Below are positions 1-64,000 of a stretch of DNA of 64,000 nucleotides, one piece after another. Position 1 is the first letter of the stretch, and each line of letters begins with the position of its first letter. Made by a program: the position numbers and the translations under genes. This DNA is from a virus: the IMG/VR virus record IMGVR_UViG_3300020185_000044, positions 1 through 64,000 of that record; one strand, 5' to 3'. Under the pieces are notes generated by a model. It ran no database searches, was not told the DNA's origin, and saw only the letters and a program-made list of their open reading frames with translations.

Positions 1-216
1 CGCGATCTTCACGAATTACAAGGAAATAAAAATACTCTATTGCTGGATATTTCAGTAGAAGAAAATTTCGGAAGTGATTACGGTACTATTGACGAATACG
101 GAAGGAGTGAAAGTATTAAAGTGTTGAATCATACAGCGTATTTTGACCAAGAAGGAAACGAACTAGAAAGCGACATTATTGATATATTAGATTTGCCTTG
201 TGGTGTTATTGGCTAA
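1..216 (+). CDS. Hypothetical protein, 3' part only
   Basis: Reading frame 1 is open from the window edge to TAA at 214-216, giving the last 71 residues of a protein that begins outside the window. It is acidic and soluble, with no membrane segment and no motif I recognise. It ends just before a hairpin-bounded cassette junction (211-270), so it is probably one of the small accessory cassette genes. Confidence 0.55.
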   Translation, partial: RDLHELQGNKNTLLLDISVEENFGSDYGTIDEYGRSESIKVLNHTAYFDQEGNELESDIIDILDLPCGVIG

Positions 217-270
217 CGGTTAGTATATGAAGCGTTGAGGCACGAAATGATTTATATACCGTGTTATGCG
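211..270 (+). repeat. attC-like cassette junction
   Basis: GGCTAACG at the left and GTTATGCG at the right bracket an imperfect stem (GGTTAGTATATGA pairs loosely with TTTATATACC). This is the layout of other cassette junctions in the window (48284-48386, 48613-48709, 40348-40444). The tag GTTATGCG recurs at 54839-54846, where it opens a paralogous cassette. That it is a recombination site is inferred. Confidence 0.45.
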
Positions 271-290
271 TATTTTAAAATTATAAGATT

Positions 291-509
291 ATGAAAGAAG
301 TATATGTTTTACATATCCATTATTGCCAAAATGGATTTTTTTCAGCAGATTTTGAAGGTGTTTATAAAACAGAAGAAAATGCTGAAAAAGCAGGAAGTAA
401 TTTTTTAAACGGTTATTACACAAATAAAGGAAGAACTTCCTTTGTTGAGCCTTTTTATATTGAAAACAACGAATTTACATATTCAATTATTAAAACATTA
501 GTGATATGA
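291..509 (+). CDS. Hypothetical small protein (72 aa)
   Basis: It starts at ATG 291 and overlaps the next gene by 4 nt (ATGA), so the two are likely translationally coupled. It is rich in aromatic and acidic residues and has no signal peptide or membrane helix. The first residues (MKEVYVLHIHY) suggest a beta strand. It is the first of three coupled genes in one cassette. Function unknown. Confidence 0.6.
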   Translation: MKEVYVLHIHYCQNGFFSADFEGVYKTEENAEKAGSNFLNGYYTNKGRTSFVEPFYIENNEFTYSIIKTLVI

Positions 510-712
510 CACCAAAAGAAAAAGCGGAAGCACTTTACAATAAGTTTAACAGAATAGTTGATAGAAGCAATCCGTTAGAAGATATGGATAAAACTACGAA
601 GCAGTTATGTGATTTATTTGTAACAGAAACATTAACAAGTTTTGTAATAAACTTAACAGATTACCAAACAGAATTTTGGATTGAAGTACAAAAAGAAATA
701 GAAAGATTATGA
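506..712 (+). CDS. Hypothetical small helical protein (68 aa), paralogue of 54865-55092
   Basis: This acidic, helix-rich protein begins MTPKEKAEAL and has a conserved C-terminal part (F-x-I-x-L-x-D-x-Q-x-x-F-W-x-E-V). The same start and end are seen in the protein at 54865-55092, so the two are paralogues from two related cassettes. It overlaps its neighbours on both sides by ATGA. Function unknown. Confidence 0.65.
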   Translation: MTPKEKAEALYNKFNRIVDRSNPLEDMDKTTKQLCDLFVTETLTSFVINLTDYQTEFWIEVQKEIERL

Positions 713-957
713 AAACACCGGTACAAGAATTAATGGAGTATATGGAGCAAAACCAATATTTTATTGGTAATGATTTATTAGCTAAGTATAATGAACTTAT
801 TGAGAAAGAGAAACAACAGTTTATAAGTTGTTATATTAGAGCTATGACGAAAGATTATTTAAACCCTATGCCAAGAAAATATTATTATGAACCTGCTGAA
901 GAATATTATTATACTTTTATTAACCCATTAGGCAGAAATAAGGAATCCTATAAATAG
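709..957 (+). CDS. Hypothetical protein (82 aa); intact copy of the pseudogene at 55089-55337
   Basis: It begins with a glutamate- and methionine-rich helix (MKTPVQELMEYMEQNQYF) and ends in a tyrosine-rich tail. A nearly identical DNA copy lies at 55089-55337 but is frameshifted by one missing base. The 36 bases after the stop are also shared between the copies, showing that DNA beyond the gene was duplicated. Coupled to the upstream gene by ATGA. Function unknown. Confidence 0.65.
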   Translation: MKTPVQELMEYMEQNQYFIGNDLLAKYNELIEKEKQQFISCYIRAMTKDYLNPMPRKYYYEPAEEYYYTFINPLGRNKESYK

Positions 958-1004
958 CCACTAAACGGTAATTAGTGGCAAAATATAGTTACGCACAACG
1001 TATT

Positions 1005-1293
1005 GTGTATAAATAGTAACGGTTAAATAAACAAAAACTTAAAAGATATGACAGACTTAGAAAAAATGAAAAACACATTTACTGAATTAGGTGTGGAATT
1101 TACAGAGAAGACAGCAAAAAAAGAATATAGCGAAGATGTAACAACAACCTCTTATGATGGCGAGGCTAAATGGGATGTTTGTTTAAACCTTGAAAATGGA
1201 ATTGGATATTACAGTTTTGAATGTGATTTTTATTTTTTAGGTGGCAAGTACTTAACTCACGGATGTTGGGAGTAGTAGTTATTATTTATACAC
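1005..1293 (+). repeat. 16-bp inverted repeat bracketing a single small gene
   Basis: GTGTATAAATAGTAAC (1005-1020) and GTTATTATTTATACAC (1278-1293) are inverted copies with one mismatch. They enclose exactly the gene at 1048-1275. An AACG motif lies outside the left arm and CGTTGTTG outside the right arm, as in other cassette junctions here. Confidence 0.6.
1048..1275 (+). CDS. Hypothetical small acidic protein (75 aa)
   Basis: It starts at ATG 1048 after an A-rich leader. It has an amphipathic N-terminal helix and then a beta-rich C-terminal half with three cysteines and a tryptophan-rich end (THGCWE). There is no membrane segment. It is the only gene between the inverted repeats at 1005-1020 and 1278-1293. 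Function unknown; probably an accessory cassette gene. Confidence 0.6.
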   Translation: MTDLEKMKNTFTELGVEFTEKTAKKEYSEDVTTTSYDGEAKWDVCLNLENGIGYYSFECDFYFLGGKYLTHGCWE

Positions 1294-1296
1294 GTT

Positions 1297-1325
1297 GTTG
1301 TAAAATCGTTTTAATGTTTTATAAC
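1297..1325 (+). repeat. Hairpin with GTTTTAAT loop (possible gene-less mini-cassette)
   Basis: GTTGTAAAA (1297-1305) pairs with TTTTATAAC (1317-1325), one G-T wobble, around a loop containing GTTTTAAT. The arms look like the matched end tags of longer cassettes, so it may be a cassette without a gene. Confidence 0.5.
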
Positions 1326-1394
1326 ACCAAGCTAAGAAACGTAAAGCGAAGCGTATGTTTCCTTAGCGACTGTTAACGCACGTTTTAATGTGCG
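1321..1394 (+). repeat. 74-bp double-hairpin repeat, identical to 55507-55580
   Basis: The first hairpin is formed by GCTAAGAAAC and GTTTCCTTAGC, the second by CGCAC and GTGCG around a GTTTTAAT loop (1377-1394). An identical 74-bp copy sits at 55507-55580 and diverged copies at 38397-38462, 40637-40692 and 48914-48971. In every case it begins TAACACC and follows a small cassette gene. Confidence 0.75.
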
Positions 1395-1397
1395 AAA

Positions 1398-1772
1398 TTA
1401 CTTTTGAATGTAAATTAACCCTCCTAAAATTGCAGCGACTGATCCAAAGGAAATACAACCAATTTTTAAAAGTTTATTGCCTCGTTTTAATCGGTTAATT
1501 GATTTATCTTTTGATTTGATTAGTTCTCGGTAGTAAACTTCTTTTTCTTGGTGGATTACTTCTTTTTCCTTGAACTTAAATAACGCCTCTTTTTGCGCCT
1601 TAATAGCTTCGTCTTGTTGTTCTATCCTTCGCGCTCGGTTAAGTAGCAGAGAATCGCAGTAAATAGCCTTAATTTGCGACTTTCTTATTGACTTTAGTTC
1701 GTCAATTGTGAATTGCCCTTTTAATGATATTGATAAGGCTGTCAGAATTACTAATAGTATCGACGTTTTCAT
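1398..1772 (-). CDS. Small protein with signal-like N-terminus, coiled coil and C-terminal membrane helix; possible spanin partner
   Basis: I take ATG 1772, because the protein then opens with an export-type segment (MKTSILLVILTALSISLKG). A charged coiled coil of about 80 residues follows, and then a C-terminal hydrophobic stretch (about residues 101-120). The first 71 nt overlap the upstream gene in another frame, as Rz/Rz1 spanin genes do. Topology and position at the end of the lysis cluster suggest a role in outer-membrane disruption or membrane anchoring. No lipobox cysteine is seen, so spanin identity is tentative. Confidence 0.55.
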   Translation of the reverse strand: MKTSILLVILTALSISLKGQFTIDELKSIRKSQIKAIYCDSLLLNRARRIEQQDEAIKAQKEALFKFKEKEVIHQEKEVYYRELIKSKDKSINRLKRGNKLLKIGCISFGSVAAILGGLIYIQK

Positions 1773-2025
1773 ATTGTTTTTGGATATTTTTTTCCAGTTC
1801 AAAATAGATAGTATCAATCTTTTGACCTTCCAAACTCAACGAATCTACAAACAAGGCTAAAGAATCAATCTTTTGCTGTTTTAAATCTAGCAAAGAATCA
1901 TATTTAACTGTGTCTACTTCTTCTACTTTGTTCGGGTTAGTGGTTGCGTAGTATAGAAGGAAAAGCAAACCAATTGAAAGCCCGATTAAAAAAGATAGTA
2001 CTTGATTATTCACTTTGCCCTCCAT
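1702..2025 (-). CDS. Rz-like inner-membrane spanin candidate
   Basis: The 107-aa protein has one N-terminal membrane helix (about residues 9-27) and then a long periplasmic coiled coil rich in D, L, Q and K. This is the usual architecture of an i-spanin. It overlaps the endolysin-like gene upstream (2006-2449) and the next small exported protein downstream, in a lysis cassette arrangement. Identification rests on topology and context, since spanins diverge quickly. Confidence 0.55.
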   Translation of the reverse strand: MEGKVNNQVLSFLIGLSIGLLFLLYYATTNPNKVEEVDTVKYDSLLDLKQQKIDSLALFVDSLSLEGQKIDTIYFELEKNIQKQYENVDTISNSDSLINIIKRAIHN

Positions 2026-2449
2026 TGGTTACAAATAAATGAATATTCTCACCGTTTGAAATAGCTTCTTTAATCTTAGCAGTTAAAGGTTTTTCCATTG
2101 TTCCTTGAATAGTATCGTCGTTCAACCTATTCTTAGCTACCAACGGGCAACCATGAGTATTAGAATGGTTGTTCCCACCATGAAAGCGAACGCCTTTAAA
2201 TTGTATTCCATTGCAGTTAATAGTCCATTTACCGTCAGTAGATAGGATAGGCATTTCTCGCTTAAACCTTGAACTCATTGTAACGTCAACTAGATATTCA
2301 CCTTCTGGAATTGCTGTCTCGCCTTTTACTTTAATTGCGTAAGGCCGAACGGTATCTTCTAAGGTTTCACAAAAATAAACCCCGTCAATGTATAGTTTTC
2401 CTAACGTTGTTCTTGCGGTGTAGCTGTCTCGTTTTAGTTCAATTTTCAT
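2006..2449 (-). CDS. DUF5675-family / L,D-transpeptidase-like cell-wall protein
   Basis: The 147-aa protein has the pattern of phage DUF5675 proteins: a G-K-L-Y-I-D-G start, C-E-T-L-E, then G-x-T-A-I-P-x-G-x-Y. It ends with an R-F-H-G-G-N region followed by T-H-G-C. The His and Cys spacing resembles the L,D-transpeptidase (YkuD) active site, so it probably acts on peptidoglycan. It lies between coiled-coil/membrane proteins in the lysis cluster. A second wall enzyme, the M15 peptidase at 62619-63056, is encoded far away, so this one may be a virion- or lysis-associated remodelling enzyme. The exact chemistry is not shown. Confidence 0.7.
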   Translation of the reverse strand: MKIELKRDSYTARTTLGKLYIDGVYFCETLEDTVRPYAIKVKGETAIPEGEYLVDVTMSSRFKREMPILSTDGKWTINCNGIQFKGVRFHGGNNHSNTHGCPLVAKNRLNDDTIQGTMEKPLTAKIKEAISNGENIHLFVTNGGQSE

Positions 2450-2777
2450 AACTTTTATTTTCGATTTGCCTATCTAGTTTTGTATCAATTCGGTCAAGTC
2501 GTTGATTCATTAATTCAATTTTTACAGCAAGTTCTGAAAGTAATTTAATAGATTCAATTCTGGACGGTTTGCTTTCAGCTTTGTAGGCTTCGACTGACTC
2601 CAACCTATGCTCTAATTTTTGAACTTTTGTAACTGTTGGTAGTTGTTGATTCAGCTTCTTTATTTCGTTAGAATTGGTGCTAATTTGGCCATTCATTCCA
2701 GACGTAAAGACAAAGAATGTGAATGCACCTCCAAGAAGTGTAAAGAAAAAACCATAAGCCCAATTGATATTCTTCAC
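2439..2777 (-). CDS. Membrane-anchored coiled-coil protein (haemolysin XhlA-like)
   Basis: It has one N-terminal membrane helix (about residues 7-26) and then heptad-rich sequence ending in MNQRLDRIDTKLDRQI. Such small TM-plus-coiled-coil proteins commonly accompany phage holins. The start overlaps the stop of the upstream holin candidate by 4 nt (ATGA) and its end overlaps the DUF5675 gene. A lysis accessory role is inferred from topology and position. Confidence 0.55.
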   Translation of the reverse strand: MKNINWAYGFFFTLLGGAFTFFVFTSGMNGQISTNSNEIKKLNQQLPTVTKVQKLEHRLESVEAYKAESKPSRIESIKLLSELAVKIELMNQRLDRIDTKLDRQIENKSYEN

Positions 2778-3142
2778 AATTCAAATTTTTCAGGTTTAAT
2801 AATTCCAGTTTTTCTTCCAAGCCAATCAACAGTAATAGAAAAAATACCTGTTAAGGTATAGCCGCTTACCTCTAGTGTTAAATCTCCTTCGCCAGCTTTA
2901 TTCAAAGCCCATTGTGTTATCTCTTCATTATTAACACCACTATGAATTAGAGTTACAAAAATCGCGCTAAAAGTAAAGCCGATTATCATATTATTCCACC
3001 TTTTGGAAAACCATCTATAGAAACTGCGTTGAAATCCGTTCGGCTTTTTTCCGTAATAGTATTCGTGGTTTTGATAATGTATAAATTCTGAGGCAATTAC
3101 CCCAACAAAAATTACAACAGCGTAAATAAGTATTTCTTTCAT
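2774..3142 (-). CDS. Multi-span membrane protein, holin candidate
   Basis: The 122-aa protein has hydrophobic segments near residues 3-19, 51-68 and 92-108, joined by a basic, aromatic loop (GFQRSFYRWFSKRW). Size and topology fit a three-span holin, and it is followed by a coiled-coil membrane protein, a wall enzyme and a spanin candidate. A second two-span holin candidate exists at 6105-6320, so which one times lysis is unclear. Confidence 0.55.
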   Translation of the reverse strand: MKEILIYAVVIFVGVIASEFIHYQNHEYYYGKKPNGFQRSFYRWFSKRWNNMIIGFTFSAIFVTLIHSGVNNEEITQWALNKAGEGDLTLEVSGYTLTGIFSITVDWLGRKTGIIKPEKFEL

Positions 3143-3160
3143 ATTTTTACGTTAATCTGG

Positions 3161-5302
3161 TTAAATACCTCCATCTGTAATTGCCCAACCTTTTCCAACT
3201 AAACTTGCCCTTGCTGTTGAACTTGCTGCCGTATATTTAGCCGTTCCAAAACTTATAGTTATTGGAGTTTGGACTGGTCTAGAATCCCAACCATTATAGA
3301 TAGCATCTAGGTTTGTTGAGCTAAAGGTAGAAGGAGTTTTAGTGCCCATAAAATTTACAAAATCCGTGACATTCGAAACATTCCAACTTCCTAAATTTTG
3401 GTCAAATGCTGGTGCATTATCAAACATCCAAAACATATTAGTAACGCTACTTACATCCCACCCACCTATATTACTGTTGAAATTAGTGCAACGGCGAAAC
3501 ATTTGATTCATATCTAACGCACTTGTAGGAGTCCAACTTGATATATTACCATTGAAATTAGTACATTGCTGAAACATCCGTTCAAATGTGGTAACGTTGC
3601 TAACATTCCAAGAATTTAAATTTTGATTAAATGAAGAGCAACCAAAAAACATATATCTAGTCTCCGTTGCACTAGCCATATTCCAAGAATCCAAAGGCTG
3701 GTTAAAAGAAGAGGCGTTATTAAACATACTTACGAAAAAAGTAACGTTGCTGATATCCCAATTGCTTATGTTACCATTAAAAGAAGAGCAATTGAAGAAA
3801 GTCGCTCCCAAATTAGTCATATTACTTACATCCCAATTATTCATGTCTACATTCAAACTGGAACAACCATTAAAAGTATTGGATAAAGATGTAAGAGTTC
3901 CTAAATTTGGAGCATCAGTAAAGCCACCCGTAAAATTGGCGCATCCACGAAACGAACTAGTCATGAACTCAAAAACATTATCTCCCCATTGGTCAATTGT
4001 AATGAGTTTTAATTTGTCTCCGCCATTATTAAAATAAAACCCGCCAAATGAACCAGATATAGTTATTTGATATGTTCCACCGCTTGCGTATGTATGTGAA
4101 ACGTTTCCTGCTGCTGCTGCGCTAAGATTTCCATCACCCCAATCAATAGATGCCGAATAAGTTCCAGTAGAAGAAAAAGGAATTACCATCGTGTCTGATG
4201 CAGAGCCTGCTCTCGTAGTATCAACGGTCATTTTAAATGAAGTAAAATCCGTATGTGGTACCCAACAAGTAGATGTATTGAAATTGTTTAGTGTTCCGTT
4301 ATAACCGTTAGTAGTTGCGTCAACTGCTACACTAGAGCCGCTAACTTCGTTTAAGTGGTAGCTGACTCTTGCAGAAGGCATTACTTCTAAAAACGAAGCA
4401 CCGTTACCGCCATTATATAAATCGCTAACTTGTGGTAAAGATGCTGCGGTAGTTACGTCTAAACCAAACTCATCCATAACTCCGTCAAACCATAACCCCG
4501 TTCGCCTATAAGAGCCTAGTTGATACATGTTTAGGGTGTCATTAGTTGGGAGTTCTCCCGTTACGCTTTCTACGCCATCCCAATACAACCTGACATCATT
4601 ATTACTATCTTTTGTAACGCATACATGATGCCATTGATTTAATGTTACGGTAGGTATGGTAAAATTAAGCCTAGATAAAGCAGCACTTCCACCAGCAAAT
4701 TGAACTCTAAATAATGTAGAATTTATAAGGTATAATAAATCGTTTGCTGAAGTATTACCGCCTCCTAAACTTACACCTGTTTTAGTCGGTTTTATCCATA
4801 ACGAAATAGTCCATTCAAAAGCATTACTAAGTATAGCGCCCCCTGACCCTAAATCAACATAATCATTAACCCCGTCAAACTCTAAGGCATTATTAAAAGC
4901 GAAAGCCAACTTTGAAACCAACTCTTGCTCATTCTCAAACTGAATACCTAAAGACTTGAATTTAAGAATCTCTGACTCTAGTTTCATTTTGTTATCGAAG
5001 CTTATACCCAACCTGCGAGCTATCTTTAAGTCAGCGGAGAGTTCTTGTTCATTCTCAAGGCTTATGCCAAGATTACGAGCTATCTTTAAGTCAGCGGAAA
5101 GTTCTTGTTCATTCTCAAGCTGAATATCTAAAGCTAAAGACTTGAATTTAAGAATCTCTGACTGCAACTCCATTTCATTCTCAAAGCTTATGTCTAGCTT
5201 ATGAACTATCTTATGAACTATCTTAGAGGGCGTAGATATTCCACCCCCTCCACCTAGAGAAGCGCCCGTACTGAATATACCTCTGCGTCCTAGTTTACCC
5301 AA
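3161..5302 (-). CDS. Tail fibre/adhesin: N-terminal repeats, LamG-like, PKD-like and DUF285 repeats
   Basis: The 713-aa protein is modular. A glycine-rich start is followed by five roughly 20-residue repeats built on I-x-x-x-N-E-x-E-L (residues about 33-130). A LamG/concanavalin-like domain follows (FDGVNDYVDLG to about 330), then a PKD-like segment with I-D-W-G-D-G-N (about 345-430). Last come DUF285 'MF-x-x-C-x-x-F-N' repeats with W-D-V-S-N-V-T cores (about 450-690). DUF285 and LamG are surface-binding modules, so this is probably the receptor-binding fibre. The repeats at the base probably form the trimeric shaft or attachment. Confidence 0.75.
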   Translation of the reverse strand: MGKLGRRGIFSTGASLGGGGGISTPSKIVHKIVHKLDISFENEMELQSEILKFKSLALDIQLENEQELSADLKIARNLGISLENEQELSADLKIARRLGISFDNKMKLESEILKFKSLGIQFENEQELVSKLAFAFNNALEFDGVNDYVDLGSGGAILSNAFEWTISLWIKPTKTGVSLGGGNTSANDLLYLINSTLFRVQFAGGSAALSRLNFTIPTVTLNQWHHVCVTKDSNNDVRLYWDGVESVTGELPTNDTLNMYQLGSYRRTGLWFDGVMDEFGLDVTTAASLPQVSDLYNGGNGASFLEVMPSARVSYHLNEVSGSSVAVDATTNGYNGTLNNFNTSTCWVPHTDFTSFKMTVDTTRAGSASDTMVIPFSSTGTYSASIDWGDGNLSAAAAGNVSHTYASGGTYQITISGSFGGFYFNNGGDKLKLITIDQWGDNVFEFMTSSFRGCANFTGGFTDAPNLGTLTSLSNTFNGCSSLNVDMNNWDVSNMTNLGATFFNCSSFNGNISNWDISNVTFFVSMFNNASSFNQPLDSWNMASATETRYMFFGCSSFNQNLNSWNVSNVTTFERMFQQCTNFNGNISSWTPTSALDMNQMFRRCTNFNSNIGGWDVSSVTNMFWMFDNAPAFDQNLGSWNVSNVTDFVNFMGTKTPSTFSSTNLDAIYNGWDSRPVQTPITISFGTAKYTAASSTARASLVGKGWAITDGGI

Positions 5303-5303
5303 A

Positions 5304-5708
5304 CTACGCTATTTTTACCTTATAAACCGCTGCGTTTGCTTCAAACTTAACCTCATCTCCCGTTGTGATTGTTTTAGATGATGTTAATGTATCGTATGAT
5401 AAAAGGTTTCCACCCGTTGCAGCGTCATATATAGCAGCATAATCTGCTGTTGCTCCTGCTGATGCACTTAATGTTATAGTTATATCTGATATGTTGTCTG
5501 CTTGGCGGAAGGTACCGCTAGTAGTAACACCACCCAAAGCAATTGCATCTCTAGTTGTTGAACCTTTTATTGTGTTTGTTATTTCTGTACCCGCTCCCGA
5601 TGGGTCGCCATTGAATAAGGCGATGTACACTGTTGTTGGCGCTGTGGGCATATCAGTTCCCTTTACCCAATCAATTAATTCGTCTGCTAAATATTGTGAA
5701 AATGGCAT
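5304..5708 (-). CDS. Small virion/tail-fibre-associated protein
   Basis: The 134-aa protein opens MPFSQYLADELIDWVKG and contains T-V-Y-I-A-L-F-N-G-D-P and A-I-Y-D-A-A-T-G-G-N-L-L. These are hallmarks of a common small structural phage protein found next to fibres. The fibre gene starts 1 nt beyond its stop on the same strand. The likely role is a fibre connector or baseplate component. No catalytic motif is present. Confidence 0.65.
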   Translation of the reverse strand: MPFSQYLADELIDWVKGTDMPTAPTTVYIALFNGDPSGAGTEITNTIKGSTTRDAIALGGVTTSGTFRQADNISDITITLSASAGATADYAAIYDAATGGNLLSYDTLTSSKTITTGDEVKFEANAAVYKVKIA

Positions 5709-5747
5709 AATTTGTTATTTACTTGTTTGTTATTTACTTGTTTGTTT

Positions 5748-6098
5748 TTATATTTTTGATTCTATTATTTCAAGTCTCCTTGAATATTCTTTATGGCGTT
5801 CATCATCTCTTTTGATTAACATTTCAACCATTGCGTCTATCTTATTAAGCTTCTCCATAGCCGCATCTTTACTTTGATTACTCGCCTCTTTATGTGCTGT
5901 AAGTTCTATTATCTTTTGTTCTCTCACAGCATCTTCCTTATCGTTAGCTTCTAAGCGTTCTAATATTCTTAGCACTGTTTCTTCAAACTTGTCCAATCTA
6001 CCAACAGAACTCTTTACAGTTGTCCTTACATCTGCATACCCCGCAACTATCGCCACAAGCGCTATAAGAAAGTCTATGTGATTTAATAGTTCATCCAT
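5748..6098 (-). CDS. Membrane-anchored coiled-coil protein, second XhlA-like candidate
   Basis: The 116-aa protein has a short hydrophobic N-terminus (about residues 9-21), then charged heptads (RLDKFEETVLRILERL and further) to the end. It is paired with a two-span holin candidate 6 nt upstream, mirroring the pair at 2439-3142. A lysis accessory role is inferred. Confidence 0.5.
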   Translation of the reverse strand: MDELLNHIDFLIALVAIVAGYADVRTTVKSSVGRLDKFEETVLRILERLEANDKEDAVREQKIIELTAHKEASNQSKDAAMEKLNKIDAMVEMLIKRDDERHKEYSRRLEIIESKI

Positions 6099-6104
6099 TA
6101 CTCA

Positions 6105-6320
6105 TTACTTCTTTTCTGCGAATTTTTGAAATACTTTAGTTCCCGCTGAATAAGCAAGTAGAGTAACTACCATTGGTAAGGCATCGCCTATTGTTATATT
6201 GCTTACAAATACAGAGCAAATAGATATTAATATACCAGCCATTGCAGCTATAAATGTCTTTAATCTTGTAATGGATTTAACTCCATCGCTCTCTTCAAAA
6301 AACCCTACTTGTCCGTTCAT
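6105..6320 (-). CDS. Two-span holin candidate
   Basis: The 71-aa protein has two hydrophobic helices (about residues 20-40 and 43-60) and a basic C-terminus (KVFQKFAEKK), typical of small class II holins. It overlaps the upstream gene by 4 nt (ATGA). Size, topology and neighbours point to a holin. Confidence 0.6.
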   Translation of the reverse strand: MNGQVGFFEESDGVKSITRLKTFIAAMAGILISICSVFVSNITIGDALPMVVTLLAYSAGTKVFQKFAEKK

Positions 6321-6925
6321 TTCTCTTTGGTTATTTTATAGTTAGTTATTATTGAATCACCACAGCTAGTTAACACTGTAATTTCGTATTGTCTTTTACC
6401 CCAACGTGGAGTCCAATTCCAATTGAATAATCTCTTTCTTTCATCTGTAGTCACTATCGCAAGTTCTGTCTTGTCTTTTACGCTGAAATCTCCTATGGTA
6501 TCCATATTAAACCACATAAAATCCACTTCTAAGCCGCAAGTGTTATAAGATGCTCGGTTAAGCATTAAGCCCTCAAAATCGCTTGTAATTATCTTTACGG
6601 TATCTCTGCTGTATTTCTCTGTTCTTATGTATTGAATTTCCGTTATTGTCTTAGGATTCTTTTTTAAAGAGTCTAATACCCATTGGAGTTCTTTCTTTTC
6701 TTTTAATATTTCTCTAAAGCCCTTCTTGCTTATTGTAGCCTCTTGGGTTGAACGGGAAATATCTAAAGCCATTGACTGCAACTCTCCTTGCGACTTCTGA
6801 TTCTTATTTAGTAAGTCCGTATTCTTATCGCAAGTAAGTAATAATAGCGCAAATAATAGCCCGATTACTATAAAATGCCAATACTTAACTAATATCTTGG
6901 CTACTATGTCAAGTGCAATACTCAC
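6317..6925 (-). CDS. TM plus coiled-coil protein with periplasmic C-terminal domain; spanin-like
   Basis: The 202-aa protein has a strong N-terminal membrane helix (about residues 16-31), a coiled coil of about 60 residues, then a beta-rich domain with three cysteines and a WNWTPRWG segment. It resembles Rz-type or DUF6808-type phage envelope proteins of Bacteroidota, but I cannot assign it firmly. It is operonic with the holin candidate downstream. Confidence 0.5.
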   Translation of the reverse strand: MSIALDIVAKILVKYWHFIVIGLLFALLLLTCDKNTDLLNKNQKSQGELQSMALDISRSTQEATISKKGFREILKEKKELQWVLDSLKKNPKTITEIQYIRTEKYSRDTVKIITSDFEGLMLNRASYNTCGLEVDFMWFNMDTIGDFSVKDKTELAIVTTDERKRLFNWNWTPRWGKRQYEITVLTSCGDSIITNYKITKEK

Positions 6926-6928
6926 TAC

Positions 6929-7399
6929 TTATTTTTGGTTTCCGTAGTTAGTAACTGTTACTGTACAAGCACCCGTTGTAGAACCTTCTACATATATAGG
7001 CTTTACGAAGTTATATCCTAAGCTTGCTTGTCTGTCTGCTAGAAATCTACTATTATCTGATGTGGTGGAGGTAATTGTAACTCCATCTACTTCTGTATCT
7101 ACCCCTTGGTCAGCCGCAATTCCTATTGCTATAATCTTACAATCTTCTTTGTCGATTACTTTTAATGCTGTTGTAGATAGGTCAGATGTAAATGCAGAAT
7201 TAAGTAATCCGCTAACACCATCTCTTTCAACCCATTCCACTCGTCTTGATTCCTTTTGCGTTGAGTCTGTTATATAGTCACCCACCTTTACTTGGTCGGC
7301 TGTGCTTGTTATAAATGAAGCCCCGAATGTATCAACAGTTCCAGTTGCAGCAGCATCGGCTGGAATAAATGTGTCGGTTGTTACGTTAAATGTTGCCAT
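6929..7399 (-). CDS. Putative virion decoration or fibre protein
   Basis: The 156-aa protein is rich in T, S, V, A and D with little helix, as beta-sandwich virion proteins are. It has its own promoter box (CAAAGATA at 7422-7429 on the plus strand), suggesting it is made in high amount. It sits between the internal-protein operon and the membrane-protein cluster. No named family recognised. Confidence 0.5.
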   Translation of the reverse strand: MATFNVTTDTFIPADAAATGTVDTFGASFITSTADQVKVGDYITDSTQKESRRVEWVERDGVSGLLNSAFTSDLSTTALKVIDKEDCKIIAIGIAADQGVDTEVDGVTITSTTSDNSRFLADRQASLGYNFVKPIYVEGSTTGACTVTVTNYGNQK

Positions 7400-7421
7400 A
7401 TTGGTTATTTTTTGTTAAATA

Positions 7422-7429
7422 CAAAGATA
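7422..7429 (-). promoter_or_regulatory. -7 box TATCTTTG for the 6929-7399 unit
   Basis: It matches the Bacteroidota -7 consensus TAnnTTTG. It lies 22 nt before the ATG, in the gap after the giant internal-protein gene. Confidence 0.65.
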
Positions 7430-7444
7430 CTAAATTTAAAATTA

Positions 7445-10400
7445 TCACTCCGCTAATTTATCTAGCCCATCAACTAAAGCTCTCTTGGCTTTTATTACAT
7501 CTCTATTCTTATCGGCAATTGATAAATATTTCTCTATTAATTCAGACTTTCTCTCTATGTTAGATTCCTTGTAACTAGATTTACTCATTAATTTATCCAT
7601 CATTTTAGCCCTAGACTTGCCTAACACTGCTGCGTATTCATTATATAAAGTGTTATGCTCTTTATCTTTTAATACCTTGTATTTCTTCCCATTATAGGAT
7701 ATTATTCTGCTGGGTAAATTAGGCACTACTTTAGTGTTAAGGGTTTGTCTATATACATTATATATCTCTAAAGACTTTTCATCGTGCGGTACGGTTTGAG
7801 ATTTAGATACGTCAAACAATTGATGAAATAATGGGTTCTTACCATCAGGAGTTCTCTTTATTTTCTCGCCCCACATATCTACTCTCACAGGAAAGTCTTT
7901 ATATATATCAATTCCAACTATCTTTTTAGGAGGGTATATTTTACTAACAATAAGTGATTCTAGCATAGAATGAGTATTATCAGAGCGCATATCGTGTAAA
8001 TACGTTTCCGTTGCTCTGTCTATGGCGGAAAATGTGTTTGGCGCACCAATTACTGATACAGCTCCAAGCGTTTGTTTTACCCATCGCTTGGTTTCATAAT
8101 CACCTCCAGTTATAGCGTCTAGTAGTGATGCTGTACCCGCTAAAAAAGACTGCTCTGTTGCATATTTTGTGGTTGCTGGTACTGCGCCTAGATTTATATA
8201 TTTTCCACCTTCCTTACTTACCTTATCCCAAAAGCCTAAATCATCTTTTATGTTTACATATTTTGACTTTTCAGCTTTATAGGTATCTTCGCTTTGAGAA
8301 GACCTTATAAGGATAATAGCGCCTAATATTCCTAGCTTTTTTAAGTTTATAACTTCATCGCCCTCTTGAAGTTCCGTTCCTTTACCGTTTAGTAATCTTT
8401 TTAGACCAGATAAATTTAAATGGTCTGGCGGAAAGCCAACTGCCCTTTTTATATTCTGCTCATCTTCTGGGTCATCCCCAAAATCAAAAGGAGAACTTAT
8501 CAAGCCCTCTGCTATTAACATTCCAGCTACTTGACTCATTATTATTCCAGTTGTAAAAATTCCAATATTTTTATTACCCTGCTTTACATCACCCTTAGAG
8601 TATGCGTGTACAGCTTTACCCAGAGCTACTGGCGGCAGTACAAAGTCTATCGTTTGACTTATTATATTTGAAGGAGTTTTAACGTATGGTATCGTTGTTC
8701 TGAATAAGAACGATAAAGCGCCACCTATTCTTGGTACTGATTTAGCTTTCTTCTCTATAAAGTTAGTAATATCTATTGCTGTTTTTGATAATAGACCCTC
8801 CTCCATAAATACAGCCTCAGCAGCACTTTCATTAACATCCTCTAATGTTTTAGCGTCTGGAAGCATTACAAAGTTTCTTAACTGCTGACCGCTCAATCCT
8901 TTCCTTTTACCCTGCGTGTAAAGTTGCTTGTATTGAGTGAAATAATAGAACGGCTTATCGCCTAATGCTAATAACCTAAACATTACTTCTGGGGCAGCGC
9001 CAAAGAATGATTCATATATTTTTTTCAATCTATCATTCCTATCTATTCCAGACTCAGATAAAGCCCTATCTCTTAATTCAGAAGACTTCTCTAAGTCGCC
9101 ATCCATTAGCGCTCTCTTAGACTCCTTCATTAATTCAATACCTTTCTTACTTAATGTCTTTGGAAGTAGCCCAGATTCTATACCAAAAGCATCTCCTAAT
9201 TTAGTGTCTGATATTGCTTGAGTAAATGCTGTTAATGGTCTGAACGACTTCTTTACCTCTCCCTTAGCGTAAGAACTATCACCTTTTAACAAGATTCCCC
9301 AAGCCTCTTTAAGTCCTTTTGCAGCTCCAATCCATCCAGCCACATATTTCATAGGGTCTAGCGAACCCGTTCTTTTACCAGTGAATATGGATTGAACTAA
9401 ATCAGACATATTAGATACTATATCAACTGGAATCATTAGTCCTTGCTGCGCTATATTTGCTACTATGTTTGTTGCTTGCGACATAGGCGTAAGTAAATTA
9501 CCTTGTAGTGTCATTTTAGTCATATCACTCCAACTCATAGGTATGAATCCTGATGACTTATCGTAAAATTTCTTGGTGTCTTTTTCTGCTTGTTTCTTTA
9601 ACTCATTTAAAGTTTTTATATCTTCTTTTGTTGCATTACCCCCTTTATCTTTTATAAAGGCATCTAGCTTATTATTCGATTTAAGCATTGATTCGGCTAA
9701 CTTAGTTAAGTCTGCTTTCTGTTTTTTAGTGAAAGCCTTACCTTCTTTTTCGGCAAACTTTTCTAAGGTCATCATTATTCCTGCTGGTGTACTGTTTTTA
9801 AGTGTTGCAAATTGAGCGATTAACTGACCCATTCTAGTACCCTCTTTAGCAAATCTCTCTACTATATCATCTATTGGCTTACCTTCCGCTAACCTTCTGT
9901 TTATAACTTCAACAGCAGCTAATACAGCGTTATTATTATTACCATCTGAAACTATATTAATACCCGTTTGATTCATTGATTCTATCAACTCATCTTCAGA
10001 TAGATTATCTAAATTTTCTTGTATCTCAGCCCAAGTTTGAGGGTCGTAATAGTTTTCTGGATTTTGCTTTATGTTTTCCCTTAGCTTACTTAGTGATTTA
10101 ACTCTCTTATCCCCTAAAACGCTTTCAGCGAAACCTCGTAGTTTTCCTTTTTTACCATCAGATTTTTGGGAATCCTTATTCTGTTCTTTAGATTGAGTGC
10201 CTTCTTCATCTATATTTTTATTCGATTCTAGCGAAACCTTGTCGTATATATTTTTAAGTTCAGGCTCTATGTCCTTTCCTAATACTTTTATCATTTCTTT
10301 AGAGAACTTCTTAAAGTCTCCAACCGCATCCTCTAGCACCATTCCTGCGTACTCATAGAACTCTGGGTCTGCTAATAATGTTGGTATCCTACTAGCGTCA

Positions 10401-13400
10401 TTAAGCGTATTAAAGAATTTATTTCTAAGTTCTTTTTTTCTAGCTTTTCTTAACTCCGCTTCCTTAACCTCTACTTTAGGCTTACTAGCTTTCTCTTTTA
10501 CTGGCGTTTTTTTGGTTTCTACTTTAGGTGGTAATGCTTTGGATGCGTCTTGTTTGGTAGCACCTTTTAAAATAGGCTCTAATGCAGAAGCTAACATCTC
10601 ATTAGCCTTCTCTTTACTATATCCGTCTTTTATAAATTGACTTACATAGCCACTGAATAATTTATCTAAAGGGATACCTCTTTTATTAGCCTCGTTAATA
10701 GCTACTTTAAGTAGGATGCCGTCCCCTAAATCTTTAGTTGGGTCTCCGTTTAATAAAGCTTTTGTTGCTGCTTTAGTTAATTCAGAGTCATCCATATCAA
10801 CTATATCCAAAGCATTTATAGCTGCCCTTATTTCTGATTCTTCGGCAAACTTAAATTCTTTTTTCAGTAATTCTTCTAATGATTTTAAAGGATTATTAGA
10901 GTTCATAATAGACTCCCATTCTCTTTTCTCTAACTCCTTTTCTACTTCATTAAATTCTTTTTTGCGTTCAGGTGAGCTTAAATCAGATTCTAGTTCAGTC
11001 CATCTATCCTCTAATTCTTTAGTGTCTTTTTGCTGTACTTCTTTACCGCCTTGTTTAGATTTTAACTCAGCTATTTTAGCATCGTATTTTTCATTAATTC
11101 TATTAATATCATCTTTCCCTACAAGATTACCATTAACAGTAGGAACTTCGCCAGTCTCATTTGATTTAGCAATGGCTAATTCTATTGGCTCTAACTCTGC
11201 TCTACGCAGTTCCTCTATATCTTCTTCTTGCTGTACTTCTTCACTATCTCGTTTACCCTCTTGCATATCTGCTGTGGGTTGCTCAGTTGTTTCTTTTCCA
11301 TTTGTTTCAGTATTTGCCCTTCCTTCGTTATACGCTATAGGATTACTAGGCACTACAATATAACCCTCTTTCCCAATTTGAACTTCGCCTAAATTTAAAG
11401 TTTCACCTTTTATTGATGATTCTAGCATAACATCAAATGCCTTAACGCTATCATTTAAAACCTTCTTTTTAACGGGGTCTTCTTCTCTTTCTGCTGCTCT
11501 TGCTACTTGGTCACGCTTAAACTTTATAGCATTATATTCTTCACTATTATCTGTGTTGTAATTATCTATCTCTTGCCCTAAAAATTCAAGGGTACTTTCG
11601 TCTATATTTCCGTTTTCGTATAGCTGAGATATTTCTAATTTCGCTAAGTCTTTTCCTTTCTTATTTATAATGCGCCCTATTTGCTGCATAGCAATATCTG
11701 GATTTGACGCTATTGTATTTTGTTCTTTATTTATAGCACCACCCATACCTAATAAGGCTACTGGAAGCATATTAAGACCTGTTTCGACAAAGCTCTCCGT
11801 AGATGCGTAATCAATAAAACCTTCGTAATCACCCGTTTTCTCAATAGATTTCTCCATTAAACCTTGTGGGTATTCTTGCATTAATTCACTTGCATATTCA
11901 ACCGCACCACCCGTTGAGATTCTTAATACGGGGTTAGATATTTTCTTAAATGCACCAACAAACGGAAGCCCCTCAAACATATATAAAGGTGCTAAGGCAA
12001 TTTGACCGTCTATTGTTTCGGAAGCAGCGTTCTTAGCTTGTTCCTTTGAGCCAGTTCGCTCTAAGGCAGACTTATAAGACCTGCCAGCCATATCAACGGT
12101 TTCAGTAGCTAATCCAGACAATCCAGTTGCTATAATTCTAGTAGCCATACTAGCGTTTCTAGTTGCCACACCCGTTGCTATACCAGTCGCAATAGCAGGA
12201 AGCATACTACCCGTTAAATTACCACTACTCTCTACCACAGAATAAAGTGATAGGTCTTTAAATGACTGTATAGAACTAACGTTAGGCTGAAAATATTGCT
12301 CCATCTTCTCACCCCATTCCCCATCTCCACCAAATGAAGTAGACCAACCTTGCATAAGACTTCCGAATGAAGACAATGTTGATGTTACATATCTTTCTTT
12401 TAATGGGTCTAACCGAGCTATACTTCCTAATGAAATTAAGCCCTCTTTGTTTTTATTGGATTCGTCATAAAGTTCTTTTACAGACTTCTTTGTTACCGAC
12501 TCTATTTTACCCTGAATGTCTTTACTTACTTTGTATTTTTCAGATAATTCATTAGAGAACTTAGTCGCTAATTCATTATATGCTTTGTTTTTTTCGGCAG
12601 CTAATCTGTTAATCTTAGCGCCATATTCATTCTGTAATTTTGACTGCTCAGATACAATTTCGTCTACGCTTGATACATATTGATTGTATAAGTTTTCTTG
12701 TTTTTTAGTGTATTCTTTTTGGTCGAACGGAATATTGTTAGCAACTAATTGCTCGTATTCAGCTTGAAGGGATAGAGCTGACTCCTTATAGCTATTAGAT
12801 AATCCGTCTACCTCAAACTGACCTTTCTTTGCGAAATCATTTAACACCTTAGTGTATTCAGTATTAACTGAATCTATTTCAGATTTATTTTTAGCAGCAA
12901 GCCCAACTAATGTTTTTCCATATTTGGTTTTAAACTCAGATTGATATTCAGCGCCTATCTCACCTTCGAGAGATTTACCATATTCTTTTTGATAGTTTTC
13001 CTCTACCTTTTTATCTAGTTTTTTGGTAGGTATATCAATAGAGAACTGCATTTCATCCTCTAATGATTTTTTGAATTTAGCCTTTAATCCAGCATCTTTA
13101 TCATCGAAATACTTATCAGCCTCTTCATTTATTTTGTCTAGGTTAGGAACTCTAAGACCGTAATAATTCTCACTTAAATATTCTTCCCTTACTTTTCCGT
13201 CAGTATCATATATCCTAGACTTAGCACTAGCCAATTGAGGATTTATAATTTTATTTACCTTTTCCTCTAACTTCTTTGCCGTTGCTTCTACTTCACTAGT
13301 AGCGGCATCCTTTTGGTCGTTTAGGCTAGTCATCGGGTCGTAGTTAGCCATCATATTAGGGTCATCGCCATAAGCCCTTGACTTAGACGCTTGCTCTAAC

Positions 13401-13852
13401 ATATTTTTATTCTCTATCTTCTGACCTAAATCACTCTCAATAGCTAAATACTCGTCATAATCAGATGTTTCATTATATCTAGGCTTTTCACTTTCAGTAG
13501 CTTTAGGTGCTTGCGATAAAAAGTAATCTAAATCAATCCCTTCTCCACTCTGTTCTTGCGTAGGTGATGGCGTTTCCGATGAAGATGTTGTAGTAGTACC
13601 TTCCGACTGCTCTAATGGCTCTTGTGAGCCTTCGGGCTTTCCCATAGAGTCTACCTCCTTAGACTCGAAGTAATCTTTACTGAAGCTAGACTCATCTAAA
13701 TCAGTCATCCCCTCAGAACTTAGGTACGAATAAAGTTTATTTTGCTTTTCTTTGTTTGTTGAATACTCACTAGAAAACTTATCGTAAGATAAATCAGTCA
13801 TTCCTTCAGAAGAAAGGTAATTGTAAAGTTTTTTTCTTTTTTCGTTAGGCAT
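7445..13852 (-). CDS. Giant internal virion / DNA-ejection protein (2135 aa)
   Basis: It is the largest gene of the late arm. The first 60 residues carry a tandem duplication of K-L-Y-x-Y-L-S-S-E-G-M-T-D-L. Long coiled-coil and K/E-rich stretches follow. There are glycine- and alanine-rich amphipathic segments around residues 545-700 (such as ATGIATGVATR), and more hydrophobic helices in the last third. This mix is typical of proteins packed in the head and ejected with DNA. I see no transglycosylase motif and no DxDxD RNA-polymerase motif. It is the last gene of a tight operon of internal proteins (2-3 nt spacing). Confidence 0.7.
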   Translation of the reverse strand: MPNEKRKKLYNYLSSEGMTDLSYDKFSSEYSTNKEKQNKLYSYLSSEGMTDLDESSFSKDYFESKEVDSMGKPEGSQEPLEQSEGTTTTSSSETPSPTQEQSGEGIDLDYFLSQAPKATESEKPRYNETSDYDEYLAIESDLGQKIENKNMLEQASKSRAYGDDPNMMANYDPMTSLNDQKDAATSEVEATAKKLEEKVNKIINPQLASAKSRIYDTDGKVREEYLSENYYGLRVPNLDKINEEADKYFDDKDAGLKAKFKKSLEDEMQFSIDIPTKKLDKKVEENYQKEYGKSLEGEIGAEYQSEFKTKYGKTLVGLAAKNKSEIDSVNTEYTKVLNDFAKKGQFEVDGLSNSYKESALSLQAEYEQLVANNIPFDQKEYTKKQENLYNQYVSSVDEIVSEQSKLQNEYGAKINRLAAEKNKAYNELATKFSNELSEKYKVSKDIQGKIESVTKKSVKELYDESNKNKEGLISLGSIARLDPLKERYVTSTLSSFGSLMQGWSTSFGGDGEWGEKMEQYFQPNVSSIQSFKDLSLYSVVESSGNLTGSMLPAIATGIATGVATRNASMATRIIATGLSGLATETVDMAGRSYKSALERTGSKEQAKNAASETIDGQIALAPLYMFEGLPFVGAFKKISNPVLRISTGGAVEYASELMQEYPQGLMEKSIEKTGDYEGFIDYASTESFVETGLNMLPVALLGMGGAINKEQNTIASNPDIAMQQIGRIINKKGKDLAKLEISQLYENGNIDESTLEFLGQEIDNYNTDNSEEYNAIKFKRDQVARAAEREEDPVKKKVLNDSVKAFDVMLESSIKGETLNLGEVQIGKEGYIVVPSNPIAYNEGRANTETNGKETTEQPTADMQEGKRDSEEVQQEEDIEELRRAELEPIELAIAKSNETGEVPTVNGNLVGKDDINRINEKYDAKIAELKSKQGGKEVQQKDTKELEDRWTELESDLSSPERKKEFNEVEKELEKREWESIMNSNNPLKSLEELLKKEFKFAEESEIRAAINALDIVDMDDSELTKAATKALLNGDPTKDLGDGILLKVAINEANKRGIPLDKLFSGYVSQFIKDGYSKEKANEMLASALEPILKGATKQDASKALPPKVETKKTPVKEKASKPKVEVKEAELRKARKKELRNKFFNTLNDASRIPTLLADPEFYEYAGMVLEDAVGDFKKFSKEMIKVLGKDIEPELKNIYDKVSLESNKNIDEEGTQSKEQNKDSQKSDGKKGKLRGFAESVLGDKRVKSLSKLRENIKQNPENYYDPQTWAEIQENLDNLSEDELIESMNQTGINIVSDGNNNNAVLAAVEVINRRLAEGKPIDDIVERFAKEGTRMGQLIAQFATLKNSTPAGIMMTLEKFAEKEGKAFTKKQKADLTKLAESMLKSNNKLDAFIKDKGGNATKEDIKTLNELKKQAEKDTKKFYDKSSGFIPMSWSDMTKMTLQGNLLTPMSQATNIVANIAQQGLMIPVDIVSNMSDLVQSIFTGKRTGSLDPMKYVAGWIGAAKGLKEAWGILLKGDSSYAKGEVKKSFRPLTAFTQAISDTKLGDAFGIESGLLPKTLSKKGIELMKESKRALMDGDLEKSSELRDRALSESGIDRNDRLKKIYESFFGAAPEVMFRLLALGDKPFYYFTQYKQLYTQGKRKGLSGQQLRNFVMLPDAKTLEDVNESAAEAVFMEEGLLSKTAIDITNFIEKKAKSVPRIGGALSFLFRTTIPYVKTPSNIISQTIDFVLPPVALGKAVHAYSKGDVKQGNKNIGIFTTGIIMSQVAGMLIAEGLISSPFDFGDDPEDEQNIKRAVGFPPDHLNLSGLKRLLNGKGTELQEGDEVINLKKLGILGAIILIRSSQSEDTYKAEKSKYVNIKDDLGFWDKVSKEGGKYINLGAVPATTKYATEQSFLAGTASLLDAITGGDYETKRWVKQTLGAVSVIGAPNTFSAIDRATETYLHDMRSDNTHSMLESLIVSKIYPPKKIVGIDIYKDFPVRVDMWGEKIKRTPDGKNPLFHQLFDVSKSQTVPHDEKSLEIYNVYRQTLNTKVVPNLPSRIISYNGKKYKVLKDKEHNTLYNEYAAVLGKSRAKMMDKLMSKSSYKESNIERKSELIEKYLSIADKNRDVIKAKRALVDGLDKLAE

Positions 13853-13854
13853 AC

Positions 13855-15084
13855 TTAGTTGAATTGTGGTTTTTTACTTGATTCTTTTTTACTGTCGCTA
13901 TTTTTAGCAATACCCGCCTTAGAACCAAACATCTCATTTAATTTAGATTCGTCTAGCGTATATTCCCCTAAGATTATTTCTTCATTTCCTTTATACGGAA
14001 CTTCTTCTGTTAAATTATCCCTCCTCTGAATGACTATCATTCTTTTTCCGTTAGGGTATTGCTTCATTTGCCTTATCCTGCCATTTATTAAATCGCCACC
14101 TTCTTCGTAAAAGTCAACCGCTCTTATAGGTGTGTCTCTATTCTCTCTTGATATTGTTACCGTATTAATGTCTCCAGTAGAATTATCTCCCATAGGAACA
14201 TCCTTTTCTACACCTACCGTATATCTATATATATCATCCGCATATCCGCTTCCAGTACGTCTAAATCCTTTTGGTTCTTTATTATCTCTTGGAGTATCTT
14301 GGAACGATGCGCCCCTTACATTGTCTGTAAGCTGATTTGCGTACCCTTCTAATGCACTTGGATTAAGTTGAAAGTATCTACTATGCTGTCCTGCAAAACT
14401 CTCTAATGTAGCTTTATTTAAAGCAGGGTCAACAGCAAAATTCTCATTAACTATCTCTTTTCCGTACATCATTGTACCTGTTCTTTCTAATGTAGCCTCA
14501 CCTTGCTTTGCTAGCTCATCTCTTCTTTTCATTGTGGCTTCCCAATCAGCAGCAGACGGTATAGGCGCAAATTGACTACCCGTTATTCCGTAAGCCTTAG
14601 CCATAGCCTCATTAATATCCATTCCCTTGAAATCAGTTTCTAAGCCTTGTTGTATTAAAGCTTGTGCTTGTTCTCCTGCGAAAATATCACCCTTAGCCGC
14701 TTGAGCGGTTAATGTAGAAAGATTACTACCTATATCATTATAGGCTTTATTAGTAGAGTTTATCTTATTAATATTTAACGCTAACTCTTCGTTAGATAAA
14801 TCAGCGGCATTAGATATTAGTGCTTTGTTTTGAGCCTCAATCTTTGACCTTACAGCGGGCGACCAATTTCCCTTCAAGTCCTCTATCTTGCCTAATAGGC
14901 TCACTCTAGTTTCTCTATCCCTCTGAGCAAAGTTCTTTTGTTGAGCCTCTTGTTGCGCTTCTATACCCTTTTGTTGGTACGCACGCCTGTTTTGGTCATC
15001 TACAAACGATGTATCTAACTCTACCTTAGGGTCTTGCGCTAATCCGTAACCCCTTAAATTCTGTGGTTTTCTTTCTAATGCCAT
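13855..15084 (-). CDS. Internal virion protein (409 aa)
   Basis: It is hydrophilic, Q/A/N-rich and largely helical at the N-terminus, with a more structured C-terminal part. No signal or membrane segment is seen. It lies 2 nt upstream of the giant internal protein and 3 nt downstream of the 292-aa protein. It is probably one of the ejected core proteins; I recognise no catalytic motif. Confidence 0.6.
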   Translation of the reverse strand: MALERKPQNLRGYGLAQDPKVELDTSFVDDQNRRAYQQKGIEAQQEAQQKNFAQRDRETRVSLLGKIEDLKGNWSPAVRSKIEAQNKALISNAADLSNEELALNINKINSTNKAYNDIGSNLSTLTAQAAKGDIFAGEQAQALIQQGLETDFKGMDINEAMAKAYGITGSQFAPIPSAADWEATMKRRDELAKQGEATLERTGTMMYGKEIVNENFAVDPALNKATLESFAGQHSRYFQLNPSALEGYANQLTDNVRGASFQDTPRDNKEPKGFRRTGSGYADDIYRYTVGVEKDVPMGDNSTGDINTVTISRENRDTPIRAVDFYEEGGDLINGRIRQMKQYPNGKRMIVIQRRDNLTEEVPYKGNEEIILGEYTLDESKLNEMFGSKAGIAKNSDSKKESSKKPQFN

Positions 15085-15087
15085 ATC

Positions 15088-15966
15088 TTATTGTCCTCTT
15101 AAGCTAATCCCGCCTCCAAAGCCTTTTGATGGTGTTTGATACTGAGTACCCCATCCTTGTTGCAGCCCACCAAATCCTTGTGTTTGCGGAACTTGAAAAT
15201 AACCACTTTGCTGTACGGGCGGCACTTGTGATTGAACGCTTGTAGGCGCTCCACCTCCGCCTAAGCCACCTCCAGCAAGACTTGCTGCAAATGAAGATGC
15301 TTGACCTAGCGTATTTACTACCTCCCCTGCCCCTGAGTACATCATCTGCTCTCCCGCACCTTGTAGTGCCATTGCGTAGTCTTGGTCAAAGTAATTACTG
15401 CTTAAATCCCTTGCGTAGTTTTGTTGTTGGTTTCCTATCTGAAAGTTTAATCCTCTATTCGCATAAGTATCCATCTGACCTATCGCATTACCCTGAAAGC
15501 TCATCGCTGTTCTTTCGTTAGCTAACTTCTGACTAGCATCCATAGAAAGTAATTCCTTATACGCATTTACAGCATTTTGGTCTGCTTGTGCTACACCAAC
15601 TAATCCACCTCTACGGCTTGCGTTAGCGTTTAATGTTTGTGCTTGTGAGCCTTGTATATTCTCTAAATATTGTTCCTTTAGTTCTTCTGGAATACCCTCT
15701 TTAGCTGCTTCATCATACCTAGATTGTAAAGAGGATATTTCAGACATTCTTTGATTAGCAAGCGCTTCCATTGTGCCTTGCTGTATTTTCTGCTCCCTTT
15801 CGTTCTGAAGGTTTAATGCCATTTCTTGAACCTCTGCTTTATTAGCCTCAAGTTCTCCTTCTTTCTTTTTCTTTCTTCCGCCTATCATTTTAGATACACC
15901 GATTCCTGTACTACCAAGTAATGCTGCTGTACCTAAAACTGATGCTGCTGTTACTATTCCTGCCAT
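15088..15966 (-). CDS. Internal/ejection protein with N-terminal hydrophobic helix (292 aa)
   Basis: An alanine/glycine-rich hydrophobic start (about residues 2-25) precedes a KKKK stretch. A long Q/A/N-rich helical region with NANASRRGGLVG follows, and a glycine/glutamine-rich tail. Podoviral core proteins such as P22 gp7/gp20 types have the same composition. It is in the same operon as the two larger internal proteins. Likely ejected into the cell envelope; inferred. Confidence 0.6.
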   Translation of the reverse strand: MAGIVTAASVLGTAALLGSTGIGVSKMIGGRKKKKEGELEANKAEVQEMALNLQNEREQKIQQGTMEALANQRMSEISSLQSRYDEAAKEGIPEELKEQYLENIQGSQAQTLNANASRRGGLVGVAQADQNAVNAYKELLSMDASQKLANERTAMSFQGNAIGQMDTYANRGLNFQIGNQQQNYARDLSSNYFDQDYAMALQGAGEQMMYSGAGEVVNTLGQASSFAASLAGGGLGGGGAPTSVQSQVPPVQQSGYFQVPQTQGFGGLQQGWGTQYQTPSKGFGGGISLRGQ

Positions 15967-16439
15967 TATGATTGTTTTTTGTTATGTTCGTCCATTGTTA
16001 TAGAAAAAAAGTTATCCTCCACTTCTTTCATATCTCTTGTGTCTGTTGGGTTAGCTATAACATTTATCCAAACACAATCCTCAATGCACTTTATTAATCT
16101 TTTAGTTCCTTTATTTGAGTGCGACCAACAAGGGGCTATATGCTCTATAACACCGTTATCATCTTCCACTAATACCCTTCCTGATAATAAAAACCAAAAA
16201 TGGTTAGTATTATGAACGGCACTAACAACATATGATTCCGCCTTCATTTTCATTTGTCGCATATAAAGACCATCGGTAAAGTTATTGGTAATAGGAAAAT
16301 CCTCGTTATTAACTAGGTTTTTTCCATCACCATAAACGCCATCCAAGTTATTGTTACTTATAATAGCCTCTTGCAACCGCTCAAGTCTATCGTTATAAGT
16401 AGTTATATCCGATGTATTTTTTGTAACCGCAAAGTCCAT
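15966..16439 (-). CDS. Cupin-like protein
   Basis: The start is placed at ATG 16439, because the in-frame TTG at 16448 lies inside the -7 box. The centre has the cupin pattern: H-N-T-N-H-F-W-F-L-L-S-G-R-V-L-V-E, then a glycine-containing turn and a second half with SHSNKGTKRL and C-V-W-I-N-V-I. Cupin proteins of this size recur in phage structural modules, with unknown function. The metal-binding histidines are only partly evident, so enzymatic activity is uncertain. Confidence 0.6.
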   Translation of the reverse strand: MDFAVTKNTSDITTYNDRLERLQEAIISNNNLDGVYGDGKNLVNNEDFPITNNFTDGLYMRQMKMKAESYVVSAVHNTNHFWFLLSGRVLVEDDNGVIEHIAPCWSHSNKGTKRLIKCIEDCVWINVIANPTDTRDMKEVEDNFFSITMDEHNKKQS

Positions 16440-16445
16440 TAAATA

Positions 16446-16453
16446 CAAAGATA
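16446..16453 (-). promoter_or_regulatory. -7 box TATCTTTG, 6 nt from ATG
   Basis: It reads TATCTTTG on the minus strand, followed by TATTTA and ATG 16439. This spacing gives little or no leader. It rules out the longer TTG start and places a promoter inside the tail operon. Confidence 0.65.
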
Positions 16454-16455
16454 CG

Positions 16456-19400
16456 TTAAATAAAGCTTTTAATATATCTTAATGTAGAGCTAAATACTTT
16501 TACTAACGATGTAGCTGTATTATTGATTTTAGCAATGAAGTATGTGCCTATCATTAAGTCCCCTTGTGTAATAGGATTTGTTATGCCGCCAACAAGAGGC
16601 GTATTCTCATCCATTAGTATGTTAGCCCATTGCCTTCCTTCTTTTTCCTCGAAATCTCCGTTGATTAAGCTAGTGCTTTGTCCTCTTTCGTTTGTTCCGC
16701 TGTCCAAGTAGAAGTTAGTGTCTGTTGATTCTATCTCTAATGCCCTAGCGTTCTTTGTGTTAGTAGGCTCTGCGGCAAAAGGAATGGTGATATATGATTC
16801 GTGTTGAGCACCGTAAAAGTTTCCATAAGAGGAAACATTAGGGCTGTTATGTAAATAGAATTTGCCATCTTTACTAGAGCATAATCTACTTCTCGCACTA
16901 CCGAATACATCGCCTTTGTAATCAAAGAAAGACATCCATTTATTATTCTTGGGGGAGTAATTAAGAACGTATTGCTGTCCTTGTATTACCTCTACGTCAA
17001 CAGCGGGATTGTATGTCCCCGAACTAGTTACGGTTGCTTGTATTGTAGTTCCACCGCCAAGCTTAGACCAATCTCCACTACTTACTGTTTCTGTTACGAA
17101 TGGCGCTGCTGTAAATGTTTTTAATACTATATCTTCACTTAGGTCAAGTTCCGTTACCTGTGCTTCTGTAAGCGTTATTACTACTGTTGTAGGTGGTGTG
17201 GTTACAACTGTTCCCGTTGATGTTGACTTATTGTTTATTGATAATATAAACGTATCAAACTCTTTATCGTAAACGCTTTGTATTACGGGTTTATTGATTA
17301 ACCTTTGAGAGCGTATAAGAACTTCATCAAAAAAGAATCTCATTCCAGCATCACTAATAGGTTTCACTTCTAATCCACTTGATATTAGTACTGTGTTTTT
17401 GCTTCTATCTACAAACATTGATGCTCCGCCAAAATAGGAAAGGCTCTCTGGATTGTCTGATATACCATAATCTGATACAGAATATCTAGGAGTTCCGAAT
17501 ACATCAGTAGTTTTGCCTACGAAATTATTACCGTCTAATGAGTTTATTTCCGTTCTACCCATTGGTAAAAGCCCCATCTTTCTGTCGAATAATACTTTTA
17601 GATATTCGTTTTCAGAAAATATCTTTCTTATAGTTCCGTATTCGTTCTTTAGTTCCCTAAAGTTTATATCGTAAAAGAAGCCTAATCCGTTTATGTTAGT
17701 GTTTTGTACTAACGGGTCGCTCCATCTTAATGTTGTTTTTAATTCTGGAAGCCTACTATCCTCTAATGCGACTAATGGTCTTTTTAAGCTAATAGACCTA
17801 GAAGGCACTCTAATATCAGCGAACGGTACTTGTAGGAAAAATGCACCACCTACCGCAGTTCTCCCGCCAGATGGTATAGTTTTACTAGGAGGAAAGTTGT
17901 TAGCGTCATAATCTAAGAATGTGTAGCTTAAATACATATCACCTGTATCAGCGGGTTCATATACTAAATCCGCAGGGGGTGATATTACTTGGTTTTGGCT
18001 TGGTGCGTTAGGGTCGCCAAAACCCGAAAGGGTAGTTATTAATGAATCCAATCCTAAATGGGCTAAATCCCCATTAGCATCATACCCAATCTTACAAGGA
18101 TACCCGTACTCTCTCCATAATGCGTTATTTGAATCTGTGCTTTTTTTGTAAACCTCTAAAATGTCTCTGACAGTTGGCTGTGTATTCCATTGACCGCTAT
18201 TTATCTTAATATATTTCTTAAAGTTCATTTTATCCACAACAACAGATGCACCAGAACCGTCCCCCTCTACTATAAGCGTAGGAAATGAAGTATATCCATT
18301 TCCCGAATTAGTTATAGTTACTGTTATTATTGAACCAGAGCCTATTGCAGTTGTAAAAGTCGCCCCACTACCACCTCCGCCAACAGCTTTTATTGTTGGG
18401 TTTGCAGTAAAGCCACTACCTCCGCTAATTATGGTAACGGATGCTATTTCTCCAGAGTCTAGCGTTTCAATAACCTTTGATTCATCGTAATGCGCCCAAT
18501 AAGAAGATGCCGAGAAGTCGTAAACCCCTCTTACATAATATTCATCATTAAAGCTAAGAGGGAATTGGCTATCTTCGTTGTCATTATTAAATGTTCTTGG
18601 TATTTGTAGGCTTATTAATGACTGTCCGCCCGATGCTGCTGGCGTATCAACACCCGCCATAAATTGATAGGCTAAAGGTGTACTTCCCTCATAATCAATC
18701 CCTATTGGTAAGTAACATGGTTGCCAAGTTTTAGCCCAAGATGGCGGTGCGTGACTTATTCTCATATTTAGGCTTACTATTACACTAGGGCTAGTTACTA
18801 TCGAATCGTACCAATCCGTCTCTACTTCTTGGTCAATATTCGTTAATACTGTAGAAAGCCTTCCCTTACCATCCGAGTATCTTATACCCCATTTGTATTT
18901 AGCACCAGTTTTTAGTGTTTTTTGGTAACTCGCAGAAGGGGCTGTAGGTCTAGGTGCATAATATCTGTAAGATGAAATCATATCTAAATCTACGCTACTA
19001 ACATCTAGCCCCTCATCTATATCTCCAAATACTATTCTATTATCTTCTGTTATTGCTAATGTACCCGCTTTTTTAGGCACAAAAGAATATAGCTGATTAG
19101 CCTCATTTTGGTCTAACGGAACTTTAGCTGAATTATTGTCGAATATTACTTCGTAGAATGACTCATATTGAACTCCACCACCCGTTACACCCCAATTATC
19201 AGATGCTGTATTGAACTTTGTAAATGTATATTCGTTTGATGCGCTAATATCAGAGCCGTCTATATCAGCAAACTTATACCAATCTCCAGAGTTTCCATTT
19301 CTACAATCTCTATACGCTACCTCTATCTTTTTTAATCTGTTTACTATTGCTGAATTTCTATACACCCTAAGTCTTAAACCGCCGTAAGATGTTGTTGGGT

Positions 19401-20274
19401 CTGCTAATACATTCTTGTTATAAGTATTCATTTCTGATATAGGCGACCAAGCACCATACATATCATCGTCAAATACCCATCTGTACTTAAACTGAAAATA
19501 CTTACCAAAAAGTGAGTTATTGCTTGTCCCAGTATTAGCCCCATTTATCAATATCTGATGTAATGGCTGTAACGGGCATAAATCAAAATACTCTGCTTGT
19601 AATGCAGTAGGGTATTCAGACCCAATTAATTTATCTACGTTAATATATTTAGGCTCGTTATGATTGTCAGTCCAAAACAATAACGTTTGACCATCTCTTA
19701 TTAATATAGCTGAATCTATGTAATTATTCTCTTGAAAGTTTAAATAGTTGCCTATCTCCTTCCAAATTAATGAGTTTTTTTCGGGGTCTTTTTCTCCTGC
19801 ATAACTAGCGGATGTAAACCCAACTAAACAAATATAATATTTAGTCTCTGAAGATATACCGCCAATTCTTAATACTACATCACCAGCGGTGTAAGATGTT
19901 GCGTATGTAGGTGTAGCCCCGCCTAATGTACCTACTATTGAGTAAAAGTTATCTCTAACTAATTCTCTAAGAGTTTCATCTAAATAGCTATAATAAAGAA
20001 TTATATGCTTCCCTTCGCTACTCCATAGGAATATATAAGTTCTTTGGTTTTCTTCGTCATCTTGTATCTTAACGCATTTATATCTACCACCAGACGGTAA
20101 TGTATAACTTACTTCAAGTGTACTCTTTACATTTTCTAAGGCGTTATCATTCCCCCCATCAGTACTTGATACATAAAAGTTCTTAGCCTCTATGTACTCA
20201 CCTTCTTTTAGGTATCTAGGGTCGGAATCTTGGTTCATTCCAAGATAAAAAAAACGTCTATCTTCTTGTACCAT
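16456..20274 (-). CDS. Large tail nozzle/stabilisation protein (1272 aa)
   Basis: This long, beta-rich protein has many aromatic residues and few charges. Near residues 620-680 it has repeated glycine-rich turns of the type G-G-S-G-F-T and G-N-G-Y-T-S-F-P-T-L. Length and position, directly after three ring/adaptor-like proteins and before the internal proteins, match the nozzle or muzzle protein of short-tailed phages (P22 gp10-like role). Its start overlaps the stop of the upstream ring protein by 1 nt (TAATG). Assigned by position and composition, not by motif. Confidence 0.6.
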   Translation of the reverse strand: MVQEDRRFFYLGMNQDSDPRYLKEGEYIEAKNFYVSSTDGGNDNALENVKSTLEVSYTLPSGGRYKCVKIQDDEENQRTYIFLWSSEGKHIILYYSYLDETLRELVRDNFYSIVGTLGGATPTYATSYTAGDVVLRIGGISSETKYYICLVGFTSASYAGEKDPEKNSLIWKEIGNYLNFQENNYIDSAILIRDGQTLLFWTDNHNEPKYINVDKLIGSEYPTALQAEYFDLCPLQPLHQILINGANTGTSNNSLFGKYFQFKYRWVFDDDMYGAWSPISEMNTYNKNVLADPTTSYGGLRLRVYRNSAIVNRLKKIEVAYRDCRNGNSGDWYKFADIDGSDISASNEYTFTKFNTASDNWGVTGGGVQYESFYEVIFDNNSAKVPLDQNEANQLYSFVPKKAGTLAITEDNRIVFGDIDEGLDVSSVDLDMISSYRYYAPRPTAPSASYQKTLKTGAKYKWGIRYSDGKGRLSTVLTNIDQEVETDWYDSIVTSPSVIVSLNMRISHAPPSWAKTWQPCYLPIGIDYEGSTPLAYQFMAGVDTPAASGGQSLISLQIPRTFNNDNEDSQFPLSFNDEYYVRGVYDFSASSYWAHYDESKVIETLDSGEIASVTIISGGSGFTANPTIKAVGGGGSGATFTTAIGSGSIITVTITNSGNGYTSFPTLIVEGDGSGASVVVDKMNFKKYIKINSGQWNTQPTVRDILEVYKKSTDSNNALWREYGYPCKIGYDANGDLAHLGLDSLITTLSGFGDPNAPSQNQVISPPADLVYEPADTGDMYLSYTFLDYDANNFPPSKTIPSGGRTAVGGAFFLQVPFADIRVPSRSISLKRPLVALEDSRLPELKTTLRWSDPLVQNTNINGLGFFYDINFRELKNEYGTIRKIFSENEYLKVLFDRKMGLLPMGRTEINSLDGNNFVGKTTDVFGTPRYSVSDYGISDNPESLSYFGGASMFVDRSKNTVLISSGLEVKPISDAGMRFFFDEVLIRSQRLINKPVIQSVYDKEFDTFILSINNKSTSTGTVVTTPPTTVVITLTEAQVTELDLSEDIVLKTFTAAPFVTETVSSGDWSKLGGGTTIQATVTSSGTYNPAVDVEVIQGQQYVLNYSPKNNKWMSFFDYKGDVFGSARSRLCSSKDGKFYLHNSPNVSSYGNFYGAQHESYITIPFAAEPTNTKNARALEIESTDTNFYLDSGTNERGQSTSLINGDFEEKEGRQWANILMDENTPLVGGITNPITQGDLMIGTYFIAKINNTATSLVKVFSSTLRYIKSFI

Positions 20275-21038
20275 TAGCTTTTAGTAAATGCGCTGCTCTT
20301 TCTAGTCTGATTCATCATTTGGTTTTGCGTCATTGAACTGAATCTTTCAGCCATATGATAGCAAGCCCAAGTGAACTTATGCTCTAAATCTTGTATAACA
20401 CCTCTTGGTGTGCTTTTTCTTCTTCTCTTACTAAACAATTCTATACCCGCCTTAATAGGCTCCCTCATAAACTGATGAACTAGAAACTCTCCGTTTATTG
20501 TAGATATATCTTGAAGGTATATTATCATATACTTGTCAGTAGTGTTTAAGCCTCCATTTACGTTGATAAATCCTCTTTCGTAGTCTATACTCCACTCACC
20601 ATAAACAACGTGTCCATTGCTACCGAAATTGCCTCCTAAGTTCTCTCCGTGTCTGCTTACAGATAGGCTGTTGTTTGAATCTCCGTAACCGTTTGATTCA
20701 GCTAACCTTCCCGTAGAGGTTTGTCTTTCTGTATTGCCTTCACTATCAGTTCCTCTTGCGTTGGCGATTTTATTACCCAACCCTAATGAAATGAAGTGGT
20801 TTGCGCTATTTACAATTCCTAAGTCTATAATTCTTACGCAACCCGCAGGAATTACTATTTGGTCGTTAGAGTTTAACGTAACAAACTTACTTACAGGTAT
20901 GCCCGTAAAATCATACTCCATCTCCCTTAATGCTTGTATGGCAAAGTCTAGGTAAAAAGATAAATCGTGTGTAGTCTTTTTGCCTTGCTCTCTAAGGTAG
21001 TCTTTTACTATGGATAATATGGGTAAGTCTCTATTCAT
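20274..21038 (-). CDS. Ring/tail-adaptor protein (254 aa)
   Basis: The N-terminus is helical with D-L-S-F-Y-L-D-F-A-I-Q-A-L-R-E-M, then a beta-rich body with VIPAGCVRIIDLG. The C-terminus is positively charged and helical (ELFSKRRRKS). This fold order occurs in head-tail ring proteins of podoviruses, including crAss-like ones. It overlaps neighbours by 1 nt on each side, so it belongs to a coupled run of four tail genes. Confidence 0.6.
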   Translation of the reverse strand: MNRDLPILSIVKDYLREQGKKTTHDLSFYLDFAIQALREMEYDFTGIPVSKFVTLNSNDQIVIPAGCVRIIDLGIVNSANHFISLGLGNKIANARGTDSEGNTERQTSTGRLAESNGYGDSNNSLSVSRHGENLGGNFGSNGHVVYGEWSIDYERGFINVNGGLNTTDKYMIIYLQDISTINGEFLVHQFMREPIKAGIELFSKRRRKSTPRGVIQDLEHKFTWACYHMAERFSSMTQNQMMNQTRKSSAFTKS

Positions 21039-21658
21039 TATGAATCTGCTAGGTTGTTATCGCTTAAATCTTCTGGAATGTCTTTTGTCAATACATATTC
21101 TTGAACAGCCATATTAATTATATCCAACTCTAGGTTAGGCGGAAATGGAAAATAATCATCATCCGCTATATCTTCGCTGCTAGATATTGAGTGTACATCT
21201 AATAATGTTTCTTCTGTCTGTTTTGCTGTAAAGTATATTCTATCTCCACTTAACCAATATCCCGTATTACCTTCTAACTCTTTTGAGGCAGAACCATTAA
21301 ATAAAGAATTAAATGTAGATGGCACTTGGTAGTATTCAAATGTGTTATTACAAGGTGTTATCTGATATATACCCATATTCTTAGGGAGTACTAACGGCTT
21401 AAATGGTAGCTGTAAATACCATCTGTTAGTTCTAGTGTCTTTTGTAGGGGATAATTGCTCATAAGTAGATATACAGCCTTCCCAAACCATATCTTCCATT
21501 AAGTCATTACTCCACGCTTGCCAAGCGAAATCTGCAACAACTTTATCTCTAGCATTACCAACAGCAGCTACCATTTCCCTAAGAGATGTCTTAGCGTCTT
21601 GCGTTAGCTTTGGGTAAAGCTTCTTTAATGCTCTATATGCTAAATCTACTTTTGTCAT
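21038..21658 (-). CDS. Head-tail adaptor / ring protein (206 aa)
   Basis: It begins with a helical segment (KVDLAYRALKKLYPKL) and ends acidic. The size and the K-x-D-L-A-Y-R-A-L-x-K-L start fit small gatekeeper or adaptor proteins between portal and nozzle. Translation is coupled (1-nt overlaps) to the ring protein downstream and the 211-aa protein upstream. No enzymatic motif. Confidence 0.55.
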   Translation of the reverse strand: MTKVDLAYRALKKLYPKLTQDAKTSLREMVAAVGNARDKVVADFAWQAWSNDLMEDMVWEGCISTYEQLSPTKDTRTNRWYLQLPFKPLVLPKNMGIYQITPCNNTFEYYQVPSTFNSLFNGSASKELEGNTGYWLSGDRIYFTAKQTEETLLDVHSISSSEDIADDDYFPFPPNLELDIINMAVQEYVLTKDIPEDLSDNNLADS

Positions 21659-22293
21659 TATTTGTAATTAACTAACGCTTCGTTTCCTATTGAGAAACCA
21701 AAACGTCTAACTATACCTTGTACTATTCTTTCTGTATGCTGCTCTGGTATATCAAAATCAACCGATGTAGACGAATCGTACACTTCTCTACTAGATGATA
21801 CCGTGAAGCCCCAAATAGGGTCTAATGGAAGTCTGTAATAGCTGAGCTTAACGCTACTAAATACAGAGTAAGGTTTAATTTCTACCGTATCTGCATTAAT
21901 AACTGCTATTGGATATGCTGTACTTGCTCTTGAGAAACCGCTAACTTCCGATGCGTCTGCTTCTGACTGACCCATCACTTGAAATTGAACTAGCTTACTC
22001 TGTGTTTGATTAATGTAAACTCTACCCGTTATTGATTGCAATTGCATATAATCACTAGGCTTAGTTACTAAGTTGCTTGAGTTCGGAAAAAGATTAACTG
22101 ACACCTTTAATTCATCAGCTATGTCCATTGTTTGCTGTGAACTTTCAGACACACCTAGCACTTCATTATAAAAAGAAAGTTGTTCTAGCTTTGCGTAGTT
22201 ATTAAAGTCGCTTGTCTTTATATAGCCTCCTGACTGATTCTTCTTTATAATCTCAAAGACTTGCGTCTTTACGGTATTTATATTTGCTCCCAA
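21658..22293 (-). CDS. Tail adaptor/ring protein (211 aa)
   Basis: A helical start (I-N-T-V-K-T-Q-V-F-E-I-I-K-K) is followed by a beta-rich middle containing V-T-K-P-S-D-Y-M-Q-L, where the proline-serine-aspartate turn resembles other phage ring proteins. A helix with R-I-V-Q-G-I-V-R-R-F lies near the end. It lies directly upstream of the 206-aa adaptor. A connector role is inferred. Confidence 0.55.
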   Translation of the reverse strand: MGANINTVKTQVFEIIKKNQSGGYIKTSDFNNYAKLEQLSFYNEVLGVSESSQQTMDIADELKVSVNLFPNSSNLVTKPSDYMQLQSITGRVYINQTQSKLVQFQVMGQSEADASEVSGFSRASTAYPIAVINADTVEIKPYSVFSSVKLSYYRLPLDPIWGFTVSSSREVYDSSTSVDFDIPEQHTERIVQGIVRRFGFSIGNEALVNYK

Positions 22294-22296
22294 TTT

Positions 22297-23043
22297 CTAT
22301 TGATTATCGCCACTTGTTGATACGACTGAAAATTGATTCTCGTCTGTGCATATTAATTCTATAACATCAAATTCGCTTAATGTAAGTGAAGCTCCATTAA
22401 GAGTTCTAAGTATTTGTCCGTTTGCGCCAAATTTAGCAGGGTCTAAGTCTAGTGTAGCACCCACTCCAACATAGAATAATAATCTAGTCGCTACTGCGCA
22501 TTTATTAATTTGAACTATCTCACCCGTTCCGTCTACAAAATATGTATTACCATTCTTAGCGTTTAATACTGAATCACCCGTAGTAGGGTTAATATCAGTA
22601 GCTATATTATTGTATTGACCATATAGCTGTAATGCTACGTTCTCTGATTTAGGAATAGCTGCTGATTGAAGCCCTATGAATACAGAATCAGTTGCGGATG
22701 TCTTTGGTGATAAAACCCCTCCCGAATTATTCCAATAAGCACTATCTAATAATTCACTTCTAATCTGTGTTGCTGTATCTGAAATTTCACTTCTTATTTG
22801 AGTTAATGAATCATTAGCCGCATACCCGTCATTTATAAAATACCTGCCATCAGCAGTAGAGTCTATTATAAACAAACTCCCATAAGCTCCGTACATTGAT
22901 TCTCCGCTTAAAAACATCGTATCTCCATACGCAATCTTCTTAACTTTAAAGGGCTGATTCTTAGTTACCCAATTAATAGTGTCTTGCGAATATCCTGCTA
23001 AGCAAAACGCAGTAAGTATAAATAATATTACTATCTTTTTCAT
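22297..23043 (-). CDS. Exported protein with signal peptide inside the tail operon (248 aa)
   Basis: The first 19 residues are a clear Bacteroidota-type signal peptide (MKKIVILFILTAFCLAGYSQ). The mature part is rich in T, D and N and beta-like, with Q-I-R-S-E-I/L written twice (about residues 83 and 93). It lies 3 nt before the adaptor gene and shares its transcript. An exported protein within the virion gene block could be surface-exposed on the host or a secreted virion component. Function unknown. Compare 34403-34822. Confidence 0.6.
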   Translation of the reverse strand: MKKIVILFILTAFCLAGYSQDTINWVTKNQPFKVKKIAYGDTMFLSGESMYGAYGSLFIIDSTADGRYFINDGYAANDSLTQIRSEISDTATQIRSELLDSAYWNNSGGVLSPKTSATDSVFIGLQSAAIPKSENVALQLYGQYNNIATDINPTTGDSVLNAKNGNTYFVDGTGEIVQINKCAVATRLLFYVGVGATLDLDPAKFGANGQILRTLNGASLTLSEFDVIELICTDENQFSVVSTSGDNQ

Positions 23044-23046
23044 TTC

Positions 23047-24261
23047 TTATGGTTTAATTATGTGATAAGCTACCTTTACTCCCGTATATACAATTGTTCC
23101 GAAAGTAATTTCTCCCGTTAAGGAATTTAAACTTATGCTGTATGTGCTAATTGATTCTACGTCATCTCCATCTACGGTTATGATTACATCTCCATCTGCA
23201 TAGTTGTAGTTTATAAGTTCTGTGAATGTATAGCTAGTAACGTCTGCCGTCATTGTAGCTGAACCCATTCTTACTATTGCAGGGGTTGTTCCTATACCTA
23301 CTACTTGAGATACTGTTCCTGAACTACCGCAATCTCCCGTACAACTTAATAAGTCTTTTATTTCAGAGGTATAAGCCGCTGCATCCGATGATTTACCGCA
23401 GTTATATGCGCTTTGTATCAGTTGCCATAGATTAGAAGTTCTATTAAATAACTTCGTTAATCTAGCTTCATCTGTCTTATTGCCCGTATTTATAGCTGCA
23501 TCTAGTTGCTGCTCTAATGCTTTCATACAACAATAAAGGTCGCAACCATCACTTCCACCGCTTACATAGATACCCTTATATCCCGTTACAGCATCTAGTA
23601 GTGTCCAAGTAACATCCGTAGAAGTTGCGTCTGTGTAATACCCGTTAAATGTATATGTAGCATTTGCTGACAAGGCTACTACCGAAGTAATATCAGGGTC
23701 AGTTGAATAGTAAAATACTTTTGTGTTTAATGTCTTTGTAGAACTATCAATGTTAGTTACATAAGAACCTAGACCTTGTGGGTGCGTAAGTGTTAATGTA
23801 CCCGCTATTGTAGGGTCTACTGAATTATAAGCGTAACTTGTTTCGTCTACTGCTTTAAAGAAAATAGGGTTTATTACGCTATAACTAAGGTCTAAATCAG
23901 CCGTTGGTGAAGAATAAGTGTTATCAAACTGAAATGTTCTTTCAAATTTAACCAAAGGTGCTGCTACATCGAAATACGTTAGCGTTATTTGATAAGAACC
24001 TCTAACAACTAATGAATCAGCATCTTTTGGTAGGTTTAGCGTATCGCTAGAGCCACCCGATGTCATATTAGGGTTAGATGTGTCTGTGTTATTATAAAAT
24101 GTAGTTCCTTGTGGGTCTACTATCTTAACAAGTATTCTTGAATCTCCCGAAGCCCAACTTAAATCACCAGAACCATAAGTAGATGTATCTGTAAGTGTTA
24201 CGTTTTTGGCTGCGATAGACTCACCTGTTGTGAATGTTATGTCTGTTGATTGAGTTGCCAT
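23047..24261 (-). CDS. Putative virion protein with Ig-like regions and a cysteine-rich segment (404 aa)
   Basis: The N-terminal 200 residues are T/S/D-rich and beta-like. A segment with DLYCCMKALEQQLD, YNCGK and LLSCTGDCG holds seven cysteines, unusual for a phage virion protein. The C-terminal ~80 residues are again beta-rich. It has its own promoter (24282-24289) and follows a terminator, so it starts a new transcription unit after the capsid region. It may be a head fibre or collar protein; uncertain. Confidence 0.5.
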   Translation of the reverse strand: MATQSTDITFTTGESIAAKNVTLTDTSTYGSGDLSWASGDSRILVKIVDPQGTTFYNNTDTSNPNMTSGGSSDTLNLPKDADSLVVRGSYQITLTYFDVAAPLVKFERTFQFDNTYSSPTADLDLSYSVINPIFFKAVDETSYAYNSVDPTIAGTLTLTHPQGLGSYVTNIDSSTKTLNTKVFYYSTDPDITSVVALSANATYTFNGYYTDATSTDVTWTLLDAVTGYKGIYVSGGSDGCDLYCCMKALEQQLDAAINTGNKTDEARLTKLFNRTSNLWQLIQSAYNCGKSSDAAAYTSEIKDLLSCTGDCGSSGTVSQVVGIGTTPAIVRMGSATMTADVTSYTFTELINYNYADGDVIITVDGDDVESISTYSISLNSLTGEITFGTIVYTGVKVAYHIIKP

Positions 24262-24281
24262 TAGTTATAATTTGTTAAATA

Positions 24282-24289
24282 CAAAGATA
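24282..24289 (-). promoter_or_regulatory. -7 box TATCTTTG for the tail unit
   Basis: CAAAGATA on the plus strand is TATCTTTG on the minus strand, 20 nt before ATG 24261. The sequence around it is the same as at 7422-7429. Confidence 0.65.
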
Positions 24290-24290
24290 C

Positions 24291-24323
24291 AAAAAAGGTG
24301 GGAACTGATATGAACCCACCTTT
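24291..24323 (-). terminator. Intrinsic terminator after the 373-aa gene
   Basis: On the minus strand AAAGGTGGG pairs with CCCACCTTT across a 12-nt loop, then a T run. It lies 28 nt beyond the stop of 24352-25473. Confidence 0.8.
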
Positions 24324-24351
24324 AATATAAATTATATGTTTAAATTACTGA

Positions 24352-25473
24352 CTACTCATCAGTTATTTTAGACTGTATGGTAAGTTTTAATTGTCTTACT
24401 AAATAAGCCTTCAAGTTAAACCCCTTAAACTCTAAATCGTTTTCAATCATTTTAACCACACCTTTCTTACCTTTTGCTAATTGGTTTTCTGGTTTTTTGT
24501 CGTCTAGGAATAAATAAGCACCCGATTGAATAAGAATACCTGCGTCTTTAGCCGCTTGTACTAATTCATCTGGAGTAAAGCTATCAATAACGTCTGGATT
24601 TTCATCTACGATATACTCATCGTCTGTTTCTCCCGTTAACTTGTAAAGAATGTCATTGTAAACTTCTTTTCCCGTTCCACCTGATTCACAGCAGTAATTA
24701 ACTAATACATCTTTAGGCATTAGTCCTTTTCTTACTTTTAAGCTGATTACAGGCTCACTTGTGTCATCCCATAGTATTTGCCTAGAAATCTTGTCAAACT
24801 TAATTAAACGTAGCGTAAATGCTCTGTTTATCTGTATTCTAGTTTCTAGTCTAGGGTCATTGATAATCTCTAGTACTTCTTCTGGATTTCTTCTAGCGTG
24901 AGAAATTAAATCCATTTTAAGTTCCTTCTCATTCAATGGAACATTGTTTCTGTCTAAAGTGTTTCTACCTAGTAATTCAGCTAATTGAATTAGGTTTTCT
25001 TCTCTAGCTTCAATAATAAACTGAATTGCTTTGTGAGTTAATTCTTCTGAATCAAATCTTTCTTCCGCATCTTTAGCTTCTGATTCTTCTGTAAAGATTA
25101 CTTCTGCATTTGGGTTTCTTTCTGGATTGCTACCGTTAGAGTTCATTGCTCTTAAATACTCAATAAGCATTGAATTTCTCTTTGGGTCTAAAATCATTAT
25201 CTTGTCATTGAATGTTATTTTAGGTGCGGAAATTAATCTGAAGTCTTCTTCTCCCTTGTAGTTATTCCACTCATCCATATATATACTACGCTGCCCGTTA
25301 CTAGGGTTGTAAACTGCTATACGCTTGTTTATAACTCCCGTCTTAGGGTTTTCTATGTTTATAATGTCTTTTGCTGGAATTGATACACCTCTGTTTGCGC
25401 CACTTCTTCGTGTGTCTAGTGCAACGTGTCTTTTGTCTAGTACGAATGTAACGTACTTCTCTACTTGTGCCAT
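24352..25473 (-). CDS. Capsid-associated virion protein (373 aa)
   Basis: It is soluble and highly charged, with a beta-rich first third (VEKYVTFVLDKRHVALD) and an acidic, helical middle (FTEESEAKDAEERF). It lies just downstream of the capsid gene with its own promoter and terminator, as abundant structural proteins do. A protein of similar size often follows the capsid gene in podoviruses of this host group. I cannot name a family. Confidence 0.5.
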   Translation of the reverse strand: MAQVEKYVTFVLDKRHVALDTRRSGANRGVSIPAKDIINIENPKTGVINKRIAVYNPSNGQRSIYMDEWNNYKGEEDFRLISAPKITFNDKIMILDPKRNSMLIEYLRAMNSNGSNPERNPNAEVIFTEESEAKDAEERFDSEELTHKAIQFIIEAREENLIQLAELLGRNTLDRNNVPLNEKELKMDLISHARRNPEEVLEIINDPRLETRIQINRAFTLRLIKFDKISRQILWDDTSEPVISLKVRKGLMPKDVLVNYCCESGGTGKEVYNDILYKLTGETDDEYIVDENPDVIDSFTPDELVQAAKDAGILIQSGAYLFLDDKKPENQLAKGKKGVVKMIENDLEFKGFNLKAYLVRQLKLTIQSKITDE

Positions 25474-25503
25474 AATACTTTATTAAATTAAAATTTGTAA
25501 ATA

Positions 25504-25511
25504 CAAAATTA
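25504..25511 (-). promoter_or_regulatory. -7 box TAATTTTG for 24352-25473
   Basis: CAAAATTA on the plus strand gives TAATTTTG on the minus strand, about 30 nt before the ATG, between the capsid terminator and this gene. Confidence 0.55.
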
Positions 25512-25530
25512 AACAATTTTTAACAAACAA

Positions 25531-25562
25531 AAAAAGCCCCAATGTTTCCATCAGGGCTTTTA
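25531..25562 (-). terminator. Intrinsic terminator after the capsid gene
   Basis: On the minus strand AAAGCCCTGATGG... folds onto GGGGCTTT, followed by seven T. It lies 22 nt beyond the capsid stop codon. Confidence 0.85.
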
Positions 25563-25583
25563 ATAGTTTATATAAGGTTAATT

Positions 25584-26996
25584 CTAGTTAGCCTTAAAGA
25601 TACCATATCGGTTAGCAGCGAATCCTTCAAATCCTCTATCACAAGTCATATGAACGTTAAGTTCAGCAACATCTGATGTTGGTATTTGTGCTAATCCACC
25701 TGTTTCCCATTGACGGAATCCCATATTAGAACCTTTTGTCTCTAAGTAGTTTAATCTTAAAGAAGGTACTGAAGATGTTCCTCCACCAAATTGTGGTACG
25801 ATTACGTTATCAGAAGGAATTACTAAGCCCATATTAGTGAACTTTTGTCCTTCAGCTCCTAGACCCCAAGGCTTATCAAAGATAGATAAGTGTTTTTTAT
25901 CGAAAGCAAATCCACCATAAGTGATTTCTCCGAATCCAAACGCTACACTTCTTGAATCAGAAGGAGTTCCGTTATAAGAAATACCACCAGAATTTAAGCC
26001 AGTTGTAACTCTCATTAGGTTATCAATCTCTACAGAAAGAGTATGACCAACCCACATTGTGTTTTTTCTACTTCCTTCGTATTTAACCAACTTAGCAGCT
26101 AAACTATCGAAATCATCTAAAGCAAATGAACCAACGTTGTAAGTCTCTACGTTTCCGTAAGCTTCCATCCAAGGAATAAGACCTTGACTTCCTAATACAG
26201 TTCCAAATCCTGATGTGTCAGCCAAAGTAGTGTTAGTTACTTGGTCGCCAATCAACATAGACTGCTCTAATTCTACCATAAGCACTTTGTAAGCGTCATA
26301 AACAGCTTCGTTGTACCATCCGCTAGAGTTACCATCTTTACCTAAGTTCTCGAACCAAGTTTCAGTAGCAGTTTCTCTGTCTGTTACTTTGTGGTCGTTT
26401 CTTAGAGTTTGGATTGTATTCTTATATTCAAATACAGTCTTACTAGAAGAAGTTCTTTGAGAAGAAGCCTCACCCATTAAGTTGTAAGCGATTATAATAG
26501 TATCAGTAGTTGCTACCTCTGGAATAGCATCTGCTGGATTCAAAGGAATTACATCGTATGTAGCTCCAACTACATCTGTAACCAAACCTTTTACTCGGTT
26601 AGGAAACATTAATACGTCATTCTTTCTTACAGGGTAAGTAGTTGTGTTTCCAGCTTGTACATAAGCTCCACCGTTATTAGCGGCATCCCACTTATAAGCT
26701 GTTGCAATTGTGTGCGTAACCTCCGCTCCTGCTGCTCCTTCGGAAGCAAGAGATGCTAGTTTTACTACTTCCTTAATGTAATCAGATTCAACGTGAATAT
26801 ACTCGTTGTTCTTGATTCCGTTCATAGCCATAGTCATCTCACAAAATCCAGAAATCATCTGGTTTCCGAAAGGATTAACTAAAGTTGGGTCGATGTTTGG
26901 TTTACGAATCGACTGGTCGTATGTCAATGCAAGCGAATCAACGTATGTGTTGTTTGTGTAATTCGCTGTAGTTGCTGGTGTTGTATTAAATCCCAT
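25584..26996 (-). CDS. Major capsid protein (probable)
   Basis: The 470-aa soluble protein follows portal and scaffold-like genes and has a strong terminator directly behind it, as expected for the most abundant protein. The N-terminal region is T/N-rich, and the body has alternating helices and strands with E-x-x-x-G-x-Q-F-x-N near the C-terminus. This is consistent with an HK97-type fold, but no diagnostic short motif exists. Assignment rests on size, order and expression signals. Confidence 0.72.
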   Translation of the reverse strand: MGFNTTPATTANYTNNTYVDSLALTYDQSIRKPNIDPTLVNPFGNQMISGFCEMTMAMNGIKNNEYIHVESDYIKEVVKLASLASEGAAGAEVTHTIATAYKWDAANNGGAYVQAGNTTTYPVRKNDVLMFPNRVKGLVTDVVGATYDVIPLNPADAIPEVATTDTIIIAYNLMGEASSQRTSSSKTVFEYKNTIQTLRNDHKVTDRETATETWFENLGKDGNSSGWYNEAVYDAYKVLMVELEQSMLIGDQVTNTTLADTSGFGTVLGSQGLIPWMEAYGNVETYNVGSFALDDFDSLAAKLVKYEGSRKNTMWVGHTLSVEIDNLMRVTTGLNSGGISYNGTPSDSRSVAFGFGEITYGGFAFDKKHLSIFDKPWGLGAEGQKFTNMGLVIPSDNVIVPQFGGGTSSVPSLRLNYLETKGSNMGFRQWETGGLAQIPTSDVAELNVHMTCDRGFEGFAANRYGIFKAN

Positions 26997-27019
26997 TTTT
27001 ATTGTTTAAAAAAATTGTT

Positions 27020-28186
27020 TTACATAATTGTCGGTATATGGGCTTTACTGTATGCATCTGCGTTCCTATCCTTAGCAACCTCATTTGGTTTAGCTGTGGT
27101 TTCGGGCAAAGAGGCATTAGTTAACTCATTAACCGCTTCTTTTTCACTCTTAGCTGAATTATGCTCCAACATCTTATTATGAATACCAGACCTTAACTCT
27201 GGGTTTTGCCAAATTAAATTCTCAACTGTGACTGCTAAACCTTCGTCCTTAACACGATTTTCTATAGAGCCGTTTTCGTCAATTAATAATCTGAAGTCAT
27301 TCTTAAAGATATTTCCTAAAGCTTCATTCAATGTGCTTACATTTTCTTTTGAGAACTCGTATTGTATTACGTCATCCCCTACTTTAATATCGTAAGCACT
27401 ATTCTTATTAAAGTAATCATTAACCTTTGCTTTAAACTGTCTCTCCGCTTTTGGAAGGAACGTTTGTAGCCTTTTTTCTTCTTCTTGAGCCGTTATCCTT
27501 TGTTCATCCTGTGGATTCATAGGTGGCTTCGCATTTTCTTGTCTTTCTTTTAGCTTACCTAAGTAAGTTTCAGCCTTTATGTCTAAGTCAGCTTTCGCTC
27601 GTTTATGCTCCTTGTCCTCTGGTGTAGAGTATTCGTCATACAAAGCGTCATAATCATTCTCTAACTTAGCTCTTAGCTTCTCCTCTGATACATTAGGAAA
27701 GTCTAATTTATACCCCTCTAACACAACGTCTAATGCTTGGTTTACATCGTTTAAATCATAATTATTGTAATCTCTAGTTGTTAAAGACCAATAGCTGTTA
27801 TCATTTAAATCGTAACCTTGCGCTTCTAATTCTCTTGCTCTCTTAATAAAATCACTTTCTTCTGTTACATTTGATTGTGATTCTAACCATTCTTGCTTTT
27901 TAGCCTCGAAGTCTTCTTGTGTTAAATAACCTAAGTCTTTGGCTTTAGAGCGCACCAAATCTTCATTTAGTTCTGGTGCTTGCTCCTCAACCGATGGAGG
28001 TTGGGACACGTTATCTTCTACGACAGTTTCTTCCACTATCGTATCTTTTATAGGTTCTTCCGTTTGTGCAACGGGAGTTTCGTTTTCTACTACTTCAGTT
28101 GCCTCTTGTGCAACCTCTTCTGATTTCAAAGAACTATATTCGTCCTTGCTTTTTCCTAAGCTAGTGTTTATTTCTATTCCGTCCAT
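27020..28186 (-). CDS. Scaffold-like protein (388 aa)
   Basis: It is very acidic (E/D/V/P-rich first 80 residues) followed by coiled-coil helices, with no hydrophobic core-like segments. It lies between portal and capsid genes, the standard place of the scaffold in short-tailed phages. Likely an assembly scaffold for procapsid formation. It has its own promoter at 28208-28215. Confidence 0.65.
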   Translation of the reverse strand: MDGIEINTSLGKSKDEYSSLKSEEVAQEATEVVENETPVAQTEEPIKDTIVEETVVEDNVSQPPSVEEQAPELNEDLVRSKAKDLGYLTQEDFEAKKQEWLESQSNVTEESDFIKRARELEAQGYDLNDNSYWSLTTRDYNNYDLNDVNQALDVVLEGYKLDFPNVSEEKLRAKLENDYDALYDEYSTPEDKEHKRAKADLDIKAETYLGKLKERQENAKPPMNPQDEQRITAQEEEKRLQTFLPKAERQFKAKVNDYFNKNSAYDIKVGDDVIQYEFSKENVSTLNEALGNIFKNDFRLLIDENGSIENRVKDEGLAVTVENLIWQNPELRSGIHNKMLEHNSAKSEKEAVNELTNASLPETTAKPNEVAKDRNADAYSKAHIPTIM

Positions 28187-28207
28187 AATAAATTAAATTG
28201 ATATATA

Positions 28208-28215
28208 CAAAATTA
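28208..28215 (-). promoter_or_regulatory. -7 box TAATTTTG for scaffold/capsid
   Basis: CAAAATTA on the plus strand gives TAATTTTG on the minus strand, 21 nt before ATG 28186. It is the same box as in front of 24352-25473. Confidence 0.55.
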
Positions 28216-28236
28216 ATAAGATTTTTTAACAAAAAC

Positions 28237-30774
28237 CTAAGCCTGTGTTTGACCCGTTGATGCGGCTCTTTTCTGTGCGTCATCTGCTGGTCTAGGTGTG
28301 CTTCTAAAAGGCTGTGGTATTCCCCTCTTACCGCCACCACCGCTAGGCGTAGAGCTAGGAGTAGATGTTAATGAAGAAGATGGTGAGCCGCTAGGGGTGT
28401 TGTTTAATACCTCTGTTTTTGCGTTTGTGTCCATGCTTGTTTTTATCAAGTCTTGGTCTACTTCACCCTTTAAAACAGTTCCTAATCTTCCTTCTCCTGC
28501 TTTTACTTTCTCTAACTCAGCCTTAAATTGATACTCAGCTTGCATTTTTTGCATAGCGAAACTATGCTCTATTTTCATTAATTCTAAGTCTGCTGCTTTT
28601 GCCGCTTGATTACTTTGAATCTGAATTTGACCATTAGCTTGCTGTAATTCAATAGAGCGTTGGTGCGCCTTCTGCATAAAATTGTCTGCCGCTCTAGCTA
28701 GATATTCGTTAGCTGCTTTATAGCTTCCCGCTTCTAATACCTCTCTTGACCTATTAGCTTCTGCCACTGATATTTGCCCTTGTTGTATCGCAATTTTAAC
28801 AGACTCTTCAAACAATGCTTTTTGTTGTTCTGACGGCTTAAACTTAATTGATATGCCTAATTCAGCATTTGTAAGTTCTTTACTTGCTTTAAGCACTTCT
28901 ACTCGCAAGCTACCCATAGCCATTTTATAGCCGTTAACTTTTATGCCTCTAGCTATATTATGCTTAATCATTAAGGCTATCCTATCTGATGTACGCTCTA
29001 TGATATTAGTGTATGCGTCTGTAAGTTGTTTTGTTGCGGAGTTATAAGCAGATTCTCTCTTTTCTTCTACGCCTACTAATGCGCCTTTAGCTGCTGCTGT
29101 TCCATCTATTGTAGGGTTAATACCACTCACTTGATACATTTGAGATACCCAATGATTGTATATGCCTACTAATCTCTCTACGTCTGATGATAATCCGTTT
29201 TCTAATTCTTTTATAGGAGGCTGACCCGTTAAGGTTTGAGGTCTACCATTCTTATCGTGAGAGCGGTAGTATATTCTACCCGTCTTATCGTAAATCTCTG
29301 CTAGTCCCTTATCGTCTACCAAACCGCTACCCATTCCAGATGTAACCCCTTGTAGGGCGGAAATATCTATTGCAACGTTCTTTGGTCTTGCCTGACTAAT
29401 TAAGTGCTGTATCTTTTGCTCTATATTAATCATTTGACGTACATAAGGAATCATTGATTCAGTCATCCCTTGACTCATAGTATCTTGTACGTTAGGTGTG
29501 TAGAACACTAAGTCAAATTCTGCATTAGTGTCAATTACCTTGTCCTTAATGCGTCTTACTATGTCGTTTTTCTTTTTGTACCCGAAACATTTATTTGTAT
29601 CACATACTAAGTAGCCTTCGTAAATGTCTATAACAGACTTTCTGATTACTTCTGTTACGCCTCTTTTCTTAACTTTCTTTCCTTCTTCATCCTCGTAATA
29701 CTCTTTGTAATTACTAGGTACTTTATCAAATGATACGCTATTTCCCTTCTTAGACTTTTTCTCTCTCCATACCTTGTGGTTTTCAGACTTGAATTGCCCA
29801 AACATAACAAGAACATTAAAGTTATCATATTCATTTGAAGTTATCCCTTCTTGGTAGTAAGAACCAAATGACCAACTCTGATTAGATACGCTTCCTTTAT
29901 TTCCTGCATATCTCTTTGCTATGTCAAATAGTTCTGATTCTGATAACTCTCCGTTTGAACGTTGTCTTAGTTCATTTATAGTCATCTCTAGCACTATGCC
30001 TACATAGGTTGCGTCTGATGCGTCTGGCTTAGTGAAATAAGAGTATATTAAGTTTTTTCTGTCTATTGCTTCTGTTATAATGTTACCGTTTCTATCGAAC
30101 CTAGTCCAAGTTCCTGCGCTGTCTAAAACGTGCAAATCCCTTGATATAGTTTTCTTTATTTCCTCGAAACTATTGTTTGCGTAAACATATCGTATTCCAT
30201 TTTCAATAGACTCTTCTTCTTCTGTTTTCCAATTTAATTCTGCATCAAATTGTACTTCGTCTATTGTGTCTGGAGCGTCTTTTACCTCTTCTTTTATCTT
30301 GTCTAAGCCCGATGTGTCTTGACCTTGCGCTTCCATCTTAGCGATAGCGGCTTTAATCTTAACCTTACCGAACATCTCTTTCATTCGGTTGTCTAACTTA
30401 TCTGTGCTGTCTTTGTCTATTGCCGTAGCAATTACATCGTAAGGTCTGTCTATTAGCTTGTTAGAAGAAATGTTGATTAGGTTCTTTAATACCCCTGCTG
30501 CTGCGGGAGTGAAATCCTTAGATAATAATGATGTATTACCATCTTCTAAAGTATCTCTGTCTTTATACTCCTCAATTGAAGGCGTACCCATAGCAAAGTT
30601 CCGTAAAGTAACGAACTTCTTTCTTTGGTCGAAAAAGTTATTAGCATCCTTACTATGCTCACCCCACATAGCCCTAAGATAAGCTAGACCATACTCTCGT
30701 GTAGCTTTCTTCTCTTCAGAATCAAATGGGTTTGGGAATCCTCTAAAGGATTTTTGAGCTTTTATATTATCCAA
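28237..30774 (-). CDS. Portal protein (845 aa), TTG start
   Basis: Position (after terminase, before scaffold), size and a long helical C-terminus rich in Q/A/K support a portal of the P22/crAss-like size class. The segment VRQMINIEQKIQHLISQARP looks like the long stem helix. The C-terminal 60 residues are P/S/T/G-rich and disordered. The reading frame starts at TTG 30774; the next in-frame ATG is about 35 residues later, so TTG is the likely start. It has its own promoter at 30794-30801. Confidence 0.8.
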   Translation of the reverse strand: MDNIKAQKSFRGFPNPFDSEEKKATREYGLAYLRAMWGEHSKDANNFFDQRKKFVTLRNFAMGTPSIEEYKDRDTLEDGNTSLLSKDFTPAAAGVLKNLINISSNKLIDRPYDVIATAIDKDSTDKLDNRMKEMFGKVKIKAAIAKMEAQGQDTSGLDKIKEEVKDAPDTIDEVQFDAELNWKTEEEESIENGIRYVYANNSFEEIKKTISRDLHVLDSAGTWTRFDRNGNIITEAIDRKNLIYSYFTKPDASDATYVGIVLEMTINELRQRSNGELSESELFDIAKRYAGNKGSVSNQSWSFGSYYQEGITSNEYDNFNVLVMFGQFKSENHKVWREKKSKKGNSVSFDKVPSNYKEYYEDEEGKKVKKRGVTEVIRKSVIDIYEGYLVCDTNKCFGYKKKNDIVRRIKDKVIDTNAEFDLVFYTPNVQDTMSQGMTESMIPYVRQMINIEQKIQHLISQARPKNVAIDISALQGVTSGMGSGLVDDKGLAEIYDKTGRIYYRSHDKNGRPQTLTGQPPIKELENGLSSDVERLVGIYNHWVSQMYQVSGINPTIDGTAAAKGALVGVEEKRESAYNSATKQLTDAYTNIIERTSDRIALMIKHNIARGIKVNGYKMAMGSLRVEVLKASKELTNAELGISIKFKPSEQQKALFEESVKIAIQQGQISVAEANRSREVLEAGSYKAANEYLARAADNFMQKAHQRSIELQQANGQIQIQSNQAAKAADLELMKIEHSFAMQKMQAEYQFKAELEKVKAGEGRLGTVLKGEVDQDLIKTSMDTNAKTEVLNNTPSGSPSSSLTSTPSSTPSGGGGKRGIPQPFRSTPRPADDAQKRAASTGQTQA

Positions 30775-30793
30775 GTTGCTGAATTTCTTTTTA

Positions 30794-30801
30794 CAAAGAT
30801 A
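30794..30801 (-). promoter_or_regulatory. -7 box TATCTTTG for portal
   Basis: CAAAGATA on the plus strand is TATCTTTG on the minus strand, 19 nt before the TTG start. The leader contains AAAAAGAAA. Confidence 0.65.
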
Positions 30802-30829
30802 CTAAAATTAAGATTAATTAACTATAAAG

Positions 30830-32893
30830 TTATTTAACCTTATATATCTTATGAAAACTCATTACATTAAAGTCTGCGGGAGCGGATAATTCTGACGTAT
30901 CTATATTCATTCTACTCATTTTACACGCTAGTATTGCTATCATATATGCCACCGTTGCATCGTAGGGAGTCCAATTGTCTACCTCGAAATCTTGTAAATC
31001 TTCTATTAGGTTAGGGAATGGCATTGAGCCGTAAGTAGGGCTACCCGTTTGGTCTACTTCAATATAACCTATATCATCTACAATATGCGCTCTAGTAACG
31101 TTTACTAGGTTCTCTCGTATTCCTCCATTAGTTGCGTTATAAAAGCCTCTCTCTTTAAACTTTTTCTTTTGGTCTTTCTCTAGTTCGTTATACATTAGGT
31201 ATTCTTCACATCTCTTATTCTCGAAATGACGAATCAATACTGACCCTGCGTTATTTTCTACGAAAACTCTAGCTGAATAGAATACAGCCATCATTATCAT
31301 ATCCTCTGCAAAGTCTGTTGGGTGGTCTTGTCTATATAGATATTCGCATACAGCTTTAGGTGTTTTATTTCCCATATAACCTATATCAAGAACTGCGTAA
31401 GCTGCGTTATCTGAGCCGCTTCCTGCTACGGGTGCTTTAAGGTTTGTAGGGTCAATACCTATTCTAACGTGTTCTCTTGTTGGTTCTCTACCATATTCTG
31501 ATATTCTGTATTGGTTTCTATCTTCTGTTGGCGGCATCCACGCAACAGTCCATCTACCGTTTTCTTTATCTTCTTGAAAACCTACTTCGTTTTCTTCTCC
31601 GTTCTTCCAATAGAAGTTACCTCGTCTGTTTTCTGCGTAAATACCTTCATCTTCGTTATATTGTGATTGCTGCTGTATCTTAGCTAACGCCCAAGGACTT
31701 GCTGTTGATTCCATTAACCACATATCAGATTCTCTTAATGGATATTTCCTTCTGTATGATATAAGCTCAGAGCCACTTAATCTAGCCATTTCAGCTTCGT
31801 GAAACCTTCTAGCGTACTCTCTGTCTGAATACCCCCACTCATCAACCTTATACCCGTAATCAGCAGGTATAAAGAGTTTTCTTAATCCACTTATAGTTCT
31901 ACCAAGTAAAGGGTCTAATGTCTTAACATTTGAGTTATCCCAAATATTTTTAAATCTAGCACCTCCAAATCTCTCCATATCCTCTACGGTTGTAGTATGC
32001 AAGGACTTACCTACCACCTTATCCCTAGACATAAAGCATTTAGAGTTTACCTCCCAACGCTCATCTACTTCTGCTACACCTTTCTCTACCTTACCTTCCT
32101 CATCGTAATACCCAAATCTAAACCCTAATCCATCTTGAGCCATATTGTTAGCGGGGAACGGCTTAATCCAAGAGTCTAATACATATTGGTATTCCTTTAC
32201 TTCGCCCTTAGAACTTTTCTTTTGTGGTGCGGTAAAATATATAGCGTTACTTCTTTTTGTTTCACCCGTATCAATAGGCTTAAAGAAGTCTGGTAGCCTT
32301 TGCCAAGATTCTTGTATTTTTAAGAATACCTCTACGGCATCTTTATTTGTTTTAGATTGTATAGCGCACTTAGCACCCTCTAACATCATTGCTGTTGTAT
32401 AGCATATAGCCCCGCCAACAGATGTTTTCCCGAATCTTCTACAAGTCCCCCAAACCGCACCCAATGAACTTTTGTCCTTCTCTGTACAATCCCAATGGTA
32501 GAAAGTATCTCTCTGTGCATCAATGAAATCTGGAGTTGTGTATGTACCATCATTAACGGATGGTATTATCCACCATTGAAGCATAAAGTAATGCTTACCC
32601 GTTACATATTCTAGTTGGTTGCCATTATAGAAGTGTATGCCCTCGTCTAGCCTTCGCTGTTCTTCTGCTACAAATTCTATTAATTCGCTTTCGGATAGCG
32701 TGTCTATTATATCCCTATCGTGTAGCGGAAACTTTCTATCATCCTTCTCTAAACCAAAATTAAATACATCGCCAACATCTGGCGGGTCGGGTCTTACATA
32801 ATCATAGTCACCTACTCGTATGTTTGTTTGGAAATCATAGTAAATTTCGTGACATTCCTCTATGCCCTTACTTGTCTTTTCTTTGTTGGGCAT
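30830..32893 (-). CDS. terL: Large terminase subunit
   Basis: The 687-aa protein has an N-terminal ATPase with a Walker A-like segment G-T-C-R-R-F-G-K-T-S (about residues 150-160). A Y-D-E-E-G Walker-B-like acidic patch follows. The C-terminal RNase-H-type nuclease begins at R-I-G-I-D-P-T (about 478) and ends with Y-D-A-T-V-A-Y near residue 655. The two parts package DNA into the head: translocation by the ATPase and cutting by the nuclease. The start overlaps the end of the 112-aa gene upstream, which may be the small subunit. Confidence 0.92.
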   Translation of the reverse strand: MPNKEKTSKGIEECHEIYYDFQTNIRVGDYDYVRPDPPDVGDVFNFGLEKDDRKFPLHDRDIIDTLSESELIEFVAEEQRRLDEGIHFYNGNQLEYVTGKHYFMLQWWIIPSVNDGTYTTPDFIDAQRDTFYHWDCTEKDKSSLGAVWGTCRRFGKTSVGGAICYTTAMMLEGAKCAIQSKTNKDAVEVFLKIQESWQRLPDFFKPIDTGETKRSNAIYFTAPQKKSSKGEVKEYQYVLDSWIKPFPANNMAQDGLGFRFGYYDEEGKVEKGVAEVDERWEVNSKCFMSRDKVVGKSLHTTTVEDMERFGGARFKNIWDNSNVKTLDPLLGRTISGLRKLFIPADYGYKVDEWGYSDREYARRFHEAEMARLSGSELISYRRKYPLRESDMWLMESTASPWALAKIQQQSQYNEDEGIYAENRRGNFYWKNGEENEVGFQEDKENGRWTVAWMPPTEDRNQYRISEYGREPTREHVRIGIDPTNLKAPVAGSGSDNAAYAVLDIGYMGNKTPKAVCEYLYRQDHPTDFAEDMIMMAVFYSARVFVENNAGSVLIRHFENKRCEEYLMYNELEKDQKKKFKERGFYNATNGGIRENLVNVTRAHIVDDIGYIEVDQTGSPTYGSMPFPNLIEDLQDFEVDNWTPYDATVAYMIAILACKMSRMNIDTSELSAPADFNVMSFHKIYKVK

Positions 32894-33206
32894 AGAACTC
32901 TGGTTTTAATTCGCTTGGCTTTAGTCTTTCTTTCTTTGCTCTCGCAAGTTCCGTGGGGTCAATTCTAGTTTCTAATTTATATATAGCATCGGTAAGCTTC
33001 TCCATTTTATCGCCCCACTTTATAAACTCATCGAAAGCGTCATCATCTTGACCGAATATTATCTTCACTTTACTAATTTGCCTAGATATATCATCCATTT
33101 GACTTTTCAGCGCAACATATCCCTCTAAATAAGGGCTTTCAAATACCTTTTTAAGTATTCGTTTTGCTTCAGGTAAATCAAGTTTATCTATATAACTATG
33201 CTTCAT
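32868..33206 (-). CDS. Small helical protein, candidate small terminase
   Basis: The 112-aa, fully helical, charged protein is encoded just before terL and overlaps it. Small terminases are short, helical and placed here, but no HTH motif is obvious (KLDLPEAKRILKKVFES). It overlaps the GroES-like gene upstream by 4 nt. TerS assignment by position only. Confidence 0.4.
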   Translation of the reverse strand: MKHSYIDKLDLPEAKRILKKVFESPYLEGYVALKSQMDDISRQISKVKIIFGQDDDAFDEFIKWGDKMEKLTDAIYKLETRIDPTELARAKKERLKPSELKPEFYAQQRKDK

Positions 33207-34036
33207 AATTCTGCTAGTACGTTATCTTTTTTTACAGCGTAATACTTATTACCATTAAACTCAAATGAGTTATACCCTCGCTTCATATAAATAAGCTGCG
33301 TGTCTTTCTTATATGCGTTTGAATATACTACCTTACCTAAGCCTTTTGTTACCTTTTCTTTTCTAGGTAAATAAATGCCGTTAAAGTCTACCCACTCTTC
33401 GTCATCATCCATAGCTTCCATTATAATCCAATCACCAAAAGGAATCAATTCATCCCCATTGATTACAGCAAAAATATAGCTAGAATGTGTGAATATAACA
33501 TCCTTACCGTCTACTTGCATCCACTCACCTTCAAATTGGTCTGATGGATAGTCGTTATCCTCTGCGTAGATTATGGTATCACCTTTCTTTAATCCGTAGC
33601 AATCAATTACGATTACACCCCTGTCATTAGGCTGCTCTACGGTTTGCGGAATATATATACCGCTATCGGTAGTTTCTTTCTTAGGCAGTTTCTTAATACC
33701 TACAAAACCATTCGTAGGCACTTCGTTTATCGCTCTTACATACTGAACGTATTCTGAGTCTCGTAAAAGATAATAGAATATACCTTTTTCAGTTGTACCA
33801 TTCCAATCTTCGCTAGAAAACTTTCTGTCATCTAGCCAACACATTCTATGGTCAAACCAAATCTTACCGTTAAGTTCTACATCTAACTTTGTTGAGTTTT
33901 CTACGACAATGCCATCGTGTGTCATATGCTTACCCTCGTGACCCCAATTAGAGTCGATTATAAGCCCGTTTAACATATTAGCCTTATCATCGTCTACTTT
34001 TACAGCGATGTAGTTTAAAATGCCTCCTTTAAGCAT
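33203..34036 (-). CDS. Tandem GroES/Cpn10-like protein
   Basis: The 277-aa protein has two clear Cpn10-like units and a possible third. Unit 2 (about residues 108-193) has G-I-Y-I-P-x-T-V-E-Q, G-V-I-V-I-D and H-S-S-Y-I-F-A-V-I. Unit 3 (about 196-277) has P-F-G-D-W-I-I, G-I-Y-L-P-R and K-D-N-V-L-A-E-L, like GroES PLGDRVL...ESDILAVL. Residues 8-105 look like a degenerate first unit. Phage Cpn10s (T4 gp31) help GroEL fold capsid protein. It sits at the head of the packaging operon. Confidence 0.72.
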   Translation of the reverse strand: MLKGGILNYIAVKVDDDKANMLNGLIIDSNWGHEGKHMTHDGIVVENSTKLDVELNGKIWFDHRMCWLDDRKFSSEDWNGTTEKGIFYYLLRDSEYVQYVRAINEVPTNGFVGIKKLPKKETTDSGIYIPQTVEQPNDRGVIVIDCYGLKKGDTIIYAEDNDYPSDQFEGEWMQVDGKDVIFTHSSYIFAVINGDELIPFGDWIIMEAMDDDEEWVDFNGIYLPRKEKVTKGLGKVVYSNAYKKDTQLIYMKRGYNSFEFNGNKYYAVKKDNVLAEL

Positions 34037-34310
34037 TTGGCAATATAAGATTGCTAGGTGGTTTTACCGTTGGTTCTGGTGCGTGATAATTTACAGCAGA
34101 AAATGAATCTGTCTTAGCTACAATTGTATCTGCGAACTCTATTAATTCGTTAGGTTCTGTTACTCCTGCTCGAATAGCTAAGTCTAATGCAAATCTATAA
34201 GAACCCTCTAATGCTGATGCTTTTTGTAATTCTGCTTGAAATTCTTGCTGTGCGCCTTGCGCTAATTGCTGATAAGCCATATTAGCTTCTCGCTCTTTCT
34301 TGTCTGTCAT
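34029..34310 (-). CDS. Small helical late protein (93 aa)
   Basis: It is Q/A/E-rich and helical with a proline-rich tail. Its end overlaps the start of the Cpn10-like gene, so the two are co-translated. It has its own promoter box 23 nt upstream. Function unknown; the position at the head of the packaging module suggests an assembly factor. Confidence 0.6.
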   Translation of the reverse strand: MTDKKEREANMAYQQLAQGAQQEFQAELQKASALEGSYRFALDLAIRAGVTEPNELIEFADTIVAKTDSFSAVNYHAPEPTVKPPSNLILPNA

Positions 34311-34332
34311 ATCTATTAAATTAAAGTTTTAA

Positions 34333-34340
34333 CAAATATA
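34333..34340 (-). promoter_or_regulatory. -7 box TATATTTG for the packaging operon
   Basis: It reads TATATTTG on the minus strand, 22 nt before ATG 34310, directly behind the terminator of the preceding gene. It probably drives 34310 through terL. Confidence 0.65.
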
Positions 34341-34343
34341 AAC

Positions 34344-34372
34344 AAAAAAACCCCCGATTATGGCAGGGGCTT
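34344..34372 (-). terminator. Intrinsic terminator after 34403-34822
   Basis: On the minus strand GCCCCTGCC and GGGGG form a hairpin with an AT-rich loop, followed by a T7 run. Confidence 0.75.
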
Positions 34373-34402
34373 CTTAGATAACATGAAAAAAGATGTTCTT
34401 TA

Positions 34403-34822
34403 TTATAGAGCGTTTACTAAGGCTCTAAATTCGCCTACGCTTATGCTTAGTTCGTATCGCTTATCTTGATTGCCTTCACTGTAAAATAACGTACAAGCCG
34501 TATCGCTTACTCTAACTACTCCCGTAATTTGATTTACATTAATTACAAAGCCTAATCCAGTTCCTTCTAGCAATTGAGTTCCGTATGTTGAAAACAACGA
34601 ATCTTCTACATTAATGATTGCTGATTTTCTCTGACCTCTGTAAAAATACTTTACTTCTGAAGTTGTATCTCCCGTTTGAGGTGTTACTTTATAAATATCA
34701 CCTTCCATTACAGTTGCGATTGTGTCGCTACTTGCGAATGATACAAGTACCATTGCCTTTTCTTGTGAGAATACAAATGATGTGCTAATCGCTAATATAA
34801 ATAATGCTATAATTTTTTTCAT
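34403..34822 (-). CDS. Exported small protein with signal peptide (139 aa)
   Basis: The N-terminus is a signal peptide (MKKIIALFILAISTSFVFSQ). The mature 120 residues are beta-rich with one cysteine (DTACTLFY). It is a monocistronic unit with its own promoter (34848-34855) and terminator (34344-34372), so it is a separately controlled late or moron-like gene. Possible roles are altering the host surface or superinfection exclusion. Not shown by the sequence. Confidence 0.6.
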   Translation of the reverse strand: MKKIIALFILAISTSFVFSQEKAMVLVSFASSDTIATVMEGDIYKVTPQTGDTTSEVKYFYRGQRKSAIINVEDSLFSTYGTQLLEGTGLGFVINVNQITGVVRVSDTACTLFYSEGNQDKRYELSISVGEFRALVNAL

Positions 34823-34847
34823 TTCTTTTGGTTTAGTTTTCTTTTTA

Positions 34848-34855
34848 CAAAGGTA
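34848..34855 (-). promoter_or_regulatory. -7 box TACCTTTG for the exported protein gene
   Basis: CAAAGGTA on the plus strand reads TACCTTTG on the minus strand, 25 nt before ATG 34822, just beyond the stop of the basic gene 34859-35179. Confidence 0.6.
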
Positions 34856-34858
34856 ATA

Positions 34859-35179
34859 TTATTTTTTAACTTTTTTTCTTTTCTTGGCTTTACCGCCTCT
34901 AGCGTTTTTATCGCCTTTTGTATCGCTCTTACTTCCCCTGTTAGCTTTTACGGACTTTAATCTTAGTCCGTTCTTTGTGTGGCTTAAGTCACCCGTATCT
35001 TTACTTACAATGTTTCGCTTACGCCTAGCTTTTGATAGTTCGGCTCTTTTTTTCTTTTGCTCAGGACGAGAATTTATCTCCTTATCCTTAGCCGCCTTAA
35101 CCCTTCTAGCTTTTTTAGAATTTCTGTAATACTTTGCGCTATCACTTAATTGGCTATATGGTTTCTTTCTTGGTGCGAT
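34859..35179 (-). CDS. Lysine/arginine-rich virion or DNA-binding protein with apparent ATC start (106 aa)
   Basis: The frame is open for 107 codons and holds no ATG, GTG or TTG, so ordinary gene callers miss it. It begins (I/M)APRKKPYSQLSDSAKYYR and contains PEQKKKRAELSKARRKR and S-H-T-K-N-G. I recall proteins of this type, starting MAPRKKPYSQLS, near phage head genes, but cannot check it here. The only plausible start is ATC at 35177-35179, exactly 4 nt after a TATCTTTG box. That is the spacing used by ATG starts of leaderless genes in this window. It may be a DNA-condensing or structural protein; very basic. Confidence 0.7.
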   Translation of the reverse strand: MAPRKKPYSQLSDSAKYYRNSKKARRVKAAKDKEINSRPEQKKKRAELSKARRKRNIVSKDTGDLSHTKNGLRLKSVKANRGSKSDTKGDKNARGGKAKKRKKVKK

Positions 35180-35183
35180 GCTA

Positions 35184-35191
35184 CAAAGATA
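35184..35191 (-). promoter_or_regulatory. -7 box TATCTTTG, 4 nt from the ATC start
   Basis: CAAAGATA on the plus strand; on the minus strand the box is followed by TAGC and then ATC GCA CCA. The spacing equals that of the leaderless promoters at 38169, 38504, 40740, 52815 and 62582. Confidence 0.7.
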
Positions 35192-35196
35192 AGCAT

Positions 35197-35247
35197 TTTA
35201 TAACTTTAGATAAAGTCACATTAAAACGTGGCTGAGCCTTTTGTTAT
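35197..35247. repeat. Branched inverted-repeat element with ATTAAAAC loop
   Basis: Outer arms TTTATAAC and GTTATAAA enclose three small dyads: CTTT/AAAG, CAC/GTG around ATTAAAAC (35217-35230), and GGC/GCC. The ATTAAAAC loop is the reverse complement of the GTTTTAAT loop in the cassette hairpins. It lies between 35305 and the promoter at 35184 and could be a terminator or a cassette relic. Confidence 0.4.
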
Positions 35248-35304
35248 AAACAATAAAAATTACTTGGTTAGTGCCTTAAGTATATTTTGATAAATTCAAT
35301 TTCT

Positions 35305-35499
35305 TTATTCATAAGGACATATTTCTTTATAAAACTCCTCGTCTATTTCTTTGATAGCTTTCTCTAGTCTATCCTTCTCTAAAATAGACTGCTTTATCTC
35401 GTGTTTTGTAGCCGTTTTACCTAAATCGGATGCTATGTGCATTTCGTGTAATAAAGCGTCTATATCCTCTCTATCTTGGTCGTCTGTATAATATCCCAT
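35305..35499 (-). CDS. Small acidic protein (64 aa)
   Basis: It is helical and charged, beginning MGYYTDDQDREDIDALL. It overlaps the stop of the upstream gene by 1 nt, so the two are co-translated. No membrane or signal segment. Function unknown. Confidence 0.55.
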   Translation of the reverse strand: MGYYTDDQDREDIDALLHEMHIASDLGKTATKHEIKQSILEKDRLEKAIKEIDEEFYKEICPYE

Positions 35500-35852
35500 T
35501 ATCTAAATAGTTTTTGTGCTGTATGATTATTTAACCTTACTTTTATTCCGTGTGCTAAACACATTGACCTAAATTCCTCTATGTCTTGCGGAAATGGAAT
35601 TACAATATCATCTCCTATTATAATTTCAGTTGGGTATATATAGTCGTTTAAATCTTTTGAGTATTCAATGCAAGGAATATATGCTATACCATCTCCGTTC
35701 TTTTCTTCTCGCAAAGTTCCTTCAGCTAAATGCCGCATCACAGTATCGGAGTCAAATACATCGCAATAAACTGACGTTATGGATATAAGCTGCTCCTTAA
35801 ATAGCGGATTATTTGGTCTTAACCGATTTAACATTTTACTTAAAGAATCCAT
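35499..35852 (-). CDS. Hypothetical protein (117 aa)
   Basis: I place the start at ATG 35852, because the longer GTG start (35882) overlaps the -7 box at 35882-35889. The protein is soluble, with a helical N-terminus (MDSLSKMLNRLRP) and a beta-rich second half. Its promoter faces the promoter of the plus-strand gene 35915-36184. Function unknown. Confidence 0.55.
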   Translation of the reverse strand: MDSLSKMLNRLRPNNPLFKEQLISITSVYCDVFDSDTVMRHLAEGTLREEKNGDGIAYIPCIEYSKDLNDYIYPTEIIIGDDIVIPFPQDIEEFRSMCLAHGIKVRLNNHTAQKLFR

Positions 35853-35867
35853 TACTTGTACATTTTG

Positions 35868-35889
35868 TATTTTTGTTTCCACAAATATA
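35868..35889. promoter_or_regulatory. Face-to-face promoter pair
   Basis: TATTTTTG at 35868-35875 reads rightward into 35915. TATATTTG at 35882-35889 (minus strand) reads leftward into 35852. The boxes are 6 bp apart and each transcript starts inside or beyond the other box, so they should exclude or interfere with each other. Confidence 0.5.
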
Positions 35890-35914
35890 TAAGTAAAATC
35901 AATCGAAATACATT

Positions 35915-36184
35915 ATGGATGAATTAATTTTTGGTAAAATACGCTCCATATCTTACGATAAGTATAATGGTGGGGATATTAGAACGTTTACATTTACCGC
36001 TGGTCAGCATATACGCTCTATGAGTGCTACGGTTACAAGAATAACATTTGACGAACTACACTTCATAAATACCAACACTCCTAGATACATTATATTTATT
36101 CAAAAGGATAATGAGAGTTATGAAGAACAATGGAAGGGTGTTCCTGCTTACAAGGCTTTAATTGAACAAGACCTGTCTATTTAG
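35915..36184 (+). CDS. Hypothetical protein (89 aa), lone plus-strand gene in the late arm
   Basis: It is beta-rich with no membrane segment, and contains R-S-M-S-A-T-V-T-R-I-T-F-D. It is the only rightward gene between 1.4 and 36.9 kb. It converges on 36177-36641 with an 8-nt overlap of the 3' ends. Its promoter is the right-facing half of the pair at 35868-35889. It could be a small regulator made in the early phase; unknown. Confidence 0.5.
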   Translation: MDELIFGKIRSISYDKYNGGDIRTFTFTAGQHIRSMSATVTRITFDELHFINTNTPRYIIFIQKDNESYEEQWKGVPAYKALIEQDLSI

Positions 36185-36641
36185 CTTCTTCTCTTTCTTT
36201 TGCTAGTTTATATTGGTAGGGGTTAATTTTTAGCCTTCTCATTCTTTTTTCGGGGTGGTTGTCTAGGTATTCTAATATCATTTCTTGTACGTCAATACCT
36301 TTTCCCATAGCCCAAGATAGGTTTCTTCTTACGTCTGACTCTAATGGCTCTGTTCCTAGTCTATGTATCCACATATTGTAAGACTTCTCATCCATCTGTA
36401 TTAAGTCTTTTCCGCCAAATTGCGCTGCATCAATAACGTATGAAGGGGATTTATTTAAAGCTAATGCAATAGCTATCACTTGACTTATGTTTAGTCTGTA
36501 TAGAGGTGCTGATAATATCTCCCTTATTTCGTTTGTGCTAGTAGTTTTAGGTAAACTAAGCAGCAATTTAATGTCTTTAAATATAAGCCCTGTTTGTAAT
36601 AGCTTATCTAGTAGAAATATTTTACTGTCGTCTTTTATCAT
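36177..36641 (-). CDS. Helical hypothetical protein at the divergent hub (154 aa)
   Basis: It is mostly alpha-helical with a basic C-terminus (KRMRRLKINPYQYKLAKERE). The central part (LNISQVIAIALALNKSPSYVIDAA) resembles a helix-turn-helix but is not a clear match. It is the first leftward gene after the hub, with a -7 box 7 nt before ATG 36641. A regulatory or small-terminase role is possible. Confidence 0.5.
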   Translation of the reverse strand: MIKDDSKIFLLDKLLQTGLIFKDIKLLLSLPKTTSTNEIREILSAPLYRLNISQVIAIALALNKSPSYVIDAAQFGGKDLIQMDEKSYNMWIHRLGTEPLESDVRRNLSWAMGKGIDVQEMILEYLDNHPEKRMRRLKINPYQYKLAKEREEAK

Positions 36642-36648
36642 TTAACAG

Positions 36649-36656
36649 CAAAGATA
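36649..36656 (-). promoter_or_regulatory. -7 box TATCTTTG, 7 nt before ATG 36641
   Basis: CAAAGATA on the plus strand. On the minus strand the box is followed by CTGTTAA and ATG, giving almost no leader. It is the leftward promoter nearest the hub. Confidence 0.65.
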
Positions 36657-36801
36657 TTAAATTTAACTGCTGTATTTTGATTGAAATTGTCGCTTATATG
36701 CTACATTAATAGCTGTTTTTTTAGTTAATGATGGAATATTCATTCATCTGCTATATGTTTTTTTTTATCTCTTTTACTGTGTTTGTATAAAAAAAAATGT
36801 T

Positions 36802-36809
36802 TATGTTTG
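36802..36809 (+). promoter_or_regulatory. Rightward hub promoter (TTTG ... TATGTTTG)
   Basis: The -7 box is TATGTTTG, with a TTTG about 20 bases upstream (36782-36785) as a -33 element. Expected transcription start is about 36814, directly before the first leader hairpin. Confidence 0.7.
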
Positions 36810-36813
36810 CATT

Positions 36814-36897
36814 AACAACGAGTGCAGTCGTTAGAAAATATTTAAAATCCTTCCGTTAGTAGGCTCTGCACAGCCGAAAGCGTGAAGGATTTTTTTA
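36814..36897 (+). ncRNA. Kissing-loop leader RNA with terminator (copy 1)
   Basis: Hairpin 1 is AACGA/TCGTT (36817-36821, 36828-36832) with the six-base loop GTGCAG. After an A/T linker (AAAATATTTA), hairpin 2 is a long stem. AAAATCCTTC (36844-36853) pairs with GAAGGATTTT (36884-36893), then CGTT with AGCG, then GGCT with AGCC, capped by the loop CTGCAC (36866-36871). The two loops are perfectly complementary. The hairpin-2 stem runs into seven T, as an intrinsic terminator does. It could be a small RNA or an attenuator for the Rep-like gene at 36911. Confidence 0.75.
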
Positions 36898-36910
36898 TAC
36901 ATAATAATTT

Positions 36911-37531
36911 ATGAAAACAGGAAACATTGTAAAAGCTAAATTTACTGACGAGTTTGTTAGAATACATAACTCAATAGCTAGAAATCCGAAAATGTCAATG
37001 AAGGAGAAGGGTCTGTTATTGATAATAATGTCATTACCCGAAAACTGGACATTACACATAAGTCAGCTTCCCGCTTTTTGCGGAGAAGGGAAAACCGCTG
37101 TCAGAAATGCGTTTAAGTCCTTGAAAGAAAAAGGCTTTATTATTGAAGTTGAAATGAGGGCTTCCGATGGGAGGTTTAACGGGAAAAATTATATGGCTTA
37201 CTACGAAAGTCAAACCATTGAAGAATTTATGGTAAAACGCTCTACAACCAAGGCAGATTCACCGCGTGCGGGTTTTCGGGATGCGGATAAACGGGATGCG
37301 GATAACAGGACACTACAAAGAAAGAACGTTACACTTAATAAAAAGAAAGAAAACAAAAAAGAAAAAAAAGAAAAAGAGCAGTTAGATTTTTCTTTTTTTC
37401 TTTTTAAGCTTAAGCAAGGTCAGCGCATACCAAAAACAGAAGTACCTAATCATTTATTAAATGAATTTAATTCTTCAACAGAAGTTTTGTATAATCAAGA
37501 AGAATCATATTACTTTATGCTACCATTTTAA
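36911..37531 (+). CDS. Winged-helix replication-initiator-like protein
   Basis: The N-terminal 110 residues match helix-turn-helix (HTH_36/RepL-like) initiator proteins: F-V-R-I-H-N-S-I, then L-L-I-I-M-S-L-P-E-N-W, then F-C-G-E-G-K-T-A-V-R-N-A-F-K-S-L-K-E-K-G-F-I. A lysine-rich linker (KKKENKKEKKEKE) follows, and a C-terminal hydrophobic tail. As the first rightward gene behind a structured leader, it is a good candidate for replication initiation or early regulation. Confidence 0.65.
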   Translation: MKTGNIVKAKFTDEFVRIHNSIARNPKMSMKEKGLLLIIMSLPENWTLHISQLPAFCGEGKTAVRNAFKSLKEKGFIIEVEMRASDGRFNGKNYMAYYESQTIEEFMVKRSTTKADSPRAGFRDADKRDADNRTLQRKNVTLNKKKENKKEKKEKEQLDFSFFLFKLKQGQRIPKTEVPNHLLNEFNSSTEVLYNQEESYYFMLPF

Positions 37532-37609
37532 TAACAGCGAATTAAACAAAAGATTATATGGAACTAGTGTATATCGAATTAAAATGTATAATAATTAAAT
37601 ATTAAAACA

Positions 37610-37774
37610 ATGGGAAGATTAACAGAAACAATGGCGTATTTAACAGCAGAACCCAATAAGTTTAGTAAGCTAACTAAGCAAGTGAACGGAGGATTCTTTT
37701 ATTTATCATATATAACTCCAAATGATGATTTAAAAAAAGTTAGAAGTAAAATGAAGCTATATAAGAAGGATTAA
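37610..37774 (+). CDS. Small hypothetical protein (54 aa)
   Basis: ATG 37610 follows the A-rich ribosome-binding context ATTAAAACA. It is basic, with a beta-hairpin-like core (N-G-G-F-F-Y-L-S-Y-I-T) and a lysine-rich end. Function unknown. Confidence 0.5.
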   Translation: MGRLTETMAYLTAEPNKFSKLTKQVNGGFFYLSYITPNDDLKKVRSKMKLYKKD

Positions 37775-37807
37775 CTTATATTAACCTTTACGTTAGGATG
37801 TTTTATT

Positions 37808-37815
37808 TATGTTTG
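37808..37815 (+). promoter_or_regulatory. -7 box TATGTTTG for 37832-38113
   Basis: It matches TAnnTTTG and lies 16 nt before ATG 37832. Confidence 0.6.
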
Positions 37816-37831
37816 ACTTAAATAAAGAATT

Positions 37832-38113
37832 ATGGAAAAAGAAGATAACCTTCAAACATTAAAAACTAAAGCTGAACTAGACTTAATATTCAGTAAAAAT
37901 AGTAATACGGATAGATACATTTCTAAATGGATTGAGGTTAAAGGCGTTTCTAGCGATGTAATATGTTCTGCTATGTATTTAGATGGTAAGCCTCATACGA
38001 TTACGTTTGACGAGGTTACAGTAGGCGAAAACAGACACCATAACTCAATAAGCATAAACATAAAAGAAGTAAAGCCATTATTTGATTTTATCTCTAATAT
38101 TTTAAATAAGTGA
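37832..38113 (+). CDS. Hypothetical small protein (93 aa)
   Basis: It is soluble, with a helical N-terminus and a beta-rich rest that contains two histidines in a row (NRHHNSISINIK). Monocistronic, with its own promoter. Function unknown. Confidence 0.55.
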   Translation: MEKEDNLQTLKTKAELDLIFSKNSNTDRYISKWIEVKGVSSDVICSAMYLDGKPHTITFDEVTVGENRHHNSISINIKEVKPLFDFISNILNK

Positions 38114-38168
38114 AGAATTATGGCTGAATATAATTATTAGTCAATAATCTCCGCCTAAACAAAAAGTC

Positions 38169-38176
38169 TATATTTG
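38169..38176 (+). promoter_or_regulatory. Leaderless promoter TATATTTG-ATAT-ATG
   Basis: The -7 box is separated from ATG 38181 by only four bases, so the mRNA would begin at or near the start codon. Confidence 0.7.
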
Positions 38177-38180
38177 ATAT

Positions 38181-38399
38181 ATGGAATTTTCACTATTTTT
38201 AAACAACGGAGAACAAATAAATATAAACACAGAAGATTATACAGACCCTACTAGAACGGTTATGGAATACCTTATATCAATGCTAGAATATTATGAAACA
38301 GAATTATCCTTCTGTGATGAAGAAAATGAATTACTGTATCAGCAAGTGGAATATTGTAAACTACTTACTGATTTGTTGAAGCCAGAGATAAAGAATTAA
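38181..38399 (+). CDS. Hypothetical acidic protein (72 aa), leaderless
   Basis: It is helical and strongly acidic (YYETELSFCDEENELLYQQ) and is expressed from a leaderless promoter. It ends at the hairpin repeat 38397-38462. Function unknown. Confidence 0.55.
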   Translation: MEFSLFLNNGEQININTEDYTDPTRTVMEYLISMLEYYETELSFCDEENELLYQQVEYCKLLTDLLKPEIKN

Positions 38400-38462
38400 C
38401 ACCAAGCTAAGAAGCGTTTTAATGCTTTCTTAGCGGCTGTTATGCAACGTTTTAATGTTGCA
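38397..38462 (+). repeat. Double hairpin with two GTTTTAAT loops (cassette junction)
   Basis: The first hairpin pairs GCTAAGAAGC with GCTTTCTTAGC around GTTTTAAT (38406-38434). The second pairs TGCAAC with GTTGCA around the same GTTTTAAT (38443-38462). It starts TAACACC like the repeats at 1321, 48918 and 55507, but differs in the stem sequence while keeping the pairing. Confidence 0.7.
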
Positions 38463-38503
38463 ATTTTTAACCCTTATTAACATTAACCAATAGATAATAT
38501 TAA

Positions 38504-38511
38504 TACATTTG
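38504..38511 (+). promoter_or_regulatory. Leaderless promoter TACATTTG-AATT-ATG
   Basis: Four bases separate the box from ATG 38516. The same 15-base block in variant form (TAGATTTGAATTATG) is used at 40740. Confidence 0.7.
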
Positions 38512-38515
38512 AATT

Positions 38516-38947
38516 ATGATACAAATAGATAATATAGAAATAGACCCCACTGCATTAGTAGTGTTAGGAGGGTTTGCATTAGGGATGATTATAGCCCCTT
38601 TTGATTCCGCATTAATAAAAAGAGAATACAGGCTAGAATGGCTGTATCACACAGCTAAGTTTATGCTTATGTTCTTGTTAGGTGGTGCGTTATTACACCA
38701 CGTTCTACCTAAAGATGGATACTTCGTTCCAAGACTTATAGCTTGCTCATTATCATACAGCATTTCCTTTGACTTGTTTTTAAACTTTTTAAGAGGCAAG
38801 GAGATATTTTACATAGGACAAACTGCTTTTCTTGATAAGATGGCTAGAAAGTACCTTAAAACGGGTTTAAACTATATTTTCGTAAGGTTATTAGCTGTGT
38901 TTTTGATTGGAGTAGGAATAGTAATACATATTTTATTAAATAATTAA
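38516..38947 (+). CDS. Multi-span membrane protein (143 aa)
   Basis: Hydrophobic segments lie near residues 13-27, 44-60, 78-90 and 120-140, so about four membrane spans are expected. It carries a dibasic cytoplasmic-type loop (KREYRLEW). It is leaderless and first in a run with 38951 and 39146. Possible envelope or superinfection function; unknown. Confidence 0.6.
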   Translation: MIQIDNIEIDPTALVVLGGFALGMIIAPFDSALIKREYRLEWLYHTAKFMLMFLLGGALLHHVLPKDGYFVPRLIACSLSYSISFDLFLNFLRGKEIFYIGQTAFLDKMARKYLKTGLNYIFVRLLAVFLIGVGIVIHILLNN

Positions 38948-38950
38948 GAT

Positions 38951-39136
38951 ATGAATACAACTAAAATAACATATGAGGGTTACGGTAAGAAAATTTCCGT
39001 TGAATTAGACCACGAAGATGTATCTATACAAGAAGTATTAGACGCTGTTGTTTCAATGCTTTACGGAAGTGGATTTCATAAGCAGACAGTAGATAACGGA
39101 ATAATAGAATTAGCAGAAGAATTAAACGATAAATAA
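38951..39136 (+). CDS. Small acidic protein (61 aa)
   Basis: It begins MNTTKITYEGYGKK with strand-like alternation and continues as an acidic helix. It lies 3 nt behind the membrane protein, so is cotranscribed. Function unknown. Confidence 0.5.
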   Translation: MNTTKITYEGYGKKISVELDHEDVSIQEVLDAVVSMLYGSGFHKQTVDNGIIELAEELNDK

Positions 39137-39145
39137 TTAAATAGA

Positions 39146-39346
39146 ATGGATAAGAGATACATTATAGAAGATTTAGGCTTAAAGAAAGCTAAGGATTACA
39201 AGGGAGAGGTTTATTTTTACCCTGACGAAGAAGATTTTGTTGGGTTCTTTATAGAATCAGAAGATAAAACTCACTTTGTGTTTATACCGTCAGAGCCAAT
39301 AGACAGCTTATCAAGTAAAACGGCTTTTGAAAGAATATTTAAGTAG
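39146..39346 (+). CDS. Small acidic protein (66 aa)
   Basis: It is acidic and aromatic, with FVFIPSEPIDSLSS near the C-terminus. It lies 9 nt behind the previous gene. Function unknown. Confidence 0.5.
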   Translation: MDKRYIIEDLGLKKAKDYKGEVYFYPDEEDFVGFFIESEDKTHFVFIPSEPIDSLSSKTAFERIFK

Positions 39347-39348
39347 AT

Positions 39349-39426
39349 ATGAAAGATATGGTTTTATTGGTACTGTTAGCTGTATGTATAGTTGAATACA
39401 GAGAAAGACCTAGAATAGACTTCTGA
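39349..39426 (+). CDS. 25-aa hydrophobic peptide
   Basis: ATG 39349 opens MKDMVLLVLLAVCIVEYRERP, one short membrane helix with a basic end. It is 2 nt behind the previous stop. Small membrane peptides like this occur several times in the window (47880, 49310, 61325). Confidence 0.4.
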   Translation: MKDMVLLVLLAVCIVEYRERPRIDF

Positions 39427-39482
39427 GGGAATGTTTATTTGTGGTACGGTAGATATAATCGTAAATGTATAAATATATTATA

Positions 39483-40115
39483 ATGGAATATAAGATAGAA
39501 AAACAAGCTAAAGGCACTCGAATACTTTTCGGGGATGAGGTAAGAGATAGATACACGCTATTAAATAAAATGATAGCTACCGTTGAGTCTTACGGGTTTC
39601 AAGGAATACAACTGCCTAGCATAGAGCCGTCTGAAATATACATAGACAAAGCAGGGAGAGAAGTGCTTAATCAAATGTGGGTGTTTCCAGATAAAAAAGG
39701 AAGGAATGTATGCTTACGCCCAGAGGCAACGGCTACCGTTCAGCTAATCGCTAATCATTTCTGGCAAGCTAAAAAAGAAATAAGAGTTTGGTATTTTGAG
39801 AAATGCTGGAGATACGAAAAACCGCAAAGGGGCAGATACAGAGAATTTTGGCAGTTCGGTTGCGAAGTAATAAACCCATCTACTGATTTAATAAAAGAAG
39901 AATTAATAGACATATCTAAAGAACTTTGTGAACTTCAAACAAAGGATATAACGATAGATTATTCCGTAACAAGGGGATTGGGCTATTATACAGATAAAGG
40001 CTTTGAATTACGCTGTAAGCAACTAGGAGCGCAAGAACAGATATGCGGAGGTGGTTCTTATGATAGAGGAATTGGGTTTGCCATTGGGTTTGATAGATTA
40101 ATGCTTTGTAAATAA
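39483..40115 (+). CDS. Miniature histidyl-tRNA-synthetase-like class II catalytic core (210 aa)
   Basis: Class II aaRS motif 1 is G-F-Q-G-I-Q-L-P-S-I-E-P. L-R-P-E-A-T-A follows, then motif 2 W-R-Y-E-K-P-Q-R-G-R-Y-R-E-F-W-Q. HisA is R-G-L-G-Y-Y-T, HisB is G-G-G-S-Y-D, and motif 3 is G-F-A-I-G-F-D-R-L. Full HisRS has about 420 residues; here the insertion domain between motif 2 and HisA and the anticodon-binding domain are absent. The ATP and histidine pockets look intact apart from Asp to Gly in HisA (R-G-L-D-Y-Y is usual). It may activate histidine or a similar acid without a tRNA anticodon. I chose ATG 39483 over 39465 because homology begins there. Confidence 0.85.
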   Translation: MEYKIEKQAKGTRILFGDEVRDRYTLLNKMIATVESYGFQGIQLPSIEPSEIYIDKAGREVLNQMWVFPDKKGRNVCLRPEATATVQLIANHFWQAKKEIRVWYFEKCWRYEKPQRGRYREFWQFGCEVINPSTDLIKEELIDISKELCELQTKDITIDYSVTRGLGYYTDKGFELRCKQLGAQEQICGGGSYDRGIGFAIGFDRLMLCK

Positions 40116-40121
40116 ATAATT

Positions 40122-40352
40122 ATGAAAACAAAATTGATTAGAAACAGTACGCTCCAAGACTTAATGGATGCTGCGGAGTATTCTTCTTACTCAGAAACAC
40201 TAGAAGGTGTTAAACGGGCTAAAATAGGCTTAGATATATACGAGAAAGTAAAGGGTGGCTGGAAGCAAATCAGCGATTCGGGTATTATACCTAAGAAGTG
40301 TAACGTTATATCTCTTGATGCTAATGGCGCAAGCAGAATGAAGCGGAGGTAA
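40122..40352 (+). CDS. Small basic protein next to the mini-HisRS (76 aa)
   Basis: It lies 6 nt behind the HisRS-like gene and is likely cotranscribed. It is basic with a helical first half (LQDLMDAAEYSS) and a basic tail (GASRMKRR). It could be a partner or substrate of the synthetase-like protein; no direct evidence. Confidence 0.5.
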   Translation: MKTKLIRNSTLQDLMDAAEYSSYSETLEGVKRAKIGLDIYEKVKGGWKQISDSGIIPKKCNVISLDANGASRMKRR

Positions 40353-40444
40353 CGGTTTGTGTATGAGTAGTGTGGCTTTGCTCTTATTTTCAACTTACAG
40401 ATAAACTTATTTAGCCACATTACTTATACACTTTTTTATAGGTA
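40348..40444 (+). repeat. attC-like cassette junction
   Basis: GTGTATGAGTAGTGTGGCT and AGCCACATTACTTATACAC form a 19-bp imperfect inverted repeat around an A/T loop. TAACGG lies outside the left arm and TTATAGGTA (40436-40444) outside the right arm. TTATAGGTA is the perfect inverse of TACCTATAA at the end of the next cassette (40632-40640). Confidence 0.65.
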
Positions 40445-40461
40445 TGTAAAATTTACGGAAT

Positions 40462-40608
40462 ATGAATAAAGAAAATAATTATTGGAAAGGAATAATGGTT
40501 GGATTTGCAGTAAGCACAATTGTTTGGTGTACTTTATGGGCATTTGTTATTGGAAAAATAGATAAGGTTCACAAACAAGAACTTGATTATATAATAGAAA
40601 AACACTAA
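40462..40608 (+). CDS. Small membrane protein (48 aa), single-gene cassette
   Basis: It has one membrane helix (about residues 11-31, IMVGFAVSTIVWCTLWAFVI) and a charged C-terminus. It is the only gene between the matched tags 40436-40444 and 40632-40640. Function unknown. Confidence 0.55.
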   Translation: MNKENNYWKGIMVGFAVSTIVWCTLWAFVIGKIDKVHKQELDYIIEKH

Positions 40609-40631
40609 ACAAAGTAGGTAGTAAATTTTAT

Positions 40632-40692
40632 TACCTATAACACCCGTCTAAGAAACGCTTTAATGTTTCTTTTGGCGGCTGTTAGATAAAGT
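40632..40692 (+). repeat. Cassette end tag plus GCTTTAAT-loop hairpin
   Basis: TACCTATAA (40632-40640) is followed by CACC and a hairpin: AAGAAAC pairs with GTTTCTT around GCTTTAAT, a variant of the GTTTTAAT loop. It ends GGCGGCTGTTAG, as in the other junctions. Confidence 0.6.
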
Positions 40693-40739
40693 TTAACAAC
40701 CATTTTACCCGACAGGGGAAATTGGTTAAGGAACATTAA

Positions 40740-40747
40740 TAGATTTG
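40740..40747 (+). promoter_or_regulatory. Leaderless promoter TAGATTTG-AATT-ATG
   Basis: Four bases separate the box from ATG 40752, as in the promoter at 38504. Confidence 0.65.
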
Positions 40748-40751
40748 AATT

Positions 40752-41126
40752 ATGAAACTACACAAAGACATATTATACTCCGTAGGAGATGAAATTGAGA
40801 TAGATAACATTAAATACACCATAGAACTCGCAGGATGGGGTAAAATACGACTACATAAGAAATGCTGTGGTGATATGTCCGCTGCCAAAGAAGTAGATGA
40901 CGTAACAGCTATACGGGGCTTAGATATAATAATAGCACTTAATGAAGAAGGTGCTACTGAAGAGGTAGAGGAAATTAAAAATAACTTAGAATGTCATTTT
41001 AATGAAATTGAGTGTAAATTTAAATCTGAAGAATCTAACCTTAATGACAAAATCCGCATATTAGAAGCGCAGAATAAAGATTTAAAGAATGAACTAGAGG
41101 ATGATAAGTCTTGGTGGATATGGTAG
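40752..41126 (+). CDS. Acidic protein with C-terminal coiled coil (124 aa)
   Basis: Residues 1-60 are beta-like with two adjacent cysteines (HKKCCGD). The rest is an acidic coiled coil (EEVEEIKNNLECHF onward) ending in WWIW. It is expressed leaderless. Function unknown. Confidence 0.55.
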   Translation: MKLHKDILYSVGDEIEIDNIKYTIELAGWGKIRLHKKCCGDMSAAKEVDDVTAIRGLDIIIALNEEGATEEVEEIKNNLECHFNEIECKFKSEESNLNDKIRILEAQNKDLKNELEDDKSWWIW

Positions 41127-41127
41127 C

Positions 41128-41157
41128 GATACGATAAGATACGATAAGATACGATAA
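41128..41157 (+). repeat. Three perfect 10-bp tandem repeats
   Basis: GATACGATAA occurs three times head to tail, followed by a partial fourth (TAATACGAAA). It starts one base after the stop of the preceding gene. It could be iterons or a protein-binding array. Confidence 0.6.
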
Positions 41158-41193
41158 TAATACGAAAAAGAGTTTAAGAAATGAAAACAACAG

Positions 41194-41222
41194 AAAGCTC
41201 GGTTAACTACTGGGCTTTTTTG
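41194..41222 (+). terminator. Intrinsic terminator
   Basis: AAAGCTC pairs with GGGCTTT (one G-T), 11-nt loop, then six T. It ends the rightward unit 40752-41126 and overlaps the 3' end of the leftward gene 41207-41641. Confidence 0.7.
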
Positions 41223-41641
41223 TTTCGCCCCCTTAAGGCTCTTTGCACCGTACTCAAGCTAACATCCAACTCATTCGCCAACTCCTGCTTAGAATATTCT
41301 GGAAATAATTTATTTAACTCCAAAATCTTATTAACCATAGCCTTCCTTAAACTCTTCTTAATTAACCTAGCTTTCCTATTCTTAGATGTCCTTAGCCTAA
41401 TAGCACGGCATTCTCGCTGCTTCAACTCCTTCAACCACATAGCTAACCAAAAATGTAAATAAGCAGAAGGCTTCCTATAATCATCAAACACCCATATACT
41501 ATGAACCTCCCAACTGCCACCCAACTTGTGATACCACCTGTAATTAGAGTCCCTATCCCTTACAATTTTATGATTCTCTATCCTACATAAAGAAGCTAAA
41601 TCATCATCAGACCAACTCGTACTTAAATTAACATCTTCCAT
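41207..41641 (-). CDS. HTH DNA-binding protein, leftward in the early arm
   Basis: The C-terminal 40 residues are a clear helix-turn-helix (YSKQELANELDVSLSTVQRA) followed by a basic tail. The N-terminal part is rich in W and may bind a ligand or a nuclease-like target. ATG 41641 is chosen because the upstream in-frame TTG overlaps the -7 box. As the only leftward regulator-like gene in the early arm, it may repress early transcription. Confidence 0.6.
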   Translation of the reverse strand: MEDVNLSTSWSDDDLASLCRIENHKIVRDRDSNYRWYHKLGGSWEVHSIWVFDDYRKPSAYLHFWLAMWLKELKQRECRAIRLRTSKNRKARLIKKSLRKAMVNKILELNKLFPEYSKQELANELDVSLSTVQRALRGRNKKAQ

Positions 41642-41650
41642 ATTCAAAAA

Positions 41651-41658
41651 CAAATATA
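41651..41658 (-). promoter_or_regulatory. -7 box TATATTTG for the HTH gene
   Basis: CAAATATA on the plus strand; the box is 9 nt before ATG 41641 on the minus strand, so the leader is very short. Confidence 0.65.
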
Positions 41659-41759
41659 CCTAAACCATAAGGCTATAAAAAACAAAATAACACTCCTTAA
41701 CATCTATCAATAAGATAATTAATTACTTTAGCTGTATGAAAAATAAAAAGTAAATAATT

Positions 41760-42107
41760 ATGAACTCAGTAGAAGAATACGAAAAAGAAGAACGGGAAAT
41801 AAAAAAACTAATAGATGAGCTTAAAACAAGAAAGCCTACTATAAAAGAGATAAAAAAAGTATTGGACTTTAAAATACTACATAAGGACTCTAAGCAAAAA
41901 TGGGTAATAAACGAATACTTCCCGTTAGAACACCACGAAAAACATTCAACATCATACCTAGTGCTTAAACCTTACAATAAGGGGTGGTTTTATAGAAATG
42001 AATCATCGCACGACTACGGTATGCAAATAAACCCAGAGGTGTTTGAGGTGAAAATGACAGAACAAGAGGTAGTAGATAAGTATGTTATTAGTGATTATGG
42101 ATTGTAG
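41760..42107 (+). CDS. Hypothetical protein (115 aa)
   Basis: It has a highly charged helical N-terminus (EEYEKEEREIKKLIDELK) and then a mixed domain with a H-H-E-K-H-S-T segment. No known motif. It is followed by the small gene at 42140. Confidence 0.55.
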   Translation: MNSVEEYEKEEREIKKLIDELKTRKPTIKEIKKVLDFKILHKDSKQKWVINEYFPLEHHEKHSTSYLVLKPYNKGWFYRNESSHDYGMQINPEVFEVKMTEQEVVDKYVISDYGL

Positions 42108-42139
42108 TTTAATCCCCCGCAATACACAAAGGAAATAAT

Positions 42140-42292
42140 ATGAAACACATAGGATATATACCAAAAGAAACAGAAAAGAAACTACATAGAGAAGTATGCA
42201 GTGAACTTACAGAACAAGACTACAACGGAAAAGATACTTACCACTTATACATAGAACAATGGAATATAACTCAGACTTTAAATACGACCTAA
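42140..42292 (+). CDS. Small hypothetical protein (50 aa)
   Basis: It begins MKHIGYIPKETEKKLH with GGAAATAAT just upstream. Its 3' end overlaps the nuclease gene at 42259 by 34 nt in another frame. Acidic, soluble; function unknown. Confidence 0.45.
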   Translation: MKHIGYIPKETEKKLHREVCSELTEQDYNGKDTYHLYIEQWNITQTLNTT

Positions 42293-42603
42293 AAGTAGGG
42301 CAAATAAAAGAAAAAGAACTAGCACATATACTCCAAAATGAAAAAATAGAAGTAAAAACAGACCTGCAAGCTCACAAAACAGGAAATATATTTATAGAAT
42401 ACCACTCAAGAGGTAAACCATCAGGACTAGCAACATCAGAAGCTAAATACTACTGCATAGCTATACAAGAAATACTAATAATACTACCAGCCAAAAAACT
42501 TAAAAAACTATGCAGAAAATACCTAAACACCAACAGAGATAAAAAAGGCGGAGATAGCAACTCCTCAAAAGGAATACTCCTGCCAGTAAAAGATTTATTT
42601 TAA
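42259..42603 (+). CDS. PD-(D/E)XK nuclease-like protein (114 aa)
   Basis: The N-terminus has D-L-K-V-G-Q-I-K-E-K-E-L, then I-E-V-K-T-D, then T-G-N-I-F-I-E-Y and K-P-S-G-L-A-T-S-x-A-K-Y-Y. The E-x-K catalytic pair (E30/K32 region) and G-N-x-F-I-E strand occur in small phage endonucleases with the restriction-endonuclease fold. Probably a resolvase or DNA-repair nuclease. Confidence 0.62.
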   Translation: MEYNSDFKYDLKVGQIKEKELAHILQNEKIEVKTDLQAHKTGNIFIEYHSRGKPSGLATSEAKYYCIAIQEILIILPAKKLKKLCRKYLNTNRDKKGGDSNSSKGILLPVKDLF

Positions 42604-42665
42604 AAATTTTGTATGTATGTAGAAGTGGGGGATAATATAATATTCAACCCCGCCACCTCCAACAA
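42601..42665. repeat. Left flanking repeat of the HNH gene 42679-43776
   Basis: AATTTTGTATGTATGTAGAAG, a G-rich stretch, TAATATAATATTCAA and CCCCGCC resemble 43818-43877 (ATTTTGTGTGTAT, G-rich, TAATAAATAGTTCAA, CCCGCC). It is an imperfect direct repeat of about 55 bp on the two sides of the HNH gene. Confidence 0.5.
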
Positions 42666-42678
42666 ACCAAACCCGAAT

Positions 42679-43776
42679 CTATTCTGCTTTATTACCGTGA
42701 CCACCAATACCATTCTCTTTCTTGTATTTTGAAATCTTAATCGCTATGTTAGATTGGGATGTTCCTAACTTCTCTGCTATTTTCCATTGTGGCATTGTCT
42801 TATTCATTTCGTACAATTCTTTATAGTCGTATTTTCTGTTTCTTTTATCTAAGCCGTTAAGCCTAGCGCCAAATCTTTTTATAGCTGTTTCAACAGCCCC
42901 GTCACCACAATTATAATACTCAGTTAGCATTTTTAGCGTGTACCTCTTTTCTACTAAGCTTAAAAACTCATCTTTATCTGCTATACCATAGGGCTTAACA
43001 TAAATATCTTCACTTCTAAGCTCACCATACTTAATAATAATCCTTTTAACAGCACCAACACTAATCTGATACTTATCAGAAATAAACTCTATGCTATTAC
43101 CAGATTCGTAGGACTTAGAAAAAACCTTACCCCTACAATCTTTGTAGTTGATATTTCGAGTTATCCGTACAATAGTAGGAGGAGATACATTAAACATATC
43201 AGCTATTTCCGTATTACTAACCAACTCTTCAGAATAAAGCCTTTTAATTTCCCGCTGCTCATCATAGGAGAAATTAGTAAACTTATCCTTAATAACCCTA
43301 TTACTCCTACCATCAAATACGCCTAGTTCAACCAACAGTGATTTAATAACAGCGCTTGATACATTATACTGATTAGCTATATAAGTTATAGGGTAAGACT
43401 CATACATATCAACTATATTCTTCTTGTCAGAATCACTAAACGAATACTTAGTCCCAGATAAGTAACCAGCATCTTTCTGCCTTTTTCTATTTTCCTCTGG
43501 AGTAACCCACTCTAAGTTACTAGAGGCATTATTAAGCCTATTAAAGTCCTTATGGTCAACTTCGTGTCTATCGCTAGGAGGTAGCCCATTAAAAGCTAGA
43601 CAAACAAGTCTATGTACATACTGAGAGTGCCTGCCCTTTTCATTATGCCTAACTCCAACGGATAAGTACTTACCACCCTTTAATTGAGGCTTTAGTACAT
43701 TACCTCTCTTCTTATTATAAACATTTCCTAATTCATCTACTTGGTACTTATCGTACATTGGTATATTCTTTTTCAT
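42679..43776 (-). CDS. HNH homing endonuclease with an array of HTH domains (365 aa)
   Basis: The N-terminus has an HNH_3 core: Y-V-H-R-L-V-C-L-A-F-N, then H-E-V-D-H-K-D-F-N-R-L-N-N, then S-N-L-E-W-V-T. After this come at least four helix-turn-helix-like repeats (A-N-Q-Y-N-V-S-S, A-D-M-F-N-V-S-P-P-T-I, S-D-K-Y-Q-I-S-V-G-A-V, A-E-K-L-G-T-S-Q-S-N). The long DNA-binding array should recognise an extended site. It has its own promoter and imperfect flanking repeats, so it is probably a mobile gene. It is leftward within the rightward arm. Confidence 0.82.
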   Translation of the reverse strand: MKKNIPMYDKYQVDELGNVYNKKRGNVLKPQLKGGKYLSVGVRHNEKGRHSQYVHRLVCLAFNGLPPSDRHEVDHKDFNRLNNASSNLEWVTPEENRKRQKDAGYLSGTKYSFSDSDKKNIVDMYESYPITYIANQYNVSSAVIKSLLVELGVFDGRSNRVIKDKFTNFSYDEQREIKRLYSEELVSNTEIADMFNVSPPTIVRITRNINYKDCRGKVFSKSYESGNSIEFISDKYQISVGAVKRIIIKYGELRSEDIYVKPYGIADKDEFLSLVEKRYTLKMLTEYYNCGDGAVETAIKRFGARLNGLDKRNRKYDYKELYEMNKTMPQWKIAEKLGTSQSNIAIKISKYKKENGIGGHGNKAE

Positions 43777-44109
43777 ATATTATATTTTTGTAGGTACAAA
43801 TATAAGAAAAATAATTTAAATTTTGTGTGTATAGAGGGGTGTGGTATAATAAATAGTTCAATGCCCGCCTCAAACCCAATAAAAAACGGCTCAATATTAC
43901 CCGAGTGGGTCAATATTTCAACTTCAAAAACATAACCACCACCACTACATTACACCACGTTACACCATAGCATTTATATCTACATTCCTTGCCTATGCTA
44001 TGCGCTTGATGCTATTGTATTTAACATTTATTAACAATGTATGTATCTTTTTTATATTACATTTGTCGCAGTATCCGATGTTGGATGCTACAATTTAATA
44101 CTATATATT
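43777..44109. other. Gene-free region with promoters and inverted repeats
   Basis: It holds the -7 box of the HNH gene (43797-43804, minus), then the right flanking repeat (43818-43877). A 10-bp inverted repeat AATATTACCC/GGGTCAATATT follows (43893-43917), then TTACACCA repeats, a CATAGCAT/ATGCTATG dyad, and the rightward promoter TACATTTG at 44058-44065. I see no protein gene. Confidence 0.55.
44058..44108 (+). promoter_or_regulatory. Promoter TACATTTG and leader hairpin for 44110
   Basis: The -7 box at 44058-44065 is followed by a hairpin with arms GTATCC and GGATGC around GATGTT, then an A/T stretch to ATG 44110. Confidence 0.55.
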
Positions 44110-44361
44110 ATGAATATTGAAATAGAATACTTGAGAACGGACAAATCGCCTTGTTACGGTGGATTCAATGTACAGAACGTTTACGAAGTGAACACCGTGA
44201 CAAATGGCTTTAGTAACCGATATACCGTATTTTGCAGGATTGCAGGCTTAAACGGTGGTCAAATATGGAATGAGCCAGTAAGCTACGAAGCGCACGGCAA
44301 TAACGAAGAGACGCTTATCGAAAGTGCTGTATTTGATATTTTCGAAGATAACATAGGGTAA
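44110..44361 (+). CDS. Hypothetical protein (83 aa)
   Basis: ATG 44110 is preferred over 44041, since the latter precedes the promoter. The protein is beta-rich with two cysteines and a NNEETLIE segment near the end. A terminator follows directly. Function unknown. Confidence 0.55.
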   Translation: MNIEIEYLRTDKSPCYGGFNVQNVYEVNTVTNGFSNRYTVFCRIAGLNGGQIWNEPVSYEAHGNNEETLIESAVFDIFEDNIG

Positions 44362-44371
44362 ACAAACACAA

Positions 44372-44396
44372 AGCCCCGTTCATATTGTTCGGGGCT
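44372..44396. terminator. Bidirectional intrinsic terminator
   Basis: AGCCCCG pairs with CGGGGCT across an 11-nt loop, 10 nt behind the stop of the 44110 gene. Confidence 0.75.
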
Positions 44397-44414
44397 AATT
44401 TAATACTAAACAAG

Positions 44415-44621
44415 ATGACAAATTCAAAAGGACAACCGTTAACCTTTGGTTTCAGGTCAAACACAAAGGTATTGAAGTACAAAAGCAAAAGAGCTACAAA
44501 CAAGCTGGTAGACTCTTACAATGAAGCTAAAATAGACGCATACAAGGCGCATTGGGATAGCTTTAATACTGACCTATATAAGGAATTAATTGCAATTAAA
44601 TTAAATAGTTTAAACAGATAG
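44415..44621 (+). CDS. Small basic protein (68 aa)
   Basis: The true start is ATG 44415, because an upstream TTG in frame lies in the terminator. The protein is lysine-rich (KVLKYKSKRATNK) and helical. It is followed 4 nt later by 44626. Function unknown; nucleic-acid binding is possible. Confidence 0.5.
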   Translation: MTNSKGQPLTFGFRSNTKVLKYKSKRATNKLVDSYNEAKIDAYKAHWDSFNTDLYKELIAIKLNSLNR

Positions 44622-44625
44622 GATT

Positions 44626-44763
44626 ATGAAAACTTATTATTTCAAAGTAACGAATAACGGATTGACAAAATTAGTAGGGATGTGCGCTAGCTCTAAAAAG
44701 AAAGCAATGAAGTATGTATTAAGACATCCTTCGTTCAACAATCCAATAGTAAAACATATGTAA
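44626..44763 (+). CDS. Small basic protein (45 aa)
   Basis: It begins MKTYYFKVTNNGLTKLVG and has a SSKKKAMKYVLRHPSF helix. A terminator follows at 44785-44818. It is the last gene of the 44110 unit. Function unknown. Confidence 0.5.
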   Translation: MKTYYFKVTNNGLTKLVGMCASSKKKAMKYVLRHPSFNNPIVKHM

Positions 44764-45384
44764 ACCCCTAAACACTAAAAACAAAAGCCTTGCTATTAAT
44801 TTAGCAGGGCTTTTTTTATGCGCTAAACTTTCTGTTCATACATTCTATTTAGTAAACAAATTAGCCGTAAAAATATCTCTTATTCAATATCTAATATTTG
44901 ACACGATGACTTTTTTAAGGGGCTAAAATAGTCATGCATAATTTTAAAATAACCGTCAAACCTATGCTGTCATTGGTCTGTAGAAGGTTTTGGGTTTTGA
45001 CTTTTGTTACGACCTTATATAGGTAGTAAAAGTTTTTTTTGTTTGTTGATGTGTTTAGGTGTAAATAGGGTATAATTCCACACACACAAACTACTCACAT
45101 TTAAACCAAATACAATATTTAGCCAAGTCAAGAATATAATTATTTTGTCCTATGTTTAGTACATTATGTTAAGTAGAGTAACTCTATTGAGTATATTATT
45201 ATTCATTAGATTGGTTATTTTTATTGCTATTTATAGCGTATTCTATTAGTTTAATTCTAGTTTAGAATATAAACCAAGTGAATAACAGCAAGTTAGATGT
45301 TTATATGTTAACGAATGTTAAAAAGTATTGCGTATTGAAATATTGGTTGTAGTATTGCTTTCGTAAACAAATAAACAAAACAAG
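44764..45384. other. A/T-rich gene-free region (possible origin)
   Basis: After the terminator at 44785-44818 there is about 560 bases of A/T-rich DNA with no open frame over about 30 codons. I see one near-palindrome (TAGAGTAACTCTA near 45176) and long T runs, but no iterons. It is the longest gene-free stretch of the window and could hold an origin or regulatory sites; no proof. Confidence 0.4.
44785..44818 (+). terminator. Intrinsic terminator
   Basis: AAAGCCTTGCTA and TAGCAGGGCTTT form the stem, followed by a run of seven T. Confidence 0.85.
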
Positions 45385-45564
45385 ATGAAAAAGTATAAAC
45401 AAAATTTAAGAGTAGAAAACAAAAAAGTGTTTAGTTACAATACGCACGTTGCAACAATTGAGAGTGATAATTTAATGCAGTTGGGCTATTGGTCTATGAC
45501 TACTCAGAAGCACATTAACTATGTGGCAAACGAATTTAATTTAAATTTAGTTAAGCCTAGTTAA
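45385..45564 (+). CDS. Small conserved-looking phage protein (59 aa)
   Basis: It contains V-F-S-Y-N-T-H-V-A-T-I and G-Y-W-S-M-T-T-Q-K-H-I-N-Y-V-A, a pattern I have seen in small proteins of many Bacteroidota phages and mobile elements. Soluble; function unknown. It starts after an A-rich leader at the edge of the gene-free region. Confidence 0.6.
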   Translation: MKKYKQNLRVENKKVFSYNTHVATIESDNLMQLGYWSMTTQKHINYVANEFNLNLVKPS

Positions 45565-45609
45565 ACACTTTATAGCCTTATTAGGCGCAAAATATTAAAA
45601 ACTATAATA

Positions 45610-45837
45610 ATGAAAACACTAGTTGACGAAATGACGGGGCGAAAAGATTTTCCAATATTCAATGGAAGTGATGAAAATATTTGTAAATGGGTTAATTCAA
45701 ACATTGATTCAATGGAAGGCTTAAATGAACCTCATTCATGTACTGCTGAGTTAATAGACGGTACTATATGCATAATCGGAGATGAAGATTTAAGAGAACT
45801 AAGAATTGTAAGAGTAGAAACTATTGATGTTAATTAA
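45610..45837 (+). CDS. Hypothetical acidic protein (75 aa)
   Basis: It is soluble with three cysteines (ENICKW, HSCTAEL, GTICII). No motif recognised. It lies in a run of small early genes with separate promoters. Confidence 0.5.
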   Translation: MKTLVDEMTGRKDFPIFNGSDENICKWVNSNIDSMEGLNEPHSCTAELIDGTICIIGDEDLRELRIVRVETIDVN

Positions 45838-45871
45838 CAATTTTTAACACTAACATACAAAACAAATAAAC

Positions 45872-45879
45872 TACATTTG
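45872..45879 (+). promoter_or_regulatory. -7 box TACATTTG for 45904-46566
   Basis: It matches TAnnTTTG and lies 24 nt before ATG 45904. Confidence 0.6.
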
Positions 45880-45903
45880 AATAATTAAACAAAATAAAAG
45901 ATT

Positions 45904-46566
45904 ATGAAAACTTATATTCAAAAAAAGATTGAGAAAATAATGCAAACGTCAACGGGTAAATCAATGTGCGACAGCGGAGGCGAAAACGGTAGACACTGGC
46001 AAAGGAATCAAAACAGAAAGCTAAACTTTAATGAGGATATAAAGTTAGATGAGTACGGGGCAATTATTCCTATTCATGTTTATATGAATACAATGTTTGA
46101 GTGTGATGATGTTACGGCTATGTTCAACCGTAAATTAAGCAAGGGTTATTTTTGGGTTCAAGATGCGTTTGATGTATTGTCTGAGTCTTTTGAATTAGAT
46201 GCTGATGGATATTTATGTTCAAGTGAGGCTAACAACACTTACAACAGCGAAAACAACCTTTCGCAAAACTTTCAGTACCAATTAATAGGCTTTAACGGTG
46301 ATGTATATTGCTTATTTCAATTGCATCAAGGTGCGGATATTAGAGGCGGATATACAAGCACGCAAGTATTCAAAGTTAACGACCCTGACTACTTTTTTAT
46401 AGGTTGGTCGGTTGACTTTTACGATAATAGTAACGATGAGCAATTTGAATGTTTTTATTCAATTGGTGATGATGAAAGGTACGAACTGAACGAATCAAAA
46501 CAATGCTTTATAAATAAAGAAACAAGTGAAGAGGTTTATCCTTATTCATCCGCAACGGGTTATTAA
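45904..46566 (+). CDS. Hypothetical acidic protein (220 aa)
   Basis: It begins with a basic helix (KTYIQKKIEKIMQTSTGKS). A segment NGRHWQRNQNR and a beta-rich acidic domain with many aromatic residues follow, giving a product that may form a globular enzyme-inhibitor type fold. Own promoter. No motif recognised. Probably an early host-takeover protein; inferred from position. Confidence 0.5.
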   Translation: MKTYIQKKIEKIMQTSTGKSMCDSGGENGRHWQRNQNRKLNFNEDIKLDEYGAIIPIHVYMNTMFECDDVTAMFNRKLSKGYFWVQDAFDVLSESFELDADGYLCSSEANNTYNSENNLSQNFQYQLIGFNGDVYCLFQLHQGADIRGGYTSTQVFKVNDPDYFFIGWSVDFYDNSNDEQFECFYSIGDDERYELNESKQCFINKETSEEVYPYSSATGY

Positions 46567-46600
46567 TATAATTTAACTTTTCAATACATAAACAATTATA

Positions 46601-46608
46601 TACATTTG
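46601..46608 (+). promoter_or_regulatory. -7 box TACATTTG for 46635-46985
   Basis: TACATTTGAATTATT is the same block as at 38504, but the ATG is 26 nt downstream. Confidence 0.6.
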
Positions 46609-46634
46609 AATTATTAATTTTAAAACAAAACAAA

Positions 46635-46985
46635 ATGAAAACAATTAAAGAATTTTTAGGAACACTTACAACAGAATTAGACCTTCAATATAATTATCAA
46701 GATGATATGACCTTTGGAGAATTTGAAGAGGCTATTGATACCTATATTAGAGAATCAAGCGATGTTATTTACTACTCTAAAGCGATGGAGTTTTTACAGG
46801 AACATGACCCTAGTTTGAGAGAAAGTTTAGGGCTTGCATCGGATTTAGGATATGACCCTAGCGACTTAAATAGCGAAATTTTAGCCACGCTATTAAACCA
46901 ACAGAAACTATTTGAAGAGTGGAGCGAATTATCCAGCGAAATAGAAGAGTATTTTGATGAATATAAAAAATACCTTGAATTATAA
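46635..46985 (+). CDS. Hypothetical acidic helical protein (116 aa)
   Basis: It is strongly acidic and helical throughout (FEEWSELSSEIEEYFDEY at the end). No membrane segment. DNA mimicry or inhibition of a host enzyme is possible for such acidic early proteins, but there is no evidence. Confidence 0.5.
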   Translation: MKTIKEFLGTLTTELDLQYNYQDDMTFGEFEEAIDTYIRESSDVIYYSKAMEFLQEHDPSLRESLGLASDLGYDPSDLNSEILATLLNQQKLFEEWSELSSEIEEYFDEYKKYLEL

Positions 46986-47101
46986 GGGGAGAAGGAAGAA
47001 ATTTAAAACTTTTGTTTTGTTTATATCCGTCTAACATTGGGATGTTCTGTCCCTTTGTTTTAGGCGGGGAATTAACAAGGCAAGTAAATAAAATAAAGAT
47101 T
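46986..47101 (+). promoter_or_regulatory. Structured leader before 47102
   Basis: Within it, AACAT/ATGTT with loop TGGG, and alternatively GGGA/TCCC, form competing small hairpins inside an outer pairing CGTCTAA/TTAGGCG. It may control the start of 47102. Seen by eye only. Confidence 0.35.
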
Positions 47102-47605
47102 ATGAAAACAAATATTAGAATATCAACAGACTATTACGGTCAAGGCGCATACAACGAATTTAGAGACGAAATAAACTACTTAGTCAATGAATGTATTGAA
47201 TGTTATTGCGAAGTAAAAAACAATTCGCTTGTTAATCAAGTTGAAGAAGAAAAAAACTACATGACCTACAAAGGGCAGTTTAAAAACAAAACTATCGTGG
47301 AGGCGAAGGGATACTCTCAAGGAAACTGGCAAACATACACTTTGCATCATAACCTAGATGAAAATAACGATGATTTAATGCGCTTAGTTGATGAGCTTGA
47401 AAAAAGCTTTACGCATATGAACGACTACACGGTCGAAAAGTTTGAAAGCGAAGAAATAAATGGCAAAGTATTCAATGCAGAACCACACGACTACACAAAC
47501 TTTTCAATAAGGCACATTGAGTTTCCTGATGAAGATGACGTATTGAAGGAATATTTAGAAATATATGGAAAAGATTTTGACGAATGTATAACTGATTTAA
47601 AATGA
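47102..47605 (+). CDS. Hypothetical protein (167 aa)
   Basis: ATG 47102 follows AAATAAAGATT; the longer in-frame start would include the leader hairpins. It is acidic with three cysteines near the N-terminus (NECIECYC). It overlaps the next gene by ATGA. Function unknown. Confidence 0.5.
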   Translation: MKTNIRISTDYYGQGAYNEFRDEINYLVNECIECYCEVKNNSLVNQVEEEKNYMTYKGQFKNKTIVEAKGYSQGNWQTYTLHHNLDENNDDLMRLVDELEKSFTHMNDYTVEKFESEEINGKVFNAEPHDYTNFSIRHIEFPDEDDVLKEYLEIYGKDFDECITDLK

Positions 47606-47883
47606 AAGCAAGAATTACTAAACACGGTCAACACTTAAACGGTTGGTATATATACCTAGAAAATTGTGATGATTGGTTAAATTATAATCCTCACTTCGGA
47701 AAGGAATTTAATGTGTATTCCAGCGATGGAATTATTTACATAGAGAAACCATTTTTAAATTTTTCAGGAACATTAAGGAAACTATCAAAAAAAGGAAGGT
47801 TTTATTTAACATCAGACGAATTAGAAGAAGGAATATATACAATAATAGAAATTGACAGCGAAACACTAGAAATAGATTTATGA
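47602..47883 (+). CDS. Hypothetical protein (93 aa)
   Basis: It is mixed alpha/beta, starting MKARITKHGQHLNGWYIYL. Coupled by ATGA to both neighbours. No motif recognised. Confidence 0.5.
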   Translation: MKARITKHGQHLNGWYIYLENCDDWLNYNPHFGKEFNVYSSDGIIYIEKPFLNFSGTLRKLSKKGRFYLTSDELEEGIYTIIEIDSETLEIDL

Positions 47884-47963
47884 AAACATTTAACAGACTA
47901 AGCATATTAACATTTATTATTTTGGTAGGTGGATTTATTGCAATAAGTTTGTGTTTGTTATAA
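47880..47963 (+). CDS. 27-aa membrane peptide
   Basis: ATG 47880 overlaps the previous stop. The peptide is one membrane helix (LSILTFIILVGGFIAISLCL). It ends at a TTATAACG cassette-junction motif. Confidence 0.4.
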   Translation: MKTFNRLSILTFIILVGGFIAISLCLL

Positions 47964-48006
47964 CGTTGAGTGTAGTGCGGATTATTAACAAATAAATTTA
48001 ATTGAA

Positions 48007-48283
48007 ATGGCTGAAATTAATTATAGTAAAGAGAATTGTTGGAGAATAAAATACATTCCCAATAGATTGCACTAAAGAAAAAAATAGACATGGTGATTGG
48101 CGAATTGTAGTACCCAAAATGGCAATGAGTTATGACGTTTTTATTGATATAGAAACATCTATTACACACATGGAAAGTTATGGTATTAGATACAATTACA
48201 TAGAGGGTGTCGCTAGTATGAATGTAACGGATAAAGGACTAAAAGAATTACAAGAAATGACTGACGTTATACGCATAGTTTAG
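48007..48283 (+). pseudogene. Frameshifted small gene
   Basis: ATG 48007 reads 22 codons and stops after N-R-L-H. Removing one C in the CCC near 48058 joins it in frame to the open frame that ends at TAG 48281-48283 (...D-C-T-K-E-K-N-R-H-G-D-W-R-I-V-V-P-K-M). The restored protein is about 91 residues. A second start at 48118 could still make the C-terminal part. Confidence 0.55.
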
Positions 48284-48386
48284 CATTACACAAAACGGGT
48301 AGGTATATGATTAGTGTGCGATTGCACTAACCTTTGAATTAAAACAAATATTAACTAAGCACATTAACTATATACATTGTTAGGGT
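48284..48386 (+). repeat. attC-like cassette junction
   Basis: GTATATGATTAGTGTGC and GCACATTAACTATATAC pair with a few mismatches around a loop containing CTTTGAATTAA. The right end is GTTAGGGT (48379-48386), inverse to ACCCTAAC at 48613-48620. Confidence 0.65.
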
Positions 48387-48405
48387 GCGTTTAAATTAAA
48401 TTATT

Positions 48406-48609
48406 ATGACTTACGAAGACTTTTTATTCTCACAATTATTTATGAACCACGTTGAGAATAACGAAACACAATATCAAGAACTTGAATATGACTTGATATT
48501 CCCCGAAGTATTAAAGCACCAAAATCTATTCTTAAAATCTAATTACAATTTAGACGTTTGTAGCGAATACGATTGCATAGTAAACTACCTTCTTAATGAA
48601 GTGAAGTAA
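48406..48609 (+). CDS. Small acidic protein (67 aa), single-gene cassette
   Basis: It is helical and acidic with two cysteines (LDVCSEYDCIV). It lies alone between the matched tags GTTAGGGT and ACCCTAAC. Function unknown. Confidence 0.55.
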   Translation: MTYEDFLFSQLFMNHVENNETQYQELEYDLIFPEVLKHQNLFLKSNYNLDVCSEYDCIVNYLLNEVK

Positions 48610-48612
48610 TGA

Positions 48613-48709
48613 ACCCTAACGTTTAGTATAAGATTAGTGCGCTAAACTATAAACTTTGAATTAAGCACTAACATAACCAAGCGCATTAATTTTATACATT
48701 GTTATGCGC
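48613..48709 (+). repeat. attC-like cassette junction
   Basis: ACCCTAACG, then GTATAAGATTAGTGCGC, a loop again containing CTTTGAATTAA, then GCGCATTAATTTTATAC and finally GTTATGCGC (48701-48709). The stems differ from the junction at 48284 but pair equally well. Confidence 0.7.
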
Positions 48710-48725
48710 TTTTAATTAAATTATT

Positions 48726-48911
48726 ATGGACTACAAATTAATTGACAACATTGAAGTAGATGGAATAGACACTAAAGACTATCCAGATTTTTGTGACGCA
48801 TTTATAGCAAGTGCGAAATATAATGGAAAACCAATGACTGACGAGCAATTAGATGAATTAAATGAGGATGGCGGATTTGTTTATAAATGTGTGGAAAATC
48901 ATTTGTTCTAA
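48726..48911 (+). CDS. Small acidic protein (61 aa), single-gene cassette
   Basis: It is acidic and soluble with two cysteines. It lies alone between GTTATGCGC (48701-48709) and GCGCATAAC (48914-48922). Function unknown. Confidence 0.55.
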   Translation: MDYKLIDNIEVDGIDTKDYPDFCDAFIASAKYNGKPMTDEQLDELNEDGGFVYKCVENHLF

Positions 48912-48913
48912 TT

Positions 48914-48971
48914 GCGCATAACACCAAGCTAAGAAACGTAAAGCGCAGCACAATGTTTAATCTTAGCACAA
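48914..48971 (+). repeat. Cassette end tag and diverged hairpin repeat
   Basis: GCGCATAAC is followed by the ACACCAAGCTAAGAAACG repeat start seen at 1321 and 55507. The other stem arm (AATGTTTAATCTTAGC) has diverged. Confidence 0.6.
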
Positions 48972-49020
48972 TACTATATTGCTTTATGGTGTATAGGTTG
49001 TGTTAGCAAATCGTTTAATT

Positions 49021-49125
49021 ATGAATTTACAAGCAACAGATATATTATTAGCAGTATTTAAAGCAATAGCAATTACATTTTACATTTGCTCAATGGTTTT
49101 ATTTTTAATATACTTAGCATTATGA
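49021..49125 (+). CDS. 34-aa membrane peptide
   Basis: One membrane helix covers most of the peptide (AVFKAIAITFYICSMVLFL). Its stop overlaps the next start by ATGA. Confidence 0.45.
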   Translation: MNLQATDILLAVFKAIAITFYICSMVLFLIYLAL

Positions 49126-49313
49126 ATGATTTAAACAAGGCAGATATTATTTCGCACGGCGAGATATTGAAGAAGGAACTAGAACAACAAGGAGCAAAAG
49201 AATTAACAGCTCACAGCGATTTAGGAGTGGCTTTAACGGCTAAACAAATGGATTTGGTGTGTGAGTATAAAGAAGTAATTAAAACGCTTAAACAATTAAA
49301 AAAAAAGATATGA
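49122..49313 (+). CDS. Small helical protein (63 aa)
   Basis: The coupled start ATG 49122 is chosen over an upstream TTG. It is charged and helical, ending KTLKQLKKKI. ATGA overlaps on both sides place it in a three-gene unit of small proteins. Function unknown. Confidence 0.5.
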   Translation: MNDLNKADIISHGEILKKELEQQGAKELTAHSDLGVALTAKQMDLVCEYKEVIKTLKQLKKKI

Positions 49314-49432
49314 TATACAAATTTATATATTGGTTAATGCTTGCTTCATTAGGAGCATTAGCTTGGGGAGTTATTATAGGGTTTATTTATACCGTCCTTT
49401 GTGGGATGGCGGAATTTATAGGATTAATTTAA
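49310..49432 (+). CDS. 40-aa membrane protein
   Basis: A membrane helix covers about residues 7-30 (YWLMLASLGALAWGVIIGF). ATGA-coupled to the preceding gene. Function unknown. Confidence 0.45.
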   Translation: MIYKFIYWLMLASLGALAWGVIIGFIYTVLCGMAEFIGLI

Positions 49433-49437
49433 ATACC

Positions 49438-49445
49438 TATATTTG
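49438..49445 (+). promoter_or_regulatory. -7 box TATATTTG for the second kissing-loop leader
   Basis: The box is followed by CAACC, so transcription would start near 49450, 4 nt before the first hairpin. This is the same geometry as at 36802. Confidence 0.7.
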
Positions 49446-49449
49446 CAAC

Positions 49450-49540
49450 CTAAGAGCGTGAGACCTCAACTTAAAACATTTAGATAATTCCTTGCCGAGA
49501 ACCCTTCGGTCTCACGCCTTCTTGGTGGGGGATTATCGAC
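49450..49540 (+). ncRNA. Kissing-loop leader RNA (copy 2)
   Basis: Hairpin 1 is GAG/CTC (49454-49456, 49465-49467) with loop CGTGAGAC. After a linker ending AAAACATTTA, hairpin 2 pairs GATAATTCC (49483-49491) with GGGATTATC, CCGAGAA (49495-49501) with TTCTTGG (49519-49525), and GG with CC around the loop TCTCACG (49510-49516). CGTGAGA and TCTCACG are perfectly complementary. Sequence differs from copy 1 but the layout is the same. It precedes the HNH/AP2 and primase-helicase genes. Confidence 0.75.
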
Positions 49541-49555
49541 TTTATTATAATTATT

Positions 49556-50041
49556 ATGGCTGATAGAACACACGGAATGTCTAGCACTAGGGAATACAAG
49601 GTATGGAAGACTATAAAAGATAGGTGCTATGGAATTAATAGCGATTGCTATGACAGATACGGAGGCAGAGGTATAGTTATGCAGTATAATTGGATTAACA
49701 ACTACATAGAATACTATAATTATGCAAGTAAGATAGATGGATTCTCAGACCCTAATAAATCAATAGATAGAATAGATTCTAATGGAAACTACGAAGAGGG
49801 TAATATTAAATTCTCTACCCCTAGTCAACAATGCGCTAATAGAAGGCTATTCAAGAACTCTAAATCAGGCTACACTGGCGTAGTTAAAAAAGGAAAGAAA
49901 TACGAGGCTACCATAAGCGTTAACGGTAAAAGGATATATATAGGAAGGCATAAAGACCCTAAAGTATTGGCTATAATGAGAGACGAATATATAATCAAAA
50001 ACAATCTTACCGAGTACCCACTTCAAATTTTAAATAGATGA
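49556..50041 (+). CDS. HNH homing endonuclease with AP2 domain
   Basis: The 161-aa protein has Y-x-x-W-K-T-I-K-D-R-C-Y-G, then Y-G-G-R-G-I and S-I-D-R-I-D-S-N-G-N-Y-E-x-G-N-I-K-F-S, the usual core of AP2-HNH endonucleases. An AP2-type DNA-binding end follows (S-G-Y-T-G-V then Y-E-A-T-I-S-V-N-G-K-R-I-Y-I-G). Its stop overlaps the primase-helicase start by 4 nt. It may have inserted between leader RNA and helicase gene. Confidence 0.8.
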   Translation: MADRTHGMSSTREYKVWKTIKDRCYGINSDCYDRYGGRGIVMQYNWINNYIEYYNYASKIDGFSDPNKSIDRIDSNGNYEEGNIKFSTPSQQCANRRLFKNSKSGYTGVVKKGKKYEATISVNGKRIYIGRHKDPKVLAIMRDEYIIKNNLTEYPLQILNR

Positions 50042-51996
50042 ATAAAGTATCAGTATTCAAGCACTATAAAGACACTCACAGCCCTATACACGCAGATGTA
50101 TTTGGTATCTTAGAAAAGATAAAGACTGGAGGTAACGAGAAAGAACTAATCGAACACATAAGAACCTTAGAAGGTGATGAATATAAGAAAGAGAAACTAA
50201 AACTGCCGTTAATTTGCTTTGGTGGTACGTTTGGGAATAGAAGTAAAGACGGAATTATTAACGGTTCGGGTATGATTCCATTAGATTTTGATGAAGGCAC
50301 TGAGGATGAACTTAATGAACTTAGAAAAACATTAGAGTCTCAGCCATACACAATAGCAGTATTCTCTTCGCCACGTTTAAGAGGTAGATTTAAAGCTCTT
50401 ATACGCATCCCTGTTACATCTTCGGATGAAGAGTTCAAAAAGTATTTTGCCGCCTTAAAAAAGGAGTATAAGACCATAGACCCTAGTGGTAAAGATATTT
50501 CCAGAGCATCGTTCTTCACCTACGACCCTGATATTTACATTAACAAAGATGCTACGGTGTGGGATATTAAATACGAAACACCTAAGCAAAAGAAAACAAC
50601 AGAAAGATATACAGTTAGAGATTGGGATTCTGTTACCAATGCACTAAAGAAAATCGAGACAGCAGAAGATGGGTATAAGCATTTAGCTAGAACTAAGATT
50701 GCATATTTAATGGGAGGTTGGATTAGCGCAAAGCAAATTAACTACCAAGAGGCAATGAAATTATTAGAGGATGCCGTTGCTAAGAATACAACAGACCTTG
50801 ATGCTGCAATGAAAACCGTTAAGGATTGTGTACAAGCAGGAATGAACGCCCCACTTAATATGTCAGAGCAAAGAGAGGTATTAAAACTATCCGTTGCAGC
50901 CCCTAGAAGGTATAAGCCTATGTCTGAGGTATGGGATGATGTACAGAATTTCTATGAAACGGGCTATAAGCGTGGTTGGGATGTTGGGTTTAATTGTGCT
51001 AAAGAATATCTTAGCATCTTAGAGGGTAGTACTAGTTATGTTTATGCTGCGCCTGCTGCTGGTAAAACTCAGGTTTGGATGGAGATACTTATGAATATAA
51101 CCATTGACAGAGTTAGGAGTGGGGAAGATTTTTACAATCAAATATTCACGCCCGAAACGGGAGATGTAGCACAAGTGTATGGGGAGTTAATTAGTATTCA
51201 CGCTAAGAAATCTTTTGTTGGTAAATATAAGATGTCGGAAGATGAAATGAAAGCATCTGCTGATTTTGTATCTAAGTACTTTTTGATATTAGACTACGAA
51301 GGAGATACGGCTGATATGAAAGGAATATTAACACAAGTGGAGGCTGCTGAAAGAGAATTTGGAATACATATTAATACGGTTACTATTGACCCGTTAAACT
51401 ACCTATCTTTTGATGAGGGTAGATATAGTAGAAGGGATTTATCCATTGCTAAGGATTTAGATTTATTCCTTGCTGATGCCCGAAAAAATAAAAGGCATAA
51501 CTGTATAATAACCCATGCACGCGACCAGCAAGCAATTAAAAATAATGATGGTCAATGGTATTATCCGTTAGTCAGCCCTAGAATGATTTTAGATGGGCAA
51601 CAGTTTTTTAGAAAAGGTATGTTAATGATTAGTATATACAGACCATTAGATATAAAGAATGAGCCTTTAGCTGATGATAACGGTTATCCCGCAGAGCAGA
51701 ACGAAACCCAAGTATGGATACAGAAAGCTAAACCTAAAGGCTGCGCTAAGGTAGGTATGTTTAAATTATTCTACGACTTTAAGGCTAATAGATATTACGA
51801 GAAAGACGAACAAGGTAGAGAGTTCTTTGCTTGGGGAGTACCTAGACAGCAAGAAGATAAATTTCCGCCAATACAAAAGGAGATAAAGCAAATACCCCCC
51901 GTTAAGAAAGAAGAGGACTCATTAAAAGCTAACACAAGTTTTGATGAGCCAACCCCAATAATAGATGATATTGAAATAATGGAATCCCCATTTTAA
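50038..51996 (+). CDS. Primase-helicase: BT4734/VirE-N domain plus RepA-type ATPase
   Basis: The N-terminal 170 residues match the VirE N-terminal/BT4734-like domain (H-A-D-V-F-G-I-L-E-K-I-K-T-G, then M-I-P-L-D-F-D and F-S-S-P-R-L-R-G-R-F-K-A). The C-terminal half is a RecA-fold helicase: Walker A A-A-P-A-A-G-K-T (about residues 336-343) and Walker B T-V-T-I-D-P-L-N-Y-L (about 445). It should unwind DNA at the phage fork and may also prime. The last 60 residues are linker-like and acidic (I-E-I-M-E-S-P-F end). Confidence 0.85.
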   Translation: MNKVSVFKHYKDTHSPIHADVFGILEKIKTGGNEKELIEHIRTLEGDEYKKEKLKLPLICFGGTFGNRSKDGIINGSGMIPLDFDEGTEDELNELRKTLESQPYTIAVFSSPRLRGRFKALIRIPVTSSDEEFKKYFAALKKEYKTIDPSGKDISRASFFTYDPDIYINKDATVWDIKYETPKQKKTTERYTVRDWDSVTNALKKIETAEDGYKHLARTKIAYLMGGWISAKQINYQEAMKLLEDAVAKNTTDLDAAMKTVKDCVQAGMNAPLNMSEQREVLKLSVAAPRRYKPMSEVWDDVQNFYETGYKRGWDVGFNCAKEYLSILEGSTSYVYAAPAAGKTQVWMEILMNITIDRVRSGEDFYNQIFTPETGDVAQVYGELISIHAKKSFVGKYKMSEDEMKASADFVSKYFLILDYEGDTADMKGILTQVEAAEREFGIHINTVTIDPLNYLSFDEGRYSRRDLSIAKDLDLFLADARKNKRHNCIITHARDQQAIKNNDGQWYYPLVSPRMILDGQQFFRKGMLMISIYRPLDIKNEPLADDNGYPAEQNETQVWIQKAKPKGCAKVGMFKLFYDFKANRYYEKDEQGREFFAWGVPRQQEDKFPPIQKEIKQIPPVKKEEDSLKANTSFDEPTPIIDDIEIMESPF

Positions 51997-52007
51997 AACA
52001 AATAATT

Positions 52008-52247
52008 ATGAAAAAATTAACAAAAATACATTACGAAAAGAACATCCTACCAACGTATTCAGTCGAATGGAAGGAAGTTCTTAAGGATGACGAAACAAAC
52101 AAAAAGTTTATAGAAATAGCTAATGAATCAGTAGTAAATGAACTTAAGATTAAAATAAAATTACTGAAATTAATGCCAACTCCAGATGAGTATAAAAAGG
52201 AAGCATTGAGCTACTTGGAATCAATGTTAAATGAGTATACTATTTAG
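52008..52247 (+). CDS. Small hypothetical protein (79 aa)
   Basis: It is charged and helical, with a short strand-like start. It lies 11 nt behind the helicase gene and is probably cotranscribed. Function unknown. Confidence 0.5.
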   Translation: MKKLTKIHYEKNILPTYSVEWKEVLKDDETNKKFIEIANESVVNELKIKIKLLKLMPTPDEYKKEALSYLESMLNEYTI

Positions 52248-52295
52248 ATTACATTAATAAATGTTAAAAAGCTTGTCAATCAGAAAGTTAAATAA

Positions 52296-52303
52296 TATAT
52301 TTG
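52296..52303 (+). promoter_or_regulatory. -7 box TATATTTG for the 52320-53545 unit
   Basis: It matches TAnnTTTG and lies 16 nt before ATG 52320. Confidence 0.6.
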
Positions 52304-52319
52304 AGTAAAATTTAGAGAT

Positions 52320-52544
52320 ATGAGCTTAACTAAAAGAAACATAGAGCAATTTAATTCTGGCTACGATGGAATGGATGATGAATACTTCTATCGCAAAGCA
52401 CAAGAAGCAGAATACAGAGAAATGACAAATGAAATACCGTACTTACAGCGACTTAGGATTGAAGATGGAAAGCTTAAACAAGCTATCGAAGCATCAGCTA
52501 GAGCAGCTACTGGAAGTAATGACAAGGCATCACGGTTACATTAA
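52320..52544 (+). CDS. Small charged helical protein (74 aa)
   Basis: It begins MSLTKRNIEQFNSGYDGMDDE and ends in an alanine/serine-rich helix. First of a run of four overlapping genes leading to the ERF remnant. Function unknown. Confidence 0.5.
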   Translation: MSLTKRNIEQFNSGYDGMDDEYFYRKAQEAEYREMTNEIPYLQRLRIEDGKLKQAIEASARAATGSNDKASRLH

Positions 52545-52602
52545 TAGTGAGTTTACAGAGAAAAGAAAGAAAGTAATTGAACATTTAATAAAAGAAAGAT
52601 GA
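52519..52602 (+). CDS. 27-aa basic peptide
   Basis: MTRHHGYINSEFTEKRKK and a lysine-rich end. It overlaps the previous gene by 26 nt in another frame and the next by ATGA. Coding status is supported only by these overlaps. Confidence 0.35.
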   Translation: MTRHHGYINSEFTEKRKKVIEHLIKER

Positions 52603-52739
52603 ACTACGATGATTACAAGCTATCTAATCCTTACGATGACGAGGATGTATTTGGAAATACAATTGATAGTGAAGAAGAGGAAAACGAAGCTGCTGATAGA
52701 GCAGATGATTATAATGATGAATTAAAACTAGAAGAATGA
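52599..52739 (+). CDS. 46-aa very acidic protein
   Basis: It consists almost only of D, E, N and Y plus alanines (SEEEENEAADRADD). It is ATGA-coupled upstream and to the ERF remnant downstream. Possible small modulator of the annealing protein; unknown. Confidence 0.45.
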   Translation: MNYDDYKLSNPYDDEDVFGNTIDSEEEENEAADRADDYNDELKLEE

Positions 52740-52807
52740 AAAATATATACAAAGCATTAGCTGATTTTCAGCAAGAAGTCAAGTATAACATACCAGTTTT
52801 TATATAA
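52736..52807 (+). pseudogene. N-terminal remnant of an ERF-type annealing protein
   Basis: MKNIYKALADFQQEV is the typical N-terminus of one ERF subfamily. The frame runs into a homing-endonuclease promoter and stops at 52805-52807. It is ATGA-coupled to the gene before it, as a real first gene would be. The intact ERF gene begins at 52943. Confidence 0.6.
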
Positions 52808-52814
52808 TACTACT

Positions 52815-52822
52815 TACATTTG
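52815..52822 (+). promoter_or_regulatory. Leaderless promoter TACATTTG-TTGT-ATG
   Basis: Four bases separate the box from ATG 52827 of the NUMOD4 remnant. Confidence 0.6.
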
Positions 52823-52826
52823 TTGT

Positions 52827-52934
52827 ATGGAAAAATGGAAAAATATAAAAAATTTTGAAGGTATTTATAAGGTTTCAAATAAAGGTAATGTAAAAAGCCT
52901 AAAAAGAAAGAGAATTATTTTTATTAAACATTAA
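52827..52934 (+). pseudogene. NUMOD4 remnant of a homing endonuclease
   Basis: The 35 residues MEKWKNIKNFEGIYKVSNKG followed by NVKSLKR are the NUMOD4 module seen intact at 53547 (EEWRDVSGYDGRYQVSNLGRVKS) and 58277. The HNH part is missing. It lies between the ERF remnant and the intact ERF gene. Confidence 0.72.
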
Positions 52935-52942
52935 ACAAAAAA

Positions 52943-53545
52943 ATGAAGAATTTAGCTAAAGCGGTACTAGCCGTAATGAAAGACGTTAAGGGCGTTGAAA
53001 AGAGTATGACTGTTGGTAGCGGAAACTACTCTTATAAAGGGGTATCGGACTACGAGGTAAAGAAGATTTACAATAAGTCTATGGCGGCTAATGGGCTGTG
53101 TATTTTGCCTATTGGAATAGTAGACGATGTAGATATTAATAGATATGAAGACCAATACGGTAAGCAGAAAATGAATGTGTTTACTAGGGTTACTTCTACA
53201 TATCTTTTACTACACGAAAGCGGGGAATCTCAAGAGTTGGTAGGTTACGGTCACGGAGTAGATACGGGAGATAAAGCAGCGGGAAAGGCTACTACATACG
53301 CAATGAAGTACGCTTTATTATACACATTTATGACTCCTACGGGCGCAATAGATGATTCCGATACAACCCATTCAAATGACCACGAAGCACCCGTTGTTGC
53401 ACCTAAGAAAGAAGCGTTAACAGAATCTCACCCACGCTATGAAGGGGCAAAGAAAGCGTTAAGCGAAGGTAAAACTACATTAGAAGTAATTAAACAAACA
53501 TTCACCGTAAGTAAAGCGGTAGAAAAACTATTAACAAGTAAATAA
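52943..53545 (+). CDS. erf: ERF-family single-strand annealing protein
   Basis: The 200-aa protein has V-G-S-G-N-Y-S-Y-K-G-V-S-D-Y-E-V, then G-L-C-I-L-P-I and the diagnostic G-x-x-x-D-T-G-D-K-A-A-G-K-A-T-T-Y-A-M-K-Y-A-L-L. It ends with a helical segment after a disordered linker. ERF proteins pair complementary strands in phage recombination and end repair. Its last codons lie in a 14-bp direct repeat (53532-53545) that flanks the next gene. Confidence 0.9.
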   Translation: MKNLAKAVLAVMKDVKGVEKSMTVGSGNYSYKGVSDYEVKKIYNKSMAANGLCILPIGIVDDVDINRYEDQYGKQKMNVFTRVTSTYLLLHESGESQELVGYGHGVDTGDKAAGKATTYAMKYALLYTFMTPTGAIDDSDTTHSNDHEAPVVAPKKEALTESHPRYEGAKKALSEGKTTLEVIKQTFTVSKAVEKLLTSK

Positions 53546-54091
53546 AATGGAAGAATGGAGGGATGTTTCGGGGTATGATGGCAGGTATCAAGTTAGTAAT
53601 TTAGGTAGAGTAAAGAGTCTTGATATGATTATAAATAATAGGCATAATAGTACATCTAAAAAGAAAGGAAGGATATTAAAACAGCAACCTAACAAGAAGG
53701 GTTATCTTCAGGTAAGATTATGCTACAAAAAAACACATAAAAGCTGTAGGGTGCATAGATTAATTACTGAAGCTTTTATCCCTAATCCAGAGAATAAGCC
53801 TCAAGTAAACCATATAAATGGAGTTAAGGATGATAATAGGGTTGAAAATTTAGAATGGTGTACAAATAAGGAAAATCAAATACACGCAACAAAAAATGGG
53901 CTATTTAATCCTAATTTTGGAGAAGAGCATCATATGTCTAAGTTGACAAATAATCAAGCCAAGCACATTAGGCTACTTAAATCAAGAGGTTTTACGCTAA
54001 ATAAATTATCTAAAAAATACAAACTGTCAATGACAGCGATAAGCAACATAGTAAATAATAAAACTTATATAAATATCTAACAAGTAAATAA
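53532..54091 (+). mobile_element. HNH gene bounded by a 14-bp direct repeat
   Basis: TAACAAGTAAATAA occurs at 53532-53545 (the end of erf) and at 54078-54091 (just before the DUF3127 gene). The repeat brackets only the HNH gene, so it reads as a target duplication left by its insertion. Confidence 0.72.
53547..54080 (+). CDS. NUMOD4-HNH homing endonuclease
   Basis: The 177-aa protein has NUMOD4 (E-E-W-R-D-V-S-G-Y-D-G-R-Y-Q-V-S-N-L-G-R-V-K-S), then HNH_3 (V-H-R-L-I-T-E-A-F-I, N-H-I-N-G-V-K-D-D-N, N-L-E-W-C-T). A helix-turn-helix end follows (L-N-K-L-S-K-K-Y-K-L-S-M-T-A-I-S). It begins 1 nt after the erf stop and is flanked by the 14-bp repeat. Confidence 0.88.
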   Translation: MEEWRDVSGYDGRYQVSNLGRVKSLDMIINNRHNSTSKKKGRILKQQPNKKGYLQVRLCYKKTHKSCRVHRLITEAFIPNPENKPQVNHINGVKDDNRVENLEWCTNKENQIHATKNGLFNPNFGEEHHMSKLTNNQAKHIRLLKSRGFTLNKLSKKYKLSMTAISNIVNNKTYINI

Positions 54092-54099
54092 TAAATAAG

Positions 54100-54471
54100 A
54101 TGAGTGAATTAGTAATGAAGGGTACAATAGAGAAAATCGGAAGCCTTGAACAAATATCCGATAAGTTTAAGAAGGTTGATTGGGTGCTTGATACGGGTGG
54201 AGATTATCCGCAGAAAATAGCGTTCCAAACCATTCAAAAAAACGCCGACAGCTTCGTTAAGCATAATAAAGTTGGTGACGTAGTTGAAGTTAAGTTCAAC
54301 GTAAAAGGCAGAAAATGGGTCAACCCACAAGGAGAGGCTAAGTATTTCAATACACTTGAGGCTTGGTTTATCTCAAAGGCTGATGGTCAAAGTGGAGCAA
54401 GTACGCCTAACAAGGAGTTCGAGAAGCAAACGGCAGCGCCAATAGCTGAGGATAATTCACTCCCATTTTAA
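54100..54471 (+). CDS. DUF3127 OB-fold-like protein, candidate SSB
   Basis: It begins with the DUF3127 pattern (M-K-G-T-I-E-K-I-G, then K-V-D-W-V-L-D-T-G-G-D-Y-P-Q-K-I-A-F-Q). The end is disordered and acidic (I-A-E-D-N-S-L-P-F), like the C-terminal tip of SSB proteins. Its place next to erf suggests that it binds single strands for annealing or replication. Originally it probably lay directly behind erf. Confidence 0.75.
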   Translation: MSELVMKGTIEKIGSLEQISDKFKKVDWVLDTGGDYPQKIAFQTIQKNADSFVKHNKVGDVVEVKFNVKGRKWVNPQGEAKYFNTLEAWFISKADGQSGASTPNKEFEKQTAAPIAEDNSLPF

Positions 54472-54498
54472 TCTATGATTAACAATTACACAAGCAAA

Positions 54499-54530
54499 GC
54501 AGAGGAGGTTCTAATTGAGCCTTCTTCTGC
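54499..54530 (+). terminator. Hairpin behind the DUF3127 gene, possible terminator
   Basis: GCAGAGGAGG pairs with CCTTCTTCTGC (two G-T) across a short loop, followed by a T-rich but interrupted stretch. Confidence 0.45.
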
Positions 54531-54564
54531 ATTGTCTTTAGCTGTTTAAAATATATTTAAAATT

Positions 54565-54744
54565 ATGAAAGAAGAAATAGAAAGTAAACTATCCCCGCAA
54601 CAGATGGTAGTAATAGACTCTTTAAGAGAGCAATTAGGAGATGACACAGTTAATATACTCCTAGAGTTTGGTTATGAAATAGGTAAGGCAGATGGAGTAG
54701 AGATGTTCTTTCAGCAGACTAAAGATATTTTAAAGGAAGCATAA
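54565..54744 (+). CDS. Small helical acidic protein (59 aa)
   Basis: It is helical throughout (SPQQMVVIDSLREQLGDD) and acidic. It ends at a GCATAACG cassette-junction motif. Function unknown. Confidence 0.5.
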   Translation: MKEEIESKLSPQQMVVIDSLREQLGDDTVNILLEFGYEIGKADGVEMFFQQTKDILKEA

Positions 54745-54846
54745 CGTTGAGTATAAACGGTCGTTACGGATGTGTAGATATGTTTCACAACGTTTAGAGT
54801 AAAAACTGCATAGCGTAGCGGAGTTGTTTTTAAACTTTGTTATGCG
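54745..54846 (+). repeat. attC-like cassette junction(s)
   Basis: Here GTTTAGAGTAAAAACT pairs with AGTTGTTTTTAAAC, and CACAACG lies outside on the left and GTTATGCG (54839-54846) on the right. The right tag equals that at 263-270. A second AACGTTGAGT motif at the left may be another junction. Confidence 0.5.
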
Positions 54847-54864
54847 TTGCGTAAAATTAAGATT

Positions 54865-55092
54865 ATGACACCAAAAGAAAAAGCAAAAGAATTACAGAAT
54901 AAACACCTTTACTGCTATTTAAACCCTGCTTACCCATTACACGATAGATTTGATGTTATTCAAGCGTCTGAGCAAGCATTGGTAACAGTAAATGAAATAC
55001 TTGAAAGTTTTTTAATAGATATTCCAGACCACCAATTTAAGTTTTGGGAAGAAGTTAAGAGCGAATTAAACACCATAATATTAGGAGAATGA
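54865..55092 (+). CDS. Small protein (75 aa), paralogue of 506-712
   Basis: It starts MTPKEKAKEL at ATG 54865 and keeps the I-P-D-H-Q-F-K-F-W-E-E-V end of the 506-712 protein. It is ATGA-coupled to the pseudogene that follows. Function unknown. Confidence 0.6.
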   Translation: MTPKEKAKELQNKHLYCYLNPAYPLHDRFDVIQASEQALVTVNEILESFLIDIPDHQFKFWEEVKSELNTIILGE

Positions 55093-55337
55093 AAACACCA
55101 CTACAGGAATTAATGGAGTATATGGAGCAAAACCAATATTTCATAGGAATGATTTATTGGCTAAGTATAATGAACTTATTGAAAAAGAGAAACAAGAGTT
55201 TATAAGTTGTTATATTAGAGCTATGACAAAAGAATATCTAAACCCTATGCCGAGAAAATATTATTATGAAGTTGCCGAAGATTATTATTATACTTTTATT
55301 AACCCATTAGGCAAAAATGAGAAATCCTATAAATAGC
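55089..55337 (+). pseudogene. Frameshifted copy of 709-957
   Basis: The DNA is nearly identical to 709-957, but one T is missing near 55147 (ATAGGAATGATT against ATTGGTAATGATT). The frame is lost after about 20 residues. The stop region and the 36 bases behind it still match the intact copy. Confidence 0.8.
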
Positions 55338-55371
55338 CACTAAACGGTAATTAGTGGCAAAATATAGAACT

Positions 55372-55500
55372 ATGAAAAAGAAACTAATTGAGATACCCGA
55401 AGAAGTATTTAATCAAATAGAATTATCCGCAAAAAAGAATGTAAGGAGTGTAAATAAAGAGATAGTGTTTCTTCTTACGAGTGCGGTGGGTAAAAAATAA
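55372..55500 (+). CDS. Arc-type ribbon-helix-helix protein (42 aa)
   Basis: K-L-I-E-I-P-E-E-V-F-N-Q-I, then R-S-V-N-K-E-I-V-F-L-L is the ribbon-helix-helix pattern of Arc-type repressors. It lies at the end of the cassette with the duplicated genes, before the hairpin repeat 55507-55580. Probably a DNA-binding regulator. Confidence 0.6.
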   Translation: MKKKLIEIPEEVFNQIELSAKKNVRSVNKEIVFLLTSAVGKK

Positions 55501-55506
55501 TTGCAT

Positions 55507-55580
55507 ATAACACCAAGCTAAGAAACGTAAAGCGAAGCGTATGTTTCCTTAGCGACTGTTAACGCACGTTTTAATGTGCG
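55507..55580 (+). repeat. 74-bp double-hairpin repeat, identical to 1321-1394
   Basis: It is the same 74 bases as at 1321-1394. It follows a cassette whose genes are paralogues of those before the first copy. Confidence 0.8.
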
Positions 55581-55604
55581 GAATATTAAAAACTTAAAAA
55601 TACA

Positions 55605-55808
55605 ATGGAACAAATAACAGAAGAAGAAAGAGATTTATTATTTAACACTTGGACTAGTAGAGATAAAGTTTCATTTCTTAATGACATAATTCTTAACTCT
55701 AATGAGCCTATTGCAACAGAGAGATTATTGTATGAGGTAGCTCAGAATATATGGGAGAACTGCATAGACAGAAAGTTAGATTTAATGAGTAAAAATGAAA
55801 TAGTATGA
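55605..55808 (+). CDS. Small acidic helical protein (67 aa)
   Basis: It is helical and acidic, beginning MEQITEEERDLLFNTW. It overlaps the DnaA-like gene by 4 nt. Function unknown. Confidence 0.5.
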   Translation: MEQITEEERDLLFNTWTSRDKVSFLNDIILNSNEPIATERLLYEVAQNIWENCIDRKLDLMSKNEIV

Positions 55809-56257
55809 TTAGTTCAAATGATTGGTTCGAGGTTATTAATACACCTAAGTCGCTATCTCCATTCGAGCAAGTGCTACTTAAAATTGGAGTCGAGGCGGAA
55901 AGAGTAAATGCAAAAAAAGATTACCTAGAACTAAAGGATAGGCTTCTTTTTTACTTTGAAAATCATCACCATATAGATAGAGATAAGCTATTGACTAAAA
56001 CTAAGACTAGAAAGGCGGAGATTGTAGAAACTAGGCAAATGATAATGCACTGCTTGAGACTTAATACAAACGCTTCATTAAGAATTATAGGCGATTTATT
56101 TGATAAAGACCACTCTACATCATCCCACTCGGTTAAGGTTATAAATAATTTATTAGAGATAGACCCCGTATTAAGGATTAAGTATTGTGATATGCTTAAA
56201 CATTGTGGAATGGAAACTAAAGCTAGCAGATTAGTAAAAAAATACAATAGAAAATGA
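55805..56257 (+). CDS. DnaA domain-IV-like DNA-binding protein (150 aa)
   Basis: The C-terminal half matches the DnaA box-binding domain: T-R-K-A-E-I-V-E-T-R-Q-M-I-M-H, then S-L-R-I-I-G-D-L-F and D-K-D-H-S-T-S-S-H-S-V-K-V-I. The ATPase domain is missing. It could recruit replication to DnaA-box-like sites, or compete with host DnaA. ATGA-coupled to both neighbours. Confidence 0.75.
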   Translation: MISSNDWFEVINTPKSLSPFEQVLLKIGVEAERVNAKKDYLELKDRLLFYFENHHHIDRDKLLTKTKTRKAEIVETRQMIMHCLRLNTNASLRIIGDLFDKDHSTSSHSVKVINNLLEIDPVLRIKYCDMLKHCGMETKASRLVKKYNRK

Positions 56258-56703
56258 ATTACGAATTAACATTAACGACACACGAAAAGAGAACTGCGGA
56301 ACTCTTTGGAGATATAGATACCCTAGAACTTCATACCGTTCCTATTGAAACGTTAGAGGCTATGAAGAACCATTACCTTGTATCACTATCATATTTAGGG
56401 GAACTCAAAACCACTAGGGGAAATGCTTTAAACGAATCTAAAACAGCCTTAAAAATAATCCTAACCGAAAAGAAAATAGAACACTTAAAGGACTTAACGG
56501 GTTCTGATAAAGCTAGAATAGCTACGTTATACGCAGAAAGAGATTGCGAGACAGAAATTAAAGGCATAGCTATACTAGAAAACGAATACAAAGAAGTAAG
56601 CAATAGGTATTCTGTATATGATACTATTATACGCTCTCTTACGCAGACAATAAGCGTAGTTAAGAATGAAATACAATCACAGCAATTTATAAAAGGGAAA
56701 TAA
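56254..56703 (+). CDS. Coiled-coil protein (149 aa)
   Basis: It is helical with heptads through the middle (about residues 30-140). No motif is seen. It is ATGA-coupled to the DnaA-like gene, so it may be a partner of it. Confidence 0.5.
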   Translation: MNYELTLTTHEKRTAELFGDIDTLELHTVPIETLEAMKNHYLVSLSYLGELKTTRGNALNESKTALKIILTEKKIEHLKDLTGSDKARIATLYAERDCETEIKGIAILENEYKEVSNRYSVYDTIIRSLTQTISVVKNEIQSQQFIKGK

Positions 56704-56707
56704 GATT

Positions 56708-57076
56708 ATGGATTTTATAGGTAAGTATTGGTTAGATTACTATAAAATAAGACACTCTAAGCCATTTTATAACGGCTCTTTAAAGGTGGGTTATCCAATA
56801 AACATAAAAGACATAATAAACAGCGACCTAAAACGGGTTATTCCAGAATCATTAGGAATATACCACTTATTTAAAGATGGTGAGTTAGTTTATATAGGTA
56901 TGAGTAAGTGTATAAAAAAAAGAATATCAGAACATTACGATAATAATGACATTGACTTTAATGAGGTATTATGGTTCTGCGCTGAAATTGCAAATAAAAA
57001 CATAAAAGATATATTTAGAATAGAGAGGCTAATGATTATAAAGCATAAACCTAAATTTAATACAGCATACCTATAA
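56708..57076 (+). CDS. GIY-YIG endonuclease
   Basis: The 122-aa protein has L-G-I-Y-H-L-F-K-D-G-E-L-V-Y-I-G, the GIY and YIG strands. K-K-R-I-S-E-H follows with the catalytic arginine, and R-I-E-R-L-M-I with the metal-binding glutamate. It lacks a recognisable separate DNA-binding end. It overlaps the next gene by 1 nt. Could be a homing or repair nuclease. Confidence 0.8.
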   Translation: MDFIGKYWLDYYKIRHSKPFYNGSLKVGYPINIKDIINSDLKRVIPESLGIYHLFKDGELVYIGMSKCIKKRISEHYDNNDIDFNEVLWFCAEIANKNIKDIFRIERLMIIKHKPKFNTAYL

Positions 57077-57423
57077 TGATTCCCGCCACAGAAAGAGAAT
57101 ATAACTACTTCAAACGCAACGGACATTGCTTTGATTTAGGCTCATTAGCATACAATGAACTAACAACCGAAGGTAAGATACCAAAGAAAGCTAAAGACCC
57201 GTCAAAAGGCTTGGAATACGCTAAAGACTCACTCGTAGAGGTATATGAGATAGATAAAGAATTAGCCAACGAACAAATGACTAAATACTGGCAAGACAGA
57301 ATAGATAATATAGATGAATTAGTTAACAGAGCGATTAAGTTAAAAGGGAGTAGCGTGTTAAGGGATGCTGTATTTATCTATTTCAAGCGATATATAGTTA
57401 ATGAATATTTTAAAACATTATAA
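57076..57423 (+). CDS. Hypothetical helical protein (115 aa)
   Basis: It is helical and charged, beginning MIPATEREYNYFKRNGHCFD. TAATG overlaps on both sides couple it to its neighbours. Function unknown. Confidence 0.5.
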   Translation: MIPATEREYNYFKRNGHCFDLGSLAYNELTTEGKIPKKAKDPSKGLEYAKDSLVEVYEIDKELANEQMTKYWQDRIDNIDELVNRAIKLKGSSVLRDAVFIYFKRYIVNEYFKTL

Positions 57424-57701
57424 TGAAATCAGATAACGACTTATTTAAAATAGGGGCTAGATTAGCTCTACACGGACAAAGCTTCATAGAAGTGTTAGAT
57501 GATATAAAAGGCACTAAGCTGTACAATAAGAAGCCTAAGATGCTACTCAATCAGTTAATGAAAGAGTTAGAGAAGGATGTAAGTATAAGTGGTGTATTTA
57601 CAGAAGGTCAAGATGTAATTACTAATTTATCACAAAAGATTGATAAAATAGTTGATAAGGAATTAGATGACACTATATTTGAGTTGAAGGATGGTAAGTA
57701 A
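57423..57701 (+). CDS. Hypothetical helical protein (92 aa)
   Basis: It is helical and charged, with D-D-I-K-G-T-K-L-Y-N-K-K-P-K. It overlaps the next gene by 11 nt. Function unknown. Confidence 0.5.
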   Translation: MKSDNDLFKIGARLALHGQSFIEVLDDIKGTKLYNKKPKMLLNQLMKELEKDVSISGVFTEGQDVITNLSQKIDKIVDKELDDTIFELKDGK

Positions 57702-58116
57702 AAAGAAACCCTGTAAAGACCCTAACAACACAGAAGAGGGTAAGATGTGTTATTACTTTACTAAAAAATTTGGTTGTGCCTCGTGCAGCGCTAAATACAA
57801 GCCTAAGACAAAAACTAAGAAGGTAAAACAGAAGATTAAGCAAGTTAGTTCTAAAAGAGCTAGGATGAATCAGGCTTATTCTGTTATGAGAAAGTTGTTT
57901 TTAAAGGATAAGACTTGTGAATTTCCTAGTTGTTCCCGCAAACACACAGAGGATAATCAACTAACCATACACCACAAGAGAGGAAGAAACGGAGAAAGAT
58001 TACTAGATACAACCTATTGGATGGCTGTATGTATGGAACATCATAAATACATAGAAGAACACCGAGAAGAAAGTTTCAAGAAGGGTTGGTTAATAAATAG
58101 AAATAAAGAGATATGA
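57691..58116 (+). CDS. HNH-type, cysteine-rich nuclease (NinG-like)
   Basis: The 141-aa protein has an N-terminal cysteine cluster (G-C-A-S-C-S-A-K-Y), a very basic stretch, then C-E-F-P-S-C-S, L-T-I-H-H-K-R-G-R-N-G and C-M-E-H-H-K-Y-I. The C-x4-C and H-H elements suit an HNH/NinG-like endonuclease of the recombination set. It is ATGA-coupled to the remnant at 58113, the former start of the next nuclease gene. Confidence 0.65.
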   Translation: MVSKKKPCKDPNNTEEGKMCYYFTKKFGCASCSAKYKPKTKTKKVKQKIKQVSSKRARMNQAYSVMRKLFLKDKTCEFPSCSRKHTEDNQLTIHHKRGRNGERLLDTTYWMAVCMEHHKYIEEHREESFKKGWLINRNKEI

Positions 58117-58241
58117 CATATAGTTTCAGTAGAATAAGTTCGTTTCATAATTGCCCTAGTGGATGGTTTATTTTTATTTATATTTGTATAGTAGAGTTAC
58201 GGCTACTTTTAAATATTTTTACAAAGCCCTGTCAAGAGTAG
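58113..58241 (+). pseudogene. N-terminal remnant of a Cas4/RecB-like nuclease
   Basis: MTYSFSRISSFHNCPSGW is the start of a PD-(D/E)XK nuclease with its first iron-sulfur cysteine, matching the Y-S-W-S-R-V...C...W of the gene at 59059. The frame then runs into a homing-endonuclease promoter and stops. It is still ATGA-coupled to the HNH gene before it. Confidence 0.7.
58179..58186 (+). promoter_or_regulatory. -7 box TATATTTG of the inserted homing endonuclease
   Basis: It matches TAnnTTTG inside the remnant. The leader then contains an inverted repeat, GAGTTACGG (58194-58202) with CCGTAACCTC (58245-58254). Confidence 0.6.
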
Positions 58242-58276
58242 AGTCCGTAACCTCGAAATTGATGGGGTTTATTTTT

Positions 58277-59062
58277 ATGCAAGAGTTTACAAAAGAAGAA
58301 TTAAAAAACGAAGAGTGGAGAGATGTAGTTGGATACGAAGGATTGTATCTGGTTAGTGATTTAGGGAGAGTAAAAAGCAGTTACATTGTTAGTAGGGCTA
58401 AAGATGGAATCATTAAAATGGGGAGCGATAAGAATGGGTATTGCAGTTTCGCTTTATGGAAAGACAAATCACAAATTACCAAGAATGGACATCGTGTAGT
58501 CGCTAAAGCATTTTTACCTAATCCAAAAAACAAACCGTGCGTGAATCATATAGATGGTGATAAAAGGAATAATCGAACAACCAACCTAGAATGGGTTACA
58601 TATAAAGAAAATTCCCGACACGCGATTGAAACTGGTCTGTATAGACACCCTGAAATGAAGAAGGGGTACGACTCGCCACACAGTAAAGAGGTGTATCAGC
58701 TTACGGTAGAGGGTGTTTTTATAAAAGCGTTTGGTTCATCTATCGAGGCGGCTATAAGTTTATTTGGAGATATTAATAGAGGCTCTATTATACGCAAATG
58801 CTGTAGAGATAAATCAAGTTCTTATAAGGGTTTTCTATGGAGATACCCTAAAGACGTTAATAAAGATGCGATTTCAAAACATAAAAGAATAATACAACAG
58901 TTTTCTTTAGAGGGGATTCTTATTAAAGAGTATACTGGTACTAGTGCAGCCCAAAAAGCCACTGGAGTCTTGGCTACTGGTATAGGGAACAATGCAAACG
59001 GGAGGACAAATACCGCTGGGGGGTTTGTCTGGAAATATAAATATGATTACAATTCAATATGA
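58277..59062 (+). CDS. NUMOD4-HNH-NUMOD1 homing endonuclease (261 aa)
   Basis: I take ATG 58277 (MQEFTKEELKNEEW). The protein has NUMOD4 (E-W-R-D-V-V-G-Y-E-G-L-Y-L-V-S-D-L-G-R-V-K-S), then HNH_3 (N-H-I-D-G-D-K-R-N-N, N-L-E-W-V-T). Two NUMOD1 repeats follow (V-Y-Q-L...F-I-K-A-F-G-S and I-I-Q-Q-F...L-I-K-E-Y-T-G). It overlaps the start of the intact Cas4-like gene by 4 nt and sits inside the former 5' end of that gene. Confidence 0.88.
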   Translation: MQEFTKEELKNEEWRDVVGYEGLYLVSDLGRVKSSYIVSRAKDGIIKMGSDKNGYCSFALWKDKSQITKNGHRVVAKAFLPNPKNKPCVNHIDGDKRNNRTTNLEWVTYKENSRHAIETGLYRHPEMKKGYDSPHSKEVYQLTVEGVFIKAFGSSIEAAISLFGDINRGSIIRKCCRDKSSSYKGFLWRYPKDVNKDAISKHKRIIQQFSLEGILIKEYTGTSAAQKATGVLATGIGNNANGRTNTAGGFVWKYKYDYNSI

Positions 59063-59928
59063 AAGAAACAATATATTCTTGGAGTAGGGTTAACTATACT
59101 TGTTTAGCCGCTTGGTATCAAAATTATGTACTAGAAAAGAAGGGTGAGGACAACATCTGGAATGTCGGAGGTTTATTCGAGCATAACCTAATGGAACACG
59201 CAGCTAAAGGCGCAATGACACAAGAGGATTGCCTAGAAGCTGTTAAGAATACTTGGTACGATGCTGTTGATGGATTAGACAACCCATTTGGGTACTACGG
59301 TAAAGAAGGTAATTACATTGAAGCCGCTGAACATTACTACAACAAAACACTTCCGTTCTTCACTAAGGAGAATACTAATTGGTTATTAGGTAAAACAGTT
59401 TCAGTAGAAGAGCATTTAGAATTTACCCTTCCTTCGGGCAAAAAATTTCAAGGCTTTGTAGATAGAGTAAGTGTTGATAGTGATGGAAAGAGCAACCTAG
59501 CCATCAGAGATTATAAAATAAGCAAACGCTTTACAAGAAAAAACGTAAAAGAAAAGGCTAGACAGCTATACATTTACGCTTATGGCTATCATCAGAAACA
59601 CGGAGTATATCCAGAGCAATTAGTTTTTGAGTTCTTTCAATTTTGGGACAAACCAAAGGTTATTAAGTTCAAGAAAACTGATATGGATGAGGCTATTGAG
59701 TTTGCTGAAAGTAGAATAAGAGAGATTGAAGGTAGATTAAAGGTAGAGAGAATGGGTATGAAGGGAATGTTTAACCCTGACTATAAAGAACTATTAGATG
59801 ATAACGGAGAGCGTAATATGTTCTGTAAGTCTGTCTGTGGGTATCGTAATGTCTGTCCTTTCATAGACGGAAACCACCTCAAAATGTTTAAAACAAAAGA
59901 GTTACAAGATATAGAAATAAAAAAATAG
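59059..59928 (+). CDS. Cas4/RecB-like PD-(D/E)XK nuclease with 4Fe-4S cluster
   Basis: A first cysteine (Y-T-C-L-A-A-W-Y, about residue 15) pairs with three near the C-terminus (F-C-K-S-V-C-G-Y-R-N-V-C-P-F). This is the four-cysteine iron-sulfur arrangement of Cas4, AddB and Dna2. Between them are G-L-F-E-H-N-L-M-E, F-V-D-R-V, L-A-I-R-D-Y-K-I (the D/K catalytic pair) and Q-L-Y-I-Y-A-Y. It probably resects ends for the ERF protein. Its N-terminus looks re-created after insertion of the homing gene. Confidence 0.85.
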   Translation: MKETIYSWSRVNYTCLAAWYQNYVLEKKGEDNIWNVGGLFEHNLMEHAAKGAMTQEDCLEAVKNTWYDAVDGLDNPFGYYGKEGNYIEAAEHYYNKTLPFFTKENTNWLLGKTVSVEEHLEFTLPSGKKFQGFVDRVSVDSDGKSNLAIRDYKISKRFTRKNVKEKARQLYIYAYGYHQKHGVYPEQLVFEFFQFWDKPKVIKFKKTDMDEAIEFAESRIREIEGRLKVERMGMKGMFNPDYKELLDDNGERNMFCKSVCGYRNVCPFIDGNHLKMFKTKELQDIEIKK

Positions 59929-59959
59929 AGTATATTCGTAAAAACTAAAATCAAATGTT

Positions 59960-61246
59960 ATGAGTAAGTGGTTTAAATATGACACTAAAATAGATAGACT
60001 TTTAGGTTTTGGTAGGTCTGATTGGAGTCAAATGGCAAGAGAAATACTAGGAGATGTAGAGTATAGTAAAGTAGATGCTCTAAGGAAGTATATTAAGAGG
60101 AGGAGTAAGAAAGAAACTGAAGTAACCAACACCTCAACAACTAAATCAAATGAATATTCAACACCGTTTCAATTATCCGCTTGGGATGAGGATGGTACTA
60201 TAATGGATATTGATAAATACTGTGAACATCACGGCTTACCAAGAGAAGATATTACTTCTTATAAGCTGATTACGCATAGTAAAAATCCCTTCTATAATAC
60301 TGTATTTAAGGAGATTAAGGGTGTAATAGACGAATCATTTGATTTATCTGGAGCAATAGAGGATGCACTGACCTCGCTCAATATATCTGTTAGTAATAAG
60401 TTAAGCAGAACTCCTAGTAATAAAGTTGGAGATGAGGTTACTAGACTTATATATACAGATACCCATATAGCAATGGATACTGACAGCGAAGGAACATCAA
60501 TGTATCCTACCGTATGGAATAGAGAGTCTATATTAGAAACATTTGAATTAATGTGCGCTCATACCATAGCGAATAGAAACGGTACTACATTATATATAGA
60601 TGATTTAGGCGACTTTTTAGACGGATGGAATGGAGAGACGACACGGAAAAGTCATCCCCTTCCGCAGAATATGAATAACAAAGAAGCGTTTTCACTAGGA
60701 TTAGAAGTTAAAATGCTTATGCTTGAAAGACTAACCCCATACTTCAATGAAATAGTATGTACTAACGTATGCAACGATAATCACGCTGGAGATTTCGCTT
60801 CTATACTTAATCATTCTTTTATGATGTTAGCGCACTCTAAATATGAGAATGTAATTATAAGAAACTATAATAAGTTTATAGAGCATTACTATATAGGTAA
60901 ACACGCTATTGTTTTAACTCACGGTAAGGATAAGAAGTCTTTGAAGTTTGGTTTCAAGCCTAAGCTAGACCCTGTTCAAATAGAAAAGATTGAGGTTTAC
61001 TTAAAGCATAATGAGCATGGCAGTGTACATAAAGAGGCAGAGTTTATAGAGTTTAGTAAGGGAGATTCGCATTTAATGCTTTTTGATTATTCTTCAGCGC
61101 AAGATTTTTTTTACTTCAATTACCCTGCAATATCGCCTAGCTCAGAATGGGTGCAAAGCAATTTTAAGAAAGGACAAAGAGGATTTGTAATTCAGTTATT
61201 TAATTCAGAAGAAATAAATAAAACTATAATACCAATATTATTATGA
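59960..61246 (+). CDS. Calcineurin-like metallophosphoesterase (428 aa)
   Basis: The central part has Y-T-D-T-H (D-x-H), D-D-L-G-D-F-L-D-G (G-D-x-x-D-G), C-N-D-N-H-A-G-D (N-x-N-H variant of G-N-H-D/E) and L-T-H-G-K-D (G-H-x variant). These are the metal-binding motifs in the right order. The 150-residue N-terminal extension has a basic start. Such enzymes occur in phage recombination and repair operons (SbcD/Mre11-type) but also as general phosphodiesterases. Confidence 0.78.
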   Translation: MSKWFKYDTKIDRLLGFGRSDWSQMAREILGDVEYSKVDALRKYIKRRSKKETEVTNTSTTKSNEYSTPFQLSAWDEDGTIMDIDKYCEHHGLPREDITSYKLITHSKNPFYNTVFKEIKGVIDESFDLSGAIEDALTSLNISVSNKLSRTPSNKVGDEVTRLIYTDTHIAMDTDSEGTSMYPTVWNRESILETFELMCAHTIANRNGTTLYIDDLGDFLDGWNGETTRKSHPLPQNMNNKEAFSLGLEVKMLMLERLTPYFNEIVCTNVCNDNHAGDFASILNHSFMMLAHSKYENVIIRNYNKFIEHYYIGKHAIVLTHGKDKKSLKFGFKPKLDPVQIEKIEVYLKHNEHGSVHKEAEFIEFSKGDSHLMLFDYSSAQDFFYFNYPAISPSSEWVQSNFKKGQRGFVIQLFNSEEINKTIIPILL

Positions 61247-61317
61247 AGCAGTGTAGTAAATGTAAGGAGGTTAAAAGTATTATACTAAAAATGATAGAGA
61301 TTATTACACTAAAATAA
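61243..61317 (+). pseudogene. Zinc-ribbon remnant
   Basis: MKQCSKCKEVKS resembles the start of the HNH protein at 61921-62577 (MKKCNKCKIKKVDSSF). The frame shifts after K-S; in another frame Y-Y-T-K-N-D-R-D-Y-Y-T-K-I-K-R-Q follows. It is ATGA-coupled to the phosphoesterase gene. Confidence 0.5.
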
Positions 61318-61324
61318 AAAGACA

Positions 61325-61402
61325 ATGAAGAAATACACAGCAGAAGTAGCAACGGGAATACTAATGATTATTATGTTTGCAATTATATTTTTAGGATTAT
61401 GA
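61325..61402 (+). CDS. 25-aa membrane peptide
   Basis: One membrane helix (VATGILMIIMFAIIFLGL) with a basic start. Likely a real small protein by its similarity to other membrane peptides here; function unknown. Confidence 0.4.
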   Translation: MKKYTAEVATGILMIIMFAIIFLGL

Positions 61403-61532
61403 AAGAAAAATTTATTATAGCAAATATTGCCTAATGGAGTAATACCGCACTCTAAGTATAGACCTGATAATAAATAACCCCCCTTTTATATTGCGGAAAT
61501 TAAATACAGAAAAGAACATAATATTAAAACAG

Positions 61533-61793
61533 ATGAGTAAAGACCCAAACGTAGAAAGCGTAATAGAGCTTATTAAAGCTCGTTCTGAGAAAGGATTAAA
61601 GGAATACGGTACTGACACCACCAGACAAGATTATAACGCCTTAGATTGGCTTAATGAAGCTCAAGCAGAGGCATTAGATTTAGCCATTTACTTAGAGGTA
61701 ATAAAGAAAGACTATGTTAAGTTTAAGGAGTTGATTAAGTCTACGCCTAATGATAAGATTTTGGGCGGTAAGATAAGGAAGATATATGGGTGA
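61533..61793 (+). CDS. MazG-like small helical protein (86 aa)
   Basis: It contains R-S-E-K-G-L-K-E-Y-G, then D-W-L-N-E-A-Q-A-E-A-L-D-L-A-I-Y-L, similar to the E-x-x-E...D pattern of MazG-like/phage nucleotide pyrophosphohydrolase-type proteins. I chose the ATG at 61533. Function uncertain. Confidence 0.5.
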   Translation: MSKDPNVESVIELIKARSEKGLKEYGTDTTRQDYNALDWLNEAQAEALDLAIYLEVIKKDYVKFKELIKSTPNDKILGGKIRKIYG

Positions 61794-61821
61794 TTAACTT
61801 GGTTAGGGGGTTATTTTTTTT

Positions 61822-61848
61822 GTCACAATTATATGATAAATTTGTGAC
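61822..61848 (+). promoter_or_regulatory. Rightward promoter overlapped by a dyad, antisense to the HNH gene
   Basis: GTCACAA and TTGTGAC (7-bp dyad, 13-nt gap) overlap the -7 box TAAATTTG (61837-61844). The transcript would run rightward through structured DNA into the 3' end of the leftward HNH gene. Confidence 0.5.
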
Positions 61849-61904
61849 GAGATTCCGTATTTATAGGAACGTGTTTTATGGAATAGGAGTAACCAACCTA
61901 TAAA
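61849..61904 (+). ncRNA. Possible pseudoknotted RNA, antisense to the HNH 3' end
   Basis: ATTCC (61852) pairs with GGAAT (61880) and TTTATAGG (61860) with CCTATAAA (61897), in crossing order. It follows the promoter at 61837. It is not obviously the same motif as the kissing-loop leaders. Confidence 0.35.
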
Positions 61905-61920
61905 GAAGTTCGAGGTCTGT

Positions 61921-62577
61921 TTAATCAGTTAATTCGTAAGAGTACATAAACCCATCTCTAGTCACCCCATTTCGTTTTATGCAACCACACACAGTTCCTC
62001 CGCTATACCCCATTTCCCTTTCACATTCAGCCGCACTACCAAACTCTTTAATAAACACACCATCACTGAACTGATACACCGTCTTAGACCTATTGTGTTT
62101 ATACCCTGATTTACCTAACCAACTTGGGGGCTTACGGTTTAACCCGTTATCTATAGCGTGTTTTATTTGCTCGGACTGCGTGTACCATTCTAGATTTGAT
62201 ATATGGTTATTAGTTTTATTACCGTCTATATGATTTACTGTTTCTTTTTTTTCTGGGTTTGGAATAAAACCTAAAGCCACTAGTCTATGTACGGAGATTT
62301 GAACAGATTTATTGCCGACCCTTAACGTTACAAACAAATAACCACTATTCCAATACGATTGCTTAAGCTCTTTTCTTGATTTCGTTGAGAATATGCGCCC
62401 GTCATCATAGATTAAATATCCTTTATAGAGTTCTGTGTAATTTCCCTTCAGCGGGGTATATGATTTATCTATGTTACGACAATCCTTACAGGTTGAGTTC
62501 CTTATACCATTAGCTTTGTTTTTCCAATGAAAACTAGAATCAACCTTCTTTATTTTACATTTGTTACATTTTTTCAT
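61921..62577 (-). CDS. Zinc-ribbon HNH homing endonuclease with NUMOD1
   Basis: The 218-aa protein starts with a zinc ribbon (K-C-N-K-C-K and T-C-K-D-C-R). A NUMOD4-like/HNH_3 core follows (V-H-R-L-V-A-L-G-F-I, N-H-I-D-G-N-K-T-N-N, N-L-E-W-Y-T) and a NUMOD1 end (V-Y-Q-F...F-I-K-E-F-G-S). It has a leaderless promoter (62582-62589). A diverged piece of a similar N-terminus is at 61243. Confidence 0.85.
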   Translation of the reverse strand: MKKCNKCKIKKVDSSFHWKNKANGIRNSTCKDCRNIDKSYTPLKGNYTELYKGYLIYDDGRIFSTKSRKELKQSYWNSGYLFVTLRVGNKSVQISVHRLVALGFIPNPEKKETVNHIDGNKTNNHISNLEWYTQSEQIKHAIDNGLNRKPPSWLGKSGYKHNRSKTVYQFSDGVFIKEFGSAAECEREMGYSGGTVCGCIKRNGVTRDGFMYSYELTD

Positions 62578-62581
62578 ATAA

Positions 62582-62589
62582 CAAAGATA
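62582..62589 (-). promoter_or_regulatory. Leaderless promoter TATCTTTG-TTAT-ATG (minus)
   Basis: CAAAGATA on the plus strand; four bases separate the box from ATG 62577 on the minus strand. Confidence 0.65.
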
Positions 62590-62618
62590 ATAAAAAATAT
62601 CTATATGTGGGCTACCAA

Positions 62619-63056
62619 TTAAATCAGCTCCAGATGCGGCATATCGAGAAACCTTTGGTCATAGACTAATGTTCCGTCCATATCCCAATTAGCGCCACTC
62701 CTAGTTCTGTGTGTTATTTCACATTCGTTCAATAAATGCTTACCGCAAGCAGTGAATACGCCCACTAAATACATTAAGTGGTTCTTATCAAACGCCAAAT
62801 CCTTTCTATTTGGTACTGCCGCAATAAAATCAAATGCTAAAGAGGGTGAGTAGTTATGCTTACCCTTCTTATTAATTCCATCTATCTTTGACTTACCTTC
62901 ATTAAACAGCTTTTGCTGGCGCTCTACGGTTCTTTCTCCTTCTATAATGGTAAAGTCTACTTGAGATACTTTAAGCGCCATATCAATTATCTTCTGCAAG
63001 TCTGGGTGCAGTGTATTATAATTATCCTTACTTCTCTTTCCTAGTTTAAAACTCAT
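62619..63056 (-). CDS. M15-family peptidase, endolysin
   Basis: It contains I-I-E-G-E-R-T-V-E-R-Q, then K-H-N-Y-S-P-S-L-A-F-D-F (the H...D zinc ligands) and W-D-M-D-G, then M-P-H-L-E-L near the end (third histidine). These fit the M15C/T5-endolysin peptidases that cut L-Ala-D-Glu or D-Ala-D-Ala bonds. ATG 63056 overlaps the resolvase stop (ATGA). No signal peptide, so release needs a holin. Confidence 0.82.
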   Translation of the reverse strand: MSFKLGKRSKDNYNTLHPDLQKIIDMALKVSQVDFTIIEGERTVERQQKLFNEGKSKIDGINKKGKHNYSPSLAFDFIAAVPNRKDLAFDKNHLMYLVGVFTACGKHLLNECEITHRTRSGANWDMDGTLVYDQRFLDMPHLELI

Positions 63057-63475
63057 AATAATTCTTTTTTCCATTCAGAAGGCAATGACTTATCCGCAAA
63101 TTTAAAGCCGTTCTTCTTGCTCCAAATAGCGTATGTAGTCTTACTACCTTTTATTATTTTCTTTTGGCTATCCCCGAATATAAATCGTATATCTAAATCA
63201 GGGTTCTGTTTCTTTACAGCGAGCATCTTCCTGCGGTCACTAGAATCTAAAAAACCTTTTACCTCTATTATCATAGTAGTACCATCTTTCTTCTCTAAAA
63301 TAAAGTCAGGACAATACTTATGGTCTATAACGTAACTTATCTTTTCGGTTTCATACCCAAAGTCTACACTCCTTGCTTTAAGGTTCTTTGCAAACTCACG
63401 CTCTAAATTAGAACGGTAAGGGTCTTTATTACTTCGTTTTCCTTTTCCACCTTTACTTCTTCTGCCTCTTGCCAT
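63053..63475 (-). CDS. T7 endonuclease-I-like Holliday-junction resolvase
   Basis: The 140-aa protein has S-N-L-E-R-E-F-A-K-N-L (catalytic Glu), Y-C-P-D-F-I-L (Asp), M-I-I-E-V-K-G-F-L-D-S-S-D-R-R-K-M (Glu and Lys), then D-I-R-F-I-F and a F-A-D-K-S-L-P-S-E-W end. This is the whole pattern of T7 gp3. The N-terminus is basic. It resolves branched phage DNA before packaging. Confidence 0.9.
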   Translation of the reverse strand: MARGRRSKGGKGKRSNKDPYRSNLEREFAKNLKARSVDFGYETEKISYVIDHKYCPDFILEKKDGTTMIIEVKGFLDSSDRRKMLAVKKQNPDLDIRFIFGDSQKKIIKGSKTTYAIWSKKNGFKFADKSLPSEWKKELL

Positions 63476-63489
63476 TATGTAAAGATACT

Positions 63490-63743
63490 ATTTTTATGCA
63501 CGAAACTCTTCTTGCTTATCTGGAGTAATGCCGAATTTTAGAAGTCTAGCTAAATATGCAGCTTCAGTATCATACTCTTCGCAAGTCCAATATGAATCCT
63601 CAAATGTGGTTAGTTGATATAAGGCACTATCAAAGTAGTGAGATGGGAAACCATCATCGAAGAAGATTAACCATTTATTTTCAGTTGTTGTTATGTTTAC
63701 TATAGCCATAATTTTATTTTTATGCACGAAACTCTTCTTGCTT
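63490..63743 (-). repeat. 28-bp direct repeat at the ends of two genes
   Basis: The same 28 bases (from ATTTTTATGCACGAAACTC) occur at 63490-63517 and 63716-63743. On the minus strand they encode the common C-terminus K-Q-E-E-F-R-A plus the stop of the two neighbouring genes. Confidence 0.75.
63494..63709 (-). CDS. Small virion-like protein (71 aa), C-terminus K-Q-E-E-F-R-A
   Basis: I take ATG 63709. It is acidic and aromatic, starting MAIVNITTTENKW with W-T-C-E-E-Y in the middle. Its last seven residues are identical to those of the next gene, through the 28-bp repeat. Function unknown. Confidence 0.5.
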   Translation of the reverse strand: MAIVNITTTENKWLIFFDDGFPSHYFDSALYQLTTFEDSYWTCEEYDTEAAYLARLLKFGITPDKQEEFRA

Positions 63744-63935
63744 TAGGTTTTCTTTAGCCCAAGCATTAAATGTTTTATTGTCTCCAATTATTTCAACGTT
63801 AGCATCTGATGTTGATTGCTTTCCCTCATAGCCTTCTAAAGTGCTATTGTCGTTTAAAATAATAGTTCTGCCGCTTGTCCAGACGTTATCGGCTGGCGTT
63901 GTTCCGTTTGTTTTTATGTATCCGTAATAGTTCAT
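63720..63935 (-). CDS. Small virion-like protein (71 aa), C-terminus K-Q-E-E-F-R-A
   Basis: It starts MNYYGYIKTNGTTPADNVW, rich in N/T/G, as small fibre-associated proteins are. The end K-Q-E-E-F-R-A is the same as in the gene at 63494-63709. Possibly a fibre chaperone or tip module. Confidence 0.5.
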   Translation of the reverse strand: MNYYGYIKTNGTTPADNVWTSGRTIILNDNSTLEGYEGKQSTSDANVEIIGDNKTFNAWAKENLKQEEFRA

Positions 63936-63944
63936 AGTTTTATT

Positions 63945-64000
63945 TTAATGTGGTACCCATGCGCTTGGCAGGGTGAAGTTGTTTAAAGCAAAATCAATAG
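63945..64000 (-). CDS. 3' end of a virion-like gene (partial)
   Basis: The minus-strand frame encodes I-D-F-A-L-N-N-F-T-L-P-S-A-W-V-P-H and TAA, and continues past the window. The composition is like the end of a fibre or tail protein. Confidence 0.45.
   Translation of the reverse strand, partial: IDFALNNFTLPSAWVPH

Follow-up and report, generated by a model that had tools for sequence, protein, structure and literature searches.

Kissing-loop leaders ending in a terminator-type hairpin precede replication-initiator and other genes in Flavobacteriia phages

A family of short 5′ leaders, in which the loop of a promoter-proximal hairpin is complementary to the tip of a following terminator-type hairpin, was found in phages of the Flavobacteriia and probably acts in cis as a transcription attenuator whose terminator is pinned by the kissing loop. 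We hold the case to be evenly balanced for the broader proposal that these leaders form an undescribed class of cis-acting RNA control, widespread in Flavobacteriia phages, in which a loop docked on the terminator tip gates genome replication. The window (the whole stretch of 64,000 nucleotides analyzed, part of a 65,958-base virus record) belongs to a Flavobacteriia-type phage with TAnnTTTG promoters and contains three kissing-loop leaders, at 36802, 49438 and 58179, with a TAnnTTTG box ahead of each. In the features listed here, H1 is the 5′ hairpin, K the pairing sequence in its loop, H2 the long stem of the second hairpin, H3 the short stem at its tip and K′ the partner of K in the apical loop.

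36802-36809, plus strand: −7 box TATGTTTG of leader 1, recognized from sequence; expected transcript start 36814
36817-36832, plus strand: H1 of leader 1, made of AACGA (36817-36821), loop K GTGCAG (36822-36827) and TCGTT (36828-36832)
36844-36893, plus strand (to 36896 with the U run): long hairpin of leader 1, H2 of 10-14 bp plus H3, with U7 after it
36858-36861 and 36876-36878, plus strand: internal loop of leader 1, AGUA and GAA
36862-36865 and 36872-36875, plus strand: H3 of leader 1, GGCT and AGCC
36866-36871, plus strand: apical loop of leader 1, K′ CTGCAC
36890-36896, plus strand: T7 (U7) run of leader 1
36911-37531, plus strand: HTH_36 replication initiator / DnaD-like helicase loader of 206 aa behind leader 1, ATG at 36911
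49438-49445, plus strand: −7 box TATATTTG of leader 2
49451-49473, plus strand: H1 of leader 2, TAAG/CTTA, loop containing K GCGTGAGACC (49456-49465)
49483-49537, plus strand: H2 of leader 2, 19 bp, loop containing K′ GGTCTCACGC (49508-49517); T run absent
49556-50041, plus strand: HNH endonuclease gene behind leader 2, then primase/helicase at 50038-51996
58179-58186, plus strand: −7 box TATATTTG of leader 3
58190-58207, plus strand: H1 of leader 3, AGTAG/CTACT, loop containing K GTTACGG (58196-58202)
58224-58276 (including T5), plus strand: H2 of leader 3 (12 bp), internal loop GAGUA/GAAA and H3 GAG/CTC
58245-58251 and 58272-58276, plus strand: apical loop K′ CCGTAAC and T5 of leader 3
58277-59062, plus strand: NUMOD4-HNH homing-type endonuclease gene behind leader 3

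The three K sequences are unrelated and the fold is the same. In leader 1, the loops GUGCAG of the 5′-terminal hairpin and CUGCAC at the tip of the terminator hairpin are perfectly complementary. The minimum free energy (MFE) structure of the RNA 36814-36897 consists of exactly H1 and the long hairpin (-24.9 kcal/mol, z -3.79), and its energy was equalled by none of 200 shuffles. Both loops of leader 1 are about 100% unpaired when the kissing contact is left out, and K and K′ are free in the pseudoknot-free fold of copies 1 and 3. The joint score of H1, kissing and H2 was equalled by 1 of 500 dinucleotide shuffles for copy 1, which taken alone is only modestly significant, and by none of 500 each for copies 2 and 3. 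The sequence-only reading had described leader 1 as a two-hairpin RNA with complementary loops behind a promoter and ending in seven T, and every element was recovered where it had been placed; the terminator-type hairpin that it saw ahead of a replication gene is the long hairpin with T7 before the ATG of the HTH_36 initiator. Its second copy (49438-49540) proved genuine, with a loop pairing of 10 bp (GCGTGAGACC/GGTCTCACGC) and a stem of 19 bp, while leader 3 (58179-58276), absent from that reading, was detected by a descriptor scan. Among annotated phages, no nucleotide similarity to copy 1 was found, and similarity to copies 2 and 3 was confined to their HNH genes.

Leader 3 and its NUMOD4-HNH gene make up a cassette of about 1 kb (window ~58110-59052) that is missing in the relative G002, and the 3′ end of this HNH gene overlaps a PD-(D/E)XK nuclease gene (59059-59928). 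A NUMOD4-type HNH fragment at 52822-52920 of the window, matching the HNH protein behind leader 3 by tblastn (E 5e-6), looks like the remnant of a decayed homing endonuclease.

In total, 17 distinct leaders were collected, with very sparse sampling beyond the Flavobacteriia. The consensus order is TAnnTTTG box, H1, linker, H2 as the terminator-type hairpin, and AUG, and the 17 share no primary sequence. In Flavobacterium, the −7 box TAnnTTTG occupies positions -12 to -5 (PMC9723704); H1 (3-10 bp) begins 1-9 nt after the box, at or near the transcript start, and holds K (6-11 nt) inside its loop. A linker 8-30 nt long leads on to H2 (8-19 bp) and H3 (3-5 bp), and in many leaders a purine internal loop separates H2 from H3, being of the AGUA/GAA type, as in loop E motifs, in copies 1 and 3, and of tandem GA types, such as UGAA/GGAU and GGAA/GGAA, in other members. 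A run of at least four U follows the hairpin in 31 of 35 leaders, the exceptions being 49438 (copy 2), its G002 allele, Gundel_1 33891 and Freya 775, and the AUG lies 6-26 nt 3′ of H2 in 16 of the 17. Most leaders have what an intrinsic-terminator attenuator has between promoter and start codon, namely a stable hairpin with a U run; in the window, copy 2 lacks the U run. Since K′ sits in the apical loop, often flanked by H3, kissing and the terminator stem can form together; as judged from sequence, the leader would be a docked fold rather than two exclusive structures.

Within the 17 leaders, a set chosen for the feature, each score was equalled by no more than 1 of 500 dinucleotide shuffles; the descriptor scores are stacking sums and do not give the free energy of the kissing complex. 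When loops were cross-paired in this same chosen set, its own K′ was the best partner of K in 17 of 17, with a mean of -15.7 kcal/mol for own partners versus -6.7 for mismatched ones. Among 80 DUF6291 initiator loci from virus contigs, chosen by protein alone and including near-duplicates, 30 reached a score of -34 or lower (1.15 in shuffles) and 19 a score of -38 or lower (0.1 in shuffles). In 23 non-redundant loci, chosen by protein and a hairpin near the ATG with loop pairing ignored, the pairing of the hairpin loop with its own 5′ region rather than those of other loci was matched by 0 of 10000 permutations. Moreover, a leader predicted solely from protein homology to phage FCL-2 was found in a metagenome contig (L121) whose initiator is 41% identical, with different letters. 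Across nine phage stretches with 192 gene starts preceded by non-coding sequence, leaders accounted for 12 of the 14 best scores. A panel of 1042 promoters was only mildly enriched as a whole (21 real versus 4.4 shuffled at a score of -36 or lower), which indicates that the element is rare and gene-specific. A scan of the window by total folding energy, made without promoter or gene context, could not tell leaders and coding sequence apart; the context of a promoter or start codon is required. The shuffles, the permutation result and the matched variation bear out the view that leader 1 is an evolved RNA and no product of chance, and the homologues with compensatory loop changes that this view called for are many, their loops being completely different yet matched.

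Scans of cultured phages revealed the architecture in elemoA-F, Tenacibaculum phage Gundel_1 (two leaders), Cellulophaga phages phi19:3 and phi46:3 (two loci), Polaribacter phages Freya_1 (two), Danklef_1 and P12002S, and Flavobacterium phage FCL-2. It is also present in the metagenome virus contigs L121, L204 and L237 and at many DUF6291 loci; among genome contigs and Bacteroidia genomes most DUF6291 loci have no leader, the exceptions being two bacterial-genome loci (L097 and L100). The initiator loci of RAP44 and Panino are without a leader, a candidate ahead of the Panino initiator not having been confirmed. The L100 leader (1343-1470, bacterial genome G089) is an extreme form with perfect 18-bp H2 arms, a K of 7-10 bp and an additional hairpin within the loop, and is followed by a DUF6291 gene and then a DnaC-like ATPase gene. 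Eleven of the 17 distinct leaders precede initiator operons from families without homology to one another (HTH_36, DUF6291, Phg_2220_C and others), a small ORF coming first in those of the elemo phages; the other six precede two HNH genes, one AntA/KilAC gene, one YopX gene, one hydrolase gene and, in one case, no gene. Phg_2220_C had no matches in the family of G297. Two candidate views, of the RNA as part of HNH cassettes (from copies 2 and 3) and as Rep-specific (from copy 1), were dropped, HNH and Rep genes each being a subset of this list.

Three virus contigs were found with loci corresponding to those of the window. Around the copy-1 locus, G002 is 93-97% identical to the window, and its upstream sequence is kept through the final base of the −7 box, after which comes a wholly different leader of the same fold (GGCACGA/TCGTGCC, terminator AAACCCAAG...CTTGGGTTTTTTT). 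Behind this leader there is no initiator gene but about 430 nt of non-coding sequence, in which no convincing gene remnant was found. At the copy-2 locus, G001 retains the leader up to the ATG and differs in the HNH gene (NUMOD4-type) and the primase, and G002 has another leader (GAGCTACAC/GTGTAGCTC) followed by an HTH_36 initiator and primase. These comparisons with G001 and G002 identify the leaders as modules bounded by the −7 box and the start codon, both of which are recombination joints. Similarly, elemoA-D and elemoE/F are identical to the end of TATCTTTG, beyond which both leader and initiator differ; Freya_1 and Danklef_1 have a common leader with different genes after it, and phi19:3 and phi46:3 show the same kind of exchange at the leader joints. 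In these two phages a nearly identical leader stands before different genes, an HNH gene in phi46:3 (L091 19606-20427) and the DUF6291 initiator in phi19:3 (L085 3329-4112). Together with copy 2 of the window, this pair of phages suggests that HNH genes repeatedly insert between leader and initiator.

Sequence comparison establishes how the leader is built and where it lies, that K and K′ vary in step and that its end resembles a terminator; termination at the hairpin in vivo, an influence of kissing on it and the direction of that influence we infer. A stable hairpin with a U-tract just ahead of a start codon attenuates transcription. In the attenuator proposed here, transcription would begin about 5 nt after the TAnnTTTG box, and the 5′-terminal H1 would fold immediately, exposing loop K. 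After the A/U-rich linker, the 5′ arm of the terminator would be made and K′, on emerging from the polymerase, would pair with the waiting K ahead of synthesis of the 3′ arm and the U-tract. The occurrence and timing of docking would then set how frequently the polymerase stops at the U-tract and how frequently it reads through to the AUG some 6-26 nt on, usually that of a replication initiator. A signal, if any, could come from kinetics alone (elongation rate, temperature) or from a factor recognizing the fold and not the sequence; because the fold is sequence-free, control by a riboswitch aptamer, by a protein specific for sequence or by an antisense partner is disfavored. A classical either/or attenuator is unlikely, because the apical position of K′ lets kissing and the terminator stem coexist, and for the same compatibility the size and sign of the docking effect are not readable from sequence; we lean slightly toward docking that slows completion of the hairpin and favors readthrough. 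The earlier proposal of an attenuator for the Rep-like gene holds in its first part, attenuation being the best reading, but not in its second: the leader is not Rep-specific, because HNH, AntA/KilAC, YopX and hydrolase genes also follow it and the copy-1 leader of G002 has no Rep behind it.

The contact might instead act with the opposite sign, kissing stabilizing the terminator rod so that docking means termination and undocking readthrough. The rigid rod of H2, recurrent purine internal loop (AGUA/GAA, UGAA/GGAU, GGAA/GGAA) and H3, with a cap loop that often holds little besides K′, would suit such a clamp; however, neither sign is distinguishable in the sequence, a strong stem with U7-U9 would be expected to terminate unaided, and we find this version doubtful. 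Termination is perhaps neither the only nor the conserved function, since the four of 35 leaders without a U run (49438, its G002 allele, Gundel_1 33891 and Freya 775) keep the kissing fold. Because the fold is thus kept where termination is doubtful, there is some room for a leader that governs mRNA stability or translation, in which H1 and the kissing fold protect the 5′ end or tune initiation and the U-tract is secondary. The AUG is close enough to the fold for this, but the U run of the 31 other leaders would be unneeded, and we regard such a role as unlikely. It is quite unlikely that the leader stays on RNA polymerase and overrides its own and later terminators as an RNA-only modifier. 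A promoter-proximal phage leader of two hairpins and ~70-100 nt, lying ahead of replication operons and having no obvious protein partner, recalls the put RNA, which acts alone (PMC9378689), but put RNAs have a common sequence with specific residues for the polymerase contact, where the sequence here is free, and the second hairpin here is the terminator itself.

The 430 nt of non-coding sequence behind the G002 copy-1 leader would also agree with a stand-alone, trans-acting sRNA of ~85-100 nt with its 3′ end at the terminator, the following gene being incidental. We think this improbable: the AUG lies close behind H2 in all but one of the 17 leaders, and a common trans target is lacking because the loops are not conserved. 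Complementary loops allow two RNAs to pair, as they do in plasmid rep leaders, and the sequence-only reading had raised a switch controlled by dimerization or antisense RNA. This was not supported and is highly improbable, for the loops fit their own RNA best, and a search of the opposite strand for TAnnTTTG promoters found a box at only 1 of 17 leaders. Some loop complementarity is common in terminators, and random window positions give moderate scores, as would be expected of chance or of an inverted repeat that serves as an operator in the DNA and forms no RNA structure. Nevertheless, the enrichment at initiator starts is far above shuffles and permutation, the order promoter-H1-H2-AUG is fixed, and an operator has no need of the H1 and H3 stems around K and K′, so that this explanation is scarcely credible.

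Searches of Rfam 15 gave no match in the window above the curated threshold, with only weak sub-threshold hits for the first two leaders, and only tRNAs across 19 loci with homologous leaders, in keeping with the earlier statement that the RNA belongs to no known family. No description of such leaders was found in the open-licence papers that were searched. The conserved ligand-binding nucleotides of a riboswitch were not found in the 17 leaders, whose purine internal loops recur only in a subset. Tandem pseudoknot repeats, as in type III toxin-antitoxin RNAs, are absent, the leaders being single units ahead of HTH_36, HNH or other genes and of nothing ToxN-like; nor is there an IscB/IsrB-type neighbor as for HEARO/omega RNAs, the HNH proteins of copies 2 and 3 being of the NUMOD4/HNH_3 or small HNH kind.

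Another structured intergenic element, located before a small ORF, occurs at 48618-48712 of the window and at 32947-33060 of Gundel_1 (L086), with 80% mean column identity over ~130 nt and paired differences in the inverted repeats (TTAGTGCGC..GCACTAAC..AAGCGCATTAA versus TTAGTACGC..GTACTAAC..AAGCGTATTAA); the window has a related copy at 48352-48382. The top-scoring 48620-48712 was rejected as a kissing leader, its structure being different and its sequence conserved. Repeats of the forms TAACACCAAGCTAAGAA(A/G)CG.. and ATG(C/T)TT(T/C)CTTAGCG(G/A)CTGTTA.. (window 38402-38458, 48909-48949 and 55498-55577; 93% and 81% identical) stand right behind small ORFs and resemble elements scattered at gene ends or sites of recombination.

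How Bacteroidota phages control the initiation of replication is largely uncharted. If the proposal is true, unrelated initiators (HTH_36, DUF6291, Phg_2220_C and others) would be under one RNA control element, and intrinsic termination would be tunable through contact with the terminator loop. A class defined by mechanics and not by sequence would fit any initiator family, move as a module and be missed by sequence-based catalogues; structured RNAs of free sequence would escape homology catalogues in general, where a simple architectural search finds them. The elemo phages, FCL-2, Gundel_1, Freya_1 and phi19:3 are cultured, and direct testing is hence possible.

Among known systems, the gene 32 leader of T4 likewise places a pseudoknot ahead of a phage replication gene; it is subject to autogenous translational repression by gp32, whereas here unrelated proteins have one leader type. 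Classical intrinsic-terminator attenuators and riboswitches likewise place an intrinsic terminator right before the start codon, but the leaders described here have no aptamer residues, leader peptide or exclusive antiterminator, and what they conserve is the pairing made with the loop of the terminator itself. Loop contact in ColIb-P9 acts on translation, and in pT181 the terminator and pre-emptor are mutually exclusive. Plasmid rep leaders that use loop pairing or attenuation by a countertranscript include the ColIb-P9 repZ pseudoknot, IncB, IncL/M and the pT181 attenuator (cited in PMC10724649). Like the phage leaders, they precede a replication initiator and contain either a terminator or a contact of the loop-loop or pseudoknot kind. 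The intramolecular loop-loop contact of these leaders is found here as well; they are switched by antisense RNA, whereas none was found here in the search for TAnnTTTG boxes. The put RNA of phage HK022 (putL/putR), ~70 nt with two hairpins, lies behind an early phage promoter and needs no phage protein, and is similar in its setting as a promoter-proximal phage RNA of two hairpins that acts on termination (PMC9378689). Two hairpins behind a promoter are found here too, and the shared put sequence is not expected in this phylum. The put RNAs have a shared sequence and are no terminator themselves, in contrast to a free sequence and a second hairpin that is the terminator; moreover, the words kissing and pseudoknot do not occur in PMC9378689, whereas kissing loops define the leaders described here. 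HK022 put is nearest to them in setting, and the antisense-controlled plasmid rep leaders come nearest as regards topology and the gene under control.
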